A DNA stretch of 59,709 bases. It comes from a virus. The stretch is from positions 1 to 59,709 of IMG/VR virus record IMGVR_UViG_3300024999_000116; one strand, written 5' to 3'. The translations under genes and the position numbers were made by a program. How positions within the stretch are numbered: position 1 is the stretch's first letter; every line of letters starts with the position of its first letter. Of the stretch, positions 1 to 59,709 are shown piece after piece. The notes under the pieces were generated by a model. It made no database searches. It saw only the letters and a list, made by a program, of their open reading frames with translations, and was not told the DNA's origin.

Positions 1-133
1 TTCTGGCTATCTCAGATACCGTTAAGCCAGTAGATACGGCAATTTCAGATAGTTTTGCTTTTTCTCCTAGCGGTAATCTAAGATTAAAACTTTCCCAATT
101 GTCTCTATATTTTTCTTTCCGCTTTGCCGACAT
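1..133 (-). CDS. Ribbon-helix-helix DNA-binding protein, partial
   Basis: The C-terminus lies outside the window. The visible N-terminal 44 residues, beginning MSAKRKEKYRDNWESFNLRL, have the basic start, short beta strand and helix-turn-helix spacing of Arc/CopG-type RHH proteins (strand SFNLRLPLG, then a turn at TGLTV). The ATG is at 133 with an AAGGAGGTG ribosome site just upstream on the minus strand. It is probably a small phage repressor; its target is unknown. Confidence 0.6.
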   Translation of the reverse strand, partial: MSAKRKEKYRDNWESFNLRLPLGEKAKLSEIAVSTGLTVSEIAR

Positions 134-153
134 TTTGAATCACCTCCAAGGAT

Positions 154-183
154 AGTATAACATGGCGGATACCCATATGGCAA
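154..183 (-). promoter_or_regulatory. Promoter of the leftward RHH gene
   Basis: On the minus strand TTGCCA (178-183) is followed after 18 nt by TATACT (154-159), about 20 nt before the RHH start. The spacer holds a CCATATGG palindrome that could be an autoregulatory operator. Confidence 0.5.
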
Positions 184-355
184 CCCAGCTTTCCGGCGAA
201 TCTGAAACGTATATATAGAAGAAAACCGGCGAAAACGGAAAGTTTTGCTTGTTTTCCGGCTTCGGACGTGATAAAATGATATAGTGGGAATTTTATACCA
301 TGTTTTTTTATTTGTGTGAGCCTACTGTTTTAAGTAGGGATATATTGTTTACAGG

Positions 356-381
356 GCACCTGAGAGGGTGCTTTTTGTTTT
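356..381 (+). terminator. Weak intrinsic terminator
   Basis: GCACC pairs with GGTGC around a short loop and is followed by TTTTTGTTTT. A second hairpin, CCTACT/AGTAGG, lies at 321-338. Between 184 and 483 I see no gene, only these hairpins and A/T-rich leader. Confidence 0.5.
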
Positions 382-483
382 GGGTGAGATAGTCCTGATC
401 AGACGAATAGCGCAGCTTTCTCCGGCTGCGTTGACTCACTTGTATTTAAGTAGGAGAAAAATAACCATAGGAGAGTGGTAACA

Positions 484-963
484 ATGACAGAGAAAACAGA
501 AGTTAAGAGGGAAGAAAAGACAACGACAGCACATAGGAAGTTTATATCTTGTCCTAAGTGCGGAGTTCACTTCCATACCTACATTATTGAGGAAAACCTT
601 AATATTTTTGAAAGTGGCAGACTAGCAATATTTTGTGGACCCTGCTCTTTTGAGATATTGAAAGATGATGAAGAATTCCAGAAAATAAAAGATACTGTGG
701 ACATAAGTAAGTTTAGTTATACTTACACTTATCCAGCCGCATCACGCAAGCAGGAATACCAAAAATACCTTAACTCTAAGGAATGGAAGAAGAAGCGGAA
801 AGAAACTATCGAGGCAGCAGGAGGCAAGTGCCAGCTCTGCAACAGCGACCACAGACTCCATGTGCATCATAGGACATATGATAACGTAAGGAATGAGCAA
901 CCAGGGGATCTGATTGTGCTATGCTCCAATTGCCACGCAAAGTTTCACGACAAACTTAAATAA
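484..963 (+). CDS. HNH endonuclease
   Basis: This 159-residue protein has an N-terminal zinc ribbon (CPKC, then CGPC) and a C-terminal HNH fold: CQLC at about residue 119, the HVHHRTYD metal-binding core, and a closing CSNCHAKFH. It is probably a free-standing nicking or homing nuclease, one of five HNH genes in the window. The ATG at 484 is preferred over GTG at 475, because AGGAGA sits about 10 nt before the ATG but abuts the GTG. Its target is unknown. Confidence 0.85.
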   Translation: MTEKTEVKREEKTTTAHRKFISCPKCGVHFHTYIIEENLNIFESGRLAIFCGPCSFEILKDDEEFQKIKDTVDISKFSYTYTYPAASRKQEYQKYLNSKEWKKKRKETIEAAGGKCQLCNSDHRLHVHHRTYDNVRNEQPGDLIVLCSNCHAKFHDKLK

Positions 964-980
964 CGAACGAAGGTGAATTT

Positions 981-1493
981 GTGTCTGACAAAGATATTGT
1001 TTTGCAGGAGTTCGCCAAAACGACTAATCGACTGAAAAGTAAAGGTGTAGATATAACAAATACCTTTTATGGCTTTAGAGAAGATATGTCGGAGCAGGAT
1101 CGCGTTCTCTGGCAGCCGGAAAAGAAATTTGTTAAGGTGTTCCCTGACGAGTTGGCGAATGTCGTTACCATGCTTGACGAGGGAAAGCGGTTAAGTGGTG
1201 CAGAATTAGCTATTGTTATGTTGCTCATGGGACATATCAGCTACAACAGCGGAATGTTGGTCAAGGGCGGCGGCAATCCGGTCAGTCAATCGGATATTGA
1301 GCGAATAACCGGGTTTAATAGGATAACCGTCGTTAAAAGCATGGATAAGCTGGTGCGTAAAAAAGTTTTTGCTCGCAACAAGGTAGGCAAAAGTTATCAG
1401 TATTTTGCAAATCCGTACATCTTTTTTAGAGGCCGATTTATTAACGCTACATTAGTAGATATGTTCAAGTCCTACAACGTGAATAATAGCTAG
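981..1493 (+). CDS. RepL-like winged-helix replication protein
   Basis: The 170-residue protein has a central winged helix-turn-helix (VSQSDIERITGFNRITVVKS, about residues 101-120) and the ending FANPYIFFRGRFINATLVDMF. That ending is typical of RepL-type plasmid replication proteins and their phage relatives. It starts at GTG after AAGGTG, 17 nt behind the HNH gene. It may initiate replication at an element in the structured region just downstream, or act as a regulator; the family is not certain from reading alone. Confidence 0.65.
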   Translation: MSDKDIVLQEFAKTTNRLKSKGVDITNTFYGFREDMSEQDRVLWQPEKKFVKVFPDELANVVTMLDEGKRLSGAELAIVMLLMGHISYNSGMLVKGGGNPVSQSDIERITGFNRITVVKSMDKLVRKKVFARNKVGKSYQYFANPYIFFRGRFINATLVDMFKSYNVNNS

Positions 1494-1501
1494 TTTGCGT
1501 T

Positions 1502-1718
1502 ATCTTAGAGTAATTAGAGGCATCTAAGACTTAAAAAGTGTCGCTCACGCCTTGTGGTTGTTGGGATACAACTGATTCATAACATGTAGTCTGTAGTATA
1601 CATGAAACGCCACAATAGGTAGTCTGTGGACTACATATCAAAGATACCTCTTAGACCAATAACGACAACGGTTAGAAGGTGTTTTGAACGCAATAGACTC
1701 CTCTTATTACTCTAAGAT
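1502..1718. ncRNA. Candidate structured RNA or replication element
   Basis: A perfect 13-bp inverted repeat (1502-1514 with 1706-1718) encloses about 190 nt without a gene. Inside, AGAGG 1516-1520 can pair with CCTCT 1647-1651, TTGTGG 1552-1557 with CCACAA 1610-1615 (enclosing hairpins GTTG/CAAC at 1560-1572 and CATGTA/TACATG at 1583-1604), and GTAGTC/GACTAC at 1619-1634 forms a 6-bp hairpin with a TGTG loop. The nesting suggests a folded RNA or single-strand origin next to the RepL-like gene. Orientation is not settled. Confidence 0.5.
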
Positions 1719-1791
1719 GTTTTGGTGACCATGTTTAAGGGTGACTTATTTGCAGATAGTTTTGTATGTGGGAAATGAGGTGAGCGAGAAC

Positions 1792-1956
1792 GTGACCTGT
1801 AGAAATTGCAAGTATAACGATGGGTGTAAGCACAAAGAGGAATACAAAAAAGCCATTGAACGAGCAAAGAACATAGAAGATGAGATTGCTTGCGTTTTGG
1901 TGAAAGTAGAATGTAGATGGTTTCGCGAACAGAGATTAAATGTAAACGAGTATTAA
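1792..1956 (+). CDS. Small Cys-rich protein
   Basis: This 54-residue product has CRNC, a third Cys six residues on, and two later Cys, and is probably zinc-binding. GTG at 1792 follows GAGGTGA at a good distance, so the in-frame upstream GTG at 1741 is unlikely. The function is not recognised. Confidence 0.55.
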   Translation: MTCRNCKYNDGCKHKEEYKKAIERAKNIEDEIACVLVKVECRWFREQRLNVNEY

Positions 1957-2021
1957 TTGATTTATTACCGTTTATCGAAGAATAGCTTGGATTAACTTAA
2001 AATATCGAGGTGATTTGAATT

Positions 2022-2453
2022 ATGGGTGATCTAAGTAAAAGTGTGCAACTTAAAAGAGATGCTTTTTTGGCCGCATACGCAGAAGTGGGAACAGTCACCC
2101 ATGCGGCCGACATTGTTGGAGTACATAGAAATGCACATTATAACTGGATGCAAGACCCGGAATATGTGGAAAAATTCCGAGAAGCTGAAAAGCAGGCGGC
2201 TGATGTATTAGAAAAGGAAGTCAGGCGCAGAGCTGTCGAAGGAGTTCTGGAGCCTGTATTTTATCAGGGGCAGGAGTGCGGGACGGTGCGGAAATACTCA
2301 GATACATTGCTTATTTTTGCTACAAAGGGTGCCTTACCCCAGAAGTATCGTGAAAATGTATCAATGGAACTCACGGGCGCTGACGGTGGACCTGTGGACG
2401 TGCGAATAGCTGGGATGACGGATGCAGAACTGGAGCAGTTATTGGAGGATTAG
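2022..2453 (+). CDS. terS: Terminase small subunit
   Basis: The 143-residue protein opens with a homeodomain-like helix-turn-helix (FLAAYAEVGTVTHAADIVGV, about residues 15-34, then HRNAHYNWMQDPEY). A basic helix follows (LEKEVRRRAVEG), then the FATKGALPQKYRENV segment common in phBC6A51-type small terminases. It should bind the packaging site and load TerL. Unusually, TerL begins about 2.1 kb later, after an HNH gene and three small genes. Confidence 0.8.
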   Translation: MGDLSKSVQLKRDAFLAAYAEVGTVTHAADIVGVHRNAHYNWMQDPEYVEKFREAEKQAADVLEKEVRRRAVEGVLEPVFYQGQECGTVRKYSDTLLIFATKGALPQKYRENVSMELTGADGGPVDVRIAGMTDAELEQLLED

Positions 2454-2466
2454 GAGGTTTTGAGCG

Positions 2467-2922
2467 ATGAAAACATGCTTAGACTGCGGAAATCCTATTA
2501 TCAATAGAGGCAGAGGTGCCGTTAGATGCTTAGAATGTGCCGAGAAGCGCGAAAAGAAAATGGCCATTCTGAGGGTGAATAGGCGAAAAGACAGGTTAGG
2601 AAAAGAGTTTTGCAGCGAAACAAGGAAATTTAAAAACAAAGCACATCTACTACAGGGTGATTCGTGTATTATATGTGGTTTTAATGTACCAAATATGCCT
2701 CATGGTGGTTGTGACGTGCATCATATCATACCGCTATCAAGTGGAGGTACGAACGATGAAGACAGAAATGCCGCCATACTTTGCCCGAACTGTCATGTAG
2801 AAGCACATCAAGGCATTATATCGGTAGAGAAATTACTTACTGGTGTGCTGAAAGCCAAAACAAAACGCATCAATTCAAAGATAGATGCTTCATTTATTGA
2901 TAGAGTGAGGGCGAGAGCATAA
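2467..2922 (+). CDS. HNH endonuclease between terminase genes
   Basis: The 151-residue protein has an N-terminal zinc ribbon (CLDC, CLEC) and a classical HNH domain: CIICGF near residue 68, DVHHIIPLSSGG, and ILCPNCHVEAH. It follows terS by 13 nt with its own ribosome site. HNH genes beside terS and cos are common in phages and may either be homing enzymes or assist packaging; both remain possible here. Confidence 0.85.
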   Translation: MKTCLDCGNPIINRGRGAVRCLECAEKREKKMAILRVNRRKDRLGKEFCSETRKFKNKAHLLQGDSCIICGFNVPNMPHGGCDVHHIIPLSSGGTNDEDRNAAILCPNCHVEAHQGIISVEKLLTGVLKAKTKRINSKIDASFIDRVRARA

Positions 2923-3420
2923 GCTATGTACACGCTGTACCTATGGACGTTCTTATAATGTGCATTATGTCAACTAGATAAGGCCAAAAGTGCCGTATTT
3001 CCTGCATTTCTTAGTCAGGTGTTCGGTTACTGGTTCCGTTTTTGTCATTGTCCTGCTGTGGTGGACATTTTACCGTACCTGCTCCATTTCACAGGCGCAG
3101 GGTTGTGATACTGTGTTGTACGCACAGAGCGCAGCGCATACGCGAGCAGGGAGCGCAAGCGCACGTATTTAGATAGGATATTCGCCAAAAAGAGGGGGTG
3201 GGGGTCAAACACCCCCGGTATGGATTGGCGGGACTCCGGCGAAGGGTACCTGTACTTTATACTATCACCATCTAACAACATATACATTTTACACAATTTC
3301 ACAAAGTTTATAAATCACTATAATCCAAAAGGAAGTGATTATCGTACTATCAATAATTAAACGCTTCATCCATAACTATTGTCGTATCATACATAAACTA
3401 AATTAAAAGGAGTGTTTATT
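2923..3420. other. Gene-free GC-rich stretch, possible packaging site
   Basis: No convincing gene is present in about 500 nt. The part 3100-3250 is richer in G+C than its surroundings and holds GGGGGTG/CACCCCC arms around 3193-3223 plus several GCGC/CGCA clusters. Lying just after terS, it is a reasonable place for a cos or pac site. The last 150 nt are AT-rich leader for the next gene. Confidence 0.3.
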
Positions 3421-3687
3421 ATGGGATTGACAGCAAGTCAAATGAAAATGTTGCAACTAATGGCTAAAAAGAATGATATGGCAGGTATTCAAAAAATGTT
3501 GGCAAGTGCTACACCGGCTAAAGCATCCAGCAAACCTGCGACACCTCAACAGCAGGCAGCAAATAAAAAACGTGAGGCTCAGATTAAAGCCATGGAGTCT
3601 GCGGCTAAAGCACAGAAAAAAGAAATTGCTGCGGTAGCTAAAAATATTAATAGTAAGGAAAAAATGTCTTTCAAAACTTTCGCATAA
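3421..3687 (+). CDS. Small basic Ala/Lys-rich protein
   Basis: The product is 88 residues, rich in Ala, Lys and Gln, with a Pro-containing linker around residues 35-48 and a basic helical second half (NKKREAQIKAMESAAKAQKK). It could bind nucleic acid or be a minor virion protein; I do not recognise a family. AAAAGGAG precedes ATG 3421 by 8 nt. Confidence 0.6.
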   Translation: MGLTASQMKMLQLMAKKNDMAGIQKMLASATPAKASSKPATPQQQAANKKREAQIKAMESAAKAQKKEIAAVAKNINSKEKMSFKTFA

Positions 3688-3695
3688 TGATGTAA

Positions 3696-3734
3696 ACAAC
3701 AACCGCCATTTACCGACGGTGGTTGTTGTTTTTA
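3696..3734 (+). terminator. Intrinsic terminator
   Basis: A 12-bp stem with one G-T pair (3696-3707 with 3718-3729) is followed by TTTTT. Confidence 0.85.
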
Positions 3735-3782
3735 CACCAATATACATATTTATCTAACTATTAACCGAAAACGGAGGAAATA

Positions 3783-4133
3783 ATGAGCAATGTTAAAAAG
3801 TACCGCAGAAAACCTATTTTTGTTGATGCAGAGCCTTATGTTGATGGCTTGGAAGATGGTTTTTATCAAGGAATTCCTTATATTACTGCCGGACAAATAA
3901 AGATAAAAATATCACCGGGAGATTATATTGCAACAAGACCGGATGGTGCTAGATTCCTCTATGAACCTAAAAACTTCGAGGCGACTTATGAGGAAGTAGA
4001 GAATATGGAAGATACTCGCCCCATATGTCCTGACTGTAAAACTATCATGGTTAAGACTCGTATTGAGTTAAGTGACGGTAGCGGTTGGTTCTCTGGTTGG
4101 GGTTGTGATTGTAAATATGAACCAAAAAGTTAA
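3783..4133 (+). CDS. Phage PGDYI-type protein with zinc ribbon
   Basis: Residues 1-75 follow a common small phage domain (KYRRKPIFVDAE, then SPGDYIATRPDG and an F-x5-Y ending). The C-terminus adds CPDC and CDC pairs like a zinc ribbon. The function is unknown. A related N-terminal domain occurs on the Tad2-like protein near 33.4 kb. Confidence 0.65.
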   Translation: MSNVKKYRRKPIFVDAEPYVDGLEDGFYQGIPYITAGQIKIKISPGDYIATRPDGARFLYEPKNFEATYEEVENMEDTRPICPDCKTIMVKTRIELSDGSGWFSGWGCDCKYEPKS

Positions 4134-4208
4134 ACGAGTATTCCCATGATTCGTTAATGTGATGATGTGTTGGTGCTAAAAACTAAATGAGAACATGGAG
4201 GAATTGAA

Positions 4209-4538
4209 ATGAATTTTCCTATCAATAGAAGTTGTGATGATATGCCCATGCCGATGAATGAAGCGAAATGCGCTAGGGATATAGCACCCGTAGAGAGCGC
4301 AATGGAAGATTTAATGAAAACTATTAGTCATAATGTTGATTTAGTTAGTAAACTCAATGACGTAGTTAGTCAGCCAGTTCCGATTAATGGTAACTGCGAA
4401 AACACTATTAGTCCTGCTCCGGTTACACTATATCAAAAACTATATAAATTAGTAGAAACGGTGAGCATAAACAATGGCAAGTTGCAGGAATTAATAGACA
4501 GATTGAGACTTGAAATTGGCGACATTAAACTAATCTAG
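4209..4538 (+). CDS. Hypothetical protein before terminase large subunit
   Basis: The 109-residue product is mostly helical in its second half (LYQKLYKLVETVSINNGKL) and has three Cys in the first half. GGAGGAATTGAA precedes the ATG. No family is recognised; the position suggests a packaging or virion role. Confidence 0.6.
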   Translation: MNFPINRSCDDMPMPMNEAKCARDIAPVESAMEDLMKTISHNVDLVSKLNDVVSQPVPINGNCENTISPAPVTLYQKLYKLVETVSINNGKLQELIDRLRLEIGDIKLI

Positions 4539-4556
4539 TCGTAACAAGGTGATCTT

Positions 4557-6299
4557 ATGACCGATCAGCAAAAGGAAAAGAAGAAACTATCCGCTCAGAA
4601 ATTAAGGGAAAAAGCGGCAGCAAAAGTTGAATTGGAATATCGTAAATCCGCTAAGAGTGTAGAGTATTTTATAGATAAATACGCCTATATTGAGGATAGG
4701 GACGTTCCCGACTTAGTTGCTAAACTTAATTTATGGGACGGTCAAAAGGAAGCGTTAAGGAAGATTATTGACAGTAAGTTGTCGATTATTCTCAAAGCGC
4801 GGCAGTTAGGTTTTACTTGGCTATCTCTTATTTACGGATTGCACGGGGTTATATTTCGACCCGGTTATTCCGTTGTTGCTCTATCTAAGAGGGAAGAGGA
4901 CGCTAAGGAACTTATTAGGCGTATATGCTTTATCCTTAGATACTTACCTTCATGGATGATTCGTCACGTTAAGGGTACTCCGAAGCAATATCCTAACCCT
5001 ACATGGGATTCAACGGTATTGTCGGTTACTATCTATCATAAAGGAAAAGAACCTGCTGTTTTTAATGCTATGTCTGCCGGTCCTGATAGTGGACGTTCCT
5101 TTACGGCGAATCTTGTAATACTTGATGAATGGGCGTTTCAGATGTTTGCTAGAGATATTTGGTCTGCTGCTTACCCTACTATTAATCGACCTACTGGTGG
5201 ACAGGTTATTGGGCTATCTACCGCTAAAAAAGGTACTTTATTTGAGGAAATATTTTGGAAGGCGTACAACGGCGAGAATACGTTTACGCCTATATTTATG
5301 CCTTGGAGTACCGACCCTAGACGTACTCAGGATTGGTATGAGCAGGTTAAAAAAGACTTACCTCATAGTTATATGGCAGAGTATCCGGCGACTCCAGAAG
5401 AGGCGTTTACTGCCGGTGAAGGTCAGTTCTTTAAAGAGTTTAGGCGTGATGTGCATGTTGTGAAACCGTTTAAGATACCTTCGTGGTGGAAAAGGTTCTG
5501 CTCGTTGGACTATGGACTTGATATGTGTTCATGTCACTGGTGGGCAGTATCGCCGGAAGGTATTATGTACGCTTATCGTGAATTATATCAACCTAATTTA
5601 ACCCTTAGTCAAGCGGCGAAGAAAATTATCTCCATGACACCTAAAGACGAGAAAATTAGTTATACGGTTGCTTCTCCTGACTTGTGGAATAGGCGACAAG
5701 AGACAGGGACAAGCGGTAGAGAAATAATGAATCGTGCCGGACTTAATAACCTCAGAAAAGCAAAGCATGACCGTGTTGCAGGTTGGAGGGCATTAAGGGA
5801 GTATCTGTTAGTTAGAGAGGAAAAGCAGGACGTTATGACCGATGAAGGTATTAATACGGTTACTGTACTCACTTCCAGATTAAAGATATTTGATAACTGT
5901 AAGAATGTTATAAGGTGCCTGCCTCTATTGGAGCATGATAAGAACAATCCAGAAGATGCGGCAGATACGCCACATGAGGTCACACATTCACCGGAAGAAT
6001 GTTTAATTGGAGAAACAATAATAAACACTCCTGATGGTGATTTTACTATTAAGGATTTAGTTGGTAAGTCTGGTAATGTATATTGTTATGACGAGGAAAA
6101 TAAGTGTATGTCAGTATCTACTTTTTCTGATGTAAGGTTAACTAAGGAGAATGTAGATGTATATGAAATAGAGTTATATGACGGAAGAAAGATTGTTGCA
6201 ACCAAAGATCATCCTGTGCTTACTAATAGCGGATGGAAGTTAGTTGGTCAACTTACTGACAATGATTATGTTATCGAGGTGGACTATGAAAGTTGTTAG
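4557..6299 (+). CDS. terL: Terminase large subunit N-part fused to N-intein
   Basis: Residues 1-481 form the ATPase and most of the nuclease of the packaging motor: KARQLGFT as Walker-A-like motif (about residue 79), LVILDEWAF as Walker B, GLSTAKKGT as coupling motif, and SLDYGLD starting the RNase-H-like nuclease. At Cys482 (codon at 6000) the sequence becomes an intein N-terminal domain of 99 residues: block A CLIGETIINTPDG and block B with the TKDHPVL motif. The frame stops at 6299 with no C-terminal intein. The missing parts are encoded at 6960-7223, so a working TerL of about 532 residues requires protein trans-splicing. The intein sits in the conserved C-terminal nuclease motif (HEVTHSPEE before, CRYAVMSRPP after). 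Confidence 0.9.
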   Translation: MTDQQKEKKKLSAQKLREKAAAKVELEYRKSAKSVEYFIDKYAYIEDRDVPDLVAKLNLWDGQKEALRKIIDSKLSIILKARQLGFTWLSLIYGLHGVIFRPGYSVVALSKREEDAKELIRRICFILRYLPSWMIRHVKGTPKQYPNPTWDSTVLSVTIYHKGKEPAVFNAMSAGPDSGRSFTANLVILDEWAFQMFARDIWSAAYPTINRPTGGQVIGLSTAKKGTLFEEIFWKAYNGENTFTPIFMPWSTDPRRTQDWYEQVKKDLPHSYMAEYPATPEEAFTAGEGQFFKEFRRDVHVVKPFKIPSWWKRFCSLDYGLDMCSCHWWAVSPEGIMYAYRELYQPNLTLSQAAKKIISMTPKDEKISYTVASPDLWNRRQETGTSGREIMNRAGLNNLRKAKHDRVAGWRALREYLLVREEKQDVMTDEGINTVTVLTSRLKIFDNCKNVIRCLPLLEHDKNNPEDAADTPHEVTHSPEECLIGETIINTPDGDFTIKDLVGKSGNVYCYDEENKCMSVSTFSDVRLTKENVDVYEIELYDGRKIVATKDHPVLTNSGWKLVGQLTDNDYVIEVDYESC

Positions 6300-6954
6300 G
6301 GAAGTAAAAACAATAACAACTGAATATATAGAGCTTAACGGAATTAAGTTCTATAAGGACGGCAAGGGTTATTGGTTAGGGACTGTTAATAAGAAACCTA
6401 AAAGACTCCATATTTATGTATGGGAATGTGTTAATGGTTCTGTTCCTAAAGGTTACCACATTCACCATGTAGACTTGGATAAGGACAATAACGATATTGA
6501 CAACCTTGTTGCAATGGAAAAGGAAGAACATTTAAGACTTCATGCCTTATTGAATGGTCAAGATGAGGAATATAGGGAAAAGCGCAGGAAGGTATTGTAC
6601 GAAAATAGACACCTTGCGGCAGAGTGGCATGGTTCAGAAGAGGGTAGAGAAACTTCTCGTCGTAATTGGTATAAATCACTTGGTATATACATGGAACAAA
6701 TGATAACTCTTGAATGTGATAATTGCGGTAAAAAATATGAAACAAGTGTTATAAGTAAAAAACATAGTAGATTCTGCGGCAATAAATGCAAGTCAGCATA
6801 CAGAAGAAAGTTAAGACTTGATGATGTGGAAAAAGAATGTTTTGTTTGTGGTAAAAAGTTTTTCTCTAGTAAATATGACAAAGTTAAGACGTGCTCAAAA
6901 GAATGCGGCACTAAGTTGATGCTCCTTAACCGCAATGGTATAAGGAGGTTTTAA
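6286..6954 (+). CDS. HNH homing endonuclease inside the split intein
   Basis: The 222-residue protein begins at ATG 6286, behind GAGGTGG and overlapping the last 14 nt of the N-intein gene. It holds an HNH-3-like core (GYHIHHVDLDKDNNDIDNLV, about residues 53-72), as in many intron-encoded nucleases, then two C-x2-C...C-x3-C zinc fingers (CDNCGKKY; CFVCGKKF) for DNA recognition. Its place between intein halves suggests it spreads the intein by cutting intein-free terL. Confidence 0.85.
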   Translation: MKVVREVKTITTEYIELNGIKFYKDGKGYWLGTVNKKPKRLHIYVWECVNGSVPKGYHIHHVDLDKDNNDIDNLVAMEKEEHLRLHALLNGQDEEYREKRRKVLYENRHLAAEWHGSEEGRETSRRNWYKSLGIYMEQMITLECDNCGKKYETSVISKKHSRFCGNKCKSAYRRKLRLDDVEKECFVCGKKFFSSKYDKVKTCSKECGTKLMLLNRNGIRRF

Positions 6955-6959
6955 TTTAT

Positions 6960-7223
6960 ATGGTAAAAATTAAAGCGATTAGATATGTCGGAAAGTCTGA
7001 TGTATACAACATGGAAGTTGAAAAGCATCATAACTTTAGTGTTAATGGTGGACTTATCGTTCATAATTGTCGCTACGCTGTAATGTCAAGACCTCCAATT
7101 TCTAAGAATGATAAGTATTCGTTTCCCGATGATATGTCGTTATCTGAGCAGTCAGCAGTTTTAAATAACATTGCGTTTGAGAAAGAATATGAGAAGTTAC
7201 AAGAACATATTGTAGGTTTTTAA
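6960..7223 (+). CDS. C-intein fused to terminase large subunit C-part
   Basis: Residues 1-36 are a C-terminal intein (VYNMEVEKHHNFSVNGGLIV as block F, ending HN). Cys37 is the +1 residue, and the terminase tail follows (CRYAVMSRPP, 51 residues to the stop). AAGGAGG, lying within the end of the HNH gene, is placed well for ATG 6960. With 4557-6299 it makes a split intein with Cys at both splice junctions. Confidence 0.9.
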   Translation: MVKIKAIRYVGKSDVYNMEVEKHHNFSVNGGLIVHNCRYAVMSRPPISKNDKYSFPDDMSLSEQSAVLNNIAFEKEYEKLQEHIVGF

Positions 7224-7246
7224 TTAAAACCGAGGACGGTGAGATT

Positions 7247-7372
7247 ATGAAGGATAATAAGAAAAGACATCTTTTGAAGTCTATTACTATCATGGATAAA
7301 TCATATGGTAAATCTGTTTTAGAAAATCTAGTTAAGACTATTGCTATTAAAAGAGCGATTGACAAGGTGTGA
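7247..7372 (+). CDS. Small basic protein
   Basis: This 41-residue basic product begins MKDNKKRHLLKSITIMDKSY and fills the gap before the portal gene. It has a weak GGTGAG ribosome site. No family is recognised. Confidence 0.45.
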   Translation: MKDNKKRHLLKSITIMDKSYGKSVLENLVKTIAIKRAIDKV

Positions 7373-7376
7373 TTAA

Positions 7377-9488
7377 ATGGACTGGAAAAAACCATTTCGT
7401 GCGTTAAAAAAGAAGGTGAAAGAGATAGTGGCACCTGCTGTAGAATACGATCAAGAGACACTTGACTTGCTTAAATACTGGCAAGATCAGTTCGAGATTG
7501 ACCGTTTCGCTAAGAAAAAATACGATAATCTTATGGATTCATGGGAAAACATGTATAACGGTAATCGTGAATTCGAGAACGTCAATAATAGGCAGGATAG
7601 AGAAGCGAGAACGGTTGTTAACTTCCCTCGCTTGATTATTGAAGCGTTAATTGATATGACTATCCCTGACCACGACTTCAAACCTGTTACCGCTGCCGAT
7701 GAAATACCGGTTAATGCTTTGAAAAGTTACGTTGGTTATGTACTGAGAAGTTCTTCTCCTTCATTAGAAGAAATGAATATGTCGGACGAGCGCAGGGTTT
7801 CAAAGTTGGGCGGTACATTTAAGAAGGTTCACTGGAACAATAATATCAAACGTGCTGGATATGTCGGCGAAATTGAGATTAGTAACCCTCACCCAAAGGA
7901 CATTATACCTAATAAGTCGTCTATTAACTTCGGTGACGACATGGAACATTATCATCATCCGGTTAACCGCACACAGAAGTATATTCTTCGCAAATGGAAA
8001 GATATAACGAAGGATATGCTGGAAGAAAAGGCAATTTTATATGCCGAGTATGATGAGATATTAGGCGACCAGAAAGTTACTACCGTTACCGATACTACCG
8101 GAGTTTCTAAGGATACGGGACTTGGCAAGTATACTATTGTTGAGACTACCTACCGTGACGACGACGGAGATATTTGTAAGTTGTGGTGGTCAGGTGACTT
8201 ACTGATTAAACATCTGCCGAAGTTCTTTTATCGTAGGGATGAGGACGGTAATCCCTATAAGACCGAAACTATAGAAGCAGGTACGCAGATTCGCAAAGGC
8301 TTGGATGAATACGGCAATATTGCCTACCGTGTTATTGATGCCGAAACTGAGGCAGAGTATTATATACCTACCTGCTGGGATATAGTCTATCAACCCTTTA
8401 TTATGCGTGATAAGTGTTGTTGGGGTATATCTATTATGGAAGATGTTTGGGACTTACAGGAGAGTATCAAGAAAGCGGTATTTTCCTATGAAGAAAACTT
8501 CCTAAAGGGCAGGAAGAAAATAATAACAGATTCACAAGAGGCAGGAAGAAAACTTCAAGATCCGACATCCGAGATAATAGTTTTAAACGACCCTGCCACA
8601 ACAAAAGAAGTTGATTTAAGTACAAACATTGACGGGGTGCAATGGGTTAATCAGTTAAAAGAATGGATGCAACTTATTACCGGCGTAACCGATGCCTCAT
8701 TAGGAGTTCATCAACCAGGCGTAACATCAGGCGATCAGGCGCAGGCATATATAAGTCAGTCAAGCAACAAATTAGCAATTAAGTCTGCCTATAAGTCAAC
8801 CTCATATAAGACACTTTACCGTACTATTGCGGAGTTTGCGTTGGCGTTTTGTGATGATGACAGACCTTTCCGTATTACCGGAGAAAAGGGTGAGAATAAA
8901 TACGGTCAGTTTAACCGCTTGTCTATGCTTCGTGATGTTAACGGTGACTTAATTTATCCTGACTTTGATATTGAGATTAGCGCAGAAGTTGGATTTATGA
9001 AGAATAAGTCAGAAATGATGAATTCTATAGTTTCACTTGCAGGACAAGGACGTTTTGAACCTACTCCTGGTAATATGCTGATACTGAAAATACTTGATAA
9101 AATCGGTGTTCCGCACCTTAAAGAAGTTATCGGGCAGATGGAGCAGGATATACAGCAAGCACAGGAGGCCCAAGCAAAGCAGGAAGAACAGGCTAAACTC
9201 ATACAGGAACAACAACTACAACAGAGTACAGATATGATGCTTGCTAAACAGCAGCACGAAAAAGAACTTGCTGTTATAAAACAGCAGGGAGAACTAAACC
9301 GTCAACAGCAATCGCACGACCTCGAAAATAGTAAAGAAGTTATGAGTGGCGAATTGCAGCAGGGCGCAGTTATGAGTTTTGTGGACAAGTTGAATCAGAT
9401 TAAAGAGAACAATCCTGATACCTTTGTTAAAATTATGCAACTACCGGCAGAGCAGCAGGTACAGGCGGTAATGAGTATGATAAGTTAA
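7377..9488 (+). CDS. Portal protein
   Basis: The 703-residue protein forms the portal ring at the capsid vertex. It has the architecture of large podovirus-type portals: an N-terminal wing (YWQDQFEIDRFAKKKYDNLM), a central region with WGISIMEDVWDLQESIKK, and the SSNKLAIKSAYKS crown-stem region. A Gln-rich coiled coil from about residue 580 (QDIQQAQEAQAKQEEQAKL) probably forms the barrel. The terL-portal-scaffold-capsid order supports the call. Confidence 0.85.
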   Translation: MDWKKPFRALKKKVKEIVAPAVEYDQETLDLLKYWQDQFEIDRFAKKKYDNLMDSWENMYNGNREFENVNNRQDREARTVVNFPRLIIEALIDMTIPDHDFKPVTAADEIPVNALKSYVGYVLRSSSPSLEEMNMSDERRVSKLGGTFKKVHWNNNIKRAGYVGEIEISNPHPKDIIPNKSSINFGDDMEHYHHPVNRTQKYILRKWKDITKDMLEEKAILYAEYDEILGDQKVTTVTDTTGVSKDTGLGKYTIVETTYRDDDGDICKLWWSGDLLIKHLPKFFYRRDEDGNPYKTETIEAGTQIRKGLDEYGNIAYRVIDAETEAEYYIPTCWDIVYQPFIMRDKCCWGISIMEDVWDLQESIKKAVFSYEENFLKGRKKIITDSQEAGRKLQDPTSEIIVLNDPATTKEVDLSTNIDGVQWVNQLKEWMQLITGVTDASLGVHQPGVTSGDQAQAYISQSSNKLAIKSAYKSTSYKTLYRTIAEFALAFCDDDRPFRITGEKGENKYGQFNRLSMLRDVNGDLIYPDFDIEISAEVGFMKNKSEMMNSIVSLAGQGRFEPTPGNMLILKILDKIGVPHLKEVIGQMEQDIQQAQEAQAKQEEQAKLIQEQQLQQSTDMMLAKQQHEKELAVIKQQGELNRQQQSHDLENSKEVMSGELQQGAVMSFVDKLNQIKENNPDTFVKIMQLPAEQQVQAVMSMIS

Positions 9489-9511
9489 TAACGGATAACC
9501 GGAGGTAAATG

Positions 9512-9646
9512 ATGCAATTAACTGATCAAGAAAAAAGAATCATCGAAGAATTGCGTAAACTTGGAGGATGGGGAACGCTTACCGTCAAAGTTAAGGGTGG
9601 CAGGGCGGTTATGATTAGTCCTACTAGGGATATTAAGTTAGACTAG
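9512..9646 (+). CDS. DUF2292-like small protein
   Basis: The 44-residue product reads DQEKRIIEELRKLG, then GTLTVKVKGGRAVMISPTR. This helix followed by a two-stranded sheet is typical of the YezD/DUF2292 family, whose function is unknown. Its stop overlaps the stop of the leftward RHH gene by 4 nt (CTAG), so the TnpB element abuts it directly. Confidence 0.6.
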   Translation: MQLTDQEKRIIEELRKLGGWGTLTVKVKGGRAVMISPTRDIKLD

Positions 9647-9804
9647 ATGCGATCCGAATTAATTTTTTCGGAGTGTTTCTGTAATACGGTTAAAATGTAA
9701 TTGCTTAGTGTTCTGTTTTCGCTTTTTGCTAATTGTTCCAATTTAGCCTTAAAATCTTTTGGTAGCATTATAAGAGTTCTAGTGTTATTTTTTGAAACTG
9801 TCAT
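9643..9804 (-). CDS. RHH regulator beside tnpB
   Basis: The 53-residue product begins MTVSKNNTRTLIMLPKDFKA and continues as an RHH fold (RTLSNYILTVLQKH). An AGGGAGTGAT site precedes the ATG. It is divergent from tnpB, and its promoter shares a -35 box with that of tnpB, so it probably controls the element. Confidence 0.7.
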   Translation of the reverse strand: MTVSKNNTRTLIMLPKDFKAKLEQLAKSENRTLSNYILTVLQKHSEKINSDRI

Positions 9805-9828
9805 CTAATTATCACTCCCTTTAAATTA

Positions 9829-9881
9829 ATTATATCACAATGCAGTAAGTTATTGCAATAGTGATAACATAGTGATATAAT
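9829..9881. promoter_or_regulatory. Divergent promoters sharing one -35 box
   Basis: The palindromic hexamer TTGCAA at 9853-9858 serves both strands. Rightward, 17 nt lead to TATAAT 9876-9881 (tnpB). Leftward, 18 nt lead to TATAAT 9829-9834 (RHH gene). Both -10 boxes carry the flank GTGATATAAT, giving a symmetric operator-like region of about 50 nt. Confidence 0.75.
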
Positions 9882-9901
9882 ATAGTAAAGGAGGTGATAG
9901 C

Positions 9902-11023
9902 TTGATAAAAACTTACAAAGTTAGACTTGAACCGAATAAAGAGCAAGAACAAAAGATGTGGCAATCTGCCGGAACCGCTAGATGGGCGTATAACTGGACG
10001 TTGGGTGTACAACAAGAGAATCGCCAAAACGGCGGTAAGTTTATTCAAGACGGTGAGTTGCGTAAAAGTTTAACTAAGTTAAAGAAAACAGAAGAATTTT
10101 GTTGGCTTAAAAAATACTCTAATAATATTACAAAACAAGCAGTTAAGGATGCTTGCAAAGCATATAAATCATTTTTTAATGGCAATAGTAAATTTCCTAA
10201 ATTTAAGAGTAAAAAGAAAAGCAGGACATCATTCTATCAAGATACATCAAATATTAAAATTAATGAAACTCATGCAAGACTAGAAAAAATAGGATGGGTA
10301 AGGTTAAGCGAAACCAATAGAATACCGCAGGGAAGATACTTTAATCCAAGGGTTACGCATGATGGAATACATTGGTTTATATCTGTTGGCGTAGAGGAAT
10401 TTCCTGTATATCCCGAACTAACCAATGAAAGTATTGGTATTGATGTAGGAATTAAGAGTCTTGCTGTAGTCAGTAACGGAATGATATTTAAAAACATTAA
10501 TAAGTCAGGCAAGGTAAAAAAAATCAAAAAGCGTTTGCGTAGGTTGCAACGTAAATGCTCACGAAAATATTATAAAAATGGAAAGGGTGTAAGTTACGAA
10601 AAGACTAGTAACATTATAAAACTTGAAAAATCAATCTTAAAAATTCACCATAAACTAAAAGACATTAAAACTGATTATATCCATAAAACTACTTCCGAGA
10701 TAGTGAAAACCAAACCTTCAAGGGTAGTTATGGAGGATTTGAATATTACAGGAATGATGAAAAATAAGTATCTATCAAAAGCTATTCAGGAACAAAGTCT
10801 ATATGAATTTCACAGGCAAATGCAGTACAAATGCGAGTGGAACGGTATAGAGTTTGTTGTAGCAGATAGGTTTTTCCCATCATCAAAACTTTGTTCGGAG
10901 TGTGGATATATTCATAGGGAATTAAAATTATCTGATAGGACTTATATCTGTCCTGCTTGTGGTAACAAGATAGATAGGGATTATCAGGCAAGTTTAAACC
11001 TATCTAAATACGAATCAGCATAA
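9902..11023 (+). CDS. tnpB: TnpB RNA-guided nuclease (IS605/IS607 OrfB)
   Basis: The 373-residue protein has an N-terminal OrfB domain and a complete RuvC site: Asp in GIDVGIKSLAV (about residue 181), Glu in VVMEDLNI, and Asp in DRDYQASLNL. A CSEC...CPAC zinc ribbon lies before the last Asp. TnpB is a nuclease guided by an omega RNA from the element's right end. No TnpA is present, so it is non-autonomous or domesticated. The start is TTG after AAAGGAGGTGATAG. It lies between the portal and scaffold genes. Confidence 0.9.
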   Translation: MIKTYKVRLEPNKEQEQKMWQSAGTARWAYNWTLGVQQENRQNGGKFIQDGELRKSLTKLKKTEEFCWLKKYSNNITKQAVKDACKAYKSFFNGNSKFPKFKSKKKSRTSFYQDTSNIKINETHARLEKIGWVRLSETNRIPQGRYFNPRVTHDGIHWFISVGVEEFPVYPELTNESIGIDVGIKSLAVVSNGMIFKNINKSGKVKKIKKRLRRLQRKCSRKYYKNGKGVSYEKTSNIIKLEKSILKIHHKLKDIKTDYIHKTTSEIVKTKPSRVVMEDLNITGMMKNKYLSKAIQEQSLYEFHRQMQYKCEWNGIEFVVADRFFPSSKLCSECGYIHRELKLSDRTYICPACGNKIDRDYQASLNLSKYESA

Positions 11024-11215
11024 AACCAATTTTAAAGGTTATGCCGATATGTACCCATAGTTAGTGGGGATTTTAAGCCTTTGGATTGCTACATCAAACA
11101 CGATTAGGATTAATCCGAAAGTGGGCAGGATGAATAAGGAAGAAAACTTTATATGTTTTTGTAACGGATAGGGTATGTGACGATGCTTTGGGCATTTAAA
11201 CTATCCCTATTTTTA
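11024..11215 (+). mobile_element. TnpB element right end, probable omega RNA
   Basis: About 190 nt after the tnpB stop hold no gene but several hairpins: AACC/GGTT at once after the stop, CCCA/TGGG around 11052-11067, and a GGATTAATCC palindrome. This is where omega RNAs and right ends lie in IS605/IS607 elements. An imperfect ATAGGG/CCCTAT hairpin with a T-run ends the stretch near 11215. The exact boundary is not determined. Confidence 0.5.
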
Positions 11216-11246
11216 TTGCCTAAATTTATGAAAGGAGGTGTTAAGC

Positions 11247-11393
11247 GTGGCTAAAAATCTCGACAAAGCAATGCCGTGCAGCGGTACTTTTACCTATGGT
11301 AATACCGGAAGTCGGCAGGCAGATGTAACTCGCGTCATAAAAGGCGGCGATCTGCGTTCACGTCCCGGCAAAAACAACGGTGCTGTTAAATAG
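11247..11393 (+). CDS. Small phage protein
   Basis: This 48-residue, Gly- and Lys-rich product starts at GTG after AAAGGAGGTG and ends RSRPGKNNGAVK. No family is recognised; it may be a minor virion protein. Confidence 0.55.
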   Translation: MAKNLDKAMPCSGTFTYGNTGSRQADVTRVIKGGDLRSRPGKNNGAVK

Positions 11394-11397
11394 TTAA

Positions 11398-11425
11398 AGC
11401 AGGTTTTACCCTGCTTTTCTATTTT
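11398..11425 (+). terminator. Intrinsic terminator
   Basis: AGCAGG (11398-11403) pairs with CCTGCT (11410-11415), followed by a T-rich run. The next 100 nt to the scaffold gene are untranslated and contain overlapping GACGG/CCGG repeats. Confidence 0.7.
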
Positions 11426-11530
11426 CTACATAACATCGTTCCGCTTTAGGGTGACGGTTGGAAATAGACAACGGACACGCCGGATAGACGGTGAATATAT
11501 CGCTGGCGAGCGTAAACGTGGGGTGTAAAT

Positions 11531-12364
11531 ATGGAAGATCAGGTATTGGAAACAGGAACAGAGGAAGTCGTTTCACCTCAAACAGATATTGATACTAACG
11601 AACAAACCGATACCGGAAACGAATCCGGCACTCAGCAAATGAGTGATGCTGAAGTCGTTGAGCAGCAGAAACAGAAGCAGACACAGGAACAAAACAGGGC
11701 ATTTGCTCAGATGCGTAGGGAAGCACAAGAGGCCAAGCGCAAGGCAGATGAACTTGAACAGTGGAAACGTGACTTTGAGCAAAAAAACAACGAACAAAAA
11801 CAGAAACAGTTGAAGGCAGACATGGACGCTCAGAGAGAAAAACTTGCCGCTGAATTAGAGGAACAGGGATTTCCTGTTAGTCAGATTAACAAATATCTGA
11901 TGATGGACCCTGCTTTTCAGCAGATGCAGGCAGAGTTAAACGCCAATAAGCAGCAGTTAGAACAGGAGAGATACCTGAGAAACAGTCAGGCGGCAGAACA
12001 GCAGGTCAGGAAGGACCACGCTTATCTGAAGGGTAAATACGGCGACATTGTGCCGGAATTAGATAGTATTGACCAAGCAACCGTTGACTTGGTGTATGGC
12101 GGTATGCCGCTTAAATCGGCATGGTTAACTGCTAACGAAGATGTTATTGCCGAAGCGTTGCAGAAAAAGGCGGCGCAGAAGGTTATTAAGCAGGTGGGAA
12201 GTAAGGCACACTTGGGTACTGAGAAGTCGAATGATAATACGGATTTGGGTACTCAGGTTAGTTTGACACCGGAACAGATGCAGGTATATAGGGATACTTT
12301 CCCTGGTGAAACAGAAGCGCAGATTAAAAAACGTGCAGCAAAATACTCTAAGAAGTCCAAATAG
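11531..12364 (+). CDS. Capsid scaffolding protein
   Basis: The 277-residue protein is acidic at its N-terminus, then a long Gln/Lys/Glu-rich coiled coil (about residues 40-150), and ends in a basic helical tail (AAKYSKKSK). This composition and the position between portal and major capsid fit a scaffold that directs procapsid assembly and then leaves. Confidence 0.8.
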   Translation: MEDQVLETGTEEVVSPQTDIDTNEQTDTGNESGTQQMSDAEVVEQQKQKQTQEQNRAFAQMRREAQEAKRKADELEQWKRDFEQKNNEQKQKQLKADMDAQREKLAAELEEQGFPVSQINKYLMMDPAFQQMQAELNANKQQLEQERYLRNSQAAEQQVRKDHAYLKGKYGDIVPELDSIDQATVDLVYGGMPLKSAWLTANEDVIAEALQKKAAQKVIKQVGSKAHLGTEKSNDNTDLGTQVSLTPEQMQVYRDTFPGETEAQIKKRAAKYSKKSK

Positions 12365-12385
12365 TAAGAACTGGAGGTATAGTAA

Positions 12386-12811
12386 ATGAGCATGAAAGTA
12401 ATAGGTAATATGTCCACTATCGGTTATAAGTGCAGGATAATCGATCATCTTTATATGACAGATTCTGAGGCGGCAGTAGAAGGTCGCGCTTACAAGTTAT
12501 CTACTAGGAGATGGACTAAGGCGGCAACAACCGACAGGATTTATGCAATTTGTGTTAAGGCGGCAAGTGCCGGAACTGATGTATTGGGAGTTATGGAAAT
12601 TGTTAAGGCCGGAGATATTATTAGGTCTACCTACACAGGTACAGCAGATGCCGCATTTGTATCCGGGTTAGAAGCAGGTGTCCTTGATGCTAACGGCGAC
12701 AATGTGGATGCTGCAACCGTTACTGGTGGTCACATTGTTATACTCGCGAAAGATACCGTTGATGCAACCGTAGATTTTATTACAACTAAAAACTTTACAC
12801 AGGCTGACTAA
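12386..12811 (+). CDS. Head decoration-like protein
   Basis: The 141-residue product is mostly beta, with evenly spaced Gly/Ala strands (EGRAYKLSTRRWTKAATTD; GGHIVILAKDTVDAT). It lies just before the major capsid gene, where decoration or stabilisation proteins are usual. GGAGG precedes the ATG. Confidence 0.55.
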   Translation: MSMKVIGNMSTIGYKCRIIDHLYMTDSEAAVEGRAYKLSTRRWTKAATTDRIYAICVKAASAGTDVLGVMEIVKAGDIIRSTYTGTADAAFVSGLEAGVLDANGDNVDAATVTGGHIVILAKDTVDATVDFITTKNFTQAD

Positions 12812-12852
12812 TTAATTAGTTAGTTTTTGTTTTAGAAATGGAGGAATATTAA

Positions 12853-13827
12853 ATGGGTGTACAAATACAAGAATCAGGTTTATTCAATAAATTGGTAGGG
12901 CTTTATGAAAATCCCATTTTGGAGTATTGGCAAGACAAATATGCTGATGCCATTAAGGACAGCATGATTGATGTTTTATTTAGTAAGGAAAAGTCCAGTA
13001 ATGCAACCGAATCAATTACTGAAATGGTTGGTGCTGTTGATTTTACCAAATGGAATGGTGAGTTCACTTATGGTAATCAGAAAGAAGGCTATGCGAAGGT
13101 GTGGACTCCCATAATTTGGCAGGCAGGTATGGCGTACAGTAGATTTTTACTTTCAAATGCTAAATTAATGGACCTGAAGAATGATCAATTTAAGTTTGCT
13201 ATCGCTGCTGCAAGATTCCGCGAGGCATGTGCCTCTGGTATATTGACTTATGCTGACCAAACAGCCGGCTACAATGTTAATGGTGAGGTTTTGGCATGGA
13301 ATAAAGTTGCTGACGGACTTCCCATTGCAAGCGCGGCGCACACAAGCGCAAACTCTTCCTTAACTCAGAGCAACCTTCACGCCCTCGAACTCAATGAGGA
13401 CAGTTTAGAAACTGTTTGTCAGGCAATGTTTGACTTAAAAGACGATTCAGGCAAAGACGCAAACCTACAACCCAACACGTTAATCGTACCTACCGCACTT
13501 CGCAAGAAGGCCATTGAACTAATTGGCGGCGAGGGAAAGGTTGATAGTTCCGACAATAACCCCAATATCTACAACGGGAGCATGAAGTTAATCGTCTATA
13601 AACAATTCCGTCGTCAAACCGGCAAGACTGGTCAGCCTTGGGCAGTTGCAGACCATGAAATGCTCCAACAATCACTCAAGCTTGTGAATAGACTTGAGAG
13701 CGGAGACGACTACGAATTAGTTTCATGGAGGGATCAAGAGCAGCAAATTTGGAAAGTTGGCGCTCTGCAATGGCTGTCTATGGGGGCTTACGACTGGAGA
13801 CCGGTACAATTTTCGATTCCGAGCTAA
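12853..13827 (+). CDS. Major capsid protein (HK97 fold)
   Basis: The 324-residue protein shows a P22/HK97-like plan. An N-terminal arm and E-loop region precede a spine helix (ARFREACASGILTYADQ). The later strand-helix pattern includes NTLIVPTALRKKAIELIG and the ending QLKVGALQWLSMG-like strands near ALQWLSMGAYDWRP. The order scaffold, decoration, capsid supports it. A homing nuclease gene follows directly. Confidence 0.85.
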   Translation: MGVQIQESGLFNKLVGLYENPILEYWQDKYADAIKDSMIDVLFSKEKSSNATESITEMVGAVDFTKWNGEFTYGNQKEGYAKVWTPIIWQAGMAYSRFLLSNAKLMDLKNDQFKFAIAAARFREACASGILTYADQTAGYNVNGEVLAWNKVADGLPIASAAHTSANSSLTQSNLHALELNEDSLETVCQAMFDLKDDSGKDANLQPNTLIVPTALRKKAIELIGGEGKVDSSDNNPNIYNGSMKLIVYKQFRRQTGKTGQPWAVADHEMLQQSLKLVNRLESGDDYELVSWRDQEQQIWKVGALQWLSMGAYDWRPVQFSIPS

Positions 13828-13846
13828 ATTTTAAATAACATATAAC

Positions 13847-13875
13847 TTGCTAAATCCTCTAATGTGTGATATAAT
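13847..13875 (+). promoter_or_regulatory. Promoter of the inserted HNH gene
   Basis: TTGCTA (13847-13852), a 17-nt spacer and TATAAT (13870-13875) lie 30 nt before the HNH start. Virion genes around it lack such promoters. Confidence 0.75.
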
Positions 13876-13904
13876 AAGCAAAATTAACACAAAGGAGGAT
13901 TTGC

Positions 13905-14726
13905 ATGTTATCTAATTGCCCCGTATGTGGTAAAGAATTCAATGCAGTTGGAGCAGCTAAATATTGTTCCAAGGATTGCAGAATGATTGCTAAGATAAGC
14001 AGGGATGGTCGTCGCAAGACTGATATTTGCCCTAACTGTCTAAAAGAATTTATCGTTTCTAGTAACAGGCAGATATTCTGCTCTAAAGAGTGTTGGACTA
14101 TTGCGAACAGGGATAAAATAAGGGCAAAAACATATAAGGCAGTAATGAAGTATCACGATAAAAAATATTTTAACGGAAATAGGGAAATAGTCTTGGAAAG
14201 AGACGGTCATAAATGTATGAGGTGTGATTCTACTGAAAACATAGGGGTTCATCATATCGACAAGACGGGCAAGAAAGATAACCCTAATCATTCACTAGAC
14301 AACCTGATAACTTTATGTAATAACTGTCATTCGCAGGAACACGTTGAGGAAAAGAAGTTACCGCGAACCGCTTTTATGACTACATGCCAATACTGCGGTA
14401 ATCAGTTTAAAACTACCCCATATAAAATAAAAATAGGTGCAGGTAAATACTGCTCTAAGGAATGTAAGGATGCAGGCATGGTTACGCTGAAGGTTACAGA
14501 AGATTTACACCCAGCAGACAAACCCAATCATTTTATGGTTAGTTGCTGTAATTGCGGAACAAAGTTTTCAGTTCCTCCTAATAGGATTAAAAGAGGTACT
14601 GCACTTTACTGTAGTAGGTCGTGTAGAACTGTAGTTGAAAATAGTAAAAGGGCAGGTAAATACAAAATAAGTAATACTGAAAATATGGGCAAGGGTAGAA
14701 AAATAAATAAACAAGCAACAAACTAG
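13905..14726 (+). CDS. HNH endonuclease flanked by zinc fingers
   Basis: The 273-residue protein has two N-terminal C-x2-C...C-x3-C fingers, then a central HNH domain (REIVLERDGHKCMRCDS; GVHHIDKTG; LCNNCHSQEH), then two more fingers. Fingers flanking HNH are usual for DNA-binding homing nucleases. With its own promoter and terminator it is a self-contained guest after the capsid gene. Confidence 0.85.
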   Translation: MLSNCPVCGKEFNAVGAAKYCSKDCRMIAKISRDGRRKTDICPNCLKEFIVSSNRQIFCSKECWTIANRDKIRAKTYKAVMKYHDKKYFNGNREIVLERDGHKCMRCDSTENIGVHHIDKTGKKDNPNHSLDNLITLCNNCHSQEHVEEKKLPRTAFMTTCQYCGNQFKTTPYKIKIGAGKYCSKECKDAGMVTLKVTEDLHPADKPNHFMVSCCNCGTKFSVPPNRIKRGTALYCSRSCRTVVENSKRAGKYKISNTENMGKGRKINKQATN

Positions 14727-14750
14727 ACACCTAACGGTGTCTTTTATTTT
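14726..14750 (+). terminator. Terminator of the HNH gene
   Basis: GACACC (14726-14731) pairs with GGTGTC (14736-14741) and is followed by TTTTATTTT. The stem begins inside the stop codon. Confidence 0.85.
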
Positions 14751-14769
14751 ACCCACAAGGAGGTATATC

Positions 14770-15723
14770 ATGGCAACATATTCACATAATAAAAAAGTAT
14801 GCGGCATCGAGGGTTTATACGTAGGTGCTGTAGGTTCTGAGAAAGCAGTAGTTGACGCACTCGGCAGAATGTATCTTAATTTTGAACCCGGCAGCCAATT
14901 CTTCGTTGACTCTGCCACTGGTAGCGCATCCAACGACGGTCTAACATGGGCAACAGCACTGGCAAGCATTGACTCTGCTGTAGGCAAATGTACTGCTAAT
15001 AAGGGTGACATTATCTGGGTTGCACCAGGGCATAACGAGGGCATAACTACTGCCGCCAACATCGACCTTGACGTAGCAGGAATAACTATTATCGGTTTAG
15101 GTAGCGGTTCTCTAAAACCTACAATAGACTTTGATAATACCGCCGCTAGTGTAGCGATAGGTGCTAATGATGTAACTATCAGCAATATCAGGTTCAGAAC
15201 TTCAGCTAATGCGGTAACGGTCGGACTTGACATTGAAGCAGGAAAAGACTATGCAAAAGTTTTGAACTGTGAGTTTGGATTCGCTGAAACAGCAACAGAC
15301 GAGTTTGCAATTGCCCTAAGAAATAATGCAGGTTGTGATGGAACAGTAATTGACGGTTGTTTCTTTGGCGCAGGGGCGCAGGCAGCGGTAACGGCAATAA
15401 GCATTACTGGTGCATCTGACAACGTAACTATTAAGAATTGCCGCTTTACAGGCGCACATTCTACCGCTTGCATTAACGGCATAACTACACTAAGCACTAA
15501 TCTACTCATAAAAGACAATATCATGCAGCAAGGCGCAACCGAACCCGGTATTGAGTTACTTACCGGCACTACAGGTATTATAGCGAATAACTATATTGCA
15601 ACAAACTTGGCGACTATTGCCGCTTCTATTGTTGCTGATGGTTGTTGGTTATTCGAGAATTACTACAGTGAGGTTGCCCCTGAGACTGGTGCGCTGATTG
15701 GTACTGCTTCTGTTAACGACTAA
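14770..15723 (+). CDS. Parallel beta-helix virion protein
   Basis: From about residue 55 the 317-residue protein carries regular strand-turn repeats of the pectin-lyase type (ITIIGLGSGSLKPTIDF; VTISNIRFRTSANAVT; VTIKNCRFTGAHST), starting with the FVDSATGSASNDGLTWATA opening common in phage beta-helix proteins. It may be a head fibre or tailspike-like component. ATG 14770 follows AAGGAGG; upstream in-frame codons lie in the previous terminator. Confidence 0.75.
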   Translation: MATYSHNKKVCGIEGLYVGAVGSEKAVVDALGRMYLNFEPGSQFFVDSATGSASNDGLTWATALASIDSAVGKCTANKGDIIWVAPGHNEGITTAANIDLDVAGITIIGLGSGSLKPTIDFDNTAASVAIGANDVTISNIRFRTSANAVTVGLDIEAGKDYAKVLNCEFGFAETATDEFAIALRNNAGCDGTVIDGCFFGAGAQAAVTAISITGASDNVTIKNCRFTGAHSTACINGITTLSTNLLIKDNIMQQGATEPGIELLTGTTGIIANNYIATNLATIAASIVADGCWLFENYYSEVAPETGALIGTASVND

Positions 15724-15724
15724 A

Positions 15725-15755
15725 AGTAGGGGTTATTTACCCCTACTTTATTTTT
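15725..15755 (+). terminator. Intrinsic terminator
   Basis: AGTAGGGG (15725-15732) pairs with CCCCTACT (15740-15747), then TTATTTTT. Confidence 0.9.
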
Positions 15756-15765
15756 GAGGTGCTTT

Positions 15766-16035
15766 ATGCAATACACAAAAAAACCGGAAAATTTCACCGA
15801 TACAGAGAGGTTGCTTTTAGGCATATTGGAGGAATTGCGTAAAATATCCTCACTTTTACATACACCAAAAGTAGTTGAAGCGCCCAAGAAAGATGTTGTG
15901 CGTACTGTATCGGTGAAGAAAGTTAAGTCAATAAAGAAGTATTCATGTAAAAAGTGCGGCAGGGAGTTTGATAATTCTCGTGTCCGCACTAACCACGAAA
16001 AGAAATGCAAGGGTGGTGTTAAAGATAGCAACTAA
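15766..16035 (+). CDS. Small protein with C-terminal zinc finger
   Basis: The 89-residue product has a helical N-terminus (TERLLLGILEELRKISSLLH), a basic Lys/Val linker, and a classical C2H2-like finger at the end (YSCKKCGREF, then RTNHEKKC). GAGGTG precedes ATG 15766. It probably binds DNA or the particle. Confidence 0.6.
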   Translation: MQYTKKPENFTDTERLLLGILEELRKISSLLHTPKVVEAPKKDVVRTVSVKKVKSIKKYSCKKCGREFDNSRVRTNHEKKCKGGVKDSN

Positions 16036-17011
16036 TATTCAAGGAAAAAATCCTGTCGGAGTAACGGCGGCAAATACTAACCCCGTCACTATCGGCGGTG
16101 TTAATGGTGACAATGATATAGTAGGTTTAGTCCTAAATGCCGACGGTTCAATCACCGCAAAACTAGCGGCAGGTACGGCAATTATTGGTAAGTTTATTCC
16201 TGTAGATGCTGACGGTGACGAGAAGTTTACAGATGCTAATCCTGGGAAGGTGACTGCCACACTAACTGGTAGTAGAGACGCAGGGGTACTTCATCGGTCG
16301 GCAATCGCTACCGTTGATAAAGTGCCAACCGTAACCATTACCGCCGCCGACTCAGCAACAGATGGTTCGCTTACTGCCGTTGCTCACGGTATTGGTGTCG
16401 CTCCCGGTAACTTATACGGATCGGCAGGGGTATCTGCATTGGTAACAGTTACCCCGACCGTAAATAAGTCGATAGACGTAACGATTCCACAGGCAACCGG
16501 AGCAGAGTATTATGATATTTTCCTCTCAACTTCAACAACCTCTCCCTTGTGGGTTGCAAGAGTCACTGAATCACAGAGGGCAGCAGGTTGTGCTATTACT
16601 GCGGTGGGGACTGTCGGTTTAGGAGGTAGTGCAGGCGTTGTAAATGTGCAGGTTGTTGGGACAGGAATATCCTCAGTAAGTGCCGTATTTTCTCAAAACA
16701 ACGCTTATACTCCTAGTAGTATAACTGAAATTGACTGTACTGGCAAACTTAAAGCTATTATAAACTTAAAATTAGTTGTTGCTGATTTACGCTCTGCTCC
16801 TGCTGTAAATATCATTCCTTTTTATAAAAATCAGGTATCCGGTGATTGGCATCAAGGGCAATTACTATCTTTATCCCCTTTGGCCGGGCTTGGGCAAAGT
16901 TTATACCAAACATTTGAACTCGATGTTAGTGCTGTGGAAGGATTGGTACTGCTTATTAGTCTAATTAGTGGTCAAAATGCCTCAGTGAGTATATGGGTTG
17001 ATTTGTTATGA
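16016..17011 (+). CDS. Beta-rich virion protein
   Basis: The product of about 330 residues starts near GTG 16016, overlapping the zinc-finger gene; the exact start is uncertain. It is nearly all beta, with Gly/Ala/Thr/Val repeats and an Ig/FN3-like module (GAEYYDIFLSTSTTSPLWVA). A compact C-terminal domain ends SVSIWVDLL. It is probably a head fibre or tail component. It overlaps the next gene by ATGA. Confidence 0.6.
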   Translation: MLKIATNIQGKNPVGVTAANTNPVTIGGVNGDNDIVGLVLNADGSITAKLAAGTAIIGKFIPVDADGDEKFTDANPGKVTATLTGSRDAGVLHRSAIATVDKVPTVTITAADSATDGSLTAVAHGIGVAPGNLYGSAGVSALVTVTPTVNKSIDVTIPQATGAEYYDIFLSTSTTSPLWVARVTESQRAAGCAITAVGTVGLGGSAGVVNVQVVGTGISSVSAVFSQNNAYTPSSITEIDCTGKLKAIINLKLVVADLRSAPAVNIIPFYKNQVSGDWHQGQLLSLSPLAGLGQSLYQTFELDVSAVEGLVLLISLISGQNASVSIWVDLL

Positions 17012-17796
17012 GAACACCTATACTAAAAAAGCCTAGTTTATTAAAACCTATTTTGTTGCCTCAATTACCTAACAATTTATTATCCAATGGACTACTGCTA
17101 GAGTGGAGGTTTAATGAAGGTATTGGTCAGGTGGTCAATGATTATTCTGGTAACGGGTATCAGGGGCAACTCGGTCCCACTCCCGGTATTGATACAGGCG
17201 ACCCAGAATGGACAAGAGAGGGGCTTGTTTTAACTACAGATGATGTTGTTAAACATGATAGTGATGGTGTTTTTACCTCGAATACTGTAAAGACCATAAT
17301 CATGGTAATCAAGGATTATGTTTCTGCCGGTTTTTTACTTTCATTCGGGAATTCAACCTACCCGACTTTTAGTAATGGGTTAACCTGGCTTAACATTAGG
17401 AACCTTAGTATAGGTGGATTTAATGTTGTATACCCAACATCTGTTGGGAGTATAAACACCGGGGCAGGGGTTAGGCTAGATTTTAATAATTGGGTTTGTC
17501 TAGGAATAACTTTAACAGGTAGACCTGCAATTACTGGTGATATATCAGGAATATCTTTGTATACAAACGATGAACGTAAATACTTGACAGGTTTAACCTC
17601 TAGTGGTTCATCTCAACCCTATGAAGCCGGCGGTTTTGGTATAGGTTACTTTTATCCTAGAAATAATTCTATAGTAAGTAAATTAGCTATAGCATATTTG
17701 GCCATTTACAATCGTGTTTTAACAGAGTATGAGTATCTATTAAATTATGCAATACTACAAAAAAAATTGAGCGAAAGGGGGATATTCTTACCATGA
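17008..17796 (+). CDS. LamG-like lectin-fold virion protein
   Basis: The 262-residue protein has a concanavalin/LamG pattern: LLLEWRFNEGIGQVVNDYSG near residue 30, a jelly-roll middle, and LAIYNRVLTEYE near the end. Such domains bind glycans or hold fibres together. It overlaps both neighbours by ATGA. Confidence 0.7.
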   Translation: MRTPILKKPSLLKPILLPQLPNNLLSNGLLLEWRFNEGIGQVVNDYSGNGYQGQLGPTPGIDTGDPEWTREGLVLTTDDVVKHDSDGVFTSNTVKTIIMVIKDYVSAGFLLSFGNSTYPTFSNGLTWLNIRNLSIGGFNVVYPTSVGSINTGAGVRLDFNNWVCLGITLTGRPAITGDISGISLYTNDERKYLTGLTSSGSSQPYEAGGFGIGYFYPRNNSIVSKLAIAYLAIYNRVLTEYEYLLNYAILQKKLSERGIFLP

Positions 17797-18011
17797 TAAT
17801 AATTTTTAACTCAATAGAGGAGTTAAATGCGGTCACTTCTCCTTTGCCCTCAGGGGTATATATAGGAATACCGCTTGTCTCTTTAGATGGGAGAGTTGCA
17901 ATATCACATAGTTTTACTACCGAGGACGCTCAAGTTTTGTTCGCGGCGGGTGGTTATGAGGTGGGGAGTATCCCTGCCGATTGGCAATACCCACCGGAGG
18001 ATGAATGGTAA
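17793..18011 (+). CDS. Small tail-fibre-associated protein
   Basis: The 72-residue product starts in the ATGA overlap. It has alternating short strands and an acidic, Trp- and Pro-containing end (PADWQYPPEDEW). It is translationally coupled to the lectin-fold gene; its function is unknown. Confidence 0.55.
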   Translation: MIIIFNSIEELNAVTSPLPSGVYIGIPLVSLDGRVAISHSFTTEDAQVLFAAGGYEVGSIPADWQYPPEDEW

Positions 18012-18108
18012 GGTTATTAAACTAACGAAAATGCGTTTATGACATAACTGCAATACTGGATAGATATTGAGTTTGAGTTAATATTCGTGCAGTTAGTTAA
18101 ATAGTTAG

Positions 18109-18137
18109 TTGATTAAATAACTTATTCATGGTATAAT
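18109..18137 (+). promoter_or_regulatory. Promoter of the recombinase gene
   Basis: TTGATT (18109-18114), 17 nt, and TATAAT (18132-18137) lie 35 nt before the start. AGTTAGTTAAATAGTTAGTTG just upstream is a short direct repeat that could be part of an attachment or operator site. Confidence 0.7.
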
Positions 18138-18171
18138 GTTCTTGTAAATAAAGGTTAGGGGGCGTTATACT

Positions 18172-19017
18172 ATGAAATTATCTTCATTATGGTCTATGTA
18201 TAAAAAAGATAAGGCAATTGCTGGATACTCAACTCATACACTAAAAGCATATGAACTACAATTCAAGTTGCTCATAAATCATATTGGAGAAGTCGATATT
18301 GATAGCATTGCTTGTGCTCAATTAAAAGACTATTTATATGCAAATATCCACCTTAAGCCTGCTAGTTTGGGGCATAGGGTAAGATTTATGAGGTCATTTT
18401 TTAAATGGGCAAATAGCGAGGGTTATTCTACTAATAATCCGGCGGAAAAAATAAAAGAACCAAAGGTTAAGGATAAAACTCCTAAATATTTATCGGATGA
18501 AGAAGTATCTAAACTTATTAATTCATGCGAAACTCCATTAGAAGAGACAATATTATGGTTTCTATACTCTACCGGTTGTAGAATCGGCGAAATATCAAAA
18601 ATAGATAAATGCGATATAAATTGGGATAATAACTCTATAATAGTTGCAGGAAAGGGAGGTAAGTCGAGGACTGTTTATTTTGATGATAAATGCAAAGACA
18701 TATTAAGTAAATATCTTAATTCCAGAAATGACACAGAACGAGCATTAATATCAACAGAAAGAGTGCCGCATAGAATGAGTGTTGCTCAAATAAGGTGTAT
18801 ATTAAAAAGAATATCTTTACGGTCAGGCATAACTAATAATATATATCCCCACAAACTAAGACACTCATACGCAACACATTTACTTAATAACGGTGCTCCG
18901 ATAGAAGCAATTAGAGAGTTGCTAGGTCATTGCAATATTGATAGCACATTAATTTATGCTAGACTAACGGAGCAGGGCAAGAAGAATATTTACAATAAAT
19001 GCTTTAATAACCACTAA
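18172..19017 (+). CDS. Tyrosine recombinase (XerC/D-like integrase)
   Basis: The 281-residue protein has an N-terminal SAM-like core-binding domain and a complete catalytic set: Arg in TGCRIGEI, Lys in GKGGKSR, HxxR in HKLRHSYATHLL, His in LLGHCNID and the nucleophile Tyr in LIYARL. It is compact like XerC/XerD rather than a classical phage integrase. It could integrate the phage, resolve multimers or invert fibre genes. Its own promoter and terminator inside the tail module mark it as a guest cassette. Confidence 0.88.
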   Translation: MKLSSLWSMYKKDKAIAGYSTHTLKAYELQFKLLINHIGEVDIDSIACAQLKDYLYANIHLKPASLGHRVRFMRSFFKWANSEGYSTNNPAEKIKEPKVKDKTPKYLSDEEVSKLINSCETPLEETILWFLYSTGCRIGEISKIDKCDINWDNNSIIVAGKGGKSRTVYFDDKCKDILSKYLNSRNDTERALISTERVPHRMSVAQIRCILKRISLRSGITNNIYPHKLRHSYATHLLNNGAPIEAIRELLGHCNIDSTLIYARLTEQGKKNIYNKCFNNH

Positions 19018-19037
19018 TTTAGTGGTTATTTTATTTT
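19009..19037 (+). terminator. Terminator of the recombinase gene
   Basis: AACCACT (19009-19015) pairs with AGTGGTT (19021-19027) and is followed by ATTTTATTTT. Confidence 0.85.
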
Positions 19038-19072
19038 AGGTAGGTCCCATTTTACATAAAGCAGGTGATCTA

Positions 19073-19912
19073 ATGTCATTTACCCTAACAAATTGCAAGG
19101 CACTCGTTGACTCATGGACACAGGAGAGCGTCGATAATGCAGATCTTCTTTTATGGGGCAGAGAGTGTCTAAGAAATAATATCCCGTCAAGGCTGTGGCT
19201 AGAGAACACAAAACTATTCATGGCATCGGCAAAGAAATTCTACAGTCTGCCGAGCGACTTTGTGAGTTTGGTCAGTCTATTTACGAGTATAGGTTATCCT
19301 GCTGGACTTGCTGTAATCTCCGAAGGAACGACAGGTTCAACGGTATACGGATACCGAATAACTGCCATAAATGATGATAACGAAACAATTGCCTGCCCTG
19401 AGATTAAAACTACCTCCGGTAACGCTACGCTATCAGAAACAGACTACAATGCCCTTTCGTGGACAGCGGTAACAGGTGCATTATCCTATGCCATATATCG
19501 CACCACAGGAGGCACTACGCAAGGGTTAATCGGTACTGCAACCGAAACTACCTTCAATGATACAGGACTTGTAGGCGACGGTGAGAGCGTACCTATTGAG
19601 GATACAACAGGCATTAAATACACCAATTTCACCATTCGCAACCGCAAAATATCGTTCTATGATGCCGACACATATGCCATGTCCTACATTGCCCGTCCTG
19701 ACGTTGCCGCCATAACCGATAATGTACCTCTTATTGATGCCTGCGAGTATGCAATTGCTAAATATATTACTTCACGTTACCGCAGCGCAGAGGATTCGGA
19801 CGATGCAGATGCAAGTCGTTGGTTACAAGAATTCTATGGTTCCATTGCTGACCTGATTAATGAAAATGAACTCGATAGCAAAGATTCATTCCAGATAAAG
19901 GCGGTGTGGTGA
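19073..19912 (+). CDS. Head-tail adaptor with inserted Ig-like domain
   Basis: In this 279-residue protein, the first 80 residues and last 80 form a helical connector as in P22 gp4-type adaptors (FYSLPSDFVSL; DACEYAIAKYITSRYRSAED). Between them, about residues 80-175, lies an FN3/Ig-like module (GSTVYGYRITAIND; GALSYAIYRTTGG). It should join the portal to the tail. The inserted domain probably decorates the neck. Confidence 0.7.
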   Translation: MSFTLTNCKALVDSWTQESVDNADLLLWGRECLRNNIPSRLWLENTKLFMASAKKFYSLPSDFVSLVSLFTSIGYPAGLAVISEGTTGSTVYGYRITAINDDNETIACPEIKTTSGNATLSETDYNALSWTAVTGALSYAIYRTTGGTTQGLIGTATETTFNDTGLVGDGESVPIEDTTGIKYTNFTIRNRKISFYDADTYAMSYIARPDVAAITDNVPLIDACEYAIAKYITSRYRSAEDSDDADASRWLQEFYGSIADLINENELDSKDSFQIKAVW

Positions 19913-21384
19913 TGCCTCCTGTCATTCCGAAGCGTACCGGATCAGCAAACAAGCAGTCACTTAGTATAAAGGGTTTTCGAGGCATCAACGCCCAACATAC
20001 CAGGCAGATAGGCGAACCTTCTGCCGGTAAAAACTTCGTTGTGCAAAACAGTATATTAAGAACCAGGGATGGGTGTAGTTTAGTTACTTCCGATTTTCCT
20101 GCCGCTATCAAAAGCATACATCAAGCACCAAAAGTTGGGATGGAAACTAAACTTGTGGTTGAGGCCGGTACTACTATCTATCGCAGGACAACGGAAGCAG
20201 GGGAATGGGAGGCAATACAGTCATCGTCAACGAGTTATGGGTTTAGTAGTGTATTATGGGCTATCGTTGATGAAAACGGCAGTGTTTCAAGTAATCTATA
20301 CCTGGCCGGTGGTGGTACTAATAAGTTATATGTCTACAGTATTGATACAGGTACTATAGGTGTTTGGAGTAATATGGACCCCATTATGAGTGGCGTTATG
20401 CCGACCATGGAATTCCTTTGTAAACACGAAGGGCGTATGTTCGGTTGGGGTTTAAACTCAGCTTACCCAAACAGAATATATTTTTGCGGATATGACGAAA
20501 CCGATGCAAAAAATGTTAGTGCAGAATATTGGCCGGAGGATTTCTGGCTTGATGTTAGCGGTTCTGCTGCCGAACCTGTTTTGGATGCTATTTCATTAGA
20601 TGGATATATGCTTGTCTTAACTCCGAGAAGACACTACAGGGTTTATTTTGCTGACGAAAGCAATATCAGCATAGACGAAGTCGGGAAAATTGGTATGTAT
20701 AAAGTTAGGTGTGCGGCAAAGGTTGGTAACTACTGCCTATGGTTAACTCAGGAAGATGGCAAATTCAGAGTATACGCCTATTCCGGGAGTGAAGCGGTTC
20801 CCGTTAGTCAGAATGTAGAGGAATTGTTCTCCGATTATTCATTTACAAATGCGTTTGCTTTTGAAAATGGCGGCGAATTCTGGCTTGTGCTGCCCGGTAG
20901 TCCTACGAACAAAACAACGGTATTCGTCTATGATCTAAAGGATTGGTTTATCTATGAGTACCCGTTTGTGATTAACTGCGCCGGTGCTTTCGGTGCGGTG
21001 ACGGGCAGGGAGTATGTTCACCTTGGCCTAAACGATAACCGGATAGTTAAGTTGGATGGCAGTCTGACTGATTTAGGTACGGGTATTACCTCTGAATTAG
21101 TAATAGGTTCAATAAGTTCATTAGGCAGAAAAACAAAAATTAAGCGACTATGGTTAACTGCCGAACCTACTAATGATTTCGATATTGATGTTTACCCTAC
21201 AAGTGACCGGGGAGCAGAAGGATCTGCTATAACTGCTGAGTTTACTACTGGAGTACAGGAAACGGTTGAGGTAAAAATAGCAGGCACTAAGGGTAGAAAC
21301 AATTCACTGAGATTATCTACTACAGACAGGATAAGCGGTCTTAAAAGTGGTTCTATAACTGCGGTAGTGGGGGCGTTAAAGTAA
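19912..21384 (+). CDS. Beta-propeller tail/DNA-stabilisation protein
   Basis: The 490-residue protein begins with a basic arm (SLSIKGFRGINAQHTRQIGE), followed by repeated WD-like strands (LVVEAGTTIYRRT; NLYLAGGGTNKLYVYSID; GYMLVLTPRRHYRVYF). This matches the P22 gp10-like propeller that closes the portal-tail junction. Its ATG overlaps the adaptor stop. Confidence 0.65.
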   Translation: MPPVIPKRTGSANKQSLSIKGFRGINAQHTRQIGEPSAGKNFVVQNSILRTRDGCSLVTSDFPAAIKSIHQAPKVGMETKLVVEAGTTIYRRTTEAGEWEAIQSSSTSYGFSSVLWAIVDENGSVSSNLYLAGGGTNKLYVYSIDTGTIGVWSNMDPIMSGVMPTMEFLCKHEGRMFGWGLNSAYPNRIYFCGYDETDAKNVSAEYWPEDFWLDVSGSAAEPVLDAISLDGYMLVLTPRRHYRVYFADESNISIDEVGKIGMYKVRCAAKVGNYCLWLTQEDGKFRVYAYSGSEAVPVSQNVEELFSDYSFTNAFAFENGGEFWLVLPGSPTNKTTVFVYDLKDWFIYEYPFVINCAGAFGAVTGREYVHLGLNDNRIVKLDGSLTDLGTGITSELVIGSISSLGRKTKIKRLWLTAEPTNDFDIDVYPTSDRGAEGSAITAEFTTGVQETVEVKIAGTKGRNNSLRLSTTDRISGLKSGSITAVVGALK

Positions 21385-22508
21385 TGAAAATACCTAAGAC
21401 GGTACAATTAAATTATGGTGATTCTCCGGGGAATAGGAATTTGATTGATGCAATAAACGGTAATATGCGTGCTATTGTTAGTTATTTGCGCCACTTGAAT
21501 ATTCCCGTACCTGATAGTGCTGGAGTTTATGAGACATTGCAAGTAGGCGATACTAAGCAGTTAACGCCAATATCAGCAACTCCGTCCGATGCAACGATAA
21601 CATATACTTCTAGTGATACCGCAATTGCAACGGTAAATTCTGGTGGTTTAGTAACAGCAGTAGCGGCAGGGGAAGTAACAATTACCATAACCGGGGCAAA
21701 GTCAGGTTCGGTTGATGGAACCGTTGATATTGATTTTGTTATTATCCCAAGTACACAAGTAAAACTGGAAATACCTGCAACTATACTGGAATTATTCTTA
21801 GCTAATAATATGGATACTATTGTAGACAAGTATGGAATAAATCCAGCGTTTGTTCGCATGTACCCTAATAAGTGCTGGAATAGTGGTTTTGAGGGTTTTA
21901 ATCCGGTAAATCTTAAACCTCACTACTGGTCAGCAGGTGTGGTAAGTCCAGTTGCTACTTTTAACGGTAATTTTAGCCTTAAACTTACTAATGGTCAGGC
22001 GTGTCAGCAAGAACAGGTTGCAGGTGTGGGAATGGCTGACCCTGCGTGGTGGTCTGAGTTCTCACCTTATACGAGGGTAGCATTTAAGGCTAAGGGTGGT
22101 CCCGTAACGGTAAGTGTACATAAACTATCTGACAACTCAACATTAACCCTAACTGACGAGAATGGGACTATAGGAACATCTATAACCTATGCCTCTGCAT
22201 CTGATTGGTCTGTAGGTCATAGGACATTTAGGGTGGATACATCCGTAACTCCCGGTAAGATATATGTTAAATTTACAGCAGGCGGTACGGTTTACATTGA
22301 TGATGTGGACATAACCCCTGACTTTACGGGTAAGTGGCCTATGCTTTATCAAGATGGGCCTAAGTCTTTAGGTGTGGGTGCGGTGTCTTTTAATCCGGTG
22401 ACGGGAGGGGTGGTGTTAATTCATCCGGTAGGTGTAATACCTGTAGTAATTTTTAATAACGCTTATGATGTACCTGTAGGTAAAAGTACATTTACATTAG
22501 TAAGTTAG
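21384..22508 (+). CDS. Tail fibre with bacterial Ig-like (BIG2) domain
   Basis: Of 374 residues, about 55-120 are a BIG2 domain (TKQLTPISATPSDATITYTS; GLVTAVAAGEVTITI). A jelly-roll, carbohydrate-binding-like domain follows (CWNSGFEGFNPVNLKPHYW to TVYIDDVDITPDF). The start shares one base with the previous stop. Surface binding is the likely role. Confidence 0.7.
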   Translation: MKIPKTVQLNYGDSPGNRNLIDAINGNMRAIVSYLRHLNIPVPDSAGVYETLQVGDTKQLTPISATPSDATITYTSSDTAIATVNSGGLVTAVAAGEVTITITGAKSGSVDGTVDIDFVIIPSTQVKLEIPATILELFLANNMDTIVDKYGINPAFVRMYPNKCWNSGFEGFNPVNLKPHYWSAGVVSPVATFNGNFSLKLTNGQACQQEQVAGVGMADPAWWSEFSPYTRVAFKAKGGPVTVSVHKLSDNSTLTLTDENGTIGTSITYASASDWSVGHRTFRVDTSVTPGKIYVKFTAGGTVYIDDVDITPDFTGKWPMLYQDGPKSLGVGAVSFNPVTGGVVLIHPVGVIPVVIFNNAYDVPVGKSTFTLVS

Positions 22509-22518
22509 GGGTGGTTTA

Positions 22519-23169
22519 ATGGCTGCAAGGTCGGCTCTTTTGGCGGGAACGGGTACGGGTTGGACACTGGCAAATTCCCTTCTCGCAGTAATGATAGACT
22601 TTATCTTAGTTAACCCTGAGTTTTCTCTTATAAGTGATACGGGAATGAGTACCACAGCAACAAGGGCAATAATTATACAGTGCGGTACAAGTCAGCATTA
22701 TCTAAAGTTTTATACTTCGGAAACTTCTATATTTATCGCTACTATGGATATAGCAAATTCATCAGCACTAGGTACAAAAGAGTCAACGGTAGCACTAATT
22801 AACGCCACATGGTTTTACGCTTACGAGGGTACGTATAATTTCCTATGTAGATCGACTGGATATGCTGGCACATTCGCTAGTTATACGATTACGGATGATA
22901 GTAGGTATTGGCTAGATAACACTTATGAGCCTACATCTGACACTACCGCTACACTTGAAATGCCTTACTTCACTAAGAAAGTAGTTGACGGTGCATTACT
23001 TACGATACAACCGAGACTTCATATGGCAGGCACTTATGTAGTCGGGGCGTGTCAGGAGTTATATGCCGTACCCACGACCATAGACGGGTTTGTGTATCCT
23101 AACGTAATAACGGATGGCACTAATCAATATCTCGTTTTGCAGGCTAATTTAATTTTTAAACTATCTTAA
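22519..23169 (+). CDS. Beta-rich virion protein
   Basis: The 216-residue product is rich in Thr, Ala and aromatic residues with alternating strands. No family is recognised. It sits within the tail/fibre operon 10 nt after the BIG2 fibre and is probably structural. Confidence 0.55.
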   Translation: MAARSALLAGTGTGWTLANSLLAVMIDFILVNPEFSLISDTGMSTTATRAIIIQCGTSQHYLKFYTSETSIFIATMDIANSSALGTKESTVALINATWFYAYEGTYNFLCRSTGYAGTFASYTITDDSRYWLDNTYEPTSDTTATLEMPYFTKKVVDGALLTIQPRLHMAGTYVVGACQELYAVPTTIDGFVYPNVITDGTNQYLVLQANLIFKLS

Positions 23170-23181
23170 AGAGGTGATGGT

Positions 23182-24594
23182 ATGGCTCAACAATGGATTC
23201 GCAATTTATTCCCTAACGCACAGTGGAACGCACAGGACAGAACAATCGGTTTGCCGGGAGGCGTAACTCTCCGAGAGGGACAAGGGTTTACTATCGGAGC
23301 AGACAACAAAGCTATGGTAGACGGTCCTAATTCGCTTGTCAGTCCCTATCTAAGCGCACCTAAAGCACAAGTAGACCCTACAAAGTTTGGTCAATACTAT
23401 GGCATGGGAGAGCAGTTATATGGTGGTTTGCGTGATGCAAGGCTAAATTCCCTACAAACTGAAACTGGTAATAAGCGCACTCAGTTGGGATTAAATTATA
23501 AAGATTCGATGGATACAACCAGGGAGAATGAAGGTAAGTCCCTCATGGGTCTTTCTGCAAGTATCGCAAATCGAGGCATGGGTAGTAGTGGTGTAGCAAA
23601 TTATCAAAGAAAACAGATGCAAGGCGAGTACGATAAGAAGTATGACTTTATCGGCAAAAACAGGGACGAACAAATGGCCGGTTTAGCCAGCTCAGAACTT
23701 GCAGCACAGAAGGAACTCGATGCACAGTTACAGAATCAGTCGTTTCTGTATGCTCAGGGACTAATGGACAGGGACTTAAATTCTGAGCAACAGACACGGA
23801 ATAATATGGTTAATTATCTACAGGGATTAGCTGAACGTGGGGATAGTTTAGATCAACAACAATGGCAGAGGGGCGTTACTGAGGCCGGATTGACGGGTAA
23901 TTACAACGGACAAAATACAATATCGGCACGTAGCGTACTTGCAGGATTAAGCGGCATTGACCCGACGACAAAGCAATACACTTTAACAGGTAGAAGTACC
24001 TTGTCCGGCATAACCGGAGTAGACCCGGCGACAGGACAGGCGACATATGATGCTAGAAATGCCGACAGGGAGTATGCGTTACGGAGAGACTTGAATAATG
24101 CACAAGTAAGAGGTAGTACCGCAGGAGAGAGACAAAACGCCGCTACTGCTGACCTACTTAATAAGGCGGTTGGTCGATACAAAGAGAATATGCAAAAAAG
24201 CTTGAAGTATCCCGGTTATTATACAGTTAGTTCTTTGTTGAGCGATCCTGAGTGGATGGTTGCGGCGAAGAAGTCAGGCGCAAATAGTAAGGATGCTATT
24301 GATATGTTACTGACATCTATTGGGACAACTCCTGCTGAATTCTTCACTGGGGAAACTGCTAAGTTATTGCCGCTATATAATCAATTGGGCGGCGGTGCAT
24401 CAATCAAGGAAGATAAGGAACAGGTAAGAAATAATGCTTTAGGAAGTGCATATCAAACAATAGATAACGCATACCAACAAGGAATGTCACCAGCAGAAAT
24501 CAAGCAAATGGTTCGTTCCGATGCTGCAAGTTTGGCTCAATATGGAATTAAGGTTCAAGATGTTTTGGATTACGTTGATAATTATAATTACTAG
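23182..24594 (+). CDS. Internal virion / tail protein
   Basis: The 470-residue protein starts with a short strand module (WNAQDRTIGLPGGVTLREGQ) similar to copper-amine-oxidase N-domain repeats. Long Gln/Asn/Arg-rich helices follow. Together with the next giant gene this resembles podovirus ejection proteins; the assignment rests on composition and order. Confidence 0.5.
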   Translation: MAQQWIRNLFPNAQWNAQDRTIGLPGGVTLREGQGFTIGADNKAMVDGPNSLVSPYLSAPKAQVDPTKFGQYYGMGEQLYGGLRDARLNSLQTETGNKRTQLGLNYKDSMDTTRENEGKSLMGLSASIANRGMGSSGVANYQRKQMQGEYDKKYDFIGKNRDEQMAGLASSELAAQKELDAQLQNQSFLYAQGLMDRDLNSEQQTRNNMVNYLQGLAERGDSLDQQQWQRGVTEAGLTGNYNGQNTISARSVLAGLSGIDPTTKQYTLTGRSTLSGITGVDPATGQATYDARNADREYALRRDLNNAQVRGSTAGERQNAATADLLNKAVGRYKENMQKSLKYPGYYTVSSLLSDPEWMVAAKKSGANSKDAIDMLLTSIGTTPAEFFTGETAKLLPLYNQLGGGASIKEDKEQVRNNALGSAYQTIDNAYQQGMSPAEIKQMVRSDAASLAQYGIKVQDVLDYVDNYNY

Positions 24595-24607
24595 GTGGGG
24601 TGATTAG

Positions 24608-27600
24608 ATGGGTTTTTTTGGAGATTTAGGCGGTAGTAAAAAAGCCAGCAATTCACCTTCCGCAACAAGGTCAAGTAGAGGATTTTTTGATTTTGACGAG
24701 AACGGAAACATTGCAGGACAGGGGCTGGCAGCAATGCCAGTCGCCCCAAAATCTCCTGCAGTTAATAATGATATGGGAAAAAGTGCATATTTTAGACTAG
24801 ATGAAAAATTAGGTGGACGCTTACCTTTTGGTTCGGAAGGACCCTCTTTATCGGATGTTGGTAAAGATATTATAAATCTTCCTAGTATAATAAATAATGC
24901 AGGTAGACAAGCAATGACATTTGGCCAATATAATAAATTCGAGGATTGGCTTGACGAAAAACTAGGTAACACAGGCGCAACGAAAGAAATGAGAGAAAAA
25001 CAAGAACCTAAGTCTTTAGTTGGTGACTTAGGGAATTTAGTCGGTTTTGTTTCCGGTTCAACAATTCCCATTGGTGGCATTGGAAAATTGGTTGATAGGG
25101 GATTAAGACTTGCTCCTGCTACATCAACATTGGGAAAATTGGGCCAAGCGGCATTAAAAAGCGGAACGGCAGGAGGCATTTATGGTGGTACAGAAGCAAC
25201 GCTAAATGGCGAATCTTTGCCTGACATAGCCAAGTTAGCGGCGACAGATGCCGCTATATTTGCAGGTGGTGACGTTGCTCTAAGAGGTGCAGGACAACTA
25301 ATAAGCAAGCTAAGAAAAACGCCGCCACCTGTTGCTGCTCCCAACACGGCAGAATCATTTAGAGAAAAAGTTAGTCGTGATACTGAAAAAAAAGGTACCT
25401 TCTCTGAAAAGGTAGATAAGTTTAATACTCAGTTTATAGACGATTTAGCACCCGCCGAAAAGGTTGAGAAGAATGTTAGGGGCAAGTTGTCTAGTGCAGA
25501 AAATAGCCTTTATAAAACAGCAAGACTATTTAGAGGATCACCTACCAGAGCAAATAATATTATACAGAAGCAACTGAAACCTACAATTGAGAGTATTGAA
25601 AGCCAAGGATTTACTACTTCTGACTTGGGCGACTACGCTTTGGCACATCACGCAAAAGACGTTAATGCCGCAGGAATTAAGTCTGGATTTACGGATGATG
25701 AAATTAATGCAGTTATAACCAAATACGGAACTCCAGAAATGGAGGCGGCGAGACAGGAGTTACTTAAATATAACGACATACTGTTAGACGAACTAGCTAC
25801 AACAGGTGTTATTGATGCAACATTGCCAGCAACACTAAAGGCTAAATGGTCAAACTATATGCCCCTTTTTAGAAGTTTTGACGATAATAAAGTTGACTTT
25901 ACTAATGGTCTAGGAAGTTCACTTGTAAATGCTACTTCGCCAATTAAAAGTTTAAAGGGTTCCAGTAGAAAAGTTATCGACCCATTAGAATCATTAATTA
26001 AAAACACATACCAAAGTATCAATGCCGCAGAGAGAAATAAGGTATCCCTACAAGTAGCAAAACTGGCACTTGATGATACTACCGGAACATTCGTTAAAAG
26101 ATTAGCACCTGGGGCAAATAAAGATAGACTTAATACTGTCTATCTTTTAGAAAACGGTAAAAAGATTTTTTTCGAGGTACAACCTGACGTTTATAAAGCA
26201 CTGAAGTCTCTTGATAAAGAGAGTAGTAACTTTTTAGTTCGACTATTACAGAAACCTGCATCATTATTAAGGGCAGGTGCTACTCTGACACCTGAGTTTA
26301 GTTTTAGAAACCCTGTGCGTGATGTTGTTTCAGCGTTCGTTACTTCTAAATCAGGATTTAACCCTATAACTGATTTTCCGGTTGCTTTTTTTGAGGCACT
26401 AACCAAGGGTAAGGGTATTAATGTTAAAGGAGTTGGAATTGTTAAGCCAAAAGGACTATATGATAATTTTTTAGCCGATAATGGCGGTTATGGCAACATA
26501 CTTTCTATGGATAGAAAACTGCAACAACAGGCACTAAAGGAAATTAGTAAAGGGACGATTAAGGACAAATTCGTCGATATTGCAAGTGGAAAGTCTCTAA
26601 TAAAAGTGCTTAGGGGAATTGCCGATACCACAGAAACAGCAACTAAATTAGGCGAGTATAGGGCGGCACTCAGAAGTGTGGTAAGTAGACCTGAGGCGGC
26701 GTATAGAGCGAGAGACGTTATGGACTTCTCTCGTGCCGGAAGTTCTGTTCGTGAGGCTAATAAAATTGTTGCTTTTCTAAATGCAAACATTCAAGGTAAG
26801 TCGAAACTTATTAGAGCGTTCAAGGAAAATCCAACTGGTTTTACTGCTAAAGCGATAACTTCTATCTCATTGCCAACTGTCGGAGTCTATTTGATGCAGA
26901 AAAATATGGCTAACGATAAGCAGAAGGAATTAATCGCAGATGCCCCCAACTGGCTTAAAAGTAGTTTTTGGCTAATGCCTATACCTGGAACCGATCAGGT
27001 AGCAAGGATACCTAAACCGTTTGACCTAGCACCTGTTTTTGCTAACTCAGTTGAACGGATGATGAAATATGTTGAGGATAACGATCCGGATGCTTTTGAT
27101 GGATATATCAGGGAAACATTCGGAACAATGTCTATACCAACCATGATTACCGGCATAATACCGTTAATTGAGGGTATGGCAAACTATTCATTCTTCCGTC
27201 AAGGACCAATTATACCGCAACGAGAACAGTTTATTAATTTCTCAGACCAGTACGATACTAACACCTCCGAGGTAGCAAAAAAAATAGGAAAAGAAATAGA
27301 CAGTGTGACGGGTGGCGAAGGTACGTTTAAAAACTTCGGTTCCCCACGTATTATTGATAACACTATTCGCGGACTTACTGCTGGACTTGGTTCGCTTGCT
27401 ACCGGCGCAATGGATCAGATACTAGAAAGTACAGGAATGGTTGACGAAAAAAACAAACCAACCAGAAAACCGAGCGAGTTGCCGATAGTTAAAGCATTAT
27501 TGGTTAGCGATACAGGAAGTGGTCAGTCAATGACAGACTTATATAAGTTAAGAGATAAACTTATGCGAGAAAAAGGTTCTGCTGAAATAGGGAAAAACTC

Positions 27601-27799
27601 TTTTAAAGGCAAGGCAGAATTAAGGTTTGTAACGAAGGCAACGGACGATATAGGAAAAATTACTAAGATTATGCGACAAGTTGAAAACAACCCCAAAATC
27701 AATAGTGACATTAAGCGAAAGAGGTTGGACGAATTGAATAAGCGGAGAAATACTATAGCATCAAGTGTAATGGAACGCATTAATTCGGCTAAAAAATAA
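24608..27799 (+). CDS. Large internal virion protein with LPD38-like domain
   Basis: The 1063-residue protein has a Gly/Ala-rich amphipathic region near residues 150-215, an extended helical part (HHAKDVNAAGIKSGFTDDEI; WSNYMPLFRSFDDN) and a region resembling large polyvalent protein-associated domains (FRNPVRDVVSAFVTS; DVMDFSRAGS). It probably enters the cell with the DNA or forms the inner channel. No lytic transglycosylase motif is evident. Confidence 0.6.
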   Translation: MGFFGDLGGSKKASNSPSATRSSRGFFDFDENGNIAGQGLAAMPVAPKSPAVNNDMGKSAYFRLDEKLGGRLPFGSEGPSLSDVGKDIINLPSIINNAGRQAMTFGQYNKFEDWLDEKLGNTGATKEMREKQEPKSLVGDLGNLVGFVSGSTIPIGGIGKLVDRGLRLAPATSTLGKLGQAALKSGTAGGIYGGTEATLNGESLPDIAKLAATDAAIFAGGDVALRGAGQLISKLRKTPPPVAAPNTAESFREKVSRDTEKKGTFSEKVDKFNTQFIDDLAPAEKVEKNVRGKLSSAENSLYKTARLFRGSPTRANNIIQKQLKPTIESIESQGFTTSDLGDYALAHHAKDVNAAGIKSGFTDDEINAVITKYGTPEMEAARQELLKYNDILLDELATTGVIDATLPATLKAKWSNYMPLFRSFDDNKVDFTNGLGSSLVNATSPIKSLKGSSRKVIDPLESLIKNTYQSINAAERNKVSLQVAKLALDDTTGTFVKRLAPGANKDRLNTVYLLENGKKIFFEVQPDVYKALKSLDKESSNFLVRLLQKPASLLRAGATLTPEFSFRNPVRDVVSAFVTSKSGFNPITDFPVAFFEALTKGKGINVKGVGIVKPKGLYDNFLADNGGYGNILSMDRKLQQQALKEISKGTIKDKFVDIASGKSLIKVLRGIADTTETATKLGEYRAALRSVVSRPEAAYRARDVMDFSRAGSSVREANKIVAFLNANIQGKSKLIRAFKENPTGFTAKAITSISLPTVGVYLMQKNMANDKQKELIADAPNWLKSSFWLMPIPGTDQVARIPKPFDLAPVFANSVERMMKYVEDNDPDAFDGYIRETFGTMSIPTMITGIIPLIEGMANYSFFRQGPIIPQREQFINFSDQYDTNTSEVAKKIGKEIDSVTGGEGTFKNFGSPRIIDNTIRGLTAGLGSLATGAMDQILESTGMVDEKNKPTRKPSELPIVKALLVSDTGSGQSMTDLYKLRDKLMREKGSAEIGKNSFKGKAELRFVTKATDDIGKITKIMRQVENNPKINSDIKRKRLDELNKRRNTIASSVMERINSAKK

Positions 27800-27801
27800 A
27801 G

Positions 27802-27837
27802 GGAACCACTTAGTAGGGTGGTTCCTCATCCTCTTTT
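27802..27837. terminator. Bidirectional terminator ending the virion operon
   Basis: GGAACCAC (27802-27809) pairs with GTGGTTCC (27818-27825). T-rich runs follow on the plus strand (CTCTTTT) and, for leftward RNA, CTTTATTTTTT. Confidence 0.8.
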
Positions 27838-28019
27838 AAAAGTATACATTTAGGTGGATGGTTTGCCCACCAATAACCGCCATAACCAACCGAACCAAGG
27901 ACAAATAATAACCATAGCGGTTTGTCGGGGATTACGATAAAAGCCACCATACTACCAAAGCACATTGTAAAAATTGTGTAGATAAATGCCCAACGTAGAA
28001 TTTTAATCATCAATAACAT
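27810..28019 (-). CDS. Small membrane protein
   Basis: The 69-residue product has two hydrophobic helices (WAFIYTIFTMCFGSMVAFIV; LWLLFVLGSVGYGGYWW) and an acidic tail. It follows the XRE gene leftward with GGGAGG before the ATG, so both form one unit. It may be a toxin or exclusion protein; this is not established. Confidence 0.6.
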   Translation of the reverse strand: MLLMIKILRWAFIYTIFTMCFGSMVAFIVIPDKPLWLLFVLGSVGYGGYWWANHPPKCILLKEDEEPPY

Positions 28020-28029
28020 TCAACCTCCC

Positions 28030-28233
28030 TTAATTTTTATCAACAAACTCCAATATTTCTCCTGGGTTACATTCTAATGCAAAGCATAGACGCTCTATAA
28101 CTTCCAGGGAAACATATTGATTTGTGTTTAATTTGGCCATAGTACCGCCAGATATTTTAGCTTGTTTCATTATATCTTGTTTCTTTATATTTCTATCAAT
28201 CAGTATTTTTTGAAATAGTTTATAACTAACCAT
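28030..28233 (-). CDS. XRE regulator, YozG-like
   Basis: The 67-residue protein is a Cro/CI-type helix-turn-helix (IKKQDIMKQAKISGGTMAKL) ending in CNPGEILEFV, as in YozG-type regulators. It is divergent from the RAMP-like operon, and a leftward promoter (TTGTCA-17-TAATAT) overlaps the intergenic region. It probably controls that operon and itself. Confidence 0.8.
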   Translation of the reverse strand: MVSYKLFQKILIDRNIKKQDIMKQAKISGGTMAKLNTNQYVSLEVIERLCFALECNPGEILEFVDKN

Positions 28234-28322
28234 TGTGAATGTACCTCCTAAAACATATTATTCTATCTTATATATTTATATTAGTATATCAAAAAATATT
28301 TGACAAAACAAATATAATTTCA

Positions 28323-28350
28323 TTGACTTGTAAATTCAATATGTTATAAT
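28323..28350 (+). promoter_or_regulatory. Promoter of the RAMP-HNH-array operon
   Basis: TTGACT (28323-28328), a 16-nt spacer ending in TGT and TATAAT (28345-28350) make a strong extended -10 promoter 40 nt before the gene. Confidence 0.8.
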
Positions 28351-28390
28351 AATATATAAGATGTTATAGATTGTATATAGGAGGTTGGGC

Positions 28391-29023
28391 ATGGGCAAAA
28401 ACATTTTAACGGCAACAATCGAAATAAAAGGAATTAGACCTCTGTTATGGCATGTATTTGGTCCTGATTCTCTGCCGCTTGAAAAACAGGAGAGGACAGG
28501 AGTTGCCGGACACGATCCGGAGGAATGGCGCAAAACTTATGTAGCAACCAAGAGTGGACAACTATATTTGCCTGGTTCTTATTTTTTCGGAACCTATATT
28601 GCAGGTGCTAAGTTTATTAAGAAGGGTAAGGGTTCAATTCAAAGCATGGTATCAGCAACATTGCAGGTACTCGATGATAAGGTTTTGATTAACAGACACC
28701 TACCGGAAGATATTCACGAAAAACCGCATAAGTATTACAATGCTGACGAAGAATTGGTTTATATTGACGTTCGCTCAGTACGTAATCCGTCAACCAAGGC
28801 AAGAAACATTCGTTATCGCGTTGCAACTTGTCATGGATGGGAATGTAAATTTTCGATAATGTTTGACAAGACGGTTGTTAGTCGCCAGGAAATGCACGCA
28901 GCCATTATTGATGCAGGTAAGTTATCCGGCATTGGTGATGGTCGCTCTGTGGGATACGGAAGGTTTGAAGTGTTATCTTTTGAAATACAGGAGGAAGATA
29001 ATGCCAAGGAAAAGACCTCCTAA
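28391..29023 (+). CDS. RAMP/Cas7-like protein of the array operon
   Basis: The 210-residue protein opens with a ferredoxin-like strand (LTATIEIKGIRPLLWHVFG, from about residue 6). Near its C-terminus it has a glycine-rich loop, GIGDGRSVGYGR (about residues 180-191). Both are hallmarks of RAMP-type RNA-binding proteins such as Cas7 and Csm3. Proteins of this type occur in other phages without CRISPR genes. It is the first gene of an operon with an HNH gene and two pentamer arrays, so it is the best candidate to coat the array RNAs. ATG 28391 follows AGGAGG. RNA binding is inferred, not shown. Confidence 0.65.
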   Translation: MGKNILTATIEIKGIRPLLWHVFGPDSLPLEKQERTGVAGHDPEEWRKTYVATKSGQLYLPGSYFFGTYIAGAKFIKKGKGSIQSMVSATLQVLDDKVLINRHLPEDIHEKPHKYYNADEELVYIDVRSVRNPSTKARNIRYRVATCHGWECKFSIMFDKTVVSRQEMHAAIIDAGKLSGIGDGRSVGYGRFEVLSFEIQEEDNAKEKTS

Positions 29024-29291
29024 AGAAATATGGCAAAAGTTAAGGATAATAGTCTGGAATCGTGACGGAGGTAAATGTAAACACTGTCACGAACCAGTTG
29101 ACTTAAATAAATGTCACATAGATCATATTCGTTCTGGTAAACTAGGAACCAATAAACTAAACAATCTTAGAACTCTATGTCGTTGCTGTCATGTTTTGCG
29201 TGATGATGGGCGGCATAGGGGGATGATTAGTAAAGCACTTAAGGATGGTATTATTCCTCCGAATTGGCGGGAGTTAGTTTGGGGTGATTAA
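29001..29291 (+). CDS. Small HNH endonuclease of the array operon
   Basis: The 96-residue protein has a complete HNH site: CKHCHEPV, CHIDHIRSGK and LCRCCHVLR. It starts at ATG 29001 behind AGGAGGAAG and overlaps the RAMP-like gene by 23 nt, implying coupled translation. Its stop lies 10 nt before the first array. It may be the effector nuclease of the system or an unrelated passenger. Confidence 0.8.
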   Translation: MPRKRPPKEIWQKLRIIVWNRDGGKCKHCHEPVDLNKCHIDHIRSGKLGTNKLNNLRTLCRCCHVLRDDGRHRGMISKALKDGIIPPNWRELVWGD

Positions 29292-29300
29292 TATATATGC

Positions 29301-29395
29301 GGCGGGGACTGATTTGGAGTGGAGAGATATGTTTAGGTGTGGTGAGTTGGGGACCGGCGTGGTGCGGTTAGGTAGGGCGAGGTAAGATAGGACGA
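29301..29395 (+). repeat. Pentamer array 1 (GGNNN period)
   Basis: Nineteen consecutive 5-nt units begin at 29301 with no slip in register. All 19 start with G; the second base is G in 13, A in 4 and T in 2; the last three bases vary. Counting from GATTT at 29311 there are 17 units, matching array 2. Units 1-3 (GATTT, GGAGT, GGAGA) resemble those of array 2; later units differ. It lies in the 3' untranslated part of the RAMP-HNH operon and looks like a segmented guide RNA. Confidence 0.85.
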
Positions 29396-29397
29396 TA

Positions 29398-29458
29398 TTA
29401 TTGAAACAGGGGTAAAACCCTGTTCGCAGGAGGTGACTGTCCTGCGCTGATGAGATAA
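29398..29458 (+). ncRNA. Type II hammerhead ribozyme
   Basis: All core elements are present in circularly permuted order. The stem II strand 29398-29402 is followed by GAAA (29403-29406). Stem III pairs 29406-29411 with 29418-29423. U29424 is the cleavage-site base. Stem I pairs 29425-29431 with 29440-29446. CUGAUGA is at 29447-29453. Stem II closes through 29454-29458. The predicted cut is between 29424 and 29425 (GUU triplet), which would separate the two array RNAs. Confidence 0.85.
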
Positions 29459-29472
29459 GTTAAATAATACGA

Positions 29473-29557
29473 GTTTTGGAGTGGAGGGGTCGGGTCCGGA
29501 ATGGAGTGTCCCGGCGGGGATAGGTATGGTGAGGCGGGGTATGTCTAGGCGAGGGTA
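29473..29557 (+). repeat. Pentamer array 2 (GGNNN period)
   Basis: Seventeen 5-nt units start with GTTTT at 29473, then GGAGT and GGAGG. Every unit starts with G; the second base is G in 14 and T in 3. The three remaining bases are variable and after unit 3 differ from array 1. It runs into the operon terminator. After ribozyme cleavage its RNA would carry a 5' stem I remnant and end in the terminator hairpin. Confidence 0.85.
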
Positions 29558-29560
29558 ATA

Positions 29561-29596
29561 AAAAATAACCACATCTTAATCGATGTGGTTATTTTT
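29561..29596. terminator. Terminator of the array operon
   Basis: A perfect 15-bp stem (29561-29575 with 29582-29596) has A-rich 5' and T-rich 3' arms. It is bidirectional and overlaps the 3' end of the leftward XRE gene. Confidence 0.9.
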
Positions 29597-29801
29597 CGTC
29601 CGACACGTATTCTAGTAAGTCGCCTGGGTGACATTTAAGGGCAGTACAAATTCTATCTATTACCGACACGTCAATTCTGGTGATGTTTCCGTTATACATT
29701 GCATACAGAGTATTCTTATTAACTCCGCTTAACTCGTGTAGTTTAGGAACTTTCATTCTATCTCTGTCGAACATAATTTTGTCTAAATTAAATTTTATCA
29801 A
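29589..29801 (-). CDS. XRE regulator, YozG-like (second copy)
   Basis: The 70-residue helix-turn-helix protein (MKVPKLHELSGVNKNTLYAM; ending CHPGDLLEYV) has the same fold and ending as the XRE protein at 28030-28233. TTG 29801 with GGAGGTG at a good distance is the likely start. The two regulators bracket the array operon, and this one is divergent from the next rightward unit. Confidence 0.8.
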   Translation of the reverse strand: MIKFNLDKIMFDRDRMKVPKLHELSGVNKNTLYAMYNGNITRIDVSVIDRICTALKCHPGDLLEYVSDEK

Positions 29802-29883
29802 CTTCGATACACCTCCATGAAGTATATTATACAACGATGCACAAATAAAAGCAACTGAATTTGATATTTTATACACATAAGTA

Positions 29884-29912
29884 TTGACATTAAAGGTCGT
29901 ATATTATACAAT
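29884..29912 (+). promoter_or_regulatory. Promoter of the 29953-30845 unit
   Basis: TTGACA (29884-29889), 17 nt and TACAAT (29907-29912) lie 41 nt before the next gene. Confidence 0.8.
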
Positions 29913-29952
29913 AAAGTCAATAGAATTAACATAAATACAGGGAGGCAGAGAT

Positions 29953-30237
29953 ATGGAAAAAAGTTTCAAAGAATGTTTTGCGGAGTTATGCTCTGACCGG
30001 GCGAGTGATGCAATCGTATCGGCACGACAGAAGGATGCTGAGTATGTCGAGGCGATGGACAGGTTAAACGATATTCGCAATAAATTAATCCCACTATTGA
30101 GCGATGGTAACGAATTCCTACTTAATCAGTTACTTGATGCTTATACTCGTAGGCAGGTTTGCGAAACTCGTTTAGCCTATGAACAGGGTATGCGTGATGG
30201 ATTGCGGTTGAATAAGATAGTGGGAGGGGTAGCATGA
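29953..30237 (+). CDS. Helical hypothetical protein
   Basis: The 94-residue all-helical product (AEYVEAMDRLNDIRN-like middle; YEQGMRDGLRLNKIV end) resembles small phage/plasmid proteins without assigned function. It overlaps the next gene by ATGA. Confidence 0.6.
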   Translation: MEKSFKECFAELCSDRASDAIVSARQKDAEYVEAMDRLNDIRNKLIPLLSDGNEFLLNQLLDAYTRRQVCETRLAYEQGMRDGLRLNKIVGGVA

Positions 30238-30845
30238 ACGATTTGGTTATTATGAGTGATTTTGGTGTTACTTGTTTAAAGGGTGTGCCGGTTGTAAGTA
30301 GTCGTAGTGTAGCGGAGATATTAGATATTGAACTGAGTAACGATATGTTGTTGTATAAAAATACACACGTTGATGCCATTGGACTATTAGAAACCGCTAT
30401 GCTACTTTCTCTTAGGGATCCTGATTTATTGGATCGCAACCTAAAAATAATTGATTTGGCTACAGAAATTTTTGATAAAAAACATGAAACGCCTTTCTTG
30501 CTTTATTCTATTAGAGAAACGGTAATGAGAAATTTCTTGAATAGTAGGATAAAGGAAGTTGATGTTTGTGGATGGTTTAAAGAAAACTTTAGGAATGTAT
30601 TGGGTACTGATTTCGAGATAGTTAAACGTAAGAACGACAAAAAACACATTCCTGATTTTTGGCTACTAAAGAATGGTTATTATACGCCTGTAGAGGTAAA
30701 ACTTCACTCTTTTAAAGATACTGATTTAAAGCAACTACTAAGGTACATGGATTTCTATGATTGCTCTGAGGGCGTAGCGGTTGCTAAAAACTTGAAATGT
30801 AGTTTGCCGAGCAATATAACCTTTGTCTCATACGAGATTTCATAG
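30234..30845 (+). CDS. Rha-like N-domain fused to PD-(D/E)XK nuclease-like domain
   Basis: The 203-residue protein starts with a segment like phage Rha/antirepressor N-domains (KGVPVVSSRSVAEILDI). It ends with a nuclease-like pattern: Asp in HIPDFWLLKNG (about residue 146) and E-x-K in TPVEVKLHSF (about residue 157). It may cleave or bind DNA in regulation or defence. The exact function is not recognised. Confidence 0.5.
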   Translation: MNDLVIMSDFGVTCLKGVPVVSSRSVAEILDIELSNDMLLYKNTHVDAIGLLETAMLLSLRDPDLLDRNLKIIDLATEIFDKKHETPFLLYSIRETVMRNFLNSRIKEVDVCGWFKENFRNVLGTDFEIVKRKNDKKHIPDFWLLKNGYYTPVEVKLHSFKDTDLKQLLRYMDFYDCSEGVAVAKNLKCSLPSNITFVSYEIS

Positions 30846-30869
30846 CACCCCTCCGGGGTGTTTTATTTT
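30846..30869 (+). terminator. Intrinsic terminator
   Basis: CACCCC (30846-30851) pairs with GGGGTG (30855-30860) around a 3-nt loop, then TTTTATTTT. Confidence 0.85.
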
Positions 30870-30897
30870 ACCCATTACAGAAAAATTACTACAAATA

Positions 30898-30906
30898 TGT
30901 TATAAT
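30898..30906 (+). promoter_or_regulatory. Extended -10 promoter of the lysis leader
   Basis: TGT followed by TATAAT (30901-30906) is a consensus extended -10. No good -35 box is present, so an activator or extended -10 recognition is likely. Confidence 0.6.
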
Positions 30907-30930
30907 TAATTAAATATCGTCGTAAAAACT

Positions 30931-31026
30931 AGCAGGCAGACCGTCACCCATAGATAGACGGTCTCACAGGGATTGCGCCCCTGTGCCTGCTCTGCCAGAA
31001 TAACATTACTTTTGCGGTATACGCAA
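30931..31026 (+). ncRNA. Folded leader RNA before the lysis cassette
   Basis: AGCAGG (30931-30936) pairs with CCTGCT (30986-30991), enclosing two perfect hairpins: an 8-bp stem 30938-30945/30957-30964 and a 7-bp stem 30965-30971/30979-30985. A fourth hairpin TTGCG/CGCAA lies at 31012-31026. The loop of the third helix also contains TTGCG, so the CGCAA strand could pair with either, which would allow switching. The sequence CCCATAGATAG occurs in the second-helix loop region and again near 31037. No known riboswitch was recognised. Confidence 0.55.
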
Positions 31027-31059
31027 GTAAGTAAATCCCATAGATAGGGGTGGATACCG

Positions 31060-31251
31060 ATGGAGACAGGTGAAAGGTTTAGGGAATTAGAGAATCGAGT
31101 CACTAAAGTTGAAGCAAAGGTGGACTCACACATGGATGATATAAAAGAAATTAAGCAAATGCAGCAGCAGGTTCTTAAATGGATGGTTGGTGCATTGGGC
31201 AGTAGTTTGTTAACTCTTGTGGTTGTCCTGATTAATTTCATGAGGACATGA
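31060..31251 (+). CDS. xhlA: XhlA-like lysis-associated protein
   Basis: The 63-residue protein has an amphipathic coiled coil (RVTKVEAKVDSHMDDIKEIK) and a C-terminal membrane helix (GALGSSLLTLVVVLINFM). This is the plan of hemolysin XhlA proteins encoded with phage lysins. It probably sits at the inner membrane and assists lysis. Confidence 0.8.
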   Translation: METGERFRELENRVTKVEAKVDSHMDDIKEIKQMQQQVLKWMVGALGSSLLTLVVVLINFMRT

Positions 31252-31255
31252 GAGC

Positions 31256-31534
31256 ATGAAACATCTAAAACTACTTGCGCTGTTTTTAATTATTGGGATA
31301 GTCGCAATATCGTCAATATGTTATGCCGTTAATGAGAAAAAAGATATTAACCAGTTAACCGACAATCAACTCCGGTCAGAACTGGTCAGTATTAAGGGTA
31401 TAGGTCCGGTGTTGACCGAGAGAATAGTTGAGTATCGGCAGAAACATAAACCTATTATATTGAAAGAGTTGGATTTAATTAGAGGCATCGGAGATAAGAG
31501 GTTAGCTTTGATTAAAAAGAATTTTAAGGAGTAG
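31256..31534 (+). CDS. Exported helix-hairpin-helix (ComEA-like) protein
   Basis: The 92-residue protein has an N-terminal hydrophobic signal (LLALFLIIGIVAISSICYAV) and two helix-hairpin-helix motifs (SIKGIGPVLTERIVEYR; LIRGIGDKRLALIKKN) as in the DNA-binding domain of ComEA. Extracellular DNA binding is likely. Its place inside the lysis cassette is unusual. Confidence 0.7.
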   Translation: MKHLKLLALFLIIGIVAISSICYAVNEKKDINQLTDNQLRSELVSIKGIGPVLTERIVEYRQKHKPIILKELDLIRGIGDKRLALIKKNFKE

Positions 31535-31546
31535 GAGGTGGTTGGA

Positions 31547-32134
31547 GTGCTGATTTCTAATAACGAATTAATTGTTTTAGATCCTGGTCATGGCGGTTCA
31601 GATCCCGGAGCAGTAGGAAATGGTCTATTAGAAAAAAATCTAAACTGGGTAGTTGCCAATAAAATCAAAGAGAAGTTGGCTAAGTATAGCGTTCAAGTCA
31701 TGGTGCTGCAACCGTCCTGTACTAATCCAAGGTCAACGGCATCGGACGAATTAACCATACCTGTCAGAGAAGCAATTAAACTGAAAGCAGACTTCTTCCT
31801 TAGTATCCACACAAATGCCGGCAAGGGAACTGGTTTTGAAAGTTTCGTACACAATAAGGCCAGCAGGATAACTGATTTAATACGTAACATTATTCACGAT
31901 AATACGGCCCCGGTATTTACTAAAAACAATATGCCGGACAGAGGTAAGAAACGTGCCAATTTCTATGTGTTGCGGAAGATGCAGGAGGCAGGGATACCCG
32001 CCATGTTGATTGAAAACGGGTTTATCGACAATAAGAAGGATGCGGAGTTTTTAAAGGATTCGGTATTCCTTAATAAGTTGGCTAACGAGATTGCTTATGG
32101 TATTGTGTTAGCGTTTGATTTGAAGATTCGTTAG
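31547..32134 (+). CDS. N-acetylmuramoyl-L-alanine amidase (Amidase_3)
   Basis: The 195-residue protein has the zinc site of Amidase_3 enzymes: His in LDPGHGGSDPGA, Glu in LLEKNLNWVVA, His in SIHTNAG and the catalytic Glu in LIENGFIDN. It has no cell-wall-binding domain. It cleaves the peptide from muramic acid and serves as endolysin. GTG 31547 follows AGGAGGT by 7 nt. Confidence 0.9.
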   Translation: MLISNNELIVLDPGHGGSDPGAVGNGLLEKNLNWVVANKIKEKLAKYSVQVMVLQPSCTNPRSTASDELTIPVREAIKLKADFFLSIHTNAGKGTGFESFVHNKASRITDLIRNIIHDNTAPVFTKNNMPDRGKKRANFYVLRKMQEAGIPAMLIENGFIDNKKDAEFLKDSVFLNKLANEIAYGIVLAFDLKIR

Positions 32135-32147
32135 GTAGGTGATTTGA

Positions 32148-32474
32148 ATTATCCAGATTAAACTTTATAATAACGGTTACGAAATAATTGGTCACGCAGA
32201 ACCTAAAATATGTTCCGAAGTTTCAATTTTGGCATGGGCATGTGCTAATAGTATCTACAAGATAGATGAAAATAGCGAATATTATACCAGTAGTAACGAT
32301 AACCAACAAAACCCCCATGAAGGATATACTTATATGACATTTAATACAGAGATAGAAAAAGCTATGTGGATTTTTGGTGAATATAAGTATAGCCTGGAAA
32401 TTTGGGCAAGGGAAATGTGGAAAAATCACGATGTACAGATAACTTATATTGTTTTTGACTTAAAGGTGAGGTGA
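32148..32474 (+). CDS. Possible Prp-like protein with ATT start
   Basis: The 108-residue frame opens with ATT at 32148, right after an in-frame TGA and 5 nt behind AGGTGA; no ATG, GTG or TTG is near the ribosome site. The start contains GYEIIGHAEPKICSEVSILA, which resembles the GHA...C-x3-S active site of ribosomal-processing cysteine protease Prp, but with a shorter His-Cys distance. If real it could process a protein; the resemblance is tentative. Confidence 0.5.
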   Translation: MIQIKLYNNGYEIIGHAEPKICSEVSILAWACANSIYKIDENSEYYTSSNDNQQNPHEGYTYMTFNTEIEKAMWIFGEYKYSLEIWAREMWKNHDVQITYIVFDLKVR

Positions 32475-32478
32475 TAGC

Positions 32479-32703
32479 ATGAAAGAATTCACTAAGATGG
32501 ATTGGTTTTTTGCTGGGTGTATGGCAGTATGTCTGACTACATATCTATATACCTGTCTAATCGGTAAACCGCTAGACAACATAAAGGAACTGATATTTAT
32601 TTTCGGCACAAGTATAGGTTTGGCGACTGGTGGCAGGATGATCTACAATAATCTAGGTGCGGAAACGAATAAGGATACCGAGAAAACGGTTAAACTACAA
32701 TAA
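32479..32703 (+). CDS. Holin-like membrane protein
   Basis: The 74-residue protein has two membrane helices (WFFAGCMAVCLTTYLYTCLI; LIFIFGTSIGLATGG) and a charged tail, following the amidase and XhlA. It is the likely holin that times lysis. Confidence 0.65.
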   Translation: MKEFTKMDWFFAGCMAVCLTTYLYTCLIGKPLDNIKELIFIFGTSIGLATGGRMIYNNLGAETNKDTEKTVKLQ

Positions 32704-32723
32704 CGCGAATTAACTTTTTATAC

Positions 32724-32759
32724 CCCGGTGACCTTTATGGTTGCCGGGTTTTTATTTTT
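32724..32759 (+). terminator. Terminator of the lysis operon
   Basis: CCCGG (32724-32728) pairs with CCGGG (32744-32748), extended by inner pairs, then TTTTTATTTTT. Confidence 0.85.
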
Positions 32760-32763
32760 GCGC

Positions 32764-32939
32764 AAAAAAAAGAACGCTTTTGGCGTCCGTCTAAAAGGCT
32801 AAAATTTTTCAACGTGATGGCACTATTAGATTCAACAAAAACTATTTGTCCACGGAGGAAGTCACTTCCTTTCGTATCAGATTGTCGGAGTAACCGCCGT
32901 GTGCGCTTGTCACGAGATGACAGAGGCGTAGCGGTTGAT
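32764..32939 (-). ncRNA. Leftward small RNA A
   Basis: Between a strong leftward promoter and a terminator (ACGC/GCGT stem, eight U, 32764-32787) lie about 175 nt without a gene. The 5' part folds as AACCGC/GCGGTT (32931-32936 with 32892-32897), enclosing a junction TACGCCTCT and hairpin TGTCA/TGACA; a GGAAG/CTTCC hairpin follows. The same junction motif recurs in the tRNA-Asn leader. Confidence 0.6.
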
Positions 32940-32945
32940 GTAGAT

Positions 32946-32974
32946 ATTATACCACTCAGTTAATTATATTGCAA
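32946..32974 (-). promoter_or_regulatory. Promoter of small RNA A
   Basis: On the minus strand TTGCAA (32969-32974), 17 nt and TATAAT (32946-32951). The folded part of the RNA would begin about 3 nt after the predicted start. Confidence 0.8.
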
Positions 32975-32993
32975 CCGTTTTAGGTATAGGTAT

Positions 32994-33005
32994 ACTGTAT
33001 ACAGT
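32994..33005. promoter_or_regulatory. Palindromic operator candidate
   Basis: ACTGTATACAGT is a perfect 12-bp palindrome 20 nt upstream of the small RNA A promoter and just behind the Tad2-like gene's terminator. Confidence 0.4.
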
Positions 33006-33015
33006 TTATGGGGAA

Positions 33016-33045
33016 ATAAAAAACTCCCTCAGTTAGAGAGAGTTT
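33016..33045 (-). terminator. Terminator of the Tad2-like gene
   Basis: Leftward, AACTCTCTC pairs with GAGGGAGTT, followed by TTTTATTT. Confidence 0.8.
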
Positions 33046-33053
33046 GTGTGTTG

Positions 33054-33524
33054 TTAGTTGACTATTTCCCAATCATCGGCAAGCACATCAAGGGTGTTGG
33101 GTGTATACATGAAATGCGATCCTGTTGCCATTTTCATTTGAAGGTACGGTTCACATTTAAACAAGTCACCTTCAGTCATGCCCCATGCTTTTGCAGTTTG
33201 AGCGTTACACGGTATGCCCTGCGGATAACCTTTCTGATAGACGATAAACATACCTTTACCATTCCAACCAGAACGAGCAACCTTAAATCCTTGCTTCATG
33301 GCTTCTATTGCCAATCCAAATGTCATGCCGTTAGTTTTGCGATACGCTTCGTCGAATTGTTTTTTAGGCGACCAACTTACATATCCATCGGGATACTTTA
33401 CTAAATACCCATTACCCTCGCTGTCTGCATTGGAAGTGTCAATAGGTCTTTGTAGAGTTACTCCTGCTACTTCCGCTGTCATTGGTCCTGCTTCAATAAT
33501 TTTAACTCCGATATATTTATCCAT
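33054..33524 (-). CDS. Tad2-like (DUF2829) anti-Thoeris protein
   Basis: In this 156-residue protein, residues 70-156 match the DUF2829/Tad2 pattern: FGLAIEAMKQGFKVARSGWN, a FIVYQKGYPQGIP stretch, and an end with FMYTPNTLDVLADDW. Tad2 proteins bind the gcADPR signal made by Thoeris defence. Residues 1-65 are a separate small phage domain (KYPDGYVSWSPKKQFDEAY). ATG 33524 follows GGAGGG. Own promoter, own terminator and leftward orientation mark it as an independent accessory gene. Confidence 0.75.
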   Translation of the reverse strand: MDKYIGVKIIEAGPMTAEVAGVTLQRPIDTSNADSEGNGYLVKYPDGYVSWSPKKQFDEAYRKTNGMTFGLAIEAMKQGFKVARSGWNGKGMFIVYQKGYPQGIPCNAQTAKAWGMTEGDLFKCEPYLQMKMATGSHFMYTPNTLDVLADDWEIVN

Positions 33525-33560
33525 TATCTTATCCCTCCATAGTTCTCTATTAGTCATTCA

Positions 33561-33589
33561 ATTATACTACCAAGCAAATAAAAATTCAA
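33561..33589 (-). promoter_or_regulatory. Promoter of the Tad2-like gene
   Basis: Leftward TTGAAT (33584-33589), 17 nt, TATAAT (33561-33566). AAACGG precedes the -35 box here and at the small RNA A promoter, and CATAC-G-GTATG dyads lie just upstream. Confidence 0.8.
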
Positions 33590-33705
33590 CCGTTTACAGC
33601 AAACTCATACCGTATGCAGGATAAATAATGTTTGATGTAGAATAACTATAATACATCTTCTGATTGTCTTACTAGCATAAAATAATCCGAAGTATATCTA
33701 CAAAC

Positions 33706-33742
33706 AAAGGTCAACCTTCCACGGTCTGACCTCTTTTTTTTT
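33706..33742 (+). terminator. Terminator-like hairpin
   Basis: AGGTCA and TGACCT arms are followed on the plus strand by CTTTTTTTT. It can also work leftward for the XRE pseudogene. I see nothing else in 33590-33749. Confidence 0.6.
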
Positions 33743-33749
33743 GGTATAA

Positions 33750-34082
33750 TCATTCACCATCATACCACTTCCCGTTAATCATAACAGAACAGCCATCACT
33801 ACCGCACATAAATATTGGACCTTTTAAAAATTCAGTATAAGTTGGTTTCTTGTAGAAAAATCTAATTGGAAAGTCAAGTATTTATGTGCGGTAGTGAAGT
33901 AGCGACTCAGGTATAGGTTTTTTATCAATCTCATATTCGTTCAGTTGAAAAGTAGATATATTTAACTTTTCAGCCAACTCCCTTTTATAAAACCCTCTCG
34001 ACTCTCTCGCTTCCTTGATATTTTCTCCATGTATTTTCAGTTTATAAAGTTTCATCTTTTGAAAATCATTAATTATCTCCAC
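33750..34082 (-). pseudogene. XRE regulator interrupted by a stop inside an inverted copy
   Basis: The first 66 codons encode a helix-turn-helix protein (SRGFYKRELAEKLNISTFQL) that stops at TAA 33882-33884. The same frame continues for 44 more sense codons to TGA at 33750 with protein-like sequence (ILDFPIRFFYKKPTYTEFLK, then GPIFMCGSDG), as usual for long XRE proteins. The stop lies in a stretch that is the exact reverse complement of downstream codons (IFMCGSD), so a templated mutation probably replaced the original codons. Confidence 0.75.
33796..33897. repeat. 19-bp perfect inverted repeat
   Basis: 33796-33814 is the reverse complement of 33879-33897, 64 nt apart. Neither arm looks like a terminator. 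One arm encodes conserved residues of the XRE gene; the other creates its stop codon. Confidence 0.9.
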
Positions 34083-34094
34083 TCCCCCTCCATT

Positions 34095-34421
34095 AAAACA
34101 AAACTCCCCTAAATTAATAGGAGAGTTTGCCCACCCTCAATGCCTGCGCCTGCATCTCTTGGGTTGTGTCTGCCGTTTGGTGTAACCGCTTCCATGGAGT
34201 GATCCGGCAGTTTATTATGTCTGACCGTTGTTGTCGTTTTAAGCGGGCAAGAAATTTCATCTTGCATGTACGGAGCAGTAAAACTGTCTTGGATTCCGCA
34301 CTTCTTTCGTAGTGTCTTATTCCACCACCGCTTAATTTTCCATAACCTTTGTGTCACAGATTATCTCTGCACCTCTAACCACGCCCGCAGTTCGGTTATA
34401 GAACAAGTGCCTGCTAAGTAC
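34095..34421 (-). ncRNA. Leftward RNA B
   Basis: This is a unit of about 325 nt from the promoter at 34428-34456 to a terminator (AAACTC/GAGTTT, then TTTTGTTTT, 34095-34128). The RNA can form a TATAACC/GGTTATG stem around a CAGA/TCTG hairpin, and a 7-bp GTGCGGA/TCCGTAC stem around CAGT/ACTG. A GTG-started 82-codon frame (34109-34357) has no ribosome site, so a structured RNA is preferred. It resembles no RNA I know. Confidence 0.5.
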
Positions 34422-34427
34422 ATAAAC

Positions 34428-34456
34428 ATTATACCATCATTTAAAAACACTTTCAA
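34428..34456 (-). promoter_or_regulatory. Promoter of RNA B
   Basis: Leftward TTGAAA (34451-34456), 17 nt, TATAAT (34428-34433). Confidence 0.85.
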
Positions 34457-34488
34457 CTGTTTTACGTAAATTTACCTGACCAGTGACA

Positions 34489-34516
34489 GAAAAAAACAGC
34501 ATTTAGCACATGCTGT
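34489..34516 (-). terminator. Terminator of the tRNA-Asn unit
   Basis: ACAGCAT (34510-34516 read leftward) pairs with ATGCTGT (34496-34502), then seven U. Confidence 0.9.
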
Positions 34517-34582
34517 CAAAAGAATGATTTATTAAAATCGGTCGAGTCCGATCAAGACCTATCTACCCTTCTTAGGGGTTAC

Positions 34583-34658
34583 TGGCTGTGAAGGTAGGTC
34601 TCGAACCTACGACAAGTTGATTAACAGTCAACCACTCTACCTACTAAACTACTTCACA
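34583..34658 (-). tRNA. tRNA-Asn (GTT)
   Basis: The 76-nt cloverleaf has a 7-bp acceptor TGTGAAG/CTTCACA, discriminator G and encoded CCA. The anticodon arm is GTTGA-CTGTTAA-TCAAC with anticodon GTT, the T arm GTAGG-TTCGAGA-CCTAC. The D stem (GTTT/GAGT) relies on G-U pairs but the GG of the D loop is kept. It has its own promoter and terminator and is probably functional. Confidence 0.92.
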
Positions 34659-34665
34659 GTAAATG

Positions 34666-34722
34666 TCCCACCCTGGTAAGCATTGTCTGTACGATACGTA
34701 ACATACAAGAGGCGTAGTGGGA
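34666..34722 (-). ncRNA. Structured leader of the tRNA-Asn transcript
   Basis: TCCCAC (34717-34722 read leftward) pairs with GTGGGA (34666-34671), enclosing TACGCCTCT (34708-34716) and a hairpin closed by TTGT/ACAA. The position just after the start point and the junction TACGCCTCT match small RNA A, though the stems differ in sequence. It may be a processing or regulatory element. Confidence 0.5.
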
Positions 34723-34733
34723 TCTGTTAAGAC

Positions 34734-34762
34734 ATTATACCACCATCCAAAATACATTTCAA
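34734..34762 (-). promoter_or_regulatory. Promoter of the tRNA-Asn unit
   Basis: Leftward TTGAAA (34757-34762), 17 nt, TATAAT (34734-34739). Confidence 0.85.
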
Positions 34763-34848
34763 CTATTTTCCCTAAAACTTACCTGAAATATGGACAAATT
34801 CACCCTGCATAAACTTAACGAACAGCATAGCGAACGGAGGTGTATTGA

Positions 34849-35094
34849 ATGACCAAAATAACAGACGTTGATAGATTTATATTAGAAGGTTTTTGTGAAT
34901 ATAGAAATTGCACTGAAAACGCAGAAGGATTTTGTCATTTATGGAAATACTTACATGATGATGATTTTTTTATAGACATTGACGGGAATTGCTCAGAATC
35001 ATGCCTATCTTTTGAATATTGTAAAGTGTGTGGAGCAGAAAAAGTATTTATTAGAGACGTAGAAAGACATTGCTGTCGGAGGTGTGATTTATGA
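34849..35094 (+). CDS. Cys-rich small protein
   Basis: The 81-residue product has ten Cys, including CKVCGAEK and CCRRC at the end, and is probably zinc-binding. It is coupled to the FtsK-like gene by ATGA. The function is unknown. Confidence 0.6.
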   Translation: MTKITDVDRFILEGFCEYRNCTENAEGFCHLWKYLHDDDFFIDIDGNCSESCLSFEYCKVCGAEKVFIRDVERHCCRRCDL

Positions 35095-36224
35095 AGAAAA
35101 AACAAAAACAGAACCTTCTTGCCGATGGTATAGATGCCCTAAAAATAGCCTACAGACACCGTAAAGGCAACGAAATACCTGCAACCATACTAGACACTAT
35201 CGACATACTTTATCCACCGGATAAACCCCGTATATTGCCAATAAGGAAGGGGATTAAGAAAACTCCTACAGGTTGGCACATGATATTTACTATGCGCCCT
35301 GGTACAAATTTCAGCACTCTTAAAAATCAGCAGGACTACTTCGAGGATGCTACCGGATTGAATGTTGAAATGACTAAAAAGGGGAGGTTTTTGCACATGA
35401 ACATAAACACTAACGAGATACCTAGTAAGTTAGAATACATTTGGGATTATAGTGGCAAACTAGATTTACCTATACCTGTTGGCATTAGTAAGCAGGGGTT
35501 AGAGGTGCTACCGCTTGAAGAATCTCCACACTTACTTATTGCCGGAGTGCCGGGGTATGGTAAATCTAATTTCCTGCACGTTTTAATTAACTCCCTACTG
35601 CCAGTAGCACGAATAGGCATTATCGACTTAAAGCGGTTAGAATTTGCCTACCTAAAGGATTATGCGGCATTAGCAAAGACAGAGGAAGAAGCATTGTTGT
35701 TGATGCAGTCTATCGAAAAAGGCATGGAGCAGCGCATAAGAACGCTTGAAAAGGCAAAGGTAGTTAAAATCCAGGACTATAACAAAACAGCAAAAGAACC
35801 ATTGCCTTTTATTGTTGTCGTGATCGATGAATTAGCGGAAATATCCTGCAAAGATACAATCAAGTTAGTTGACCGCATAACCCGACTTGCCCGGGCGGTT
35901 GGAATATCAGTAGTAGCGGCAACACAAAGACCTTCAACAAAAGTTTTACCGGGTGACACCCGGGCAATGTTCCAGGCCCGATTGTGCTTTCAAGTTGCCG
36001 ATGAATTAAATAGTCGCATGGTGTTAGGTGAAACTTGTTCACTTGCCGCACACTTGCCAGGGATAAAAGGTAGAGCGATCTATAAATTCGGTATGGATAC
36101 AAAGGAAGTCCAGACAATGCACCTGCCGGTCAAACAGGCAAAAAATCTATTGAAGGGCAGGGATATGGATGTTTTTAGTGAGTGGTGCAATGTCGCACAG
36201 AAAACACGGTTATTGCCGCGATAA
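35091..36224 (+). CDS. FtsK/SpoIIIE-type DNA-pumping ATPase
   Basis: The 377-residue protein has Walker A GVPGYGKS (about residue 160), IDLKRLEF, Walker B IVVVIDELAE and the ATQRPS motif of FtsK-HerA ATPases. There is no membrane domain. Such short FtsK-like proteins accompany replication-relaxation genes on phage-plasmids and mobilisable elements, where they help replicate or move DNA. The relaxation gene overlaps its end. Confidence 0.85.
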   Translation: MKKKQKQNLLADGIDALKIAYRHRKGNEIPATILDTIDILYPPDKPRILPIRKGIKKTPTGWHMIFTMRPGTNFSTLKNQQDYFEDATGLNVEMTKKGRFLHMNINTNEIPSKLEYIWDYSGKLDLPIPVGISKQGLEVLPLEESPHLLIAGVPGYGKSNFLHVLINSLLPVARIGIIDLKRLEFAYLKDYAALAKTEEEALLLMQSIEKGMEQRIRTLEKAKVVKIQDYNKTAKEPLPFIVVVIDELAEISCKDTIKLVDRITRLARAVGISVVAATQRPSTKVLPGDTRAMFQARLCFQVADELNSRMVLGETCSLAAHLPGIKGRAIYKFGMDTKEVQTMHLPVKQAKNLLKGRDMDVFSEWCNVAQKTRLLPR

Positions 36225-36846
36225 CGCTGTTGTATGGCGTGTAGGTAGTCATAAATGCCTTAATGCCGAACAAGTGCAGGTATTACTATTCCCATTAACC
36301 GCATCCGGCAAAAGGAAGAGTCAGCAGAGATTAAAGAGGTTAACTGACCAATTAAGGTTACGGCGTTTCCGCTATTCGCTGGAAGAACCTTATGCCTACT
36401 TTCATAAGGAAATTAAACAGATAGAACATACCGTTTTACTTAATTGGGCGGTTATTTGGATAGAGCGAAACTTAAAGTCATGGGAAGAAATTTACTCCGT
36501 AGATTTTAATTATGACATGAAAATACTAATTGCAGATAGTTTTATTGCTATCAAAAACACAATCACGGGTAGTTTTAGGTTTCTATTTATCGAAATGGAT
36601 ATTCATCATCCCGGCAATGAATTTGATAAGGTCCGTAAATACAATAAGTTGTATGATAATTTACCGGATCAGTGGTGGGTTAAAAGCACCAAGAGATTTC
36701 CTGCTGTTTTATTGGTCACGAATGACGAGCGCAAATTAAAGGAAATTAATAAGTTAATTAAGTCGGAGAATAAAAACGGACTGGAGTTTAAAAGTTATAT
36801 TGTGGGAGATTTAAGAAAAGAGGTTATGGTAATAAGGGAGGTTTAA
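36169..36846 (+). CDS. Replication-relaxation family protein
   Basis: The 225-residue protein has a helix-turn-helix start (HKCLNAEQVQVLLFPLTASG) and a core with FRFLFIEMDIHHPGNEFDKV and a PAVLLVTNDERKLKEI end, as in the Replic_Relax family. That family is found with FtsK-like ATPases and is related to nicking/relaxase functions. The start may be ATG 36169 or 36190, both inside the FtsK gene. Confidence 0.7.
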   Translation: MFLVSGAMSHRKHGYCRDNAVVWRVGSHKCLNAEQVQVLLFPLTASGKRKSQQRLKRLTDQLRLRRFRYSLEEPYAYFHKEIKQIEHTVLLNWAVIWIERNLKSWEEIYSVDFNYDMKILIADSFIAIKNTITGSFRFLFIEMDIHHPGNEFDKVRKYNKLYDNLPDQWWVKSTKRFPAVLLVTNDERKLKEINKLIKSENKNGLEFKSYIVGDLRKEVMVIREV

Positions 36847-36853
36847 GTTAATT

Positions 36854-37300
36854 ATGCTTATACAAGTACCTGCTGCTACAAAAGTGATTGGCCTAATTAT
36901 GGTAGCTTTTATGTCCATATCTGGCTTAATTAGTATAGACAGACATGACGTTATTGTTCGTAAAGATAAGAGTAAGAACTGTACCACATATGAAATTATC
37001 ACAAATGAAAAAGGCAAAATATACGAAGTTACCGTTGTAGAATATATAGAGGAAAGTGGAAGTTGGTTTGATTGTCCAGACGTTATTATTAAAGATAAAA
37101 GTACAACTAAAGAATGGGTTGAAACAGGTTTTGGACACGAAACATCATGGGGAGATTTCTATAAAAAATTAGCTAGTGATGAAAAAGTCAATATAGATAG
37201 ACTGATTGATTTTTTAGGGAGAGACTATGAGGTTGTTAAGCGTGATCTAGATAAGCAAGCACTAAAAACAAGAGTTAATGAGAGATGGTTTAATAAATAA
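36854..37300 (+). CDS. Membrane-anchored hypothetical protein
   Basis: The 148-residue protein has one N-terminal hydrophobic helix (TKVIGLIMVAFMSISGLI) and a charged soluble domain. No family is recognised. It sits between relaxation and pilin-like genes. Confidence 0.55.
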   Translation: MLIQVPAATKVIGLIMVAFMSISGLISIDRHDVIVRKDKSKNCTTYEIITNEKGKIYEVTVVEYIEESGSWFDCPDVIIKDKSTTKEWVETGFGHETSWGDFYKKLASDEKVNIDRLIDFLGRDYEVVKRDLDKQALKTRVNERWFNK

Positions 37301-37321
37301 CTTACGCCGGGAGGTTTTGGA

Positions 37322-37618
37322 GTGAAGTATATTGCGGCGATAATTGGGTTATTATTATCTCCAACGGTTGCGTTTGCATTATCAGAAGGTTTGCGTAACA
37401 CGATGGCAAATACCTTTGGTTGGGGTGGTGTTGGTAATAAGATAGTCATTCTTATGGTAATAGCGGTTGGTAGTTGGGTTGCTGAAATGGTTGCCGGTGC
37501 TGTCGGTAAGGGTAACTTTTGTGCCGTAATAAAAATAGTAGCAACATTTCTGGCCATAATATTAGTTATCGGGGTTGCCTTAGATTTACTAGATCACGTA
37601 TCAAGAATATTTGTGTAG
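37322..37618 (+). CDS. Membrane protein with signal peptide
   Basis: The 98-residue protein has a signal-like start (YIAAIIGLLLSPTVAFAL) and two further helices, a plan shared with VirB2/TrbC-type pilins. It starts with GTG after GGGAGG. A transfer role is possible only by context. Confidence 0.55.
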   Translation: MKYIAAIIGLLLSPTVAFALSEGLRNTMANTFGWGGVGNKIVILMVIAVGSWVAEMVAGAVGKGNFCAVIKIVATFLAIILVIGVALDLLDHVSRIFV

Positions 37619-37626
37619 GTGATACT

Positions 37627-37848
37627 ATGTTTACGATTATACAGGTTATAGTTTTTGTCATTGTCTGTGTATGTCTGCCTGAGTTGATGCTGTTGGCGTT
37701 GATTGGTCTAATTGGTTTCATAGTATGTAAGGTGACAAATAGAAGAAGTATAGGGCAAATGATACTGCTATTAGTTGTATTTCTAGGATTGGATATTATT
37801 GTTAGTAAAGTGCAGGAGATAATTGACTTCGGGAAGTTCGTTAATTAA
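37627..37848 (+). CDS. Small membrane protein
   Basis: The 73-residue product has two to three hydrophobic helices (FTIIQVIVFVIVCVCLPELM; LLLVVFLGLDIIV). AGGTGA precedes ATG 37627. It is co-transcribed with the preceding membrane gene. Confidence 0.6.
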   Translation: MFTIIQVIVFVIVCVCLPELMLLALIGLIGFIVCKVTNRRSIGQMILLLVVFLGLDIIVSKVQEIIDFGKFVN

Positions 37849-38079
37849 TGAGTTGGCCGGTTATGCGGTCAATCAGTCAGTCAACTTGTCCACGTTTCGC
37901 GCTGCTGATATAATCAGTTGTTCCTCCTGATTATATACCGGAATTTTATGCTTGTCCATTTTACCGTATTTGCTGACTTTTTAGAGTGTTATTCGTTCTC
38001 TAGATATGTAGGGGTGCGAGTAGATAAACGAACGGAGAACGATTAGCGTGACGAATAATTTAAAAGGAGTTGTTTTTGT
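37849..38079 (+). promoter_or_regulatory. Intergenic region with promoter and hairpins
   Basis: TTGTCC-17-TATAAT is a plus-strand promoter around 37880-37908. The same TATAATCAG forms a 9-bp hairpin with CTGATTATA just downstream. Further on, TCGTTCTC pairs with GAGAACGA across about 34 nt (around 37999-38045). This suggests a folded leader of about 130 nt before the small gene at 38080. Confidence 0.5.
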
Positions 38080-38277
38080 ATGAAAAGAGAAGAATTTGAG
38101 AAATTTTCACAATTTACTGAGGAAAAAATAAACGAATTAGAATTCGCAGACATAGACATTGAAGAAAAATTCGACAGGATAATGAACGTATGTTTTGCGC
38201 TGCTCAATATGTGCGATGCTTTTGTTGATATTATGTCGGATGAAGAATTAGAGGGAATTAAGTTAACTCAGGAATAG
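38080..38277 (+). CDS. Small acidic helical protein
   Basis: The 65-residue product has about one third Glu/Asp and no Pro. It could be an anti-repressor-like or DNA-mimic protein, but no family is recognised. AAAAGGAG precedes the ATG. Confidence 0.6.
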   Translation: MKREEFEKFSQFTEEKINELEFADIDIEEKFDRIMNVCFALLNMCDAFVDIMSDEELEGIKLTQE

Positions 38278-38284
38278 GAAAGCT

Positions 38285-38311
38285 TGTAACCCGAAAGGGT
38301 TATTTTTTTTC
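38285..38311 (+). terminator. Intrinsic terminator
   Basis: AACCC-GAAA-GGGTT followed by ATTTTTTTT. Confidence 0.9.
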
Positions 38312-38343
38312 GGTACATTTGTGCTGGATACGGTAGAAAAGTA

Positions 38344-38372
38344 TTGCATTGTATATCTAAACGGTATATAAT
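38344..38372 (+). promoter_or_regulatory. Promoter of the small-gene cluster
   Basis: TTGCAT (38344-38349), 17 nt, TATAAT (38367-38372). It would drive the RHH gene and the rightward cluster to about 43 kb. Confidence 0.8.
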
Positions 38373-38391
38373 ATATGTGAGGTGATAAATA

Positions 38392-38523
38392 TTGAAACGC
38401 CGTAATATTTTTATGGATGATGAAAGATACGAGAAACTAAAGGGGGAAGCGGAAAAACAGAAGTTGAAAGTCTCTGAGTTGATACGCCGTATTATTGATG
38501 AATGGTTGAAGAAAAGGAGGTAG
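38392..38523 (+). CDS. Ribbon-helix-helix regulator
   Basis: The 43-residue RHH protein (MKRRNIFMDDERYEKLKGEA; then KVSELIRRIIDEWL) has a TTG start after GAGGTGATAA. As the first gene behind the promoter it probably autoregulates the cluster. Confidence 0.75.
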   Translation: MKRRNIFMDDERYEKLKGEAEKQKLKVSELIRRIIDEWLKKRR

Positions 38524-38527
38524 GGAA

Positions 38528-38758
38528 ATGTCTGATGATTTTATTACCTGCGGAGATTGCGAGTGTCAAGATAGTGAATTTGGTTGCAGTCAACTCAGCG
38601 ACACTAAAAGATGTGAGAGTTTTGGTAGTCCTGACGGCATGGATGGTTCCTGTCATTATTGCTCCGAAGATAATAAAGATTTATTTGAAAGATGTATTGA
38701 ATATAGTGACAGAGATATTAAGCCAAAGAAAGTTAAGGAGGAAACCAGTGAGCGATAA
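38528..38758 (+). CDS. Cys-rich small protein
   Basis: The 76-residue acidic product has eight Cys in close pairs (ITCGDCECQDS; SCHYCSED). Zinc binding is likely; the role is unknown. Confidence 0.6.
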   Translation: MSDDFITCGDCECQDSEFGCSQLSDTKRCESFGSPDGMDGSCHYCSEDNKDLFERCIEYSDRDIKPKKVKEETSER

Positions 38759-39179
38759 ACTACCAGATAAAATAATCCCAATTTCAACTCTCCGAATTAT
38801 CATGGATAAGAATAAGAAATGCACCTGCCGTAACCGTAAGTTTTACATCGACACTCAGAACAGAGAAATATCGTGTCAAGAGTGTGGGGCGATTGTCCAT
38901 CCCTATAATGCCTTGTTTGATATTGCTATGCACTATGAGCGAATAGAGGAAGAAGTAAACAATCTTTTAGCGGTACGGCAGCAGATAGTAGATTATAAAC
39001 CACATCTATTAGCAATGCGTGAGCTAGAGAAGATTTACAGAAGGGATATGTTGCCTTCCTGTCCTCATTGCCATAAGGGTATATATGCGAAAGAGTTGTT
39101 GATTTCTGGCGTAAGCAAGAAGCATGAGGAACAGCGGAGATTGTTTGCGGAGAAAGCGAAGAAGGAGGAAAACCAATGA
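38748..39179 (+). CDS. Zinc-ribbon protein
   Basis: The 143-residue protein has one CTC...CQEC ribbon near residue 25 and CPHC near residue 105, separated by a helical region. GTG 38748 follows AAGGAGG and overlaps the previous gene by 11 nt. Confidence 0.6.
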   Translation: MSDKLPDKIIPISTLRIIMDKNKKCTCRNRKFYIDTQNREISCQECGAIVHPYNALFDIAMHYERIEEEVNNLLAVRQQIVDYKPHLLAMRELEKIYRRDMLPSCPHCHKGIYAKELLISGVSKKHEEQRRLFAEKAKKEENQ

Positions 39180-39394
39180 ACCTAATAGATGCTCACGTTA
39201 CAAAAGTTTTGGGCAAACGTGAAGTAGATGCCAATAAAGAGTGGAATTTAAGTGCAAACGACGCTCTTCATGGCAGACAATACACTATCGTTACCGTTGA
39301 GTATGTCGATATGGGCGGTTCCGGTACTACAGATTTGTGGTTTGCTAGAGGTAAAGAACCTGACATTGAACCTGGATTTATATTTCAGCATTAA
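39176..39394 (+). CDS. Small beta protein
   Basis: The 72-residue product alternates strands (YTIVTVEYVDMGGSGTTDLW) and overlaps the previous gene by ATGA. No family is recognised. Confidence 0.55.
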   Translation: MNLIDAHVTKVLGKREVDANKEWNLSANDALHGRQYTIVTVEYVDMGGSGTTDLWFARGKEPDIEPGFIFQH

Positions 39395-39408
39395 GGAGGA
39401 AAACTAAC

Positions 39409-40113
39409 TTGCCACAAATGTACGGAATATATAACTCAATGAGAAAGGAATTTCAATTCGGCATATGCGAACCTACTAAGTTAAAGGCAGAGAAAAAACT
39501 CTTTGATAAAATAGGTAAGGATGCTTATAGGTGGAGGTTTGATGTTAAGTTGTTGCCGAAGGATAAGGAGGTTGCTCCAATTAACAGCATGAAATGTGTT
39601 GCGGTCATAGGTAGTCAGAAACCTACCGCTATTCAAGAAAGTATTTGTCGTGAATATGTGCGTGATTTAGTTAATCGTGGTTTCGGTATTAAGACCGGCG
39701 GGTGTAAGGGTATTGATCAGATTGCTATGGATGAAGTAAATAAGATTAATCCTAATGTCGTATTTGTTGTATTGCCTTGGGGTAGTTATGAGCGACAGGC
39801 GATTAAGAAGGGTAATAAAATAGAAATATATAACCCCAAAATACATACGGAATGGACTGAATCGGTTTATCGTTATCATCCGCATAGTAGGTCATTAAGG
39901 CAAGGAACATTTAAGTTGCAGGCAAGGAATTATGGCATTGTGCATGATGCGGTCGCTGTTCTGGCATTTCCGAGTAATAAACCTAACTATGGTGGTACAG
40001 GTCAGGGTATGAGAATAGCGCAGGGATTAGCTAAAAGGTTAAAGGCGCTTGATTACGCCGGACGTGAAATATTGATTGGATTTTCGGAGATAAAAAAGGA
40101 GGAAAACAATTGA
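39409..40113 (+). CDS. SLOG/DprA-like Rossmann protein
   Basis: In this 234-residue protein, residues 60-215 form a SLOG-type fold: CVAVIGSQKPT, VNRGFGIKTGGCKGIDQIAM, VVFVVLPWGS and AVLAFPSNKPNYGGTGQG. SLOG domains bind nucleotides or nucleotide-derived signals or DNA. TTG 39409 after AAGGAGG is the likely start; ATG 39418 is an alternative. Confidence 0.7.
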   Translation: MPQMYGIYNSMRKEFQFGICEPTKLKAEKKLFDKIGKDAYRWRFDVKLLPKDKEVAPINSMKCVAVIGSQKPTAIQESICREYVRDLVNRGFGIKTGGCKGIDQIAMDEVNKINPNVVFVVLPWGSYERQAIKKGNKIEIYNPKIHTEWTESVYRYHPHSRSLRQGTFKLQARNYGIVHDAVAVLAFPSNKPNYGGTGQGMRIAQGLAKRLKALDYAGREILIGFSEIKKEENN

Positions 40114-40481
40114 CCAAAGATCAAATCATAGCAATGAAACCTGGTCGCGAATTAGATGCTCTAGTCGCTGAAAATGTTTTTGATTGGGGCAAGGATAAAA
40201 TATACCATGAGTTAAAAATGGTTCGACAGGATTTAAGTTATCTGCCACACTATAGCACCGAAATTAAGTCAGCGTTACCGATAATGACTATGATGCGGAT
40301 AAGTATTATCTGTTCGGAAGATGGTTGGTATGCTGTCGTGACGGATGATGTTATTCACGGTTTTAATATAATAAAACCAGACATATCTCAGAGGGTTTGC
40401 GGCAAACATTGGGCGTTAGCTGATAATGTACCGGAGGCAATTTGTAAGGCGGCGTTATGTGCTGTGACAGAGAGGGAGTAA
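40110..40481 (+). CDS. Phage ABA-sandwich-like protein
   Basis: The 123-residue protein has MKPGRELDALVAENVF, YSTEIKSALPIM and EAICKAALCAVT, the pattern of the Phage_ABA_S/DUF2591 family, whose function is unknown. Its TTG start overlaps the previous stop. Confidence 0.7.
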   Translation: MTKDQIIAMKPGRELDALVAENVFDWGKDKIYHELKMVRQDLSYLPHYSTEIKSALPIMTMMRISIICSEDGWYAVVTDDVIHGFNIIKPDISQRVCGKHWALADNVPEAICKAALCAVTERE

Positions 40482-40487
40482 GGTTAA

Positions 40488-40802
40488 TTGAGAAAACACG
40501 AACCTAAAATTTGTATCAAGTGTGGCAAGGAATACATACCTACTAGCGGACCACAGAAGTTTTGCCTTAATTGTAAACCTCCACACTGTGAGGGTTGTGA
40601 GAGAATTGAATTAGCGGTAGAAGTAGAGCGCAGACGTATTGCTAAGTTAATTTTTAATACCCGTAAATTTCTAACCTTAGTACCGTGTGTCAGTAGAACC
40701 ATATATGACGACCATTGCGTTAAGTGCAAAACTGTTTGCGAATGGTACAAAACTATGGTTATCGTTGCTGAGGAAATTAAGGAAGGGGATGAAGTCAATT
40801 GA
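40488..40802 (+). CDS. Zinc-ribbon small protein
   Basis: The 104-residue product has two N-terminal ribbons (CIKCGKEY, FCLNC; CEGC) and CVKC near residue 83. The start is TTG. The function is unknown. Confidence 0.55.
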   Translation: MRKHEPKICIKCGKEYIPTSGPQKFCLNCKPPHCEGCERIELAVEVERRRIAKLIFNTRKFLTLVPCVSRTIYDDHCVKCKTVCEWYKTMVIVAEEIKEGDEVN

Positions 40803-40897
40803 AGTGGATTCACCTTATCACCATAATCACCATTGTCTGCGTATCTGGAGTTGCGATTGGTAGGAAGTATTTTAGCGGTAGGAAGGAGAAGGGTTAA
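40799..40897 (+). CDS. Single-helix membrane peptide
   Basis: The 32-residue peptide has one hydrophobic helix (WIHLITIITIVCVSGVAIG) and a basic tail. Its TTG overlaps the previous stop and its TAA overlaps the next ATG. Confidence 0.5.
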   Translation: MKWIHLITIITIVCVSGVAIGRKYFSGRKEKG

Positions 40898-41352
40898 TGA
40901 GAGAAATTATTTTTCGCGGCAAACAGAGGGATTTAGCGCACGAACAATTCCCTAAGAAATATCCTAAGCAAGAACGTGAATTTGTCTACGGTACAGGTGT
41001 TTATAGTGACGGTGTGAATTCTTGGCTTCTATTGGAAAATAACGAAAATAAGACATTTTCACAGTTAAAAAGCACTATCATAGACCCTGAGACATTAGGT
41101 CAGTTTTCCGGTCTAAGGGATAGCAAGAGAACAACTGAGTTTCCCGAAGGTCAGATGATTTTTGAGGGTGATATTTTAGAAGAAGAAGAGGGATTTTATT
41201 TTGAGGTTGTCTGGGAAAAGGCAGACGCTAAATTCAGACTTCAATGGAGAACAAAAGGATACCAATGGCCTGAATGGAATAGGGGCGTAAAAATGAGGGT
41301 CATTGGAAATATCCATGAACATAAATACCTGCTGGGTGGGGAGGTTGACTAA
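40897..41352 (+). CDS. YopX family protein
   Basis: The 151-residue protein shows the family pattern: MREIIFRGKQRD start, FVYGTGVYSDG, IDPETLGQFSGLRD, IFEGDILEE and VIGNIHEH end. YopX proteins are common in Bacillota phages; their function is unknown. Confidence 0.85.
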   Translation: MREIIFRGKQRDLAHEQFPKKYPKQEREFVYGTGVYSDGVNSWLLLENNENKTFSQLKSTIIDPETLGQFSGLRDSKRTTEFPEGQMIFEGDILEEEEGFYFEVVWEKADAKFRLQWRTKGYQWPEWNRGVKMRVIGNIHEHKYLLGGEVD

Positions 41353-41462
41353 TGACTTGGGGTTGGCTTTTGCTTGGTGTTGGTGCAGGTTTTATTTCTG
41401 GATTTGCAACCGGTTTGAATTATTTTGTGAGGACGTATAAGCATAGTAAGGAGGTTGACTAA
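41352..41462 (+). CDS. Single-helix membrane peptide
   Basis: The 36-residue peptide has a Gly-rich hydrophobic helix (WLLLGVGAGFISGFATGL). It overlaps both neighbours at TAATG. Confidence 0.5.
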   Translation: MTWGWLLLGVGAGFISGFATGLNYFVRTYKHSKEVD

Positions 41463-41827
41463 TGGAAGTAGGTCAGAAGGTTTATCTTAAACCGATCAAT
41501 AATGCGCTAAGATATGGTAGCGAGATACGAGAATGTGTTATTACTAAGGTTGGTCGCAAATATTTTTATGCTTGTAAGTCTGGCGAAAGAGAGGACTTTG
41601 CTACTAAGTTTAGCCTAAAAACTATGTTCAATGTCACAACTTATTCTCCTGATTGGGAAGTTTACCTATCTATACAGGATATTCTTGACGAGAGGGAGAG
41701 CGAGGAATTAAACTCCGTTATACGTAAACACTTCGATCATTACGGCAAACCAAAACTCACTCTCGATCAACTCAGGCAGATTAAGCGGATTATTGACGGA
41801 GGGGAGGGAGTAGAGTGTCATTCATAA
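41462..41827 (+). CDS. Phage beta-barrel-like protein
   Basis: The 121-residue product begins with an SH3-like half (MEVGQKVYLKP; ECVITKVGRKYFYACKSG) followed by helices. Similar small phage proteins lack assigned function. Confidence 0.6.
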   Translation: MEVGQKVYLKPINNALRYGSEIRECVITKVGRKYFYACKSGEREDFATKFSLKTMFNVTTYSPDWEVYLSIQDILDERESEELNSVIRKHFDHYGKPKLTLDQLRQIKRIIDGGEGVECHS

Positions 41828-42051
41828 AATGTAGCGAGACTTACTGTATTTATTCTAAAAACCATCTTTGTTCTAAGGATGATGTTGTTATTAATAATCA
41901 AAAGTGCCATAGTTTTAGTTTTGACATACAAAAGGCTAAAAGATGCCGTGACTGTAGACATGTTTCTGAAAATGAAATGTTTCAACACTGCTGTGGTAAC
42001 GGTAAAGATTTTAGTTATGGTTATCACAAGGAATGTTGGGAGAGTAAGTAA
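41815..42051 (+). CDS. Cys-rich small protein
   Basis: The 78-residue product has ten Cys (KCSETYC; CRDCRH; QHCCG), GTG start, 13-nt overlap with the previous gene. It is probably zinc-binding. Confidence 0.55.
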   Translation: MSFIKCSETYCIYSKNHLCSKDDVVINNQKCHSFSFDIQKAKRCRDCRHVSENEMFQHCCGNGKDFSYGYHKECWESK

Positions 42052-42168
42052 ATGCCCTTCGACTACACCAAAACAGAACCGGAATACTGCCTTGGGTGCG
42101 GTAGAAAGTTGACCGCTGCGGAGAGGGCAGAGGGTAAATGTGAGAAATGTGGGGAGGTAGAGGAATGA
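42052..42168 (+). CDS. Zinc-ribbon peptide
   Basis: The 38-residue peptide is a single ribbon (YCLGCGRKL, then CEKCGE). It overlaps the next gene by ATGA. Confidence 0.55.
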   Translation: MPFDYTKTEPEYCLGCGRKLTAAERAEGKCEKCGEVEE

Positions 42169-42407
42169 GTAATATTTACGATGAAAATAAAAAACCTAAC
42201 TGCAAATGTCTGATTAATGCTTCTGATGTTTATAGCGAAAACAATGTCCTGAGAGTTGTTACCGCTGAATTTACTCATGTCTGGTTGAGAAATGCGGAAA
42301 AGGGGTGCAGAATTATTGAATTGAAAAACAACTTCTGTCCTCAGTGTGGGGTTAAATATTCAGATAGACATACAGAAATACTTAACGATGAATATATGGA
42401 GGTGTAA
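42165..42407 (+). CDS. Small protein with Cys pairs
   Basis: The 80-residue product has CKC near the start and CPQCG near the end, with beta strands between. The start at ATG 42165 is coupled to the previous gene. Confidence 0.55.
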   Translation: MSNIYDENKKPNCKCLINASDVYSENNVLRVVTAEFTHVWLRNAEKGCRIIELKNNFCPQCGVKYSDRHTEILNDEYMEV

Positions 42408-42408
42408 A

Positions 42409-42591
42409 ATGAAAACAACATCAATCCGTAACTGCCAGGCGTGCGGTAAAATATTATTTAGCGGTGAAAAAGTTTTCTTTGCCCCATTTATTAAAGAAAT
42501 TGTCTGCTTTGATTGTGCAGCACCACATCCCGACAGACAAGAACGCATAGTCGAGGACGATGGGGGAGTCGCTCGGGAAGGTGGGTGGTAA
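42409..42591 (+). CDS. Zinc-ribbon small protein
   Basis: The 60-residue product has CQACGKIL and CFDC. GGAGGTG lies before ATG 42409. The function is unknown. Confidence 0.55.
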   Translation: MKTTSIRNCQACGKILFSGEKVFFAPFIKEIVCFDCAAPHPDRQERIVEDDGGVAREGGW

Positions 42592-42593
42592 GT

Positions 42594-42785
42594 GTGAATA
42601 ATCAAATACAATTCTACTCTATACCGGAGTGGGCGAAGTATATTGCCTATGACGATCAAATGGGTTGGTTAGCATTTGAAAACAAACCACATCTAACTGA
42701 TAATAATACTTTTTGGAATTGCGAAGGGAGATACAGGGAAGTTTCTCCCGTATTGCCTACCACATTGAAGGAGGTTAATCGTTGA
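42594..42785 (+). CDS. Small hypothetical protein
   Basis: The 63-residue product is rich in aromatic residues (QFYSIPEWAKYIAYDDQMGW). The start is GTG 42594. It overlaps the next gene by 4 nt. Confidence 0.5.
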   Translation: MNNQIQFYSIPEWAKYIAYDDQMGWLAFENKPHLTDNNTFWNCEGRYREVSPVLPTTLKEVNR

Positions 42786-42967
42786 GTAATAAATTTTGCG
42801 GAAACTGCGAGTATCTTTCCCTTACCGAGCAGCAGCAGAAAATTGCGAAAAGAAATGGAGAAAAATATCCTATTCACGTTTGTAATAAATACGGTAAGCA
42901 GGTTTTTCATAACGGCAATCATCCTAATATTGTTAGACTTGCTTGCTGTATGGGATTAACCGATTGA
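42782..42967 (+). CDS. Cys-rich small protein
   Basis: The 61-residue product has CGNC at the start and single Cys later (VCNKYG; ACCMG). TTG after AAGGAGG. Confidence 0.55.
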   Translation: MSNKFCGNCEYLSLTEQQQKIAKRNGEKYPIHVCNKYGKQVFHNGNHPNIVRLACCMGLTD

Positions 42968-42993
42968 CAAGTAAATTGTAGGGGGTTAGGAAT

Positions 42994-43181
42994 ATGGATA
43001 ATACGAAAATTGCAAGCGTCATGCTTAGTGAAATGCGCATATATGTACTGGTAAGAGATTACCTTAAGCAAAAAAAACTGCTTGTATATTAGGAATAGGT
43101 CCATGTGAAGATTGCGGAATGTGTTGGTCAAGTCCGGATGATCAGGACTATATTGTTAGTCTCTTTGATGCTAGAGATTAA
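42994..43181 (+). pseudogene. Small Cys-rich gene with a frameshift at A8
   Basis: ATG 42994 opens 32 codons that stop just after eight A (43070-43077). In the -1 frame the sequence continues as protein (TACILGIGPCEDCGMCWSS, stop at 43179-43181), giving about 62 residues if one base is re-read. It is either broken, a sequencing error in the homopolymer, or made by programmed frameshifting. Confidence 0.55.
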
Positions 43182-43788
43182 ACAACTTCCTCCACCACGG
43201 CAATTTATTCTCCTGTCGCTCGATAAATTCTTCGGTACGCTGAACACGACTAATAAGATGCTCAACTTTTTTGTGGAGTTGGGCATTTTCATTTGCTATG
43301 GTGTCAATGACGATCTTATTCTCCTGCCGTTCTATTTCCTGTTTCTTTTCAATGCTGACCAGGGCAGCAGTAAAAAATTCTCTCTGCTCAGACAAGGCTA
43401 AACTTATTTTTTCTTCAACCTCTGCCATGTAGTTACGGCCAACGTCAATAATTTTTATTGGTTGCTGATTTTGCGGAGAATATTTTTCCGGTTCAACTGT
43501 CAAAATTTCTTTGTCGATTAAGTTATCCACAGGTTCGGTGTTTTCTAAGTTTGCAAAATTCTTGTTTTCTATCTTAGTTTCTATCTTACCGCTTCTCCAA
43601 TTATCCAAGTTTAAGATAGAAACCAACTTCTTTGGATAGGTTTTTCCCGGCACTTCAACGAATGGCATGCCTGCCTTAATCCAATTGCGAATAGTTTTAT
43701 CTGAGCGCAGGCCACAGTATTCGGCTGCTTCTGGTATGGTTAATAGTTTGTCTTGATTTGGTTCCATGTTTTCTACCTTCTTTTCCAT
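43171..43788 (-). CDS. Excisionase/MerR-type DNA-binding protein with coiled coil
   Basis: In this 205-residue protein, residues 12-60 form a winged-helix of the excisionase type (LTIPEAAEYCGLRSDKTIRN; WIKAGMPFVEVPGK). The C-terminal 90 residues are coiled coil (QREFFTAALVSIEKKQEIER) ending WWRKLFNL. This plan recalls plasmid partition or prophage regulators. ATG 43788 follows AGGA; an upstream in-frame extension to 43986 is low-complexity and unlikely. Confidence 0.65.
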   Translation of the reverse strand: MEKKVENMEPNQDKLLTIPEAAEYCGLRSDKTIRNWIKAGMPFVEVPGKTYPKKLVSILNLDNWRSGKIETKIENKNFANLENTEPVDNLIDKEILTVEPEKYSPQNQQPIKIIDVGRNYMAEVEEKISLALSEQREFFTAALVSIEKKQEIERQENKIVIDTIANENAQLHKKVEHLISRVQRTEEFIERQENKLPWWRKLFNL

Positions 43789-43986
43789 GTTCCTATTTAG
43801 ATAATATTTAAGTGCATTACTTTTATTAATTAAAACATAAAGATCATAATCATCATTATTATTATAAGTATGGTTATTTTCTATGTAATTTAGATGTATT
43901 CTATGTTGTTTTCGATGTTTGACTTCTGTCTTTTGGTAGTATAATTCTAAATTCCTCAACGCCTGTCCCATTAAAATTCCCTCCAC

Positions 43987-44206
43987 TCTAAAATTTTAAG
44001 CGGCAGGGAGTTGACATTTTGGCCTGCATACTCTAAAATAAAAACAGCAAAGCAGGCAGGGGCAACACCTCCGCTTTTGGTAAAAGACACCTTTAACCTT
44101 GGCCGGGTGGGTGTCTTTCGTGTTTAATTGACAATTATTTTAGCATTACCCGGTAAGCAATGCAATGTAATTTATCAAACCCCTCCGCAATGGAAGGGGT
44201 TTTGTT
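43987..44206. terminator. Gene-free region with two terminators
   Basis: A long AAAGACACC/GGTGTCTTT hairpin lies near 44081-44123. An ACCCC/GGGGT hairpin with TTTTGTTTT lies near 44178-44208, probably serving transcripts from both sides. I see no gene here. Confidence 0.6.
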
Positions 44207-44413
44207 TTATCTCACGGACCCGGCGCAGGCATATTCTTCCCTAGTATCAACCAGAGACGCATCCTGCTTCGTCTGACTATACCTTATTATCTTGTTTACC
44301 TCATTAATTCCTTCATGGGTGATGTTTCGGTCAACGGTGATGTTTTCACCGTCAACTACGCAATGGAAAAAACCTTCATAGTCTGCAACAGCACTTACCC
44401 TAATAGCAACCAT
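44207..44413 (-). CDS. Small hypothetical protein
   Basis: The 68-residue beta-alpha product (MVAIRVSAVADYEGFFHCVV) is leftward with its own promoter: TTGAAT-17-TATTAT near 44449-44477. The ribosome site AAAAGGGGG is very close to the ATG, so translation may be weak. The function is unknown. Confidence 0.5.
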   Translation of the reverse strand: MVAIRVSAVADYEGFFHCVVDGENITVDRNITHEGINEVNKIIRYSQTKQDASLVDTREEYACAGSVR

Positions 44414-44510
44414 CCCCCTTTTACGAACACTTGTTTTATGATGTATATAATAATACGCTCAGTGTCCGTAAAATTCAAGTTCATAGTTTCCCATAATTTC
44501 GACAAATAAA

Positions 44511-44912
44511 TTACATATTCCTTACTTTAGTGATTGTTTTTAATAATTCTTCGACAATTTCAGGCGGTATTTGGTCAGTGTACGCCTTTTTAGCCAGTAA
44601 CAAATAAGGCAGCGTTTCCTTGTCAAGTAGCATTTGCTTAATTTCTTTAGTTAATACCTCGTTTACTTCCGAAATGTCAAAAACAGTACGAGCGTTTTCT
44701 GAAAAGAAGTACATAGGTGATACATTTAACGCGGTAGCAAGTCTTTCAATAACTTTAATTCCAGGACTTTTACGCTTTCCGCTTTCAATCTCAGCAATTG
44801 TGTTTGTTGATACAGCTTTTGCATCTTCTTTTGTTATGGTTTTTGCCGACAATTCATCCATACTCAAACCTCTGTTGCTTCTTAAACTATACAACTTATC
44901 CTTAATCTCCAC
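44511..44912 (-). CDS. CI-like XRE repressor
   Basis: In this 133-residue protein the N-terminal 70 residues are a Cro/CI helix-turn-helix (LSMDELSAKTITKEDAKAVS; NTIAEIESGKRKSPG) and the remainder is a helical domain. It lacks a LexA-type protease domain. Divergent from the Cro-like gene, it is the probable lysogeny repressor. GTG start after GAGGGGG. Confidence 0.75.
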   Translation of the reverse strand: MEIKDKLYSLRSNRGLSMDELSAKTITKEDAKAVSTNTIAEIESGKRKSPGIKVIERLATALNVSPMYFFSENARTVFDISEVNEVLTKEIKQMLLDKETLPYLLLAKKAYTDQIPPEIVEELLKTITKVRNM

Positions 44913-45018
44913 ACAATATTCCCCCTCTTTATCTCTATAATTATATTTCCTATCCTTAATTCAGTATATAGGTTGTTGTTGGTAACGACAATTTCATAGA
45001 AAAATTTACTTAATACAG

Positions 45019-45046
45019 TTGACATACACTATATAAAGTGTATAAT
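45019..45046 (+). promoter_or_regulatory. Promoter/operator between the divergent XRE genes
   Basis: TTGACA (45019-45024), 16 nt and TATAAT (45041-45046). TACACT (45025-45030) and AGTGTA (45037-45042) form an inverted repeat inside the promoter, a likely repressor operator. On the minus strand a TATAAT lies upstream of the CI-like gene. Confidence 0.75.
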
Positions 45047-45126
45047 AGGTAATAGAAGAAAGGTTTTAATTTTTTGTATAGAAATACTTTTCTCAGTATA
45101 AATAAACTGAAAGGAGGATAAGTGAC

Positions 45127-45360
45127 TTGAAGAAACGTGTTGGGTTAAATATTGCAAAGCGACGAAAACAACAAGGTCTTTTGCAAAGCGATCTTAGTAA
45201 ATCAACAGGCATTACCCAACAAAATATAAGTAGACTTGAAGTTGGCGAAAATCCTAATCCATCGGTAAATACGTTACAGCGCATTGCCGATGCCTTAAAC
45301 TGTGATTTGGTTGATCTGCTGTCTTATAAAACTGAATCCAGTTCCGATTTACTTAATTAA
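45127..45360 (+). CDS. Cro-like XRE regulator
   Basis: The 77-residue helix-turn-helix protein (LLQSDLSKSTGITQQNISRL) has a CNLVDLL-like end (LNCDLVDLLSY). TTG after AAGGAGG. Opposite the CI-like repressor it probably forms the lysis/lysogeny switch. Confidence 0.8.
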   Translation: MKKRVGLNIAKRRKQQGLLQSDLSKSTGITQQNISRLEVGENPNPSVNTLQRIADALNCDLVDLLSYKTESSSDLLN

Positions 45361-45432
45361 TGATATGTATATGCGGTAATGATTATGAAAGTTTTTTAAA
45401 TATTTAAAATATTATTTTTAGGAGGAATGTAA

Positions 45433-45795
45433 GTGTTGGGTCAGTCAAAAGAAAGAATAAGCGGACACGATTCTGTGATAGAAGTCGTGTATAAAATGTC
45501 TGACGGAAACCCCGGAGCAATATCAGTTTTGGCGCAAATTATGAGTGGAGAGTTTCACGGCGTACCAGGATTTATATTGATGCTTAATTTAGATTCTATA
45601 GGTATTTACGGTGCGAACATTTGGATGCTTTATAAAGATTGTTGTGGAGAGAATATTTTGGAAGTTGAGAAAGTTCTCAGGGCATGGCAATTAGGTAAAA
45701 TATCAGAAGAAGATGTTTTGAGCAAGATTAGTGCCGGACAGTCTTTTGATTTACCTACGGTTGATGAAATGCTAAACGAACTTCGTATTAGTTAA
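45433..45795 (+). CDS. Hypothetical protein
   Basis: The 120-residue product contains MSDGNPGAISVLAQIMSGEF and a hydrophobic middle, resembling a common phage protein of unknown function. GTG start after GGAGG. Confidence 0.6.
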   Translation: MLGQSKERISGHDSVIEVVYKMSDGNPGAISVLAQIMSGEFHGVPGFILMLNLDSIGIYGANIWMLYKDCCGENILEVEKVLRAWQLGKISEEDVLSKISAGQSFDLPTVDEMLNELRIS

Positions 45796-45825
45796 ATGAA
45801 CTGGTATTAGAAAGTTGGTGTATCG

Positions 45826-45990
45826 TTGAAAGTACCCATAGTTGAAAACTGCTCTAATTGCAAGTTTTGGAAAGAAGTCGAAGGAAAAATACCGTTCAGA
45901 TGCACCAAGCACGGCATAAAGTTTTTCACGCCGGGGTGTAATCCGTGTTATTCATTTGAGGCGAAGGAGGACAAGCAGGATGAAGTTTAA
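45826..45990 (+). CDS. Cys-rich small protein
   Basis: The 54-residue product has CSNCKFW, CTKHG and CNPC, a zinc-binding pattern frequent in small phage genes. TTG start; overlaps the next gene by 11 nt. Confidence 0.55.
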   Translation: MKVPIVENCSNCKFWKEVEGKIPFRCTKHGIKFFTPGCNPCYSFEAKEDKQDEV

Positions 45991-46228
45991 GGAGTGGGAT
46001 CGGGTTATTGTTGATGATGGAGTTCTGTATAGAGGTTTTAAAGCTACTGTTTTAGGCAAGCACGTGCCTCCATATGATACAACCATGCCTCAATATTGCT
46101 TAAGAACTGATAATAAAGAGATAGTTTGGTTTTCGCATGGCTGTGATGGACTGTGCGAGGACGGGTATGGATTATTTGCCAGGGAAGGTAATTTAACCCT
46201 AATCACCAACAAGGAACAACCAGCATGA
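45980..46228 (+). CDS. Small SH3-like phage protein
   Basis: The 82-residue product starts as a KOW/SH3-like strand set (DRVIVDDGVLYRGFKATVLG). ATG 45980 follows AAGGAGG. It overlaps the next gene by ATGA. Confidence 0.55.
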   Translation: MKFKEWDRVIVDDGVLYRGFKATVLGKHVPPYDTTMPQYCLRTDNKEIVWFSHGCDGLCEDGYGLFAREGNLTLITNKEQPA

Positions 46229-46491
46229 ACACAAAAGAATATTCAGAAATAAGCAGGTTAACAGCATCATGGGCGCAGTCAATCCGTAATGGACAAGCAG
46301 TATTAGTCGCAGAAACACTTGAAAGAGTGTCGGCGTACTGTTTGGAGCAGGCTAGTGTGCCGGATGAATGGGAGAAATCATGTACTGTGAAAAATGCGGA
46401 ACAGAAATGGTCTGGGTTAGTTTGCCCAGCACCGACATGGACGTGGTTGCAGGGATTTTGGTCGAAAGGGAAACGCAAGACTACTGCCTGA
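46225..46491 (+). CDS. Small helical protein, uncertain C-terminus
   Basis: The first 50 residues are a plausible helical protein (ISRLTASWAQSIRNGQAVLV). The last 40 overlap the zinc-ribbon gene in another frame and look unlike natural protein. A frameshift near 46375 may have changed its end. Confidence 0.4.
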   Translation: MNTKEYSEISRLTASWAQSIRNGQAVLVAETLERVSAYCLEQASVPDEWEKSCTVKNAEQKWSGLVCPAPTWTWLQGFWSKGKRKTTA

Positions 46492-46553
46492 TGTGTCCTG
46501 TATTGGATTGTTTTGAGGCGGTGGAGAGTGAGGAAGATGTAATACCATTTTAG
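46368..46553 (+). CDS. Zinc-ribbon small protein
   Basis: The product has up to 61 residues with CEKCGTEM and CLMCPVLDC. The start could be ATG 46368 or 46380; no good ribosome site is seen, so it may depend on coupling to the gene before. Confidence 0.45.
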   Translation: MGEIMYCEKCGTEMVWVSLPSTDMDVVAGILVERETQDYCLMCPVLDCFEAVESEEDVIPF

Positions 46554-46564
46554 GAGGGTTAATT

Positions 46565-48511
46565 TTGAAAATACAAAACCTTGTTTTAAGAAATTTCAAG
46601 GGTATTAAGGAGTTTGAATTAAACGCAGGCGGCAAAGATGTTGCCGTTTATGCCGACAATGGTCTTGGGAAAACAACTATTGCCGATTCGTTTAACTGGT
46701 TACTGTTCGGGAAAGATTCGTTAGGTAGAGCAAAGTTTGAGATTAAAACGCTTGACGGTAATGGCAATGTTATTCATGGACTGGAACATGAAGTTGAGGG
46801 AACCTTTGATATTAGCGGTAAGCAGTTGAAACTCAAAAAAGTCTATAAAGAAAAGTGGACCAAGAAAAAGGGACAAGCAACTCCCACATTCACCGGACAT
46901 ACAACAGACCATTTTATTGATGAAGTGCCGGTTAACGAAAAGGTTTTTGCCGCTAAAATCGCCGAGATAGTCAATGAGGATATTTTTAGACTACTAACCA
47001 ATCCTTTATTCTTCAGCGATTTACACTGGGAGAAGCGCAGGGAAATAATCTTGCAGGTTTGCGGTGATGTGTCGGATGATGAAGTCATTTCCTCAGACAA
47101 AACACTTGCAGATTTACCGAGTATCCTTAATGGCAGATTATTGGACGATCATAGAAAGGTTGTTGCTGCACAAAAGGCCAAGATTAACGGTGAACTAAAA
47201 GATATTCCTGTTCGCATCAATGAGGTTAACCGTTCTTTGCCTGACGTATTAGAGTTAAACGGTTTTGAAATTGAAGGTAAGGTTATTGACCTAAAGGCAA
47301 AATTAGAGACTAAGCGACAGGAGATAATGACAATCCAAAGTGGCGGTGAGGTTGCCGAAAAGGTCAAGGAATTAAGGGAATTGGAAAGTAAGATTCTCGA
47401 TATTCAAAACGAGCATAAGAAAAAACAGCATGAGTTGACCTTTGCCAAGCGGTCAGAACTATTGGACATTAAAGGAAAACTACAGTCTGTCGAGCAGGAT
47501 ATAAAACAGAAGGAAAGGTTAATTAAAGTAAACGATGAAAGGATATTGAGTTTAGAGGGTAAAGCACAGGAACTCCGTAATGGATGGCACAAATACAATA
47601 AGACAGAGTTTGTTTTTGAGCAGGACAGTAATTGCCCGACCTGTGGACAGGAGTTACCGGAGGGCAAATTAGAACAGGCAAGAAAGGACGCACTAGCAGA
47701 ATTCAACACTTTTAAAGCAACATCATTGACTAATATTTCTGCTGACGGTAAGGCGTGTAAGAAAGAAATTGAAGCATGGAAAGCGGAAAATACCACCCAC
47801 ATAGAGAAAATCAAAGCACTACAGGAGCAGCAAGAAGTATTACAGGAACAAGCAGTTAAACTACAAACCGAACTTGACGAGTTGAGTGCAGGAGTTACCG
47901 ATATAACCGCCAATACCGAGCATGTGGCAGCAGGTAAAGAAAAGTCAGAACTAATAAACAAGATCGAGCAATTAAAGATTGATAACCATGATTTACTGAT
48001 TACTGCCAAGTCCGAGGCGGCAGTTATTGAAGAAGAATTCAATGTCTACCAAGGGCAAATAAAAGACATTGAGACACACACTAAAGGCCAAATACGCATA
48101 GAAGAACTGATGGCGCAAGAGAAGAAACTTGCCGGTGAGTACGAGAAGCTTGAAAGAGAATCCTTCTTATGCGATCAGTTCATTAAGGCCAAAGTTTCCA
48201 TGCTTGAAGTAAGGATTAATAACTTCTTTAAGATGGCACGTTTTAAGATGTTTAATGTCTTAGTAAATGGTGCGATTGAACCGATGTGTTCAGTAACTTA
48301 TGGTGGCGTACCGTTTGAATCTCTGAATAATGCCGGTAGGTTGCAGGTTGGTTTAGATATTATTTCTACCTTACAGAAACATTATAACTTCCATGCTCCG
48401 GTGTGGGTGGATAACAGGGAAAGTATAGTCGTTCTGCCGGAAATGGACTGTCAGGTTATCAGTTTGATTGTAAGTGGTCAGGATAAAAAATTACGGGTGG
48501 AGGTTTTATAA
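46565..48511 (+). CDS. SbcC/Rad50-like SMC-type ATPase
   Basis: The 648-residue protein begins KIQNLVLRNFKGIKEFEL, with Walker A DNGLGKTT at about residue 31. Long coiled coils flank a zinc hook CPTC (about residue 359), and the C-terminal lobe contains SLNNAGRLQVGLDI. It probably handles DNA ends for the RecT protein encoded next. No SbcD gene is nearby. TTG start after AGGAGGG. Confidence 0.85.
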   Translation: MKIQNLVLRNFKGIKEFELNAGGKDVAVYADNGLGKTTIADSFNWLLFGKDSLGRAKFEIKTLDGNGNVIHGLEHEVEGTFDISGKQLKLKKVYKEKWTKKKGQATPTFTGHTTDHFIDEVPVNEKVFAAKIAEIVNEDIFRLLTNPLFFSDLHWEKRREIILQVCGDVSDDEVISSDKTLADLPSILNGRLLDDHRKVVAAQKAKINGELKDIPVRINEVNRSLPDVLELNGFEIEGKVIDLKAKLETKRQEIMTIQSGGEVAEKVKELRELESKILDIQNEHKKKQHELTFAKRSELLDIKGKLQSVEQDIKQKERLIKVNDERILSLEGKAQELRNGWHKYNKTEFVFEQDSNCPTCGQELPEGKLEQARKDALAEFNTFKATSLTNISADGKACKKEIEAWKAENTTHIEKIKALQEQQEVLQEQAVKLQTELDELSAGVTDITANTEHVAAGKEKSELINKIEQLKIDNHDLLITAKSEAAVIEEEFNVYQGQIKDIETHTKGQIRIEELMAQEKKLAGEYEKLERESFLCDQFIKAKVSMLEVRINNFFKMARFKMFNVLVNGAIEPMCSVTYGGVPFESLNNAGRLQVGLDIISTLQKHYNFHAPVWVDNRESIVVLPEMDCQVISLIVSGQDKKLRVEVL

Positions 48512-49447
48512 ATGGCAGTACAAAATGCAGTAGCAACGGTAAAGAAAGAAACAGTTGACATTGTGGCAGCACGTATTAAGCAGTTTCAGAATAGCGGTGA
48601 ACTTAGATTGCCGGCAAACTATTCACCGGAAAATGCTCTAAAATCGGCATGGCTGATATTGCAGGAAACGGTAGATAAGGATAAAAAGCCAGCATTGGCC
48701 GTTTGCACCAAGGAAAGTATTGCAAATTCACTACTTGACATGGTTGTGCAGGGACTAAACCCAGCTAAAAAGCAAGGTTACTTTATTGTCTATGGAAATA
48801 AGTTGACCTTCCAGCGTTCCTACTTCGGGACAATGGCGGTAACTAAACAGGTTGACGATACTATTGAGGACGTTTTTTCCGAGGTTGTTTACGAAGATGA
48901 TGTATTTAAGTATAAAATTAACCGGGGCAGAAAAGAAATAACCGAGCATGAGCAGTCACTTGAAAACATTAACGGTAAGAAAATAAAGGCCGCCTACTGC
49001 ATGATTATTGATACCGATGGTCAGGTCAAGCGTACCGAGATTATGACCTTTGACGAAATCAAGCAGGCATGGAAGCAGTCTAAAATGTTTCCAATTGATG
49101 CTAACGGCAATATTAAAGTTGGTTCTACTCACGACAAGTTTACTGCCGAAATGTGCAAGAAAACAGTAACCAATAAGGCATGTAAGCCGATCATTAATTC
49201 TAGTGACGATGGATACCTGTTTAAACAGAGCGTTAACCGAACCTCTGAAATTATTGTTGAGGAAGATGTTGCTGACGAAATTGCCGCTAATGCTAACAAA
49301 GAGGTTATTGATATAGTTATTGAAGATGCAGAGTTTACCGAACCCAAACAGGACAACCCCAACGGTCCGGCAATTGAAGTAGAAGTAACGCCGCCGACAG
49401 AAAAGCCAAAAGACACACCACCAACTACTGACGGCCCTGATTTTTAG
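48512..49447 (+). CDS. recT: RecT single-strand annealing protein
   Basis: The 311-residue protein shows RecT family features: PENALKSAWLILQETVD, a central SLLDMVVQGLNPAKKQGYFI followed by the FQRSYFGTMAV segment, and CKKTVTNKACKPII. It anneals complementary single strands in phage recombination. A Pro/Glu-rich tail follows residue 250. Its ATG directly follows the ATPase stop. Confidence 0.9.
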   Translation: MAVQNAVATVKKETVDIVAARIKQFQNSGELRLPANYSPENALKSAWLILQETVDKDKKPALAVCTKESIANSLLDMVVQGLNPAKKQGYFIVYGNKLTFQRSYFGTMAVTKQVDDTIEDVFSEVVYEDDVFKYKINRGRKEITEHEQSLENINGKKIKAAYCMIIDTDGQVKRTEIMTFDEIKQAWKQSKMFPIDANGNIKVGSTHDKFTAEMCKKTVTNKACKPIINSSDDGYLFKQSVNRTSEIIVEEDVADEIAANANKEVIDIVIEDAEFTEPKQDNPNGPAIEVEVTPPTEKPKDTPPTTDGPDF

Positions 49448-50158
49448 ATGGAGATTACCGTTTTAGCAAGCGGAAGTAAGGGTAACTGCTACAGAATTTC
49501 TGATGGCAGTACCCCATTAATTATAGAATGTGGAATATCGTTTAAAAATATTCAGCGCGGATTAAACTTTAATACTTCTGAAATTGCCGGTTGTCTTGTC
49601 ACCCACGAACACGCTGATCATTCTAAAGCCGTTAAGGACGTTCTAAAGGCAGGTATAGACGTCTACACCTCACAGGGAACTATAGACGCTCTAGGACTGT
49701 CTGGACACCGATTAAGGGCATTAAAAAGCAAGAAGCAAATAGACATAGACACATGGACAGTATTACCCTTCGATACAGAGCATGATGCCGCTGAACCGTT
49801 AGGATTTTTGCTAGCAAGCAGGTCTGCCGATATTAAATTTCTTTTTGCTACAGATACCTTCTATGTGCGGTATAAGTTTCAAGGACTAACACATATTGCC
49901 ATAGAGTGCAATTATGCCGACGATATTCTAAGGGCAAATGTAGATGCCGGACTGATACCGACAGACTTAAAGAACAGGTTATTGAAATCTCACTTCTCCC
50001 TTGAAAATGTCAAGGAATTTCTTAGGGCAAATGATATGTCGAAGGTGCGAGAGATTCATTTGATACATTTGTCGGAAACCAACGCAGACCCAGAGAGGTT
50101 TAAGCGAGAGATACGGCAACTCACAGGTAAACCTACCTTTATTTCCGGTGGTGAGTAA
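49448..50158 (+). CDS. MBL-fold hydrolase/nuclease (YycJ-like)
   Basis: The 236-residue metallo-beta-lactamase-fold protein has SGSKGNCYRI and THEHADHSKAV, an Asp in ATDTFYV and a late LIHLSETNADP. Phages often encode such proteins after recT, where they may act as the exonuclease partner. It starts immediately after the recT stop. Confidence 0.85.
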   Translation: MEITVLASGSKGNCYRISDGSTPLIIECGISFKNIQRGLNFNTSEIAGCLVTHEHADHSKAVKDVLKAGIDVYTSQGTIDALGLSGHRLRALKSKKQIDIDTWTVLPFDTEHDAAEPLGFLLASRSADIKFLFATDTFYVRYKFQGLTHIAIECNYADDILRANVDAGLIPTDLKNRLLKSHFSLENVKEFLRANDMSKVREIHLIHLSETNADPERFKREIRQLTGKPTFISGGE

Positions 50159-50159
50159 A

Positions 50160-50240
50160 TTGAATATTATTGAGCAGATTATCGAGGCATTAGAAAAGTA
50201 TAATGATAATTTAGAAAAATGGTTGGAGGAGGACGATTAA
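50160..50240 (+). CDS. Tiny acidic peptide
   Basis: A 26-residue helical acidic peptide (NIIEQIIEALEKYNDNLEKW) with TTG start after GGTGGTGAG; its stop abuts the next ATG. Confidence 0.4.
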   Translation: MNIIEQIIEALEKYNDNLEKWLEEDD

Positions 50241-50474
50241 ATGCCATTCGTAACGATTGAAGTCGAAGGAGGCAAGTTAACCCTGCTCGGTGGTGACGAG
50301 GTTATGCGTGAGGTTATCGAAAATGAATGTCCCATTGACTTAGCGTTTGACGATAAATTGTTCAAAGAAATATATCACCACCCCGACGGAACGAGACTTA
50401 ACATTTATGGCAGCGTTAGGGGTAGGGGATTAAATGAACATATACTTTGGAGTGATGTGGAGGTGGTTAGTTAG
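50241..50474 (+). CDS. Small hypothetical protein
   Basis: The 77-residue product (TIEVEGGKLTLLGGDEVMRE) is a beta-rich phage protein without assigned function. GGAGGAGGACG precedes the ATG. Confidence 0.55.
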   Translation: MPFVTIEVEGGKLTLLGGDEVMREVIENECPIDLAFDDKLFKEIYHHPDGTRLNIYGSVRGRGLNEHILWSDVEVVS

Positions 50475-50484
50475 TCACAGAATG

Positions 50485-50523
50485 ACCGCAAACAGTATTT
50501 TAAGGCCTGTACAGCGTAGTAAA
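50485..50523 (+). promoter_or_regulatory. Shared intergenic motif, copy 1
   Basis: ACCGCAAACAGTA (50485-50497), then after 11 nt GTACAGCG (50509-50516) and GTAAA. The same order with slightly different spacing is at 56616-56645, and the first 13 nt recur inverted at 57665-57677, each in a leader. It may be an RNA element or operator. Confidence 0.4.
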
Positions 50524-50551
50524 TACGTTTCAGGTAAAACGGAGGTACGAA

Positions 50552-50833
50552 ATGAAAATAAGACTTAACGAGGACTACAGAGTGTCAACCGATCCGCATA
50601 ACTATATTTTAGAGAAACGGCGTATTGCCGGATCTGACTCCAAGGAACCGGGTAAGGAAATGTGGGATAAGGCAGGTTACTACAGTTCTATTGCCGGTAT
50701 AGTGAATGGTTGCCTACTGCATGGCATCGAAAACAGCGATTTAAGGGACGTACAGCAGATTAAAAATCATTTAGATACTTTAGGTGCTGATATTCTGAAA
50801 AGCCTTCAGAAACACTTTAAGGGGGTTGTGTAG
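50552..50833 (+). CDS. Phage protein, helical
   Basis: The 93-residue product (KIRLNEDYRVSTDPHNYILE; SSIAGIVNGCLLHG) resembles a widespread small phage protein family of unknown function often found near recombination genes. ACGGAGG precedes the ATG. Confidence 0.6.
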   Translation: MKIRLNEDYRVSTDPHNYILEKRRIAGSDSKEPGKEMWDKAGYYSSIAGIVNGCLLHGIENSDLRDVQQIKNHLDTLGADILKSLQKHFKGVV

Positions 50834-51390
50834 TGACTTGTAAACCTATAATTGTTGGCGGCGAGGTAAGTGGTTTTGTCTGTGAAGTTGCCGGAAATCA
50901 TGTCAGTGACAATAAAATCAATATACTCGACATGGAGTTAAAAGTTATTGGTGAACCAAAACGTGCTTGGGATGCCGGGGACTGTGGGCAATGGGAAATA
51001 CCCGTAGAATGTCCTAAGTGTGGTAAGGGTGCAGTTGCATTAGAAGGTTATATGTTTGCCTATGATGTAAATTCCATAAACTGTGAACATTGCGGATATA
51101 GTCTAGATCAACAACAACTAGATAGATTAGAGGAAATAGAATCAGCAAAAGAACTACTAAGTAGATGGAATGTTGCCGAGCATAGTATGTTTGAGGAGGA
51201 AATAACAGATCGAATGGCAGTTGACCTTATCTATAATGTCGGCAAACTGAATTCTTGGATGAATAAGCAGGGGTATTTCTTCTGTAACCGAGATAGTATT
51301 TTTAGGGCGTTTGCTCTGTTAGTTGAGGAGCAAGAAAAACTATCAAAAGAGGCAGAGGAACATATTAAGAAAGTTTTGGGGAGGACTTAG
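50833..51390 (+). CDS. Zinc-ribbon protein
   Basis: The 185-residue protein has a ribbon (CPKCGKG at about residue 57; CEHCGYSL at about 83) and a helical C-terminal half. GTG start shares one base with the previous stop. An ACCTAC/GTAGGT hairpin follows at 51401-51420 without a T-run. Confidence 0.55.
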   Translation: MTCKPIIVGGEVSGFVCEVAGNHVSDNKINILDMELKVIGEPKRAWDAGDCGQWEIPVECPKCGKGAVALEGYMFAYDVNSINCEHCGYSLDQQQLDRLEEIESAKELLSRWNVAEHSMFEEEITDRMAVDLIYNVGKLNSWMNKQGYFFCNRDSIFRAFALLVEEQEKLSKEAEEHIKKVLGRT

Positions 51391-51446
51391 TTTTGCTCTG
51401 ACCTACTGTATCCGGTAGGTATAAACTTTTGACGGGTGGTGGTTAG

Positions 51447-51908
51447 TTGGTTAATAAAGCACTATTTTCCTCAGATTCGACAACGTGGGAAACTCCGCAT
51501 AATTTATTCGAAGAATTAAACAGGGAATTCTGGTTTGAATTAGATGTGTGTGCCGATATGAAAAACCATAAATGTGCTAAGTGGTATACGGAGGGGCAAG
51601 ATGGATTAAAGCAAGAATGGTATGTGCAGGCCAAAACCTGCTGGATGAATCCACCATATGGAAAAACTATAAGCGACTGGATACAAAAAGCCAGCGAGGA
51701 AAGCAAAAAAGGTTGCACAGTGGTATGCCTACTTCCTGCCAGGACCGATACGAAATACTTTCATTGGTACATTTGGGACAAGCACAATCATAGGCCGAAA
51801 CCGGGGGTAGAAGTAAGATTTTTACAGGGTAGATTAAAGTTTGTCGGGGCGAAAGATTCTGCTCCATTTCCGAGTATGAATTGGTCAATTAGACCGGATG
51901 GGAGGTAG
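51447..51908 (+). CDS. dam: Phage DNA N6-adenine methyltransferase
   Basis: The 153-residue protein belongs to the phage Dam family: STTWETPHNLFEELNREF, LDVCAD, the catalytic CWMNPPYGKTISDWIQ and VVCLLPARTDTKYFHWY. It probably methylates adenine in the phage genome for protection or regulation. TTG start. Confidence 0.9.
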   Translation: MVNKALFSSDSTTWETPHNLFEELNREFWFELDVCADMKNHKCAKWYTEGQDGLKQEWYVQAKTCWMNPPYGKTISDWIQKASEESKKGCTVVCLLPARTDTKYFHWYIWDKHNHRPKPGVEVRFLQGRLKFVGAKDSAPFPSMNWSIRPDGR

Positions 51909-51912
51909 AAAA

Positions 51913-52074
51913 ATGTCCGAGACGGAAAGACAAGCACTATCACAACAGATTGAGGCAGCGCAACAAAAAATGTACGATGCCGTAACTGATTTTAACTTAA
52001 CCGCTACCGATGTGGTGAAAGCAAGTCAGGAGTTGGACAAGCTGATTGTGCAGTATATGAGGGGTACAGTATGA
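51913..52074 (+). CDS. Spo0E-like phosphatase
   Basis: The 53-residue protein forms two short helices with the signature SQELDKLIVQYM (about residues 38-49), as in Spo0E aspartyl-phosphate phosphatases that remove phosphate from Spo0A~P. The SQELD core is intact. Such a gene could delay host sporulation. It overlaps the next gene by ATGA. Confidence 0.75.
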   Translation: MSETERQALSQQIEAAQQKMYDAVTDFNLTATDVVKASQELDKLIVQYMRGTV

Positions 52075-52256
52075 AAATAACGGACCCGAATAAGACACTG
52101 GAAATGGCCGGTATTGTTCTTTTCATCATTGATTGGCCTGAGCATGTCGTTTATGTGGATAACCTTCAGAAGTTGTCGGAGTATTGCGGCATGAATTGGT
52201 CAAGGCTGGCTGAGGAGGTTGAATGGCGAGGATGGACTTGGAGGAATTTGAGGTAG
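52071..52256 (+). CDS. Small hypothetical protein
   Basis: The 61-residue Trp-rich product (MEWRGW-like end EEVEWRGWTWRNLR) starts in the ATGA overlap with the Spo0E-like gene. No family is recognised. Confidence 0.5.
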   Translation: MKITDPNKTLEMAGIVLFIIDWPEHVVYVDNLQKLSEYCGMNWSRLAEEVEWRGWTWRNLR

Positions 52257-52303
52257 AGTACAGCAAGTATTAATATGGATAAATAGGATAGGGAGGTACT
52301 TCA

Positions 52304-52453
52304 ATGTATAAATATAAAATTTCCAAGGAAATGCTCAAAGTTTATGATGAAAAGGGAAAAGTTAAGGGTTATCGCTCAGAGAAGGAAATGCTCAGTATCA
52401 TAAATTCTACTTTTGGCCTTAACCGTGTTGTTACCGGGTTGGTTATTAGTTAG
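52304..52453 (+). CDS. Small basic protein
   Basis: The 49-residue product (MYKYKISKEMLKVYDEKGKV) has GGGAGG before the ATG. No family is recognised. Confidence 0.5.
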   Translation: MYKYKISKEMLKVYDEKGKVKGYRSEKEMLSIINSTFGLNRVVTGLVIS

Positions 52454-52462
52454 TTAACGGCA

Positions 52463-52497
52463 AAGGAGCAACCGCCGTTATTGCCGGGGTTGCTCCT
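52463..52497. terminator. Long hairpin between convergent genes
   Basis: GGAGCAACC pairs with GGTTGCTCC (9 bp) around about 14 nt. No strong T-run is present; it may be a weak two-way terminator or protect RNA ends. Confidence 0.4.
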
Positions 52498-52657
52498 TGT
52501 GAGAGAGGGCGTATTTTAGAAGGTCGCGGACTACTTCGGCGGTTGGAGGTACTTTGTCTAATGTTTTACGGTATTCTTCAATTTGATTGAGCAACCTTTG
52601 ACTAATGGCAAAATTAAACCTTTTATCATTCTTCTCTTTACCTATTTTTTCTGACAT
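52478..52657 (-). CDS. Ribbon-helix-helix regulator
   Basis: The 59-residue product (DKRFNFAISQRLLNQIEEYR; then TAEVVRDLLKYAL) is a CopG-like RHH protein. GAGGTGATT precedes the ATG. Divergent from the replication operon, it probably represses it. Confidence 0.75.
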   Translation of the reverse strand: MSEKIGKEKNDKRFNFAISQRLLNQIEEYRKTLDKVPPTAEVVRDLLKYALSHKEQPRQ

Positions 52658-52706
52658 GAAATCACCTCATAAATGTGTTGTTTGTGTCGATTATACAGGA
52701 AAAACC

Positions 52707-52735
52707 TTGCAAAATCAATGGTAAAATGTTATAAT
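52707..52735 (+). promoter_or_regulatory. Promoter of the replication operon
   Basis: TTGCAA (52707-52712), 17 nt ending in TGT, TATAAT (52730-52735): an extended -10 promoter. Confidence 0.85.
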
Positions 52736-52782
52736 ATATGTGTGAGTGACATATTGAATTATTATTTGGAGGTACACAATAA

Positions 52783-53010
52783 TTGACTTGGGAACAAATT
52801 GTTTCGATTGAACCGAGATTAAAAGCACTTGCTGAGAGAGCAAGGTTTGACTCAAGGAAAAGTGCTACCGAGAAAACAAAGTTATGGCACGGAATATATA
52901 AACCGTCGTTACATGAACTTGTGGGATGGGAGAGCAGGAATAAGGACCTCCAAAATCCTAAAGTTTTTGAAATAGCATCATGGAATATTTGCGACATGCT
53001 GAAGTACTAA
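52783..53010 (+). CDS. Small hypothetical protein of the replication operon
   Basis: The 75-residue product (WEQIVSIEPRLKALAERARF) resembles small helical proteins encoded before phage replication genes. TTG start after GGAGG. Confidence 0.55.
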   Translation: MTWEQIVSIEPRLKALAERARFDSRKSATEKTKLWHGIYKPSLHELVGWESRNKDLQNPKVFEIASWNICDMLKY

Positions 53011-53021
53011 GTGGAGGATCT

Positions 53022-53891
53022 ATGAGAAGAAACAGACTGCTACTCGATGAAAAACCTTTAATTATATTACCAGAATTAGCTACTAAGATAGGCCTAAACG
53101 AGGCGATAGTTTTACAGCAAATAAATTATTGGTTAGTTGATTCTAATCACATTTACGAGGGTAGAAGGTGGATATACAATACTTACGCGGAATGGCAGAA
53201 GCAACTACCATTTTGGAGCATAAACACCATTCGCAGGGCAATAGCAAAATTAGAAACAACTAACCTAATTATTAGCGGTAATTTTAATAAAATGAAATTA
53301 GATAATACAAAATGGTACACAATTAACTTTGATGAAGTATATAAACTGGAGGACAATCCACTTAACCAGGATGGACAGACCACTTGCCCAAATTGGGCAG
53401 ACGGAGAAACCAAATTGGGCAGACCAATACCAGAGACTTCTTCAAAGACTACTTCAAATAATAAACCCATTGGCGATAATGATAAAAAATCTTCTCATAA
53501 ACAAATAATGGACTATTATCACAATAAGTTTTTATCCATCTTTAACGTAAAACCTGTCATTAATGGTGGTAAAGATGGTTCTACTATCAAAAAACTACTT
53601 ACCACTTTTACGGTAGAAGAATTAATTATATTATTAGATAAGTTTTTTGCTTCAAATGACACCTTTATTAAGAACTCTGGTTATACGCTATCAATATTTT
53701 CAACTCAGATAAATAAACTTAATATCTCTGTTAATTCAGCACAATCTATTAATGCACAGCAACAACCTCCTGCACCACCAAGGCATGATTCAAAAACCGT
53801 AGATACAGAAAGTGATGATTTTAAAGCATTTTTAAAAATCAGACAACAACAGGAGAAAGAAGAAGCAGAAAAACGTGCTGAATTGGGGTGA
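53022..53891 (+). CDS. Replication initiation / DnaD-like protein
   Basis: The 289-residue protein has an N-terminal winged helix (LPELATKIGLNEAIVLQQIN; FWSINTIRRAIAKLETTNLI), a polar linker and a C-terminal helical domain that could load the helicase encoded next. ATG 53022 follows GGAGG. Confidence 0.75.
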   Translation: MRRNRLLLDEKPLIILPELATKIGLNEAIVLQQINYWLVDSNHIYEGRRWIYNTYAEWQKQLPFWSINTIRRAIAKLETTNLIISGNFNKMKLDNTKWYTINFDEVYKLEDNPLNQDGQTTCPNWADGETKLGRPIPETSSKTTSNNKPIGDNDKKSSHKQIMDYYHNKFLSIFNVKPVINGGKDGSTIKKLLTTFTVEELIILLDKFFASNDTFIKNSGYTLSIFSTQINKLNISVNSAQSINAQQQPPAPPRHDSKTVDTESDDFKAFLKIRQQQEKEEAEKRAELG

Positions 53892-53895
53892 GTAG

Positions 53896-55179
53896 TTGAA
53901 ACAGACACCTTCTAATGTTGAAGCAGAAAAAAATCTACTAGGTGCTATGATGTTTAACAAAGACATTATTGCTGACATAGTAGAAATACTTACCCAAGAT
54001 GATTTTTACCAAGAGTTTAACGGAACTATCTTTAGAGCAATGATTGACTTAGATGCTAGAAGTATTACACCTGACCTTATAACATTGTCTAACGTAGTAC
54101 CTAAGTACAATAAAAACATACCGATAGTTTATATCGCTCAACTTATCGAAGGTGCCAGTACAGCAGGTAACGCTACTCACTATGCTAAGTTGATTAAAGA
54201 AAAATCGGTACTCAGACAACTAATTAACCGACAAACGGCAATCATAAATAAGATTTACAATAATGATTTTGAGACAGCACAGGAACTTCTTGCGGACGCA
54301 GAACAGAGCATACTTGATATAAACAGCAAGGATAACTGCAATGTGTCTCATGTTAAAAATATGCTCATACCTTATATTGTTAATCTTGAGAATATGAAAC
54401 CTGGGATAAATGGCATAACAACACCATTTCTTAAATTTGATTATATGACTTCTGGATTTCAGAACAAGGATTTAATATTGGTTGCTGCTCGTCCCGGAAT
54501 GGGTAAGACAAGTTTTGCAACAGAAATAGCGGCACATTCAGTTCTTAAGGGTTTATCTGTAGCATTTTTCAGTTTAGAAATGCCTAGTGAGCAAATTTTA
54601 AATCGGATTCATTCTCAACAACTAAAAGTTCCTCTTAGCAAGTTTAGGATGGGTGGATTTTTACAGGAAGAATGGAATAGAATCAATGACTTTGGTGCTA
54701 AATTAAGCACTAAAAACCTAATAATAGAAGATAAACCAATGACAATCCTTGAAATGCGAAGTAAGTGCAGAAGGATTAAAAAGCAATACGGACTTGATTT
54801 AATCGTCATTGACTACCTGCAAAAGATAAGAGGTCATAAAAAGTCAGAAAACAGGAATCATGAATTAGGCATGATAAGTGGCAGTCTCAAGGATATGGCA
54901 AAAGAGTTTAATGTCCCGGTTGTATCTCTTGCGCAGTTAAACAGGAGTGTTGAACAGAGGGCAGATAAACACCCCATGATGTCAGACCTTAGAGATAGTG
55001 GAAACTTAGAGCAGGATGCCGATATGATATGTTTCTTGTATCGTGACGAAAAGTATAATCCTGATACCGATAAGAAAAATATTACTGAATTAATCATATC
55101 TAAGCACAGAAACGGGGAGACAGGAATGATTGAACTTGTCTGGAATGGAATATTTACAGGTTTGCGTGACGCTCTTTAA
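53896..55179 (+). CDS. dnaB: Replicative DNA helicase DnaB
   Basis: The 427-residue helicase has the N-terminal DnaB domain (EAEKNLLGAMMF), Walker A ARPGMGKTSFA (about residue 196), Walker B LIVIDYLQKI, and VPVVSLAQLNRSVEQR with SDLRDSGNLEQDADMI. It unwinds the fork as a hexamer. TTG start just after the initiator gene. Confidence 0.95.
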   Translation: MKQTPSNVEAEKNLLGAMMFNKDIIADIVEILTQDDFYQEFNGTIFRAMIDLDARSITPDLITLSNVVPKYNKNIPIVYIAQLIEGASTAGNATHYAKLIKEKSVLRQLINRQTAIINKIYNNDFETAQELLADAEQSILDINSKDNCNVSHVKNMLIPYIVNLENMKPGINGITTPFLKFDYMTSGFQNKDLILVAARPGMGKTSFATEIAAHSVLKGLSVAFFSLEMPSEQILNRIHSQQLKVPLSKFRMGGFLQEEWNRINDFGAKLSTKNLIIEDKPMTILEMRSKCRRIKKQYGLDLIVIDYLQKIRGHKKSENRNHELGMISGSLKDMAKEFNVPVVSLAQLNRSVEQRADKHPMMSDLRDSGNLEQDADMICFLYRDEKYNPDTDKKNITELIISKHRNGETGMIELVWNGIFTGLRDAL

Positions 55180-55181
55180 TT

Positions 55182-55280
55182 ATGCCCTCAACAACCGCAA
55201 ACGGTAAGTGTAAACCGAAAGTAGTTGAGGGCATGGAAAAGCGTATCGGAGAACGGATGGCGAAGCAGAAATATTTTTAA
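55182..55280 (+). CDS. Tiny basic peptide with start codon in a hairpin
   Basis: The 32-residue peptide's ATG is part of a perfect 11-bp stem: ATGCCCTCAAC (55182-55192) pairs with GTTGAGGGCAT about 30 nt later. The stem would hide the start, and there is no ribosome site, so this may rather be a structured RNA element. Confidence 0.35.
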   Translation: MPSTTANGKCKPKVVEGMEKRIGERMAKQKYF

Positions 55281-55297
55281 TTTAGGAGGAACGAGCA

Positions 55298-55447
55298 TTG
55301 CCGGAATTAGCAGATAAAATTATGCTCTATACGACAGTTTGCCTATGCTCCCTGCCCTGGATTTTGCTTTCAATAATCGGCATAAGGGGTGGTAAGGTAA
55401 CTATTGAATTTGGAAGGAAGGAGGAACCAAATGGAACCAATAATTAA
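55298..55447 (+). CDS. Single-helix membrane protein
   Basis: The 49-residue product has a hydrophobic helix (TTVCLCSLPWILLSIIG). TTG after AGGAGG; overlaps the next gene by 17 nt. Confidence 0.5.
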   Translation: MPELADKIMLYTTVCLCSLPWILLSIIGIRGGKVTIEFGRKEEPNGTNN

Positions 55448-55829
55448 ATATAAATGCCCGTTGTGTTTCAGGGAATACGATACGCCGGACGAAGCTAGAA
55501 ACTGTTTCGTGCCGTTACATGAAAGATTTAAAAACGGCGATATAGTCAAGGGTGGTTATCATAATGTTTATATTGTTGAAGATGCCGAGGAAAGAAATGC
55601 TGCCGCTGCAACGATTAAAGAGATTAAAGAATATATTGTGGCACAGGATACTAGAAAAATACACCATAACGAAAGAAGCGTTATGGTCGGAGGTTATTGG
55701 TGTGGTGCAGAGAGGTACCCTCTCGAAGAAGCTAAAAAGTTAGTTAGCGACTTACGCCGCCGGTTAAAAAATGCCGAGAAGTTTTTGGAAATGGTTAAGA
55801 AGATGTATGAGGAGGAAAACAATGCGTAG
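55431..55829 (+). CDS. Phage protein with CPLC motif
   Basis: The 132-residue protein begins YKCPLCFREYDTPDEARNC, then an SH3-like part (FKNGDIVKGGYHNVYIVEDA) and a helical end. Its function is unknown. AAGGAGG precedes ATG 55431. Confidence 0.6.
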   Translation: MEPIIKYKCPLCFREYDTPDEARNCFVPLHERFKNGDIVKGGYHNVYIVEDAEERNAAAATIKEIKEYIVAQDTRKIHHNERSVMVGGYWCGAERYPLEEAKKLVSDLRRRLKNAEKFLEMVKKMYEEENNA

Positions 55830-56229
55830 ACCAACAGTATATCTTGCCGGTAAAATGACCGGACTGAGTAAAGAGCAAATGAACGAATGGAGAGACAAGG
55901 CAACGGATGATCTATTGGAGGCAGGTTACAAGGTACTGAATCCGGTAGATACAGACTTCGGAACCAACGTAACCGACAGAGAAATTATCCACAGCAACGA
56001 CTTCCAGATTAGGCATAGTGACATTATCCTTGCCGAGTTGGATTATGAGCAAATCTCTATCGGTACAATTTGCGAGATTGTGGAGGCGAGAAGGCAGGGA
56101 AAACCCGTTATTGCATGGGGTACTGCCTGCAACATCATCAATCATCCGCATATCAAGGGCAGGATTACCCGGCATTATGAGGATTTAGTAGATGCCGTTC
56201 AGTATATCATTGAAAACTATTACTTATAG
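55822..56229 (+). CDS. Nucleoside 2-deoxyribosyltransferase-like
   Basis: The 135-residue protein has VYLAGKMTGLSKEQMNEWRD, VTDREIIHSNDFQIRHSDII and ISIGTICEIVEARRQGKPVI, the substrate and catalytic loops of the family (Glu in TICEIVEA). It probably exchanges bases on deoxyribose, feeding the phage nucleotide pool. AGGAGG precedes ATG 55822. Confidence 0.8.
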   Translation: MRRPTVYLAGKMTGLSKEQMNEWRDKATDDLLEAGYKVLNPVDTDFGTNVTDREIIHSNDFQIRHSDIILAELDYEQISIGTICEIVEARRQGKPVIAWGTACNIINHPHIKGRITRHYEDLVDAVQYIIENYYL

Positions 56230-56241
56230 GAGGTAGAGAGT

Positions 56242-56391
56242 ATTAGTGAACAAATTACTAGCGTATCAATAGAAATTGGTTCGGTGATAGCCGTTATTCT
56301 TTCATGGGCAGTTAATAAGTCAATCTTATTGTGTATACTGCATGGGTCCCTTAGTTGGTTTTATGTTATTTATTGGGTTATTAAATATTAG
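56242..56391 (+). CDS. Small membrane protein with ATT start
   Basis: The 49-residue frame begins ATT AGT GAA, 7 nt behind AGGAGGT, with no ATG/GTG/TTG nearby in frame. A central hydrophobic region (CILHGSLSWFYVIYWVI) matches small phage membrane proteins of unknown function. The stop is next to the AGGAGG of the following gene. Confidence 0.55.
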   Translation: MSEQITSVSIEIGSVIAVILSWAVNKSILLCILHGSLSWFYVIYWVIKY

Positions 56392-56404
56392 GAGGATGCC
56401 GCAA

Positions 56405-56596
56405 ATGCCGAAACAAAAACACCACAAACAACCTGAACTGAAATTTGTCGTTGACATACCAGACAACAGCAACCGGGCATGGTACGACAAGAAATATCGG
56501 AACAAGTTTAAAGATCGCCGGGGCGTTGTGCTACACGATTATAGAGATGGCATGTCGCCTGGATATTGTGTGGTAGCGGTGGAGGTAGTCAATTAG
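56405..56596 (+). CDS. Small basic protein
   Basis: The 63-residue product is basic at the start (PKQKHHKQPELKF) and ends in a strand (YCVVAVEVVN). ATG 56405 is 9 nt behind AGGAGG, better placed than ATG 56396. No family is recognised. Confidence 0.5.
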   Translation: MPKQKHHKQPELKFVVDIPDNSNRAWYDKKYRNKFKDRRGVVLHDYRDGMSPGYCVVAVEVVN

Positions 56597-56615
56597 TCAA
56601 CCACAATCAAAAATA

Positions 56616-56645
56616 ACCGCAGTAGTAAGCCCGTACAGCGACGTA
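56616..56645 (+). promoter_or_regulatory. Shared intergenic motif, copy 2
   Basis: ACCGCAGTAGTAAG, then GTACAGCG (56633-56640) and GTAAA. This corresponds to 50485-50523. The following 50 nt contain an imperfect TTACAGGACA/TGCCTGTTGTCGTAA hairpin before the next gene. Confidence 0.4.
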
Positions 56646-56705
56646 AAATTACAGGACATGCTTTTGTGCCTGTTGTCGTAAAATGGGCATAGAAGGGGGT
56701 AAAAA

Positions 56706-57155
56706 ATGAAATTCTCCAAAGGTGATAATAAGTTCGGCATGGATACCAAAACGCTAACTATGAGCGCAACGAGTCGGGCAGGCAGTAGAAAAACAACCAC
56801 AAGAGTATTGACGGAGGACGAGATTAACTATGTCCGAGAAAATACCGGAAAAATACCGATACAGGAAATTAGCAAAGAACTGCATATTTGGACAGAGGAT
56901 CTAAAAATGCTCTGTAAAGGTGTAGTGGAGATGAAGAAACGTCCCAACAAGGGCGCACCGAAATATACAGTTCCGAAGTTTACCGGAAAGAGTTCCCATG
57001 TTTCAAAGGGGAATGTCAAGAAAAAACCTGAGCAGATAAAACCGCGAGTTAGTCAAAAAGTGTTTGAGAGGTCAATAGAAGAATGTTTTGTTGACCCGAT
57101 GATGAAGGTGAGTATTGAGACCGGACAAGTCCTGTATGAAAGGGATTGTCTATGA
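56706..57155 (+). CDS. Basic hypothetical protein
   Basis: The 149-residue product is Lys/Thr-rich with a helix-turn-helix-like stretch (RENTGKIPIQEISKELHIWT), so it may bind DNA. AAGGGGG precedes the ATG. Its end overlaps the next gene by 4 nt. Confidence 0.55.
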   Translation: MKFSKGDNKFGMDTKTLTMSATSRAGSRKTTTRVLTEDEINYVRENTGKIPIQEISKELHIWTEDLKMLCKGVVEMKKRPNKGAPKYTVPKFTGKSSHVSKGNVKKKPEQIKPRVSQKVFERSIEECFVDPMMKVSIETGQVLYERDCL

Positions 57156-57358
57156 CTAGAGGCGACACGGTAAGAGTAGTCAGGATGCCGAAGGGAACCC
57201 GTAAAACTAAGCACAAATTCGCCGTTGGAGATATTGGTGAAGTAAGGAATATGTACGGCAAACGTGCTTATGTGTGGTTTGATGTGAACAGGGGCGCACC
57301 AATTAGCGTTAGAAATTTGGAGGTGACAAGGGGTGAGCAAGAGAACTGCGAAAAATAA
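57152..57358 (+). CDS. Small KOW-like protein
   Basis: The 68-residue product (RGDTVRVVRMPKG; FAVGDIGEVRNMYGKRAYVW) is an SH3/KOW-like barrel seen in many phages; function unknown. ATG 57152. Confidence 0.6.
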   Translation: MTRGDTVRVVRMPKGTRKTKHKFAVGDIGEVRNMYGKRAYVWFDVNRGAPISVRNLEVTRGEQENCEK

Positions 57359-57662
57359 GGCTAAGAGGCAGGAAGTAACTGAGTTAAGGCAGGAGATTTC
57401 TGCACTAACTAAAATTGCAAATGATCTCATAAATACTAATTATGGTTTACGCGAAAGACTTATTTATGATGAAAGCAGACTTACCGCTATCGAAGGTGCT
57501 TTAGCTAAAATGGTTAGTGAAAATTTCAGCATGGCGCAGGCTATTAGAGAACTCCAGGATTTAGATGCTGACAGGATTAAGATAATTAACTATCTAGATG
57601 GTAGGATAAATAAACTTGAAAAACCTATCGGATTTTGGACTAAGATATTTGGCAGGAAATGA
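57333..57662 (+). CDS. Coiled-coil protein
   Basis: The 109-residue product is helical throughout (VTELRQEISALTKIANDLI). GTG start inside the previous gene, preceded by GGAGGTG. Function unknown. Confidence 0.55.
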   Translation: MSKRTAKNKAKRQEVTELRQEISALTKIANDLINTNYGLRERLIYDESRLTAIEGALAKMVSENFSMAQAIRELQDLDADRIKIINYLDGRINKLEKPIGFWTKIFGRK

Positions 57663-57704
57663 TCTACTGTTTGCGGTATAATTAGACTGAGAAGGGGAGG
57701 AACT

Positions 57705-57809
57705 ATGGGGCGCAAAACTGGCAGGCCAAAGCAGGATCGGCAAACACTTTACGGTGAGTTTAAGAGTGCTGCTGAGAAAAATTTACCTAAGTCGAAGGGG
57801 GAGAAGTAA
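57705..57809 (+). CDS. Small basic peptide
   Basis: This 34-residue Lys-rich peptide starts after GGGGAGG; the stop abuts the next ATG. The preceding 40 nt contain TACTGTTTGCGGT (57665-57677), the inverted copy of the motif at 50485, merging into a TATAAT. Confidence 0.5.
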   Translation: MGRKTGRPKQDRQTLYGEFKSAAEKNLPKSKGEK

Positions 57810-58178
57810 ATGGCAGTTGACGCTAATACGGTATCGGGAATTTTAGATGAAATTGGTAAGAGGTTGAGCGGACCGGCAGAACATACTTATGAAATACTTG
57901 TTAAACAGGCTTATATTTCTGGTTATACAGATTTATTTACAGGGTTAGCATTTTCCGTTCTTGGTTTCGGCATGATTTATGCTACATATAAAATGGTAAA
58001 TAACGGTTTTTTTAAAGAACACGAGGATTTTTCCGTAATGTGTTCCATCGTTGGTGTTTTTGCTGCAATATTATTACCCTTGGCTATAGTATGTTGCTTG
58101 TCTAGTGGAATAAAGGAAATAATTAACCCTGAATATTATGCAATTGTGGATATTATAGAAAAAATATCAGGAAATTAA
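57810..58178 (+). CDS. Phage membrane protein
   Basis: The 122-residue protein has two hydrophobic helices (LAFSVLGFGMIYATYKMV; VFAAILLPLAIVCCLSSG) and an N-terminal amphipathic part. It resembles a common Bacillota phage membrane protein without known function. Confidence 0.6.
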   Translation: MAVDANTVSGILDEIGKRLSGPAEHTYEILVKQAYISGYTDLFTGLAFSVLGFGMIYATYKMVNNGFFKEHEDFSVMCSIVGVFAAILLPLAIVCCLSSGIKEIINPEYYAIVDIIEKISGN

Positions 58179-58191
58179 GGGGGATAAGTAG

Positions 58192-58767
58192 ATGCACTTA
58201 AAAATATTAGCAATAAAAGGTAGTTGGCGTGACGTTGCCGATGCTGCCAGAACAACTGTAAACATGGGTGCCGGAGAAGGTGAACCGTCTAGTAGTTACA
58301 AGCGCAGATTGTTGCTTTCGGAACATTCACCGATTAGAAAATTAGTTGTTAACTGGAAATGGTTTAATCTCAAATATTGGGTTTCGGTGCATCTAGTACG
58401 TCATAAATTCGGCATTGAGCATTGGGTACGGACGCAGCGCACAGATAGAACCGGAGTTAACCGGGATGAATTGCCACAGGGCGCAGTAGTTGAGCACGAG
58501 GCAGAGGCAAACGCACAGGCGATTATAAATATTAGTCGCAAAAGATTGTGTCTGAGAGCATCATGTGAAACTAGAATGGCATGGTTAGAGTTTCTGTGTG
58601 ACCTGGGATTTAAGGAAGAAGAGTTGATTAGTGTTTGCGTTAAGGATTGTGTTTACCGTGGTTACTGTTATGAAATGGACAGTTGCGGATTTTTTAGAAC
58701 TGAGGCATTTCAGCAGGAACTTGAATTATACCGCAAGGGAATAAATGTGGTGCAGGAGGTTGATTAA
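58192..58767 (+). CDS. ThyX-like thymidylate synthase, divergent
   Basis: The 191-residue protein keeps ThyX landmarks such as SSSYKRRLLLSEHSPIRKLV and the Arg-rich loop after VHLVRHKFGIEHW (RTQRTDRTGVNRDE). The classical RHR-x7-S motif is altered and the usual Ser is not evident. Being next to dCMP deaminase suggests a role in deoxynucleotide synthesis, though on another nucleotide or with changed chemistry. Confidence 0.65.
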   Translation: MHLKILAIKGSWRDVADAARTTVNMGAGEGEPSSSYKRRLLLSEHSPIRKLVVNWKWFNLKYWVSVHLVRHKFGIEHWVRTQRTDRTGVNRDELPQGAVVEHEAEANAQAIINISRKRLCLRASCETRMAWLEFLCDLGFKEEELISVCVKDCVYRGYCYEMDSCGFFRTEAFQQELELYRKGINVVQEVD

Positions 58768-59238
58768 TTGAGTTTTATGTTTATGAAAATAGCAGAAGAA
58801 GTAGCAGAAAAATCTGACTGCCTATCAAGAAAAGTCGGGGCGGTATTGGTGAGAGAAGTAATAATGTCCGTTGCCTCAAATACAGTTCCAGAAGGTTTAC
58901 CGAGTTGCAAGCAAGAAGGTCAGTGTTTACGCAGGAAATTAGGTATACCTAGCGGAGAAAGGCTAGAGTTGTGCAGGATTATTCATGCCGAGGTAAGGGC
59001 AATAGTATATGCCTTGTTATGTTCTTGGAATATTAGGGGTGCTACTTTATATGTTACCGATCCACCCTGTAATATGTGCGCTCATTTGATTGTTGCCGTA
59101 GGAATTAAGAAGGTTGTCTACAGGGGTGACTACCCCGGAAATGGACTTGATATATTGCGAAGGGGTGGTGTTGAAGTCGAGCAATATATACGGGATGCCA
59201 TCATCATAGACAATCCAGACGAAGGAGTGCCGGAATGA
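58768..59238 (+). CDS. dCMP deaminase
   Basis: In this 156-residue cytidine/deoxycytidylate deaminase the zinc site is HAEVRA (about residue 73) with PPCNMC (about residue 101). It begins FMKIAEEVAEKSDCLSRKVG as usual for ComEB-type enzymes. It turns dCMP into dUMP for thymidylate synthesis. TTG start directly after the ThyX-like stop. Confidence 0.9.
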   Translation: MSFMFMKIAEEVAEKSDCLSRKVGAVLVREVIMSVASNTVPEGLPSCKQEGQCLRRKLGIPSGERLELCRIIHAEVRAIVYALLCSWNIRGATLYVTDPPCNMCAHLIVAVGIKKVVYRGDYPGNGLDILRRGGVEVEQYIRDAIIIDNPDEGVPE

Positions 59239-59486
59239 TATTTAACGCATCTAGGTCATTGCCGAAAGTAGGCGAGAAATGGCGTAACTGGAAAACTGGT
59301 GCAGAATATGAGATTATCGGGGTTGGTAGGCACACAGAAACCGGAGAATGGTTAGTAACCTACAGAAACCCAGTAAAGAATCTCCATGACTTACACAATA
59401 GACCGCTTGATATGTTTATGGGAACTAGATGGGTGCCTGATTACGGAGTTTATGTATACTATTTTGAGAAAGTTGAGGAAAATTAA
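59235..59486 (+). CDS. DUF1653-like small protein
   Basis: The 83-residue product (KWRNWKTGAEYEIIGVGRHT; then LVTYRNP and RPLDMFMG) matches the DUF1653 pattern of an SH3-like fold found in phages. It overlaps both neighbours. Function unknown. Confidence 0.65.
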   Translation: MIFNASRSLPKVGEKWRNWKTGAEYEIIGVGRHTETGEWLVTYRNPVKNLHDLHNRPLDMFMGTRWVPDYGVYVYYFEKVEEN

Positions 59487-59709
59487 TGTCAATACACGAT
59501 GTACGTAAATTGGGGCGCGAATACTGCCAGACCGAAGGTTCCGCGCACTATGTAAAGATTAGAGAGAATAGCGGCATTGATGCCATAGAAATAGCAATGG
59601 TAAATGGTATGTTCGAGGATTTTGCTATTACTAACATGGTTAAGTATGCCCTGAGATTTAAGCACACGCGCAACATTGAGGACTTAAAGAAAGTTTCCGA
59701 CTACTCGCA
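59486..59709 (+). CDS. DUF3310-like protein, partial
   Basis: The gene runs off the window. The visible 74 residues contain GIDAIEIAMVNGMFEDFAIT and NMVKYALRFKHTRNIEDLKK, the pattern of DUF3310 (phage nucleotide-kinase-like) proteins. Confidence 0.65.
   Translation, partial: MSIHDVRKLGREYCQTEGSAHYVKIRENSGIDAIEIAMVNGMFEDFAITNMVKYALRFKHTRNIEDLKKVSDYS

Follow-up and report, generated by a model that had tools for sequence, protein, structure and literature searches.

Inteins inserted at the nuclease motif of the large terminase subunit (TerL) likely constitute a single homing system whose HNH endonuclease gene lies outside the intein frame and which occurs in 3 interchangeable states: split, nested (with the HNH gene overprinted inside a continuous intein whose own frame is kept only free of stops), and re-fused after deletion of the HNH gene. 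Fractured genes would then be a reversible state and not a dead end. The family with its 3 states may be new, whereas the copy in the window alone is another member of the known fractured genes (the window being the complete stretch of 59,709 nucleotides analyzed here, which is the whole IMG/VR virus record IMGVR_UViG_3300024999_000116).

In the window, terL consists of 2 genes with an HNH gene between them, all on the plus strand. The terL frame (4557–6299, 580 amino acids) starts with an N-extein of 481 codons (4557–5999) that comprises the ATPase domain and most of the nuclease domain and ends in ...THSPEE, which we take to be nuclease motif III. The frame then turns into an N-intein of 99 residues (6000–6299), which begins at Cys1 (residue 482, codon 6000–6002), contains the block B motif TKDH, and ends at a TAG stop codon (6297–6299). 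The HNH gene (6286–6954) opens at the ATG at position 6286, thus overlapping the N-half by 14 nt, and encodes a protein of 222 amino acids with an HNH_3 domain (residues 40–84) followed by 2 zinc finger-like Cys motifs. The C-half gene (6960–7223) has its own ATG at position 6960 and encodes a C-intein of 36 residues ending in His-Asn (...IVHN, 6960–7067) and a C-extein of 51 residues from Cys+1 (CRYAVM..., 7068–7223 with the stop codon). Joining the 2 exteins is predicted to give a terminase of 481 + 51 = 532 amino acids. The original prediction had proposed a terL frame running into an N-intein and a stop, a free-standing HNH gene overlapping it, a separate gene with a C-intein and the terminase tail, and a spliced product of about 532 residues, and our coordinates agree with it to the base.

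Profile searches were then compared with this anatomy. The N-extein showed homology to TerL (phrog_2 of PHROGs, E = 2e-32), the N-half matched intein_Nterm (NCBIfam) with 36.4 bits (cut-off 24.5), and the C-half matched intein_Cterm (NCBIfam) with 27.1 bits (cut-off 15.6). Both halves matched PF14890 (Intein_splicing) below its curated cut-off (33.3 and 24.3 versus 35.8 bits), which is natural because each of them is half an intein. The HNH protein matched HNH_3 above cut-off (E = 2e-14) and no other nuclease family, and gave no match against PDB sequences. The 2 halves together contain the features of a class 1 intein, which are Cys1 (CLIGET...), the block B motif TxxH (TKDH), the C-terminal His-Asn, and Cys at +1. 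The splicing halves are located on separate polypeptides with their own starts, as in split inteins, and an endonuclease gene lies between the 2 halves of the host gene, as in fractured genes. Its sequence motifs identify the locus as a class 1 split intein inserted at the nuclease motif of TerL, with a probable homing endonuclease gene between the halves, and the fractured gene that had been predicted holds in both its anatomy and its splice motifs.

We consider it very likely that this 2-gene terL is trans-spliced to the 532-residue terminase and that the HNH gene is the homing part of the element. The N-half, the HNH protein, and the C-half would each be translated from their own start, which the start sites support (Shine-Dalgarno matches of 6 nt for the HNH gene and 8 nt for the C-half). 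The intein halves would assemble into a class 1 HINT domain and, as motifs and fold suggest, join the exteins at Glu481-Cys482. Regarding the fold, the window intein halves group in the same family as a continuous cousin, the HNH-free mini-intein L136, which by sequence matches the solved inteins Spl DnaX, NrdJ-1, and Npu DnaE. L136 was predicted to form a HINT domain (pLDDT 95.9), with the DnaB and NrdJ-1 inteins as nearest folds (TMq 0.90–0.92). From its family, its position, and the pairs of empty and occupied sites, the HNH protein probably cuts terL alleles without the element at the nuclease-motif site. Repair would copy the N-intein, the HNH gene, the C-intein, and some flank into the recipient, and the copied element would bring the Cys that is absent from the empty site. 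Packaging, and with it virion production, would depend on splicing because the missing C-terminus comes after the nuclease motif.

Close relatives of the element were collected by scans with the window N-half, HNH protein, and C-half. Seven other contigs carry the element (L002, L003, L004, L005, L007, L015, and L023, with L007 and L023 ending inside it at the contig end). Intein-free terL homologues, which the original prediction had proposed to search for, were found in 12 contigs with an empty, uninterrupted site. The residue at the position of the splice Cys was Phe, Leu, or Val in all 12 empty-site contigs and Cys in the 6 of 6 occupied records in which both junctions were compared (the window and 5 contigs), some of the occupied or empty contigs being near copies of each other. 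Thus, the splice Cys goes with the element. The occupied contig L002 and the empty contig L006 are 99.86% identical in N-extein DNA up to the insertion and 88.9% identical in the C-extein. L002 and L004 are 100% identical over 2,676 bases downstream of the site and approximately 95% upstream, and in L003, which comes from another sample, an L002-type upstream part is joined to a different downstream part. Because L002 and L003 are short metagenome contigs, chimeric assembly could mimic part of this mosaic, though the upstream junction is the same in both. Between the window and L002, dS was 0.41 in the N-extein, 0.18 in the N-intein, 2.2 in the HNH gene (a value near saturation and imprecise), 1.26 in the C-intein, and 0.38 in the C-extein, and dN was 0.01 in the N-extein and 0.22 in the HNH gene, with purifying selection seen on the exteins and on the HNH gene. 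These separate dS values suggest that the recent ancestry of the window HNH gene probably differs from that of its N-intein. Over the 50 codons preceding the site, dS was uneven among pairs (0.03 to 2.6, one of them saturated) and therefore gives no clean length for a co-conversion tract. The mosaic descent of the parts and the empty and occupied pairs point to homing and recombination. Alleles with an empty site exist, and the element appears to move independently of its host gene, which corresponds to the behavior of a homing endonuclease.

Family-wide, we used 11 HNH proteins and 6 C-inteins as queries in profile scans and sorted the loci with profile HMMs for the N-intein, the C-intein, and the HNH domain. 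The HNH scan covered the best 80 of 244 matches and the C-intein scan, seeded by split-type sequences, the best 80 of 107. Among the matches listed, an N-intein, an HNH domain, and a C-intein occurred together in 150 rows, of which 118 were left at 97% DNA identity. These non-redundant inteins comprised 58 split cases, 59 continuous cases with the HNH gene out of frame, and 1 with the HNH in frame, a ratio of 58:59 that is not a census because of the best-80 listings and the split-type seeds; among the loci of the HNH scan (best 80 of 244), 56 were nested and 11 split. The 58 split cases are spread over many TerL families among the matches listed, and the N-exteins of both classes are mostly terminases according to PHROGs. 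Counted per single family and not as a union, 43 of 50 split members were matched by phrog_5653 alone and 33 of 55 nested ones by phrog_2 alone, the remaining 2 of the 57 nested members having insufficient length for inclusion. Most junctions are located at the motif HxxDAxRY, at few neighboring positions. Nested examples include Acinetobacter phage Highwayman, Tetrasphaera phage TJE1, and a human-gut phage. The split layout is present in the records of Lactobacillus phage CL2 and of Brochothrix phage BL3 (L038, 1936–2607), where the split terL intein has only a decayed HNH remnant and is annotated as terminase and gp3. In the split genes, Shine-Dalgarno matches of at least 5 nt were found at 39 of 47 HNH starts and 26 of 46 C-half starts (0.21 in the background set).

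On the HNH tree, split and nested states switch with 6 changes, of which well supported branches force only 1. GC content was not supported as the cause of the split or nested state (N-extein GC medians 0.43 versus 0.47, Mann-Whitney p = 0.16). A nested ancestry of the window copy was likewise not retained: among 49 split representatives, the N and C frames coincide in 23 (one-sided p = 0.03, uncorrected for relatedness), which is only a weak hint, and the stop counts in the window HNH gene show no trace of a former nested state. Several loci depart from the common layouts. In the split loci L141 (3194–3421), L159 (3190–3423), and L180 (3127–3396), an additional small gene separates the N-half from the HNH gene, and its products in L141 and L159 resemble each other. 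L092 contains 2 inteins in one open frame, 1 long continuous and 1 with a nested HNH gene (808–1944 and 3136–4101). C-intein relatives were also found on 2 contigs assigned to Asgard-type archaeal MAGs (L211 and L212), which could be viral or mis-binned.

To analyze the nested state, synonymous codons were shuffled within each HNH gene in 113 of the 118 representatives, leaving out 4 with a broken HNH gene and the in-frame case. The +1 frame was open in 55 genes, while shuffling predicted 5.4, and the +2 frame was open in 4 genes (L109, L115, L123, and L124), each with 8.6 to 13.4 stops expected, while shuffling predicted none. Overall, 59 genes have an open second frame versus about 5 by chance. 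The same holds for HNH genes below 40% GC, in which the +1 frame was open in 20 of 56 (0.81 expected). In split genes, the stops in the +1 frame were as expected (7.17 observed versus 7.19), and the window HNH gene has 11 and 35 stops in the two frames, compared with 10.2 and 33.6 predicted for frames without constraint. Codon-position patterns track the HNH frame. A functional sequence in the second frame of nested genes was not supported, with amino acid identities of 0.38 and 0.43 in nested genes, much like the 0.34 and 0.47 in split genes, which do not use that frame for coding (matched identity bins, 14 and 10 pairs in all). The Pfam Intein_splicing family spans the linker in the 4 of 4 nested inteins tested, all above cut-off. 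The structure predicted for the nested intein L120 has a mostly confident HINT domain, matching gp41-1 and other inteins, and a low-confidence linker. The open frame without conserved amino acids, the spanning Pfam matches, and the fold together indicate that the nested linker seems to have to stay open but to need no particular sequence.

The third state is represented by continuous inteins without an HNH gene. We considered 7 of the 11 HNH-free continuous rows, leaving out L045, L092, and L181 as unlike the others and L179 as a duplicate of L178. In the Hint tree, these 7 distinct mini-inteins fall at 7 places among the split inteins; overall support is low, and at least 4 of the 7 placements are forced by well supported branches. 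Splicing-domain identity reaches 95% between L198 and the split L184, and 92% between L136 and L149. In 4 of the 7 (L162, L136, L198, and L140), the linker retains the HNH C-terminus of a split neighbor out of frame. The remnant in L162 spans 28 residues with 82% identity and includes the zinc-finger Cys motif; those in L136, L198, and L140 are short and partly coincide with a stretch shared with the C-half, which makes L162 the decisive case. Of 280 trials with shuffled peptides, 2 gave a match at E <= 0.01, and searches of L169, L178, and L150 at this threshold gave no HNH remnant apart from a 6-residue match in L178 at E = 0.01. As judged from these sequences, the direction in L162 is from split to continuous, and a split intein can thus become re-fused when its HNH gene is lost.

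The HNH protein could instead be a packaging cofactor of the terminase, a role described for HK97, and be kept for that function and not for homing. Free-standing genes of the HNH family adjoin terminase genes in Pseudomonas phage PAE1, Sphaerotilus phage SN1, Salmonella phage Shemara, Exiguobacterium phage EauM-23, and Acinetobacter phage BP10, and a double role of HNH is discussed in PMC10448857. We consider this explanation unlikely, since near-identical empty-site relatives have no match to the window HNH in the stretch compared, the gene is placed precisely within the intein and has a divergence of its own, apart from that of terL, and the mini-inteins have lost it. A broken and decaying terL, with the C-half as a remnant, would also produce 3 frames in place of one. 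However, extein dN is 0.01–0.02 against a dS of 0.4 (window versus L002), the splice residues are kept, the genes have their own Shine-Dalgarno sites, the arrangement recurs in many contigs, and the split terL is the sole large terminase subunit among the ORFs scanned in the window, all of which makes decay highly improbable.

An artificial origin of the split, in which sequencing or assembly error has interrupted a continuous intein, might be suspected because the N and C frames of the window are in phase. The HNH gene is in another phase, however, and across the HNH domain there are 35 stops in the terL frame, so that no single frameshift yields one continuous frame. The stop counts in the 2 other frames, close to the unconstrained expectation, and the repetition of the layout in independent assemblies also argue against an error, to which we assign hardly any probability; the original prediction stands on this point because the layout recurs. 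Phage HNH genes are often located in group I introns, and an RNA intron could in principle separate the halves. Nevertheless, both borders are intein motifs and Rfam at gathering scores detected only tRNA and RAGATH-18 in the window, making an intron exceedingly improbable. A trans-spliced terminase with an HNH gene that serves homing is the explanation that we prefer.

Fractured genes are an established kind reportedly described by Dassa et al. in 2009, with an endonuclease family said to be VSR-like. As in those genes, a split intein interrupts the host gene in the window and an endonuclease gene separates the halves, but the window differs in its host, terL at the nuclease motif, and in its endonuclease, which has HNH_3 and zinc fingers and no match to that original family. 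Out-of-frame HNH genes inside TerL inteins and re-fused split inteins were not recognized in the literature searched, which had bioRxiv preprints outside its scope; judging by its title, a 2025 preprint by Gosselin et al. on actinobacteriophage inteins with "non-canonical architecture" may already describe out-of-frame endonucleases in inteins. According to PMC6892783, the split intein in DNA polymerase B of phage MIJ3 also has an HNH homing endonuclease gene between its halves (between orf153 and orf155), in another host gene and with other intein block sequences. AceL-TerL and GOS-TerL are, according to PMC11766414, naturally split TerL inteins from metagenomes like that of the window, but they are split after an N-fragment of 25–37 residues, whereas the window intein is split 99/36 at the usual endonuclease position and does not belong to them. 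Another intein in TerL, that of TaPaz, appears in PMC8228797. PMC11855218, published in 2025, presents out-of-frame HNH genes of the ShiLan type as a methylase insertion without a splicing domain. Their zinc-finger HNH in another frame, with the host frame open, resembles the 59 nested relatives, in which the host frame is open through the HNH gene; these have complete splicing motifs, however, and the window copy is split and its host frame closed.

The family provides a natural series for the origin and the undoing of split inteins, a question usually argued from single cases, and a collection of dual-coding genes that combine a frame under sequence constraint with one that only has to stay open. 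It also adds dozens of new canonically split inteins, some of them belonging to named phages. For the viruses themselves, a selfish element would control the assembly of the packaging nuclease. The window contains 3 more HNH genes (475–960, 2467–2919, and 13905–14723), 2 of which flank the small terminase gene (2022–2450), which marks the packaging region as a hot spot of HNH genes. Finally, the stretch 9902–11141 contains a transposase-like gene and, directly after it, a RAGATH-18 RNA (11078–11141), which may serve as guide RNA for a TnpB-like element.

Follow-up and report, generated by a model that had tools for sequence, protein, structure and literature searches.

Within the window, by which we mean the whole 59,709-nt stretch analysed (IMG/VR virus record IMGVR_UViG_3300024999_000116), one gene cassette is almost certainly a phage-borne VIPR system, with two G-rich arrays as its segmented guide RNAs (vrRNAs). 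Reported only recently, VIPR reads DNA by means of a segmented guide, a mechanism that may predate CRISPR. As described in a 2026 preprint (PMC13142463), it consists of Vipr, a RAMP protein carried by phages, together with a small accessory gene and vrRNAs in which GGY alternates with NN; the NN dinucleotides pair with double-stranded DNA and one target base is skipped between them. A literature search found no papers on VIPR besides this one. The preprint also describes arrays of 9–16 units or similar, accessory genes vap1–6, predicted nucleases in some VIPR types together with a proposed link to host defence and, for phage SUSP1, arrays on both sides of vipr (PMC13142463). The system in the window is of this known kind. 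Judged from sequence, it offers a putative natural guide–target pair, and independent support for the pairing code, in a clade that carries an HNH nuclease gene and hammerhead ribozymes between guides. The cassette contains the following features:

28323–28350, + strand: promoter-like site (TTGACT-16-TATAAT, 11/12 to consensus, a consensus match only), about 40 nt 5′ of the vipr start
28391–29023, + strand: vipr, encoding a RAMP-family protein of 210 aa with a glycine-rich (G-rich) loop
29001–29291, + strand: HNH-nuclease accessory gene (vap-like), 96 aa (Pfam HNH, E = 1.7e-5)
29301–29395, + strand: vrRNA1 (array 1), 19 GGYNN-type units, position and register conserved in relatives
29399–29464, + strand: predicted type II hammerhead ribozyme (Rfam RF02276, E = 6.9e-5; 35.8 bits, slightly below the gathering score of 37)
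29473–29557, + strand: vrRNA2 (array 2), 17 units, matching an LPD38 gene of other phages
29561–29596, + strand: hairpin with a T-rich 3′ side (15-bp stem, −18.5 kcal/mol, z −8.7)

The protein encoded by vipr is a RAMP homologue related to SUSP1 Vipr. Its sole convincing PDB sequence match is entry 36pp, 'SUSP1 Vipr protein' (phmmer, E = 2.9e-6), the 168-column alignment of a 12-relative profile with SUSP1 Vipr has E = 4.9e-13 (hhalign), and both proteins fall in phrog_4652. The AlphaFold model (pLDDT 83.6) matches Csm/Cas7 CRISPR backbone subunits (E = 3.5e-9). Similarity of Vipr to Cas6/Csm4 is far under the cut-offs. As in Class 1 CRISPR effectors (Csm3/Cas7 backbone), the RAMP fold is likely to hold a guide at regular intervals; unlike in those systems, the window has neither a repeat–spacer array nor cas effector genes, and its guide would be read in dinucleotides, whereas a CRISPR guide is read near-continuously. 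The first-pass annotation was correct that the arrays are not CRISPR repeats, since 5-nt units stand in place of repeats.

The 5′ end of the HNH gene overlaps the 3′ end of vipr, both genes lie directly upstream of the arrays, and a small HNH gene accompanies vipr in nearly all relatives of the clade. The cassette shares with SUSP1 VIPR the Vipr family, an adjoining small accessory gene, GGYNN arrays beside vipr with hypervariable NN, and apparent targets in other phages by a 1-nt skip. It differs in that the accessory gene encodes an HNH nuclease and is not the SUSP1 vap, Vipr is only ~28% identical, unit positions 2–3 are looser, and the arrays are parted by a hammerhead, whereas SUSP1 has pseudoknot tails. 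The hairpin at 29561–29596 is probably a terminator; a consensus terminator scan did not flag it. On the opposite strand, the cassette is bordered by two genes for Cro/C1-type HTH regulators (28030–28233 and 29589–29801, both −), and DNA related to the second of these also adjoins vipr in the related locus L001.

Both arrays keep a 5-nt register without a slip, as the first-pass annotation had noticed: position 1 is G in 36/36 units, 27/36 begin with GG, and the observed score of either array was reached by 0/5000 dinucleotide-preserving shuffles. The two score 35.1 and 33.6, against 8.3 for the best run elsewhere in the window. The 17 units first counted in each hold for array 2 and for array 1 from GATTT (29311); the register of array 1 begins two units further 5′ (GGCGG GGACT) and has 19 units. 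The arrays were also rightly judged non-coding. Loss of the register in relatives had been named beforehand as grounds for rejecting a guide; it is kept beside the homologous gene in most of ~40 related loci, and the same scan applied to SUSP1 recovers the arrays flanking vipr on both sides.

Across 45 related arrays (786 units), G occupies position 1 in 95% and position 2 in 88%, position 3 is C/T in 88%, and positions 4 and 5 are nearly random (entropy 1.94 and 1.97 bits). Because positions 1–3 are fixed and only 4–5 are free, the repeat unit is GGY+NN with the guide at positions 4–5, and not G/GG followed by three variable bases. The first-pass idea of a segmented guide therefore stands in its broad form, with a RAMP-like gene of Cas7-like fold adjoining the arrays, but not in its details of reading: Vipr probably does hold the constant bases, as proposed for a protein gripping each G/GG, but it would leave two bases readable where three had been suggested. 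That proposal, in which target triplets are read at 5-nt intervals, draws on the 5-nt period itself and on position 3 not being strictly fixed in the window (C/T in 26/36 units, A in 9/36). Against the pyrimidine preference of the clade at this position, and given the target searches below, we consider it very unlikely.

GG every 5 nt could in principle stack, and a structural or regulatory G-rich RNA (a two-tetrad G-quadruplex), or a decayed repeat lacking guide function, might be imagined instead. However, the roughly one quarter of window units without a second G do not break the register, and close relatives whose vipr and HNH genes align differ completely at the variable positions. In the nearest relative, L001 (Vipr 86% identical), DNA aligns with window positions 28388–29311, up to the start of array 1, but not in the arrays, indicating that the machinery is conserved but the guides are replaced. 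Fixed-rule matches to genes of other phages, given below, likewise argue against an RNA of this kind; its probability is close to negligible, and the G-quadruplex that had been offered as an alternative is not needed.

By sequence and covariation, the element between the two guide arrays is a hammerhead ribozyme. Like RF02276 hammerheads, it combines an open stem II with stems I and III and a core of GAAA and CUGAUGA; unlike them, it is placed between guide arrays, a position in which it can act in guide-RNA processing, and has GUU in place of GUC at the predicted cut site (between 29424 and 29425, after T29424). Across nine copies, pairing is retained at 13/13 positions of stems I and III, at ten of them despite changes on both sides; shifting the pairing by one base lowers retention to ~40%. 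A hammerhead also lies at the equivalent position in L001, and the Marinithermofilum locus has seven above-threshold copies among its arrays. Cleavage should part the transcript into two vrRNAs. The preprint mentions VIPR arrays interspersed with hammerhead ribozymes (PMC13142463, fig. S19), which the arrangement in the window resembles. Other relatives have different hairpins between their arrays: those in L003 (4690–4735) and, similarly, L006 are of a non-hammerhead kind without a match in Rfam, and are possibly another vrRNA tail or processing element.

We searched 2.9 million viral contigs with ten dinucleotides of vrRNA2 (20 fixed bases) under a 1-nt skip. Five virus contigs matched, all in one gene; they are close relatives and count as one event. 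The match lies in an LPD38-domain gene of another phage group and covers 23/24 bases over units 1–12, with the skipped bases on codon third (wobble) positions (target peptide DFAGRPIVPGYMED). Units 1 and 3 pair fully and unit 2 half, and the unmatched part is the 3′ end of the array, so that the first three units are not simply the shared handle that the first-pass annotation had likened them to. The triplet search suggested in that annotation, run with a seven-unit pattern from the array, had no match in viral contigs, whereas the dinucleotide pattern had five. Three exact patterns of vrRNA1 also found no target there. As the vrRNA1 and triplet patterns (18–21 fixed bases) gave no matches, such matches are not common by chance.

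The window itself encodes a homologue of the target protein, an LPD38-domain protein (24608–27799; 23% identity, E = 9e-42) that reads FRQGPIIPQREQF at the target site, so that the phage's own copy differs where the guide would pair. Within the window, the best score under the 1-nt rule is at most 11 for either guide, against 21 for the vrRNA2 target. We infer that vrRNA2 acts against a competing phage group through its LPD38-domain gene, the diverged homologue carried by the phage itself not being a target. No target was found in 113 genomes for vrRNA2, nor for vrRNA1 with up to three mismatches, none in related genomes for the vrRNAs of L011 and L007, and no VIPR in the phages targeted by vrRNA2.

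To compare pairing rules, 88 array-like guides were matched all-against-all to 1.36 Mb of fetched DNA in which the arrays had been masked, using four skip rules and two controls; the vrRNA2 match (score 21) is necessarily part of this set. The top score, 22, belongs to a match that had not been preselected by guide pattern: a vrRNA of locus L049 matches a portal-like gene of the L056 phage at 26/28 bases over 14 units, again wobble-phased, and at the guide site the homologous gene of L049 itself shows three mismatched units in a row. Three 1-nt-skip scores reached 20–22, compared with maxima of 17 for 0-nt and 15 for 2-nt skips, and of 16 and 15 for controls with shuffled and reversed order. 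With a 3-nt skip, that is, dinucleotides at 5-nt intervals, the sole score above 16 was 18 and paired an array with a related VIPR locus, which also speaks against reading at that interval. The portal match therefore supports, by sequence, the same 1-nt skip rule as the vrRNA2 match, and the rule finds support without use of the original data. The third match (score 20) is that of an Oscillochloris vrRNA; it does not fall within a long ORF and counts as supportive only.

Two further observations were set aside. In this comparison, a vrRNA of L056 matched the L049 contig with a score of 17, which equals the 0-nt-skip maximum and falls in no convincing gene, and mutual targeting is not claimed. 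In a codon-phase test of guide dinucleotides, codon positions 1–2 (either strand) were best in 31/50 arrays, compared with a mean of 31.2 after shuffling bases within unit positions 4 and 5; because shuffling gives the same count, the signal is one of base composition and was not used as evidence.

Type III Csm subunits, which are the top structural matches of Vipr, bind RNA targets, and both clear targets lie in coding sequence. A VIPR guide acting on messenger RNA would agree with these points. HNH proteins, such as the one encoded by the accessory gene, are typically DNA nucleases. Moreover, both clear vrRNAs have coding-strand sense, so that they could pair with the template DNA strand only and not with mRNA. 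SUSP1 VIPR, according to the preprint, binds double-stranded DNA and represses from either strand (PMC13142463). An RNA target is accordingly highly improbable, and DNA remains our preferred target of the VIPR guides.

We propose that a single transcript, initiated at the promoter-like site (28323), would span vipr, the HNH gene and the two arrays up to the end of the hairpin at 29596, and that the hammerhead would cut it between the arrays to release two vrRNAs. By analogy with SUSP1, Vipr subunits would grip the units by their constant GGY, leaving exposed the two bases that follow. These dinucleotides would pair with double-stranded DNA in such a way that a single target base is passed over between one pair and the next. 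Where the target is coding DNA, that base would be the wobble base, in which case synonymous changes would give no escape. The HNH protein may then convert binding into DNA cleavage. Many of the loci with an HNH gene come from virus records, and the two clear targets are virion-type genes belonging to other phages. This agrees with phage–phage conflict, in a sample of loci biased by the collections searched. A fuller proposal is that the HNH protein cuts DNA at sites set by hammerhead-released vrRNAs, forming a minimal two-protein programmable nuclease used in phage–phage warfare against virion genes (LPD38, portal) and not in silencing or host defence; we regard this as quite possible, just short of probable. 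If the HNH protein does cut, the system would be a very small programmable DNA nuclease of 210 + 96 residues.

Further IMG/VR virus contigs carry the same Vipr family, as do genomes of Pelotomaculum, Marinithermofilum, Paenibacillus, Chloroflexales and others; among named phages no close Vipr relatives were found beyond the SUSP1-like group. The genome of Oscillochloris sp. ZM17-4 (G014, carrying locus L010) has four vipr copies, two of them with an internal stop codon.

Elsewhere in the window, a TnpB-like gene (9902–11023, +) has OrfB_IS605 and Cas12f1-like TNB domains. Directly 3′ of it lies a RAGATH-18 RNA (11078–11141, +), which may be the guide-RNA end of an element of IS605 type. The N-terminal part of an ORF at 4557–6299 (+) is terminase-like, and an intein splicing domain lies close to the end of this ORF; a phage-borne tRNA-Asn with anticodon GTT is present at 34583–34658 (−).
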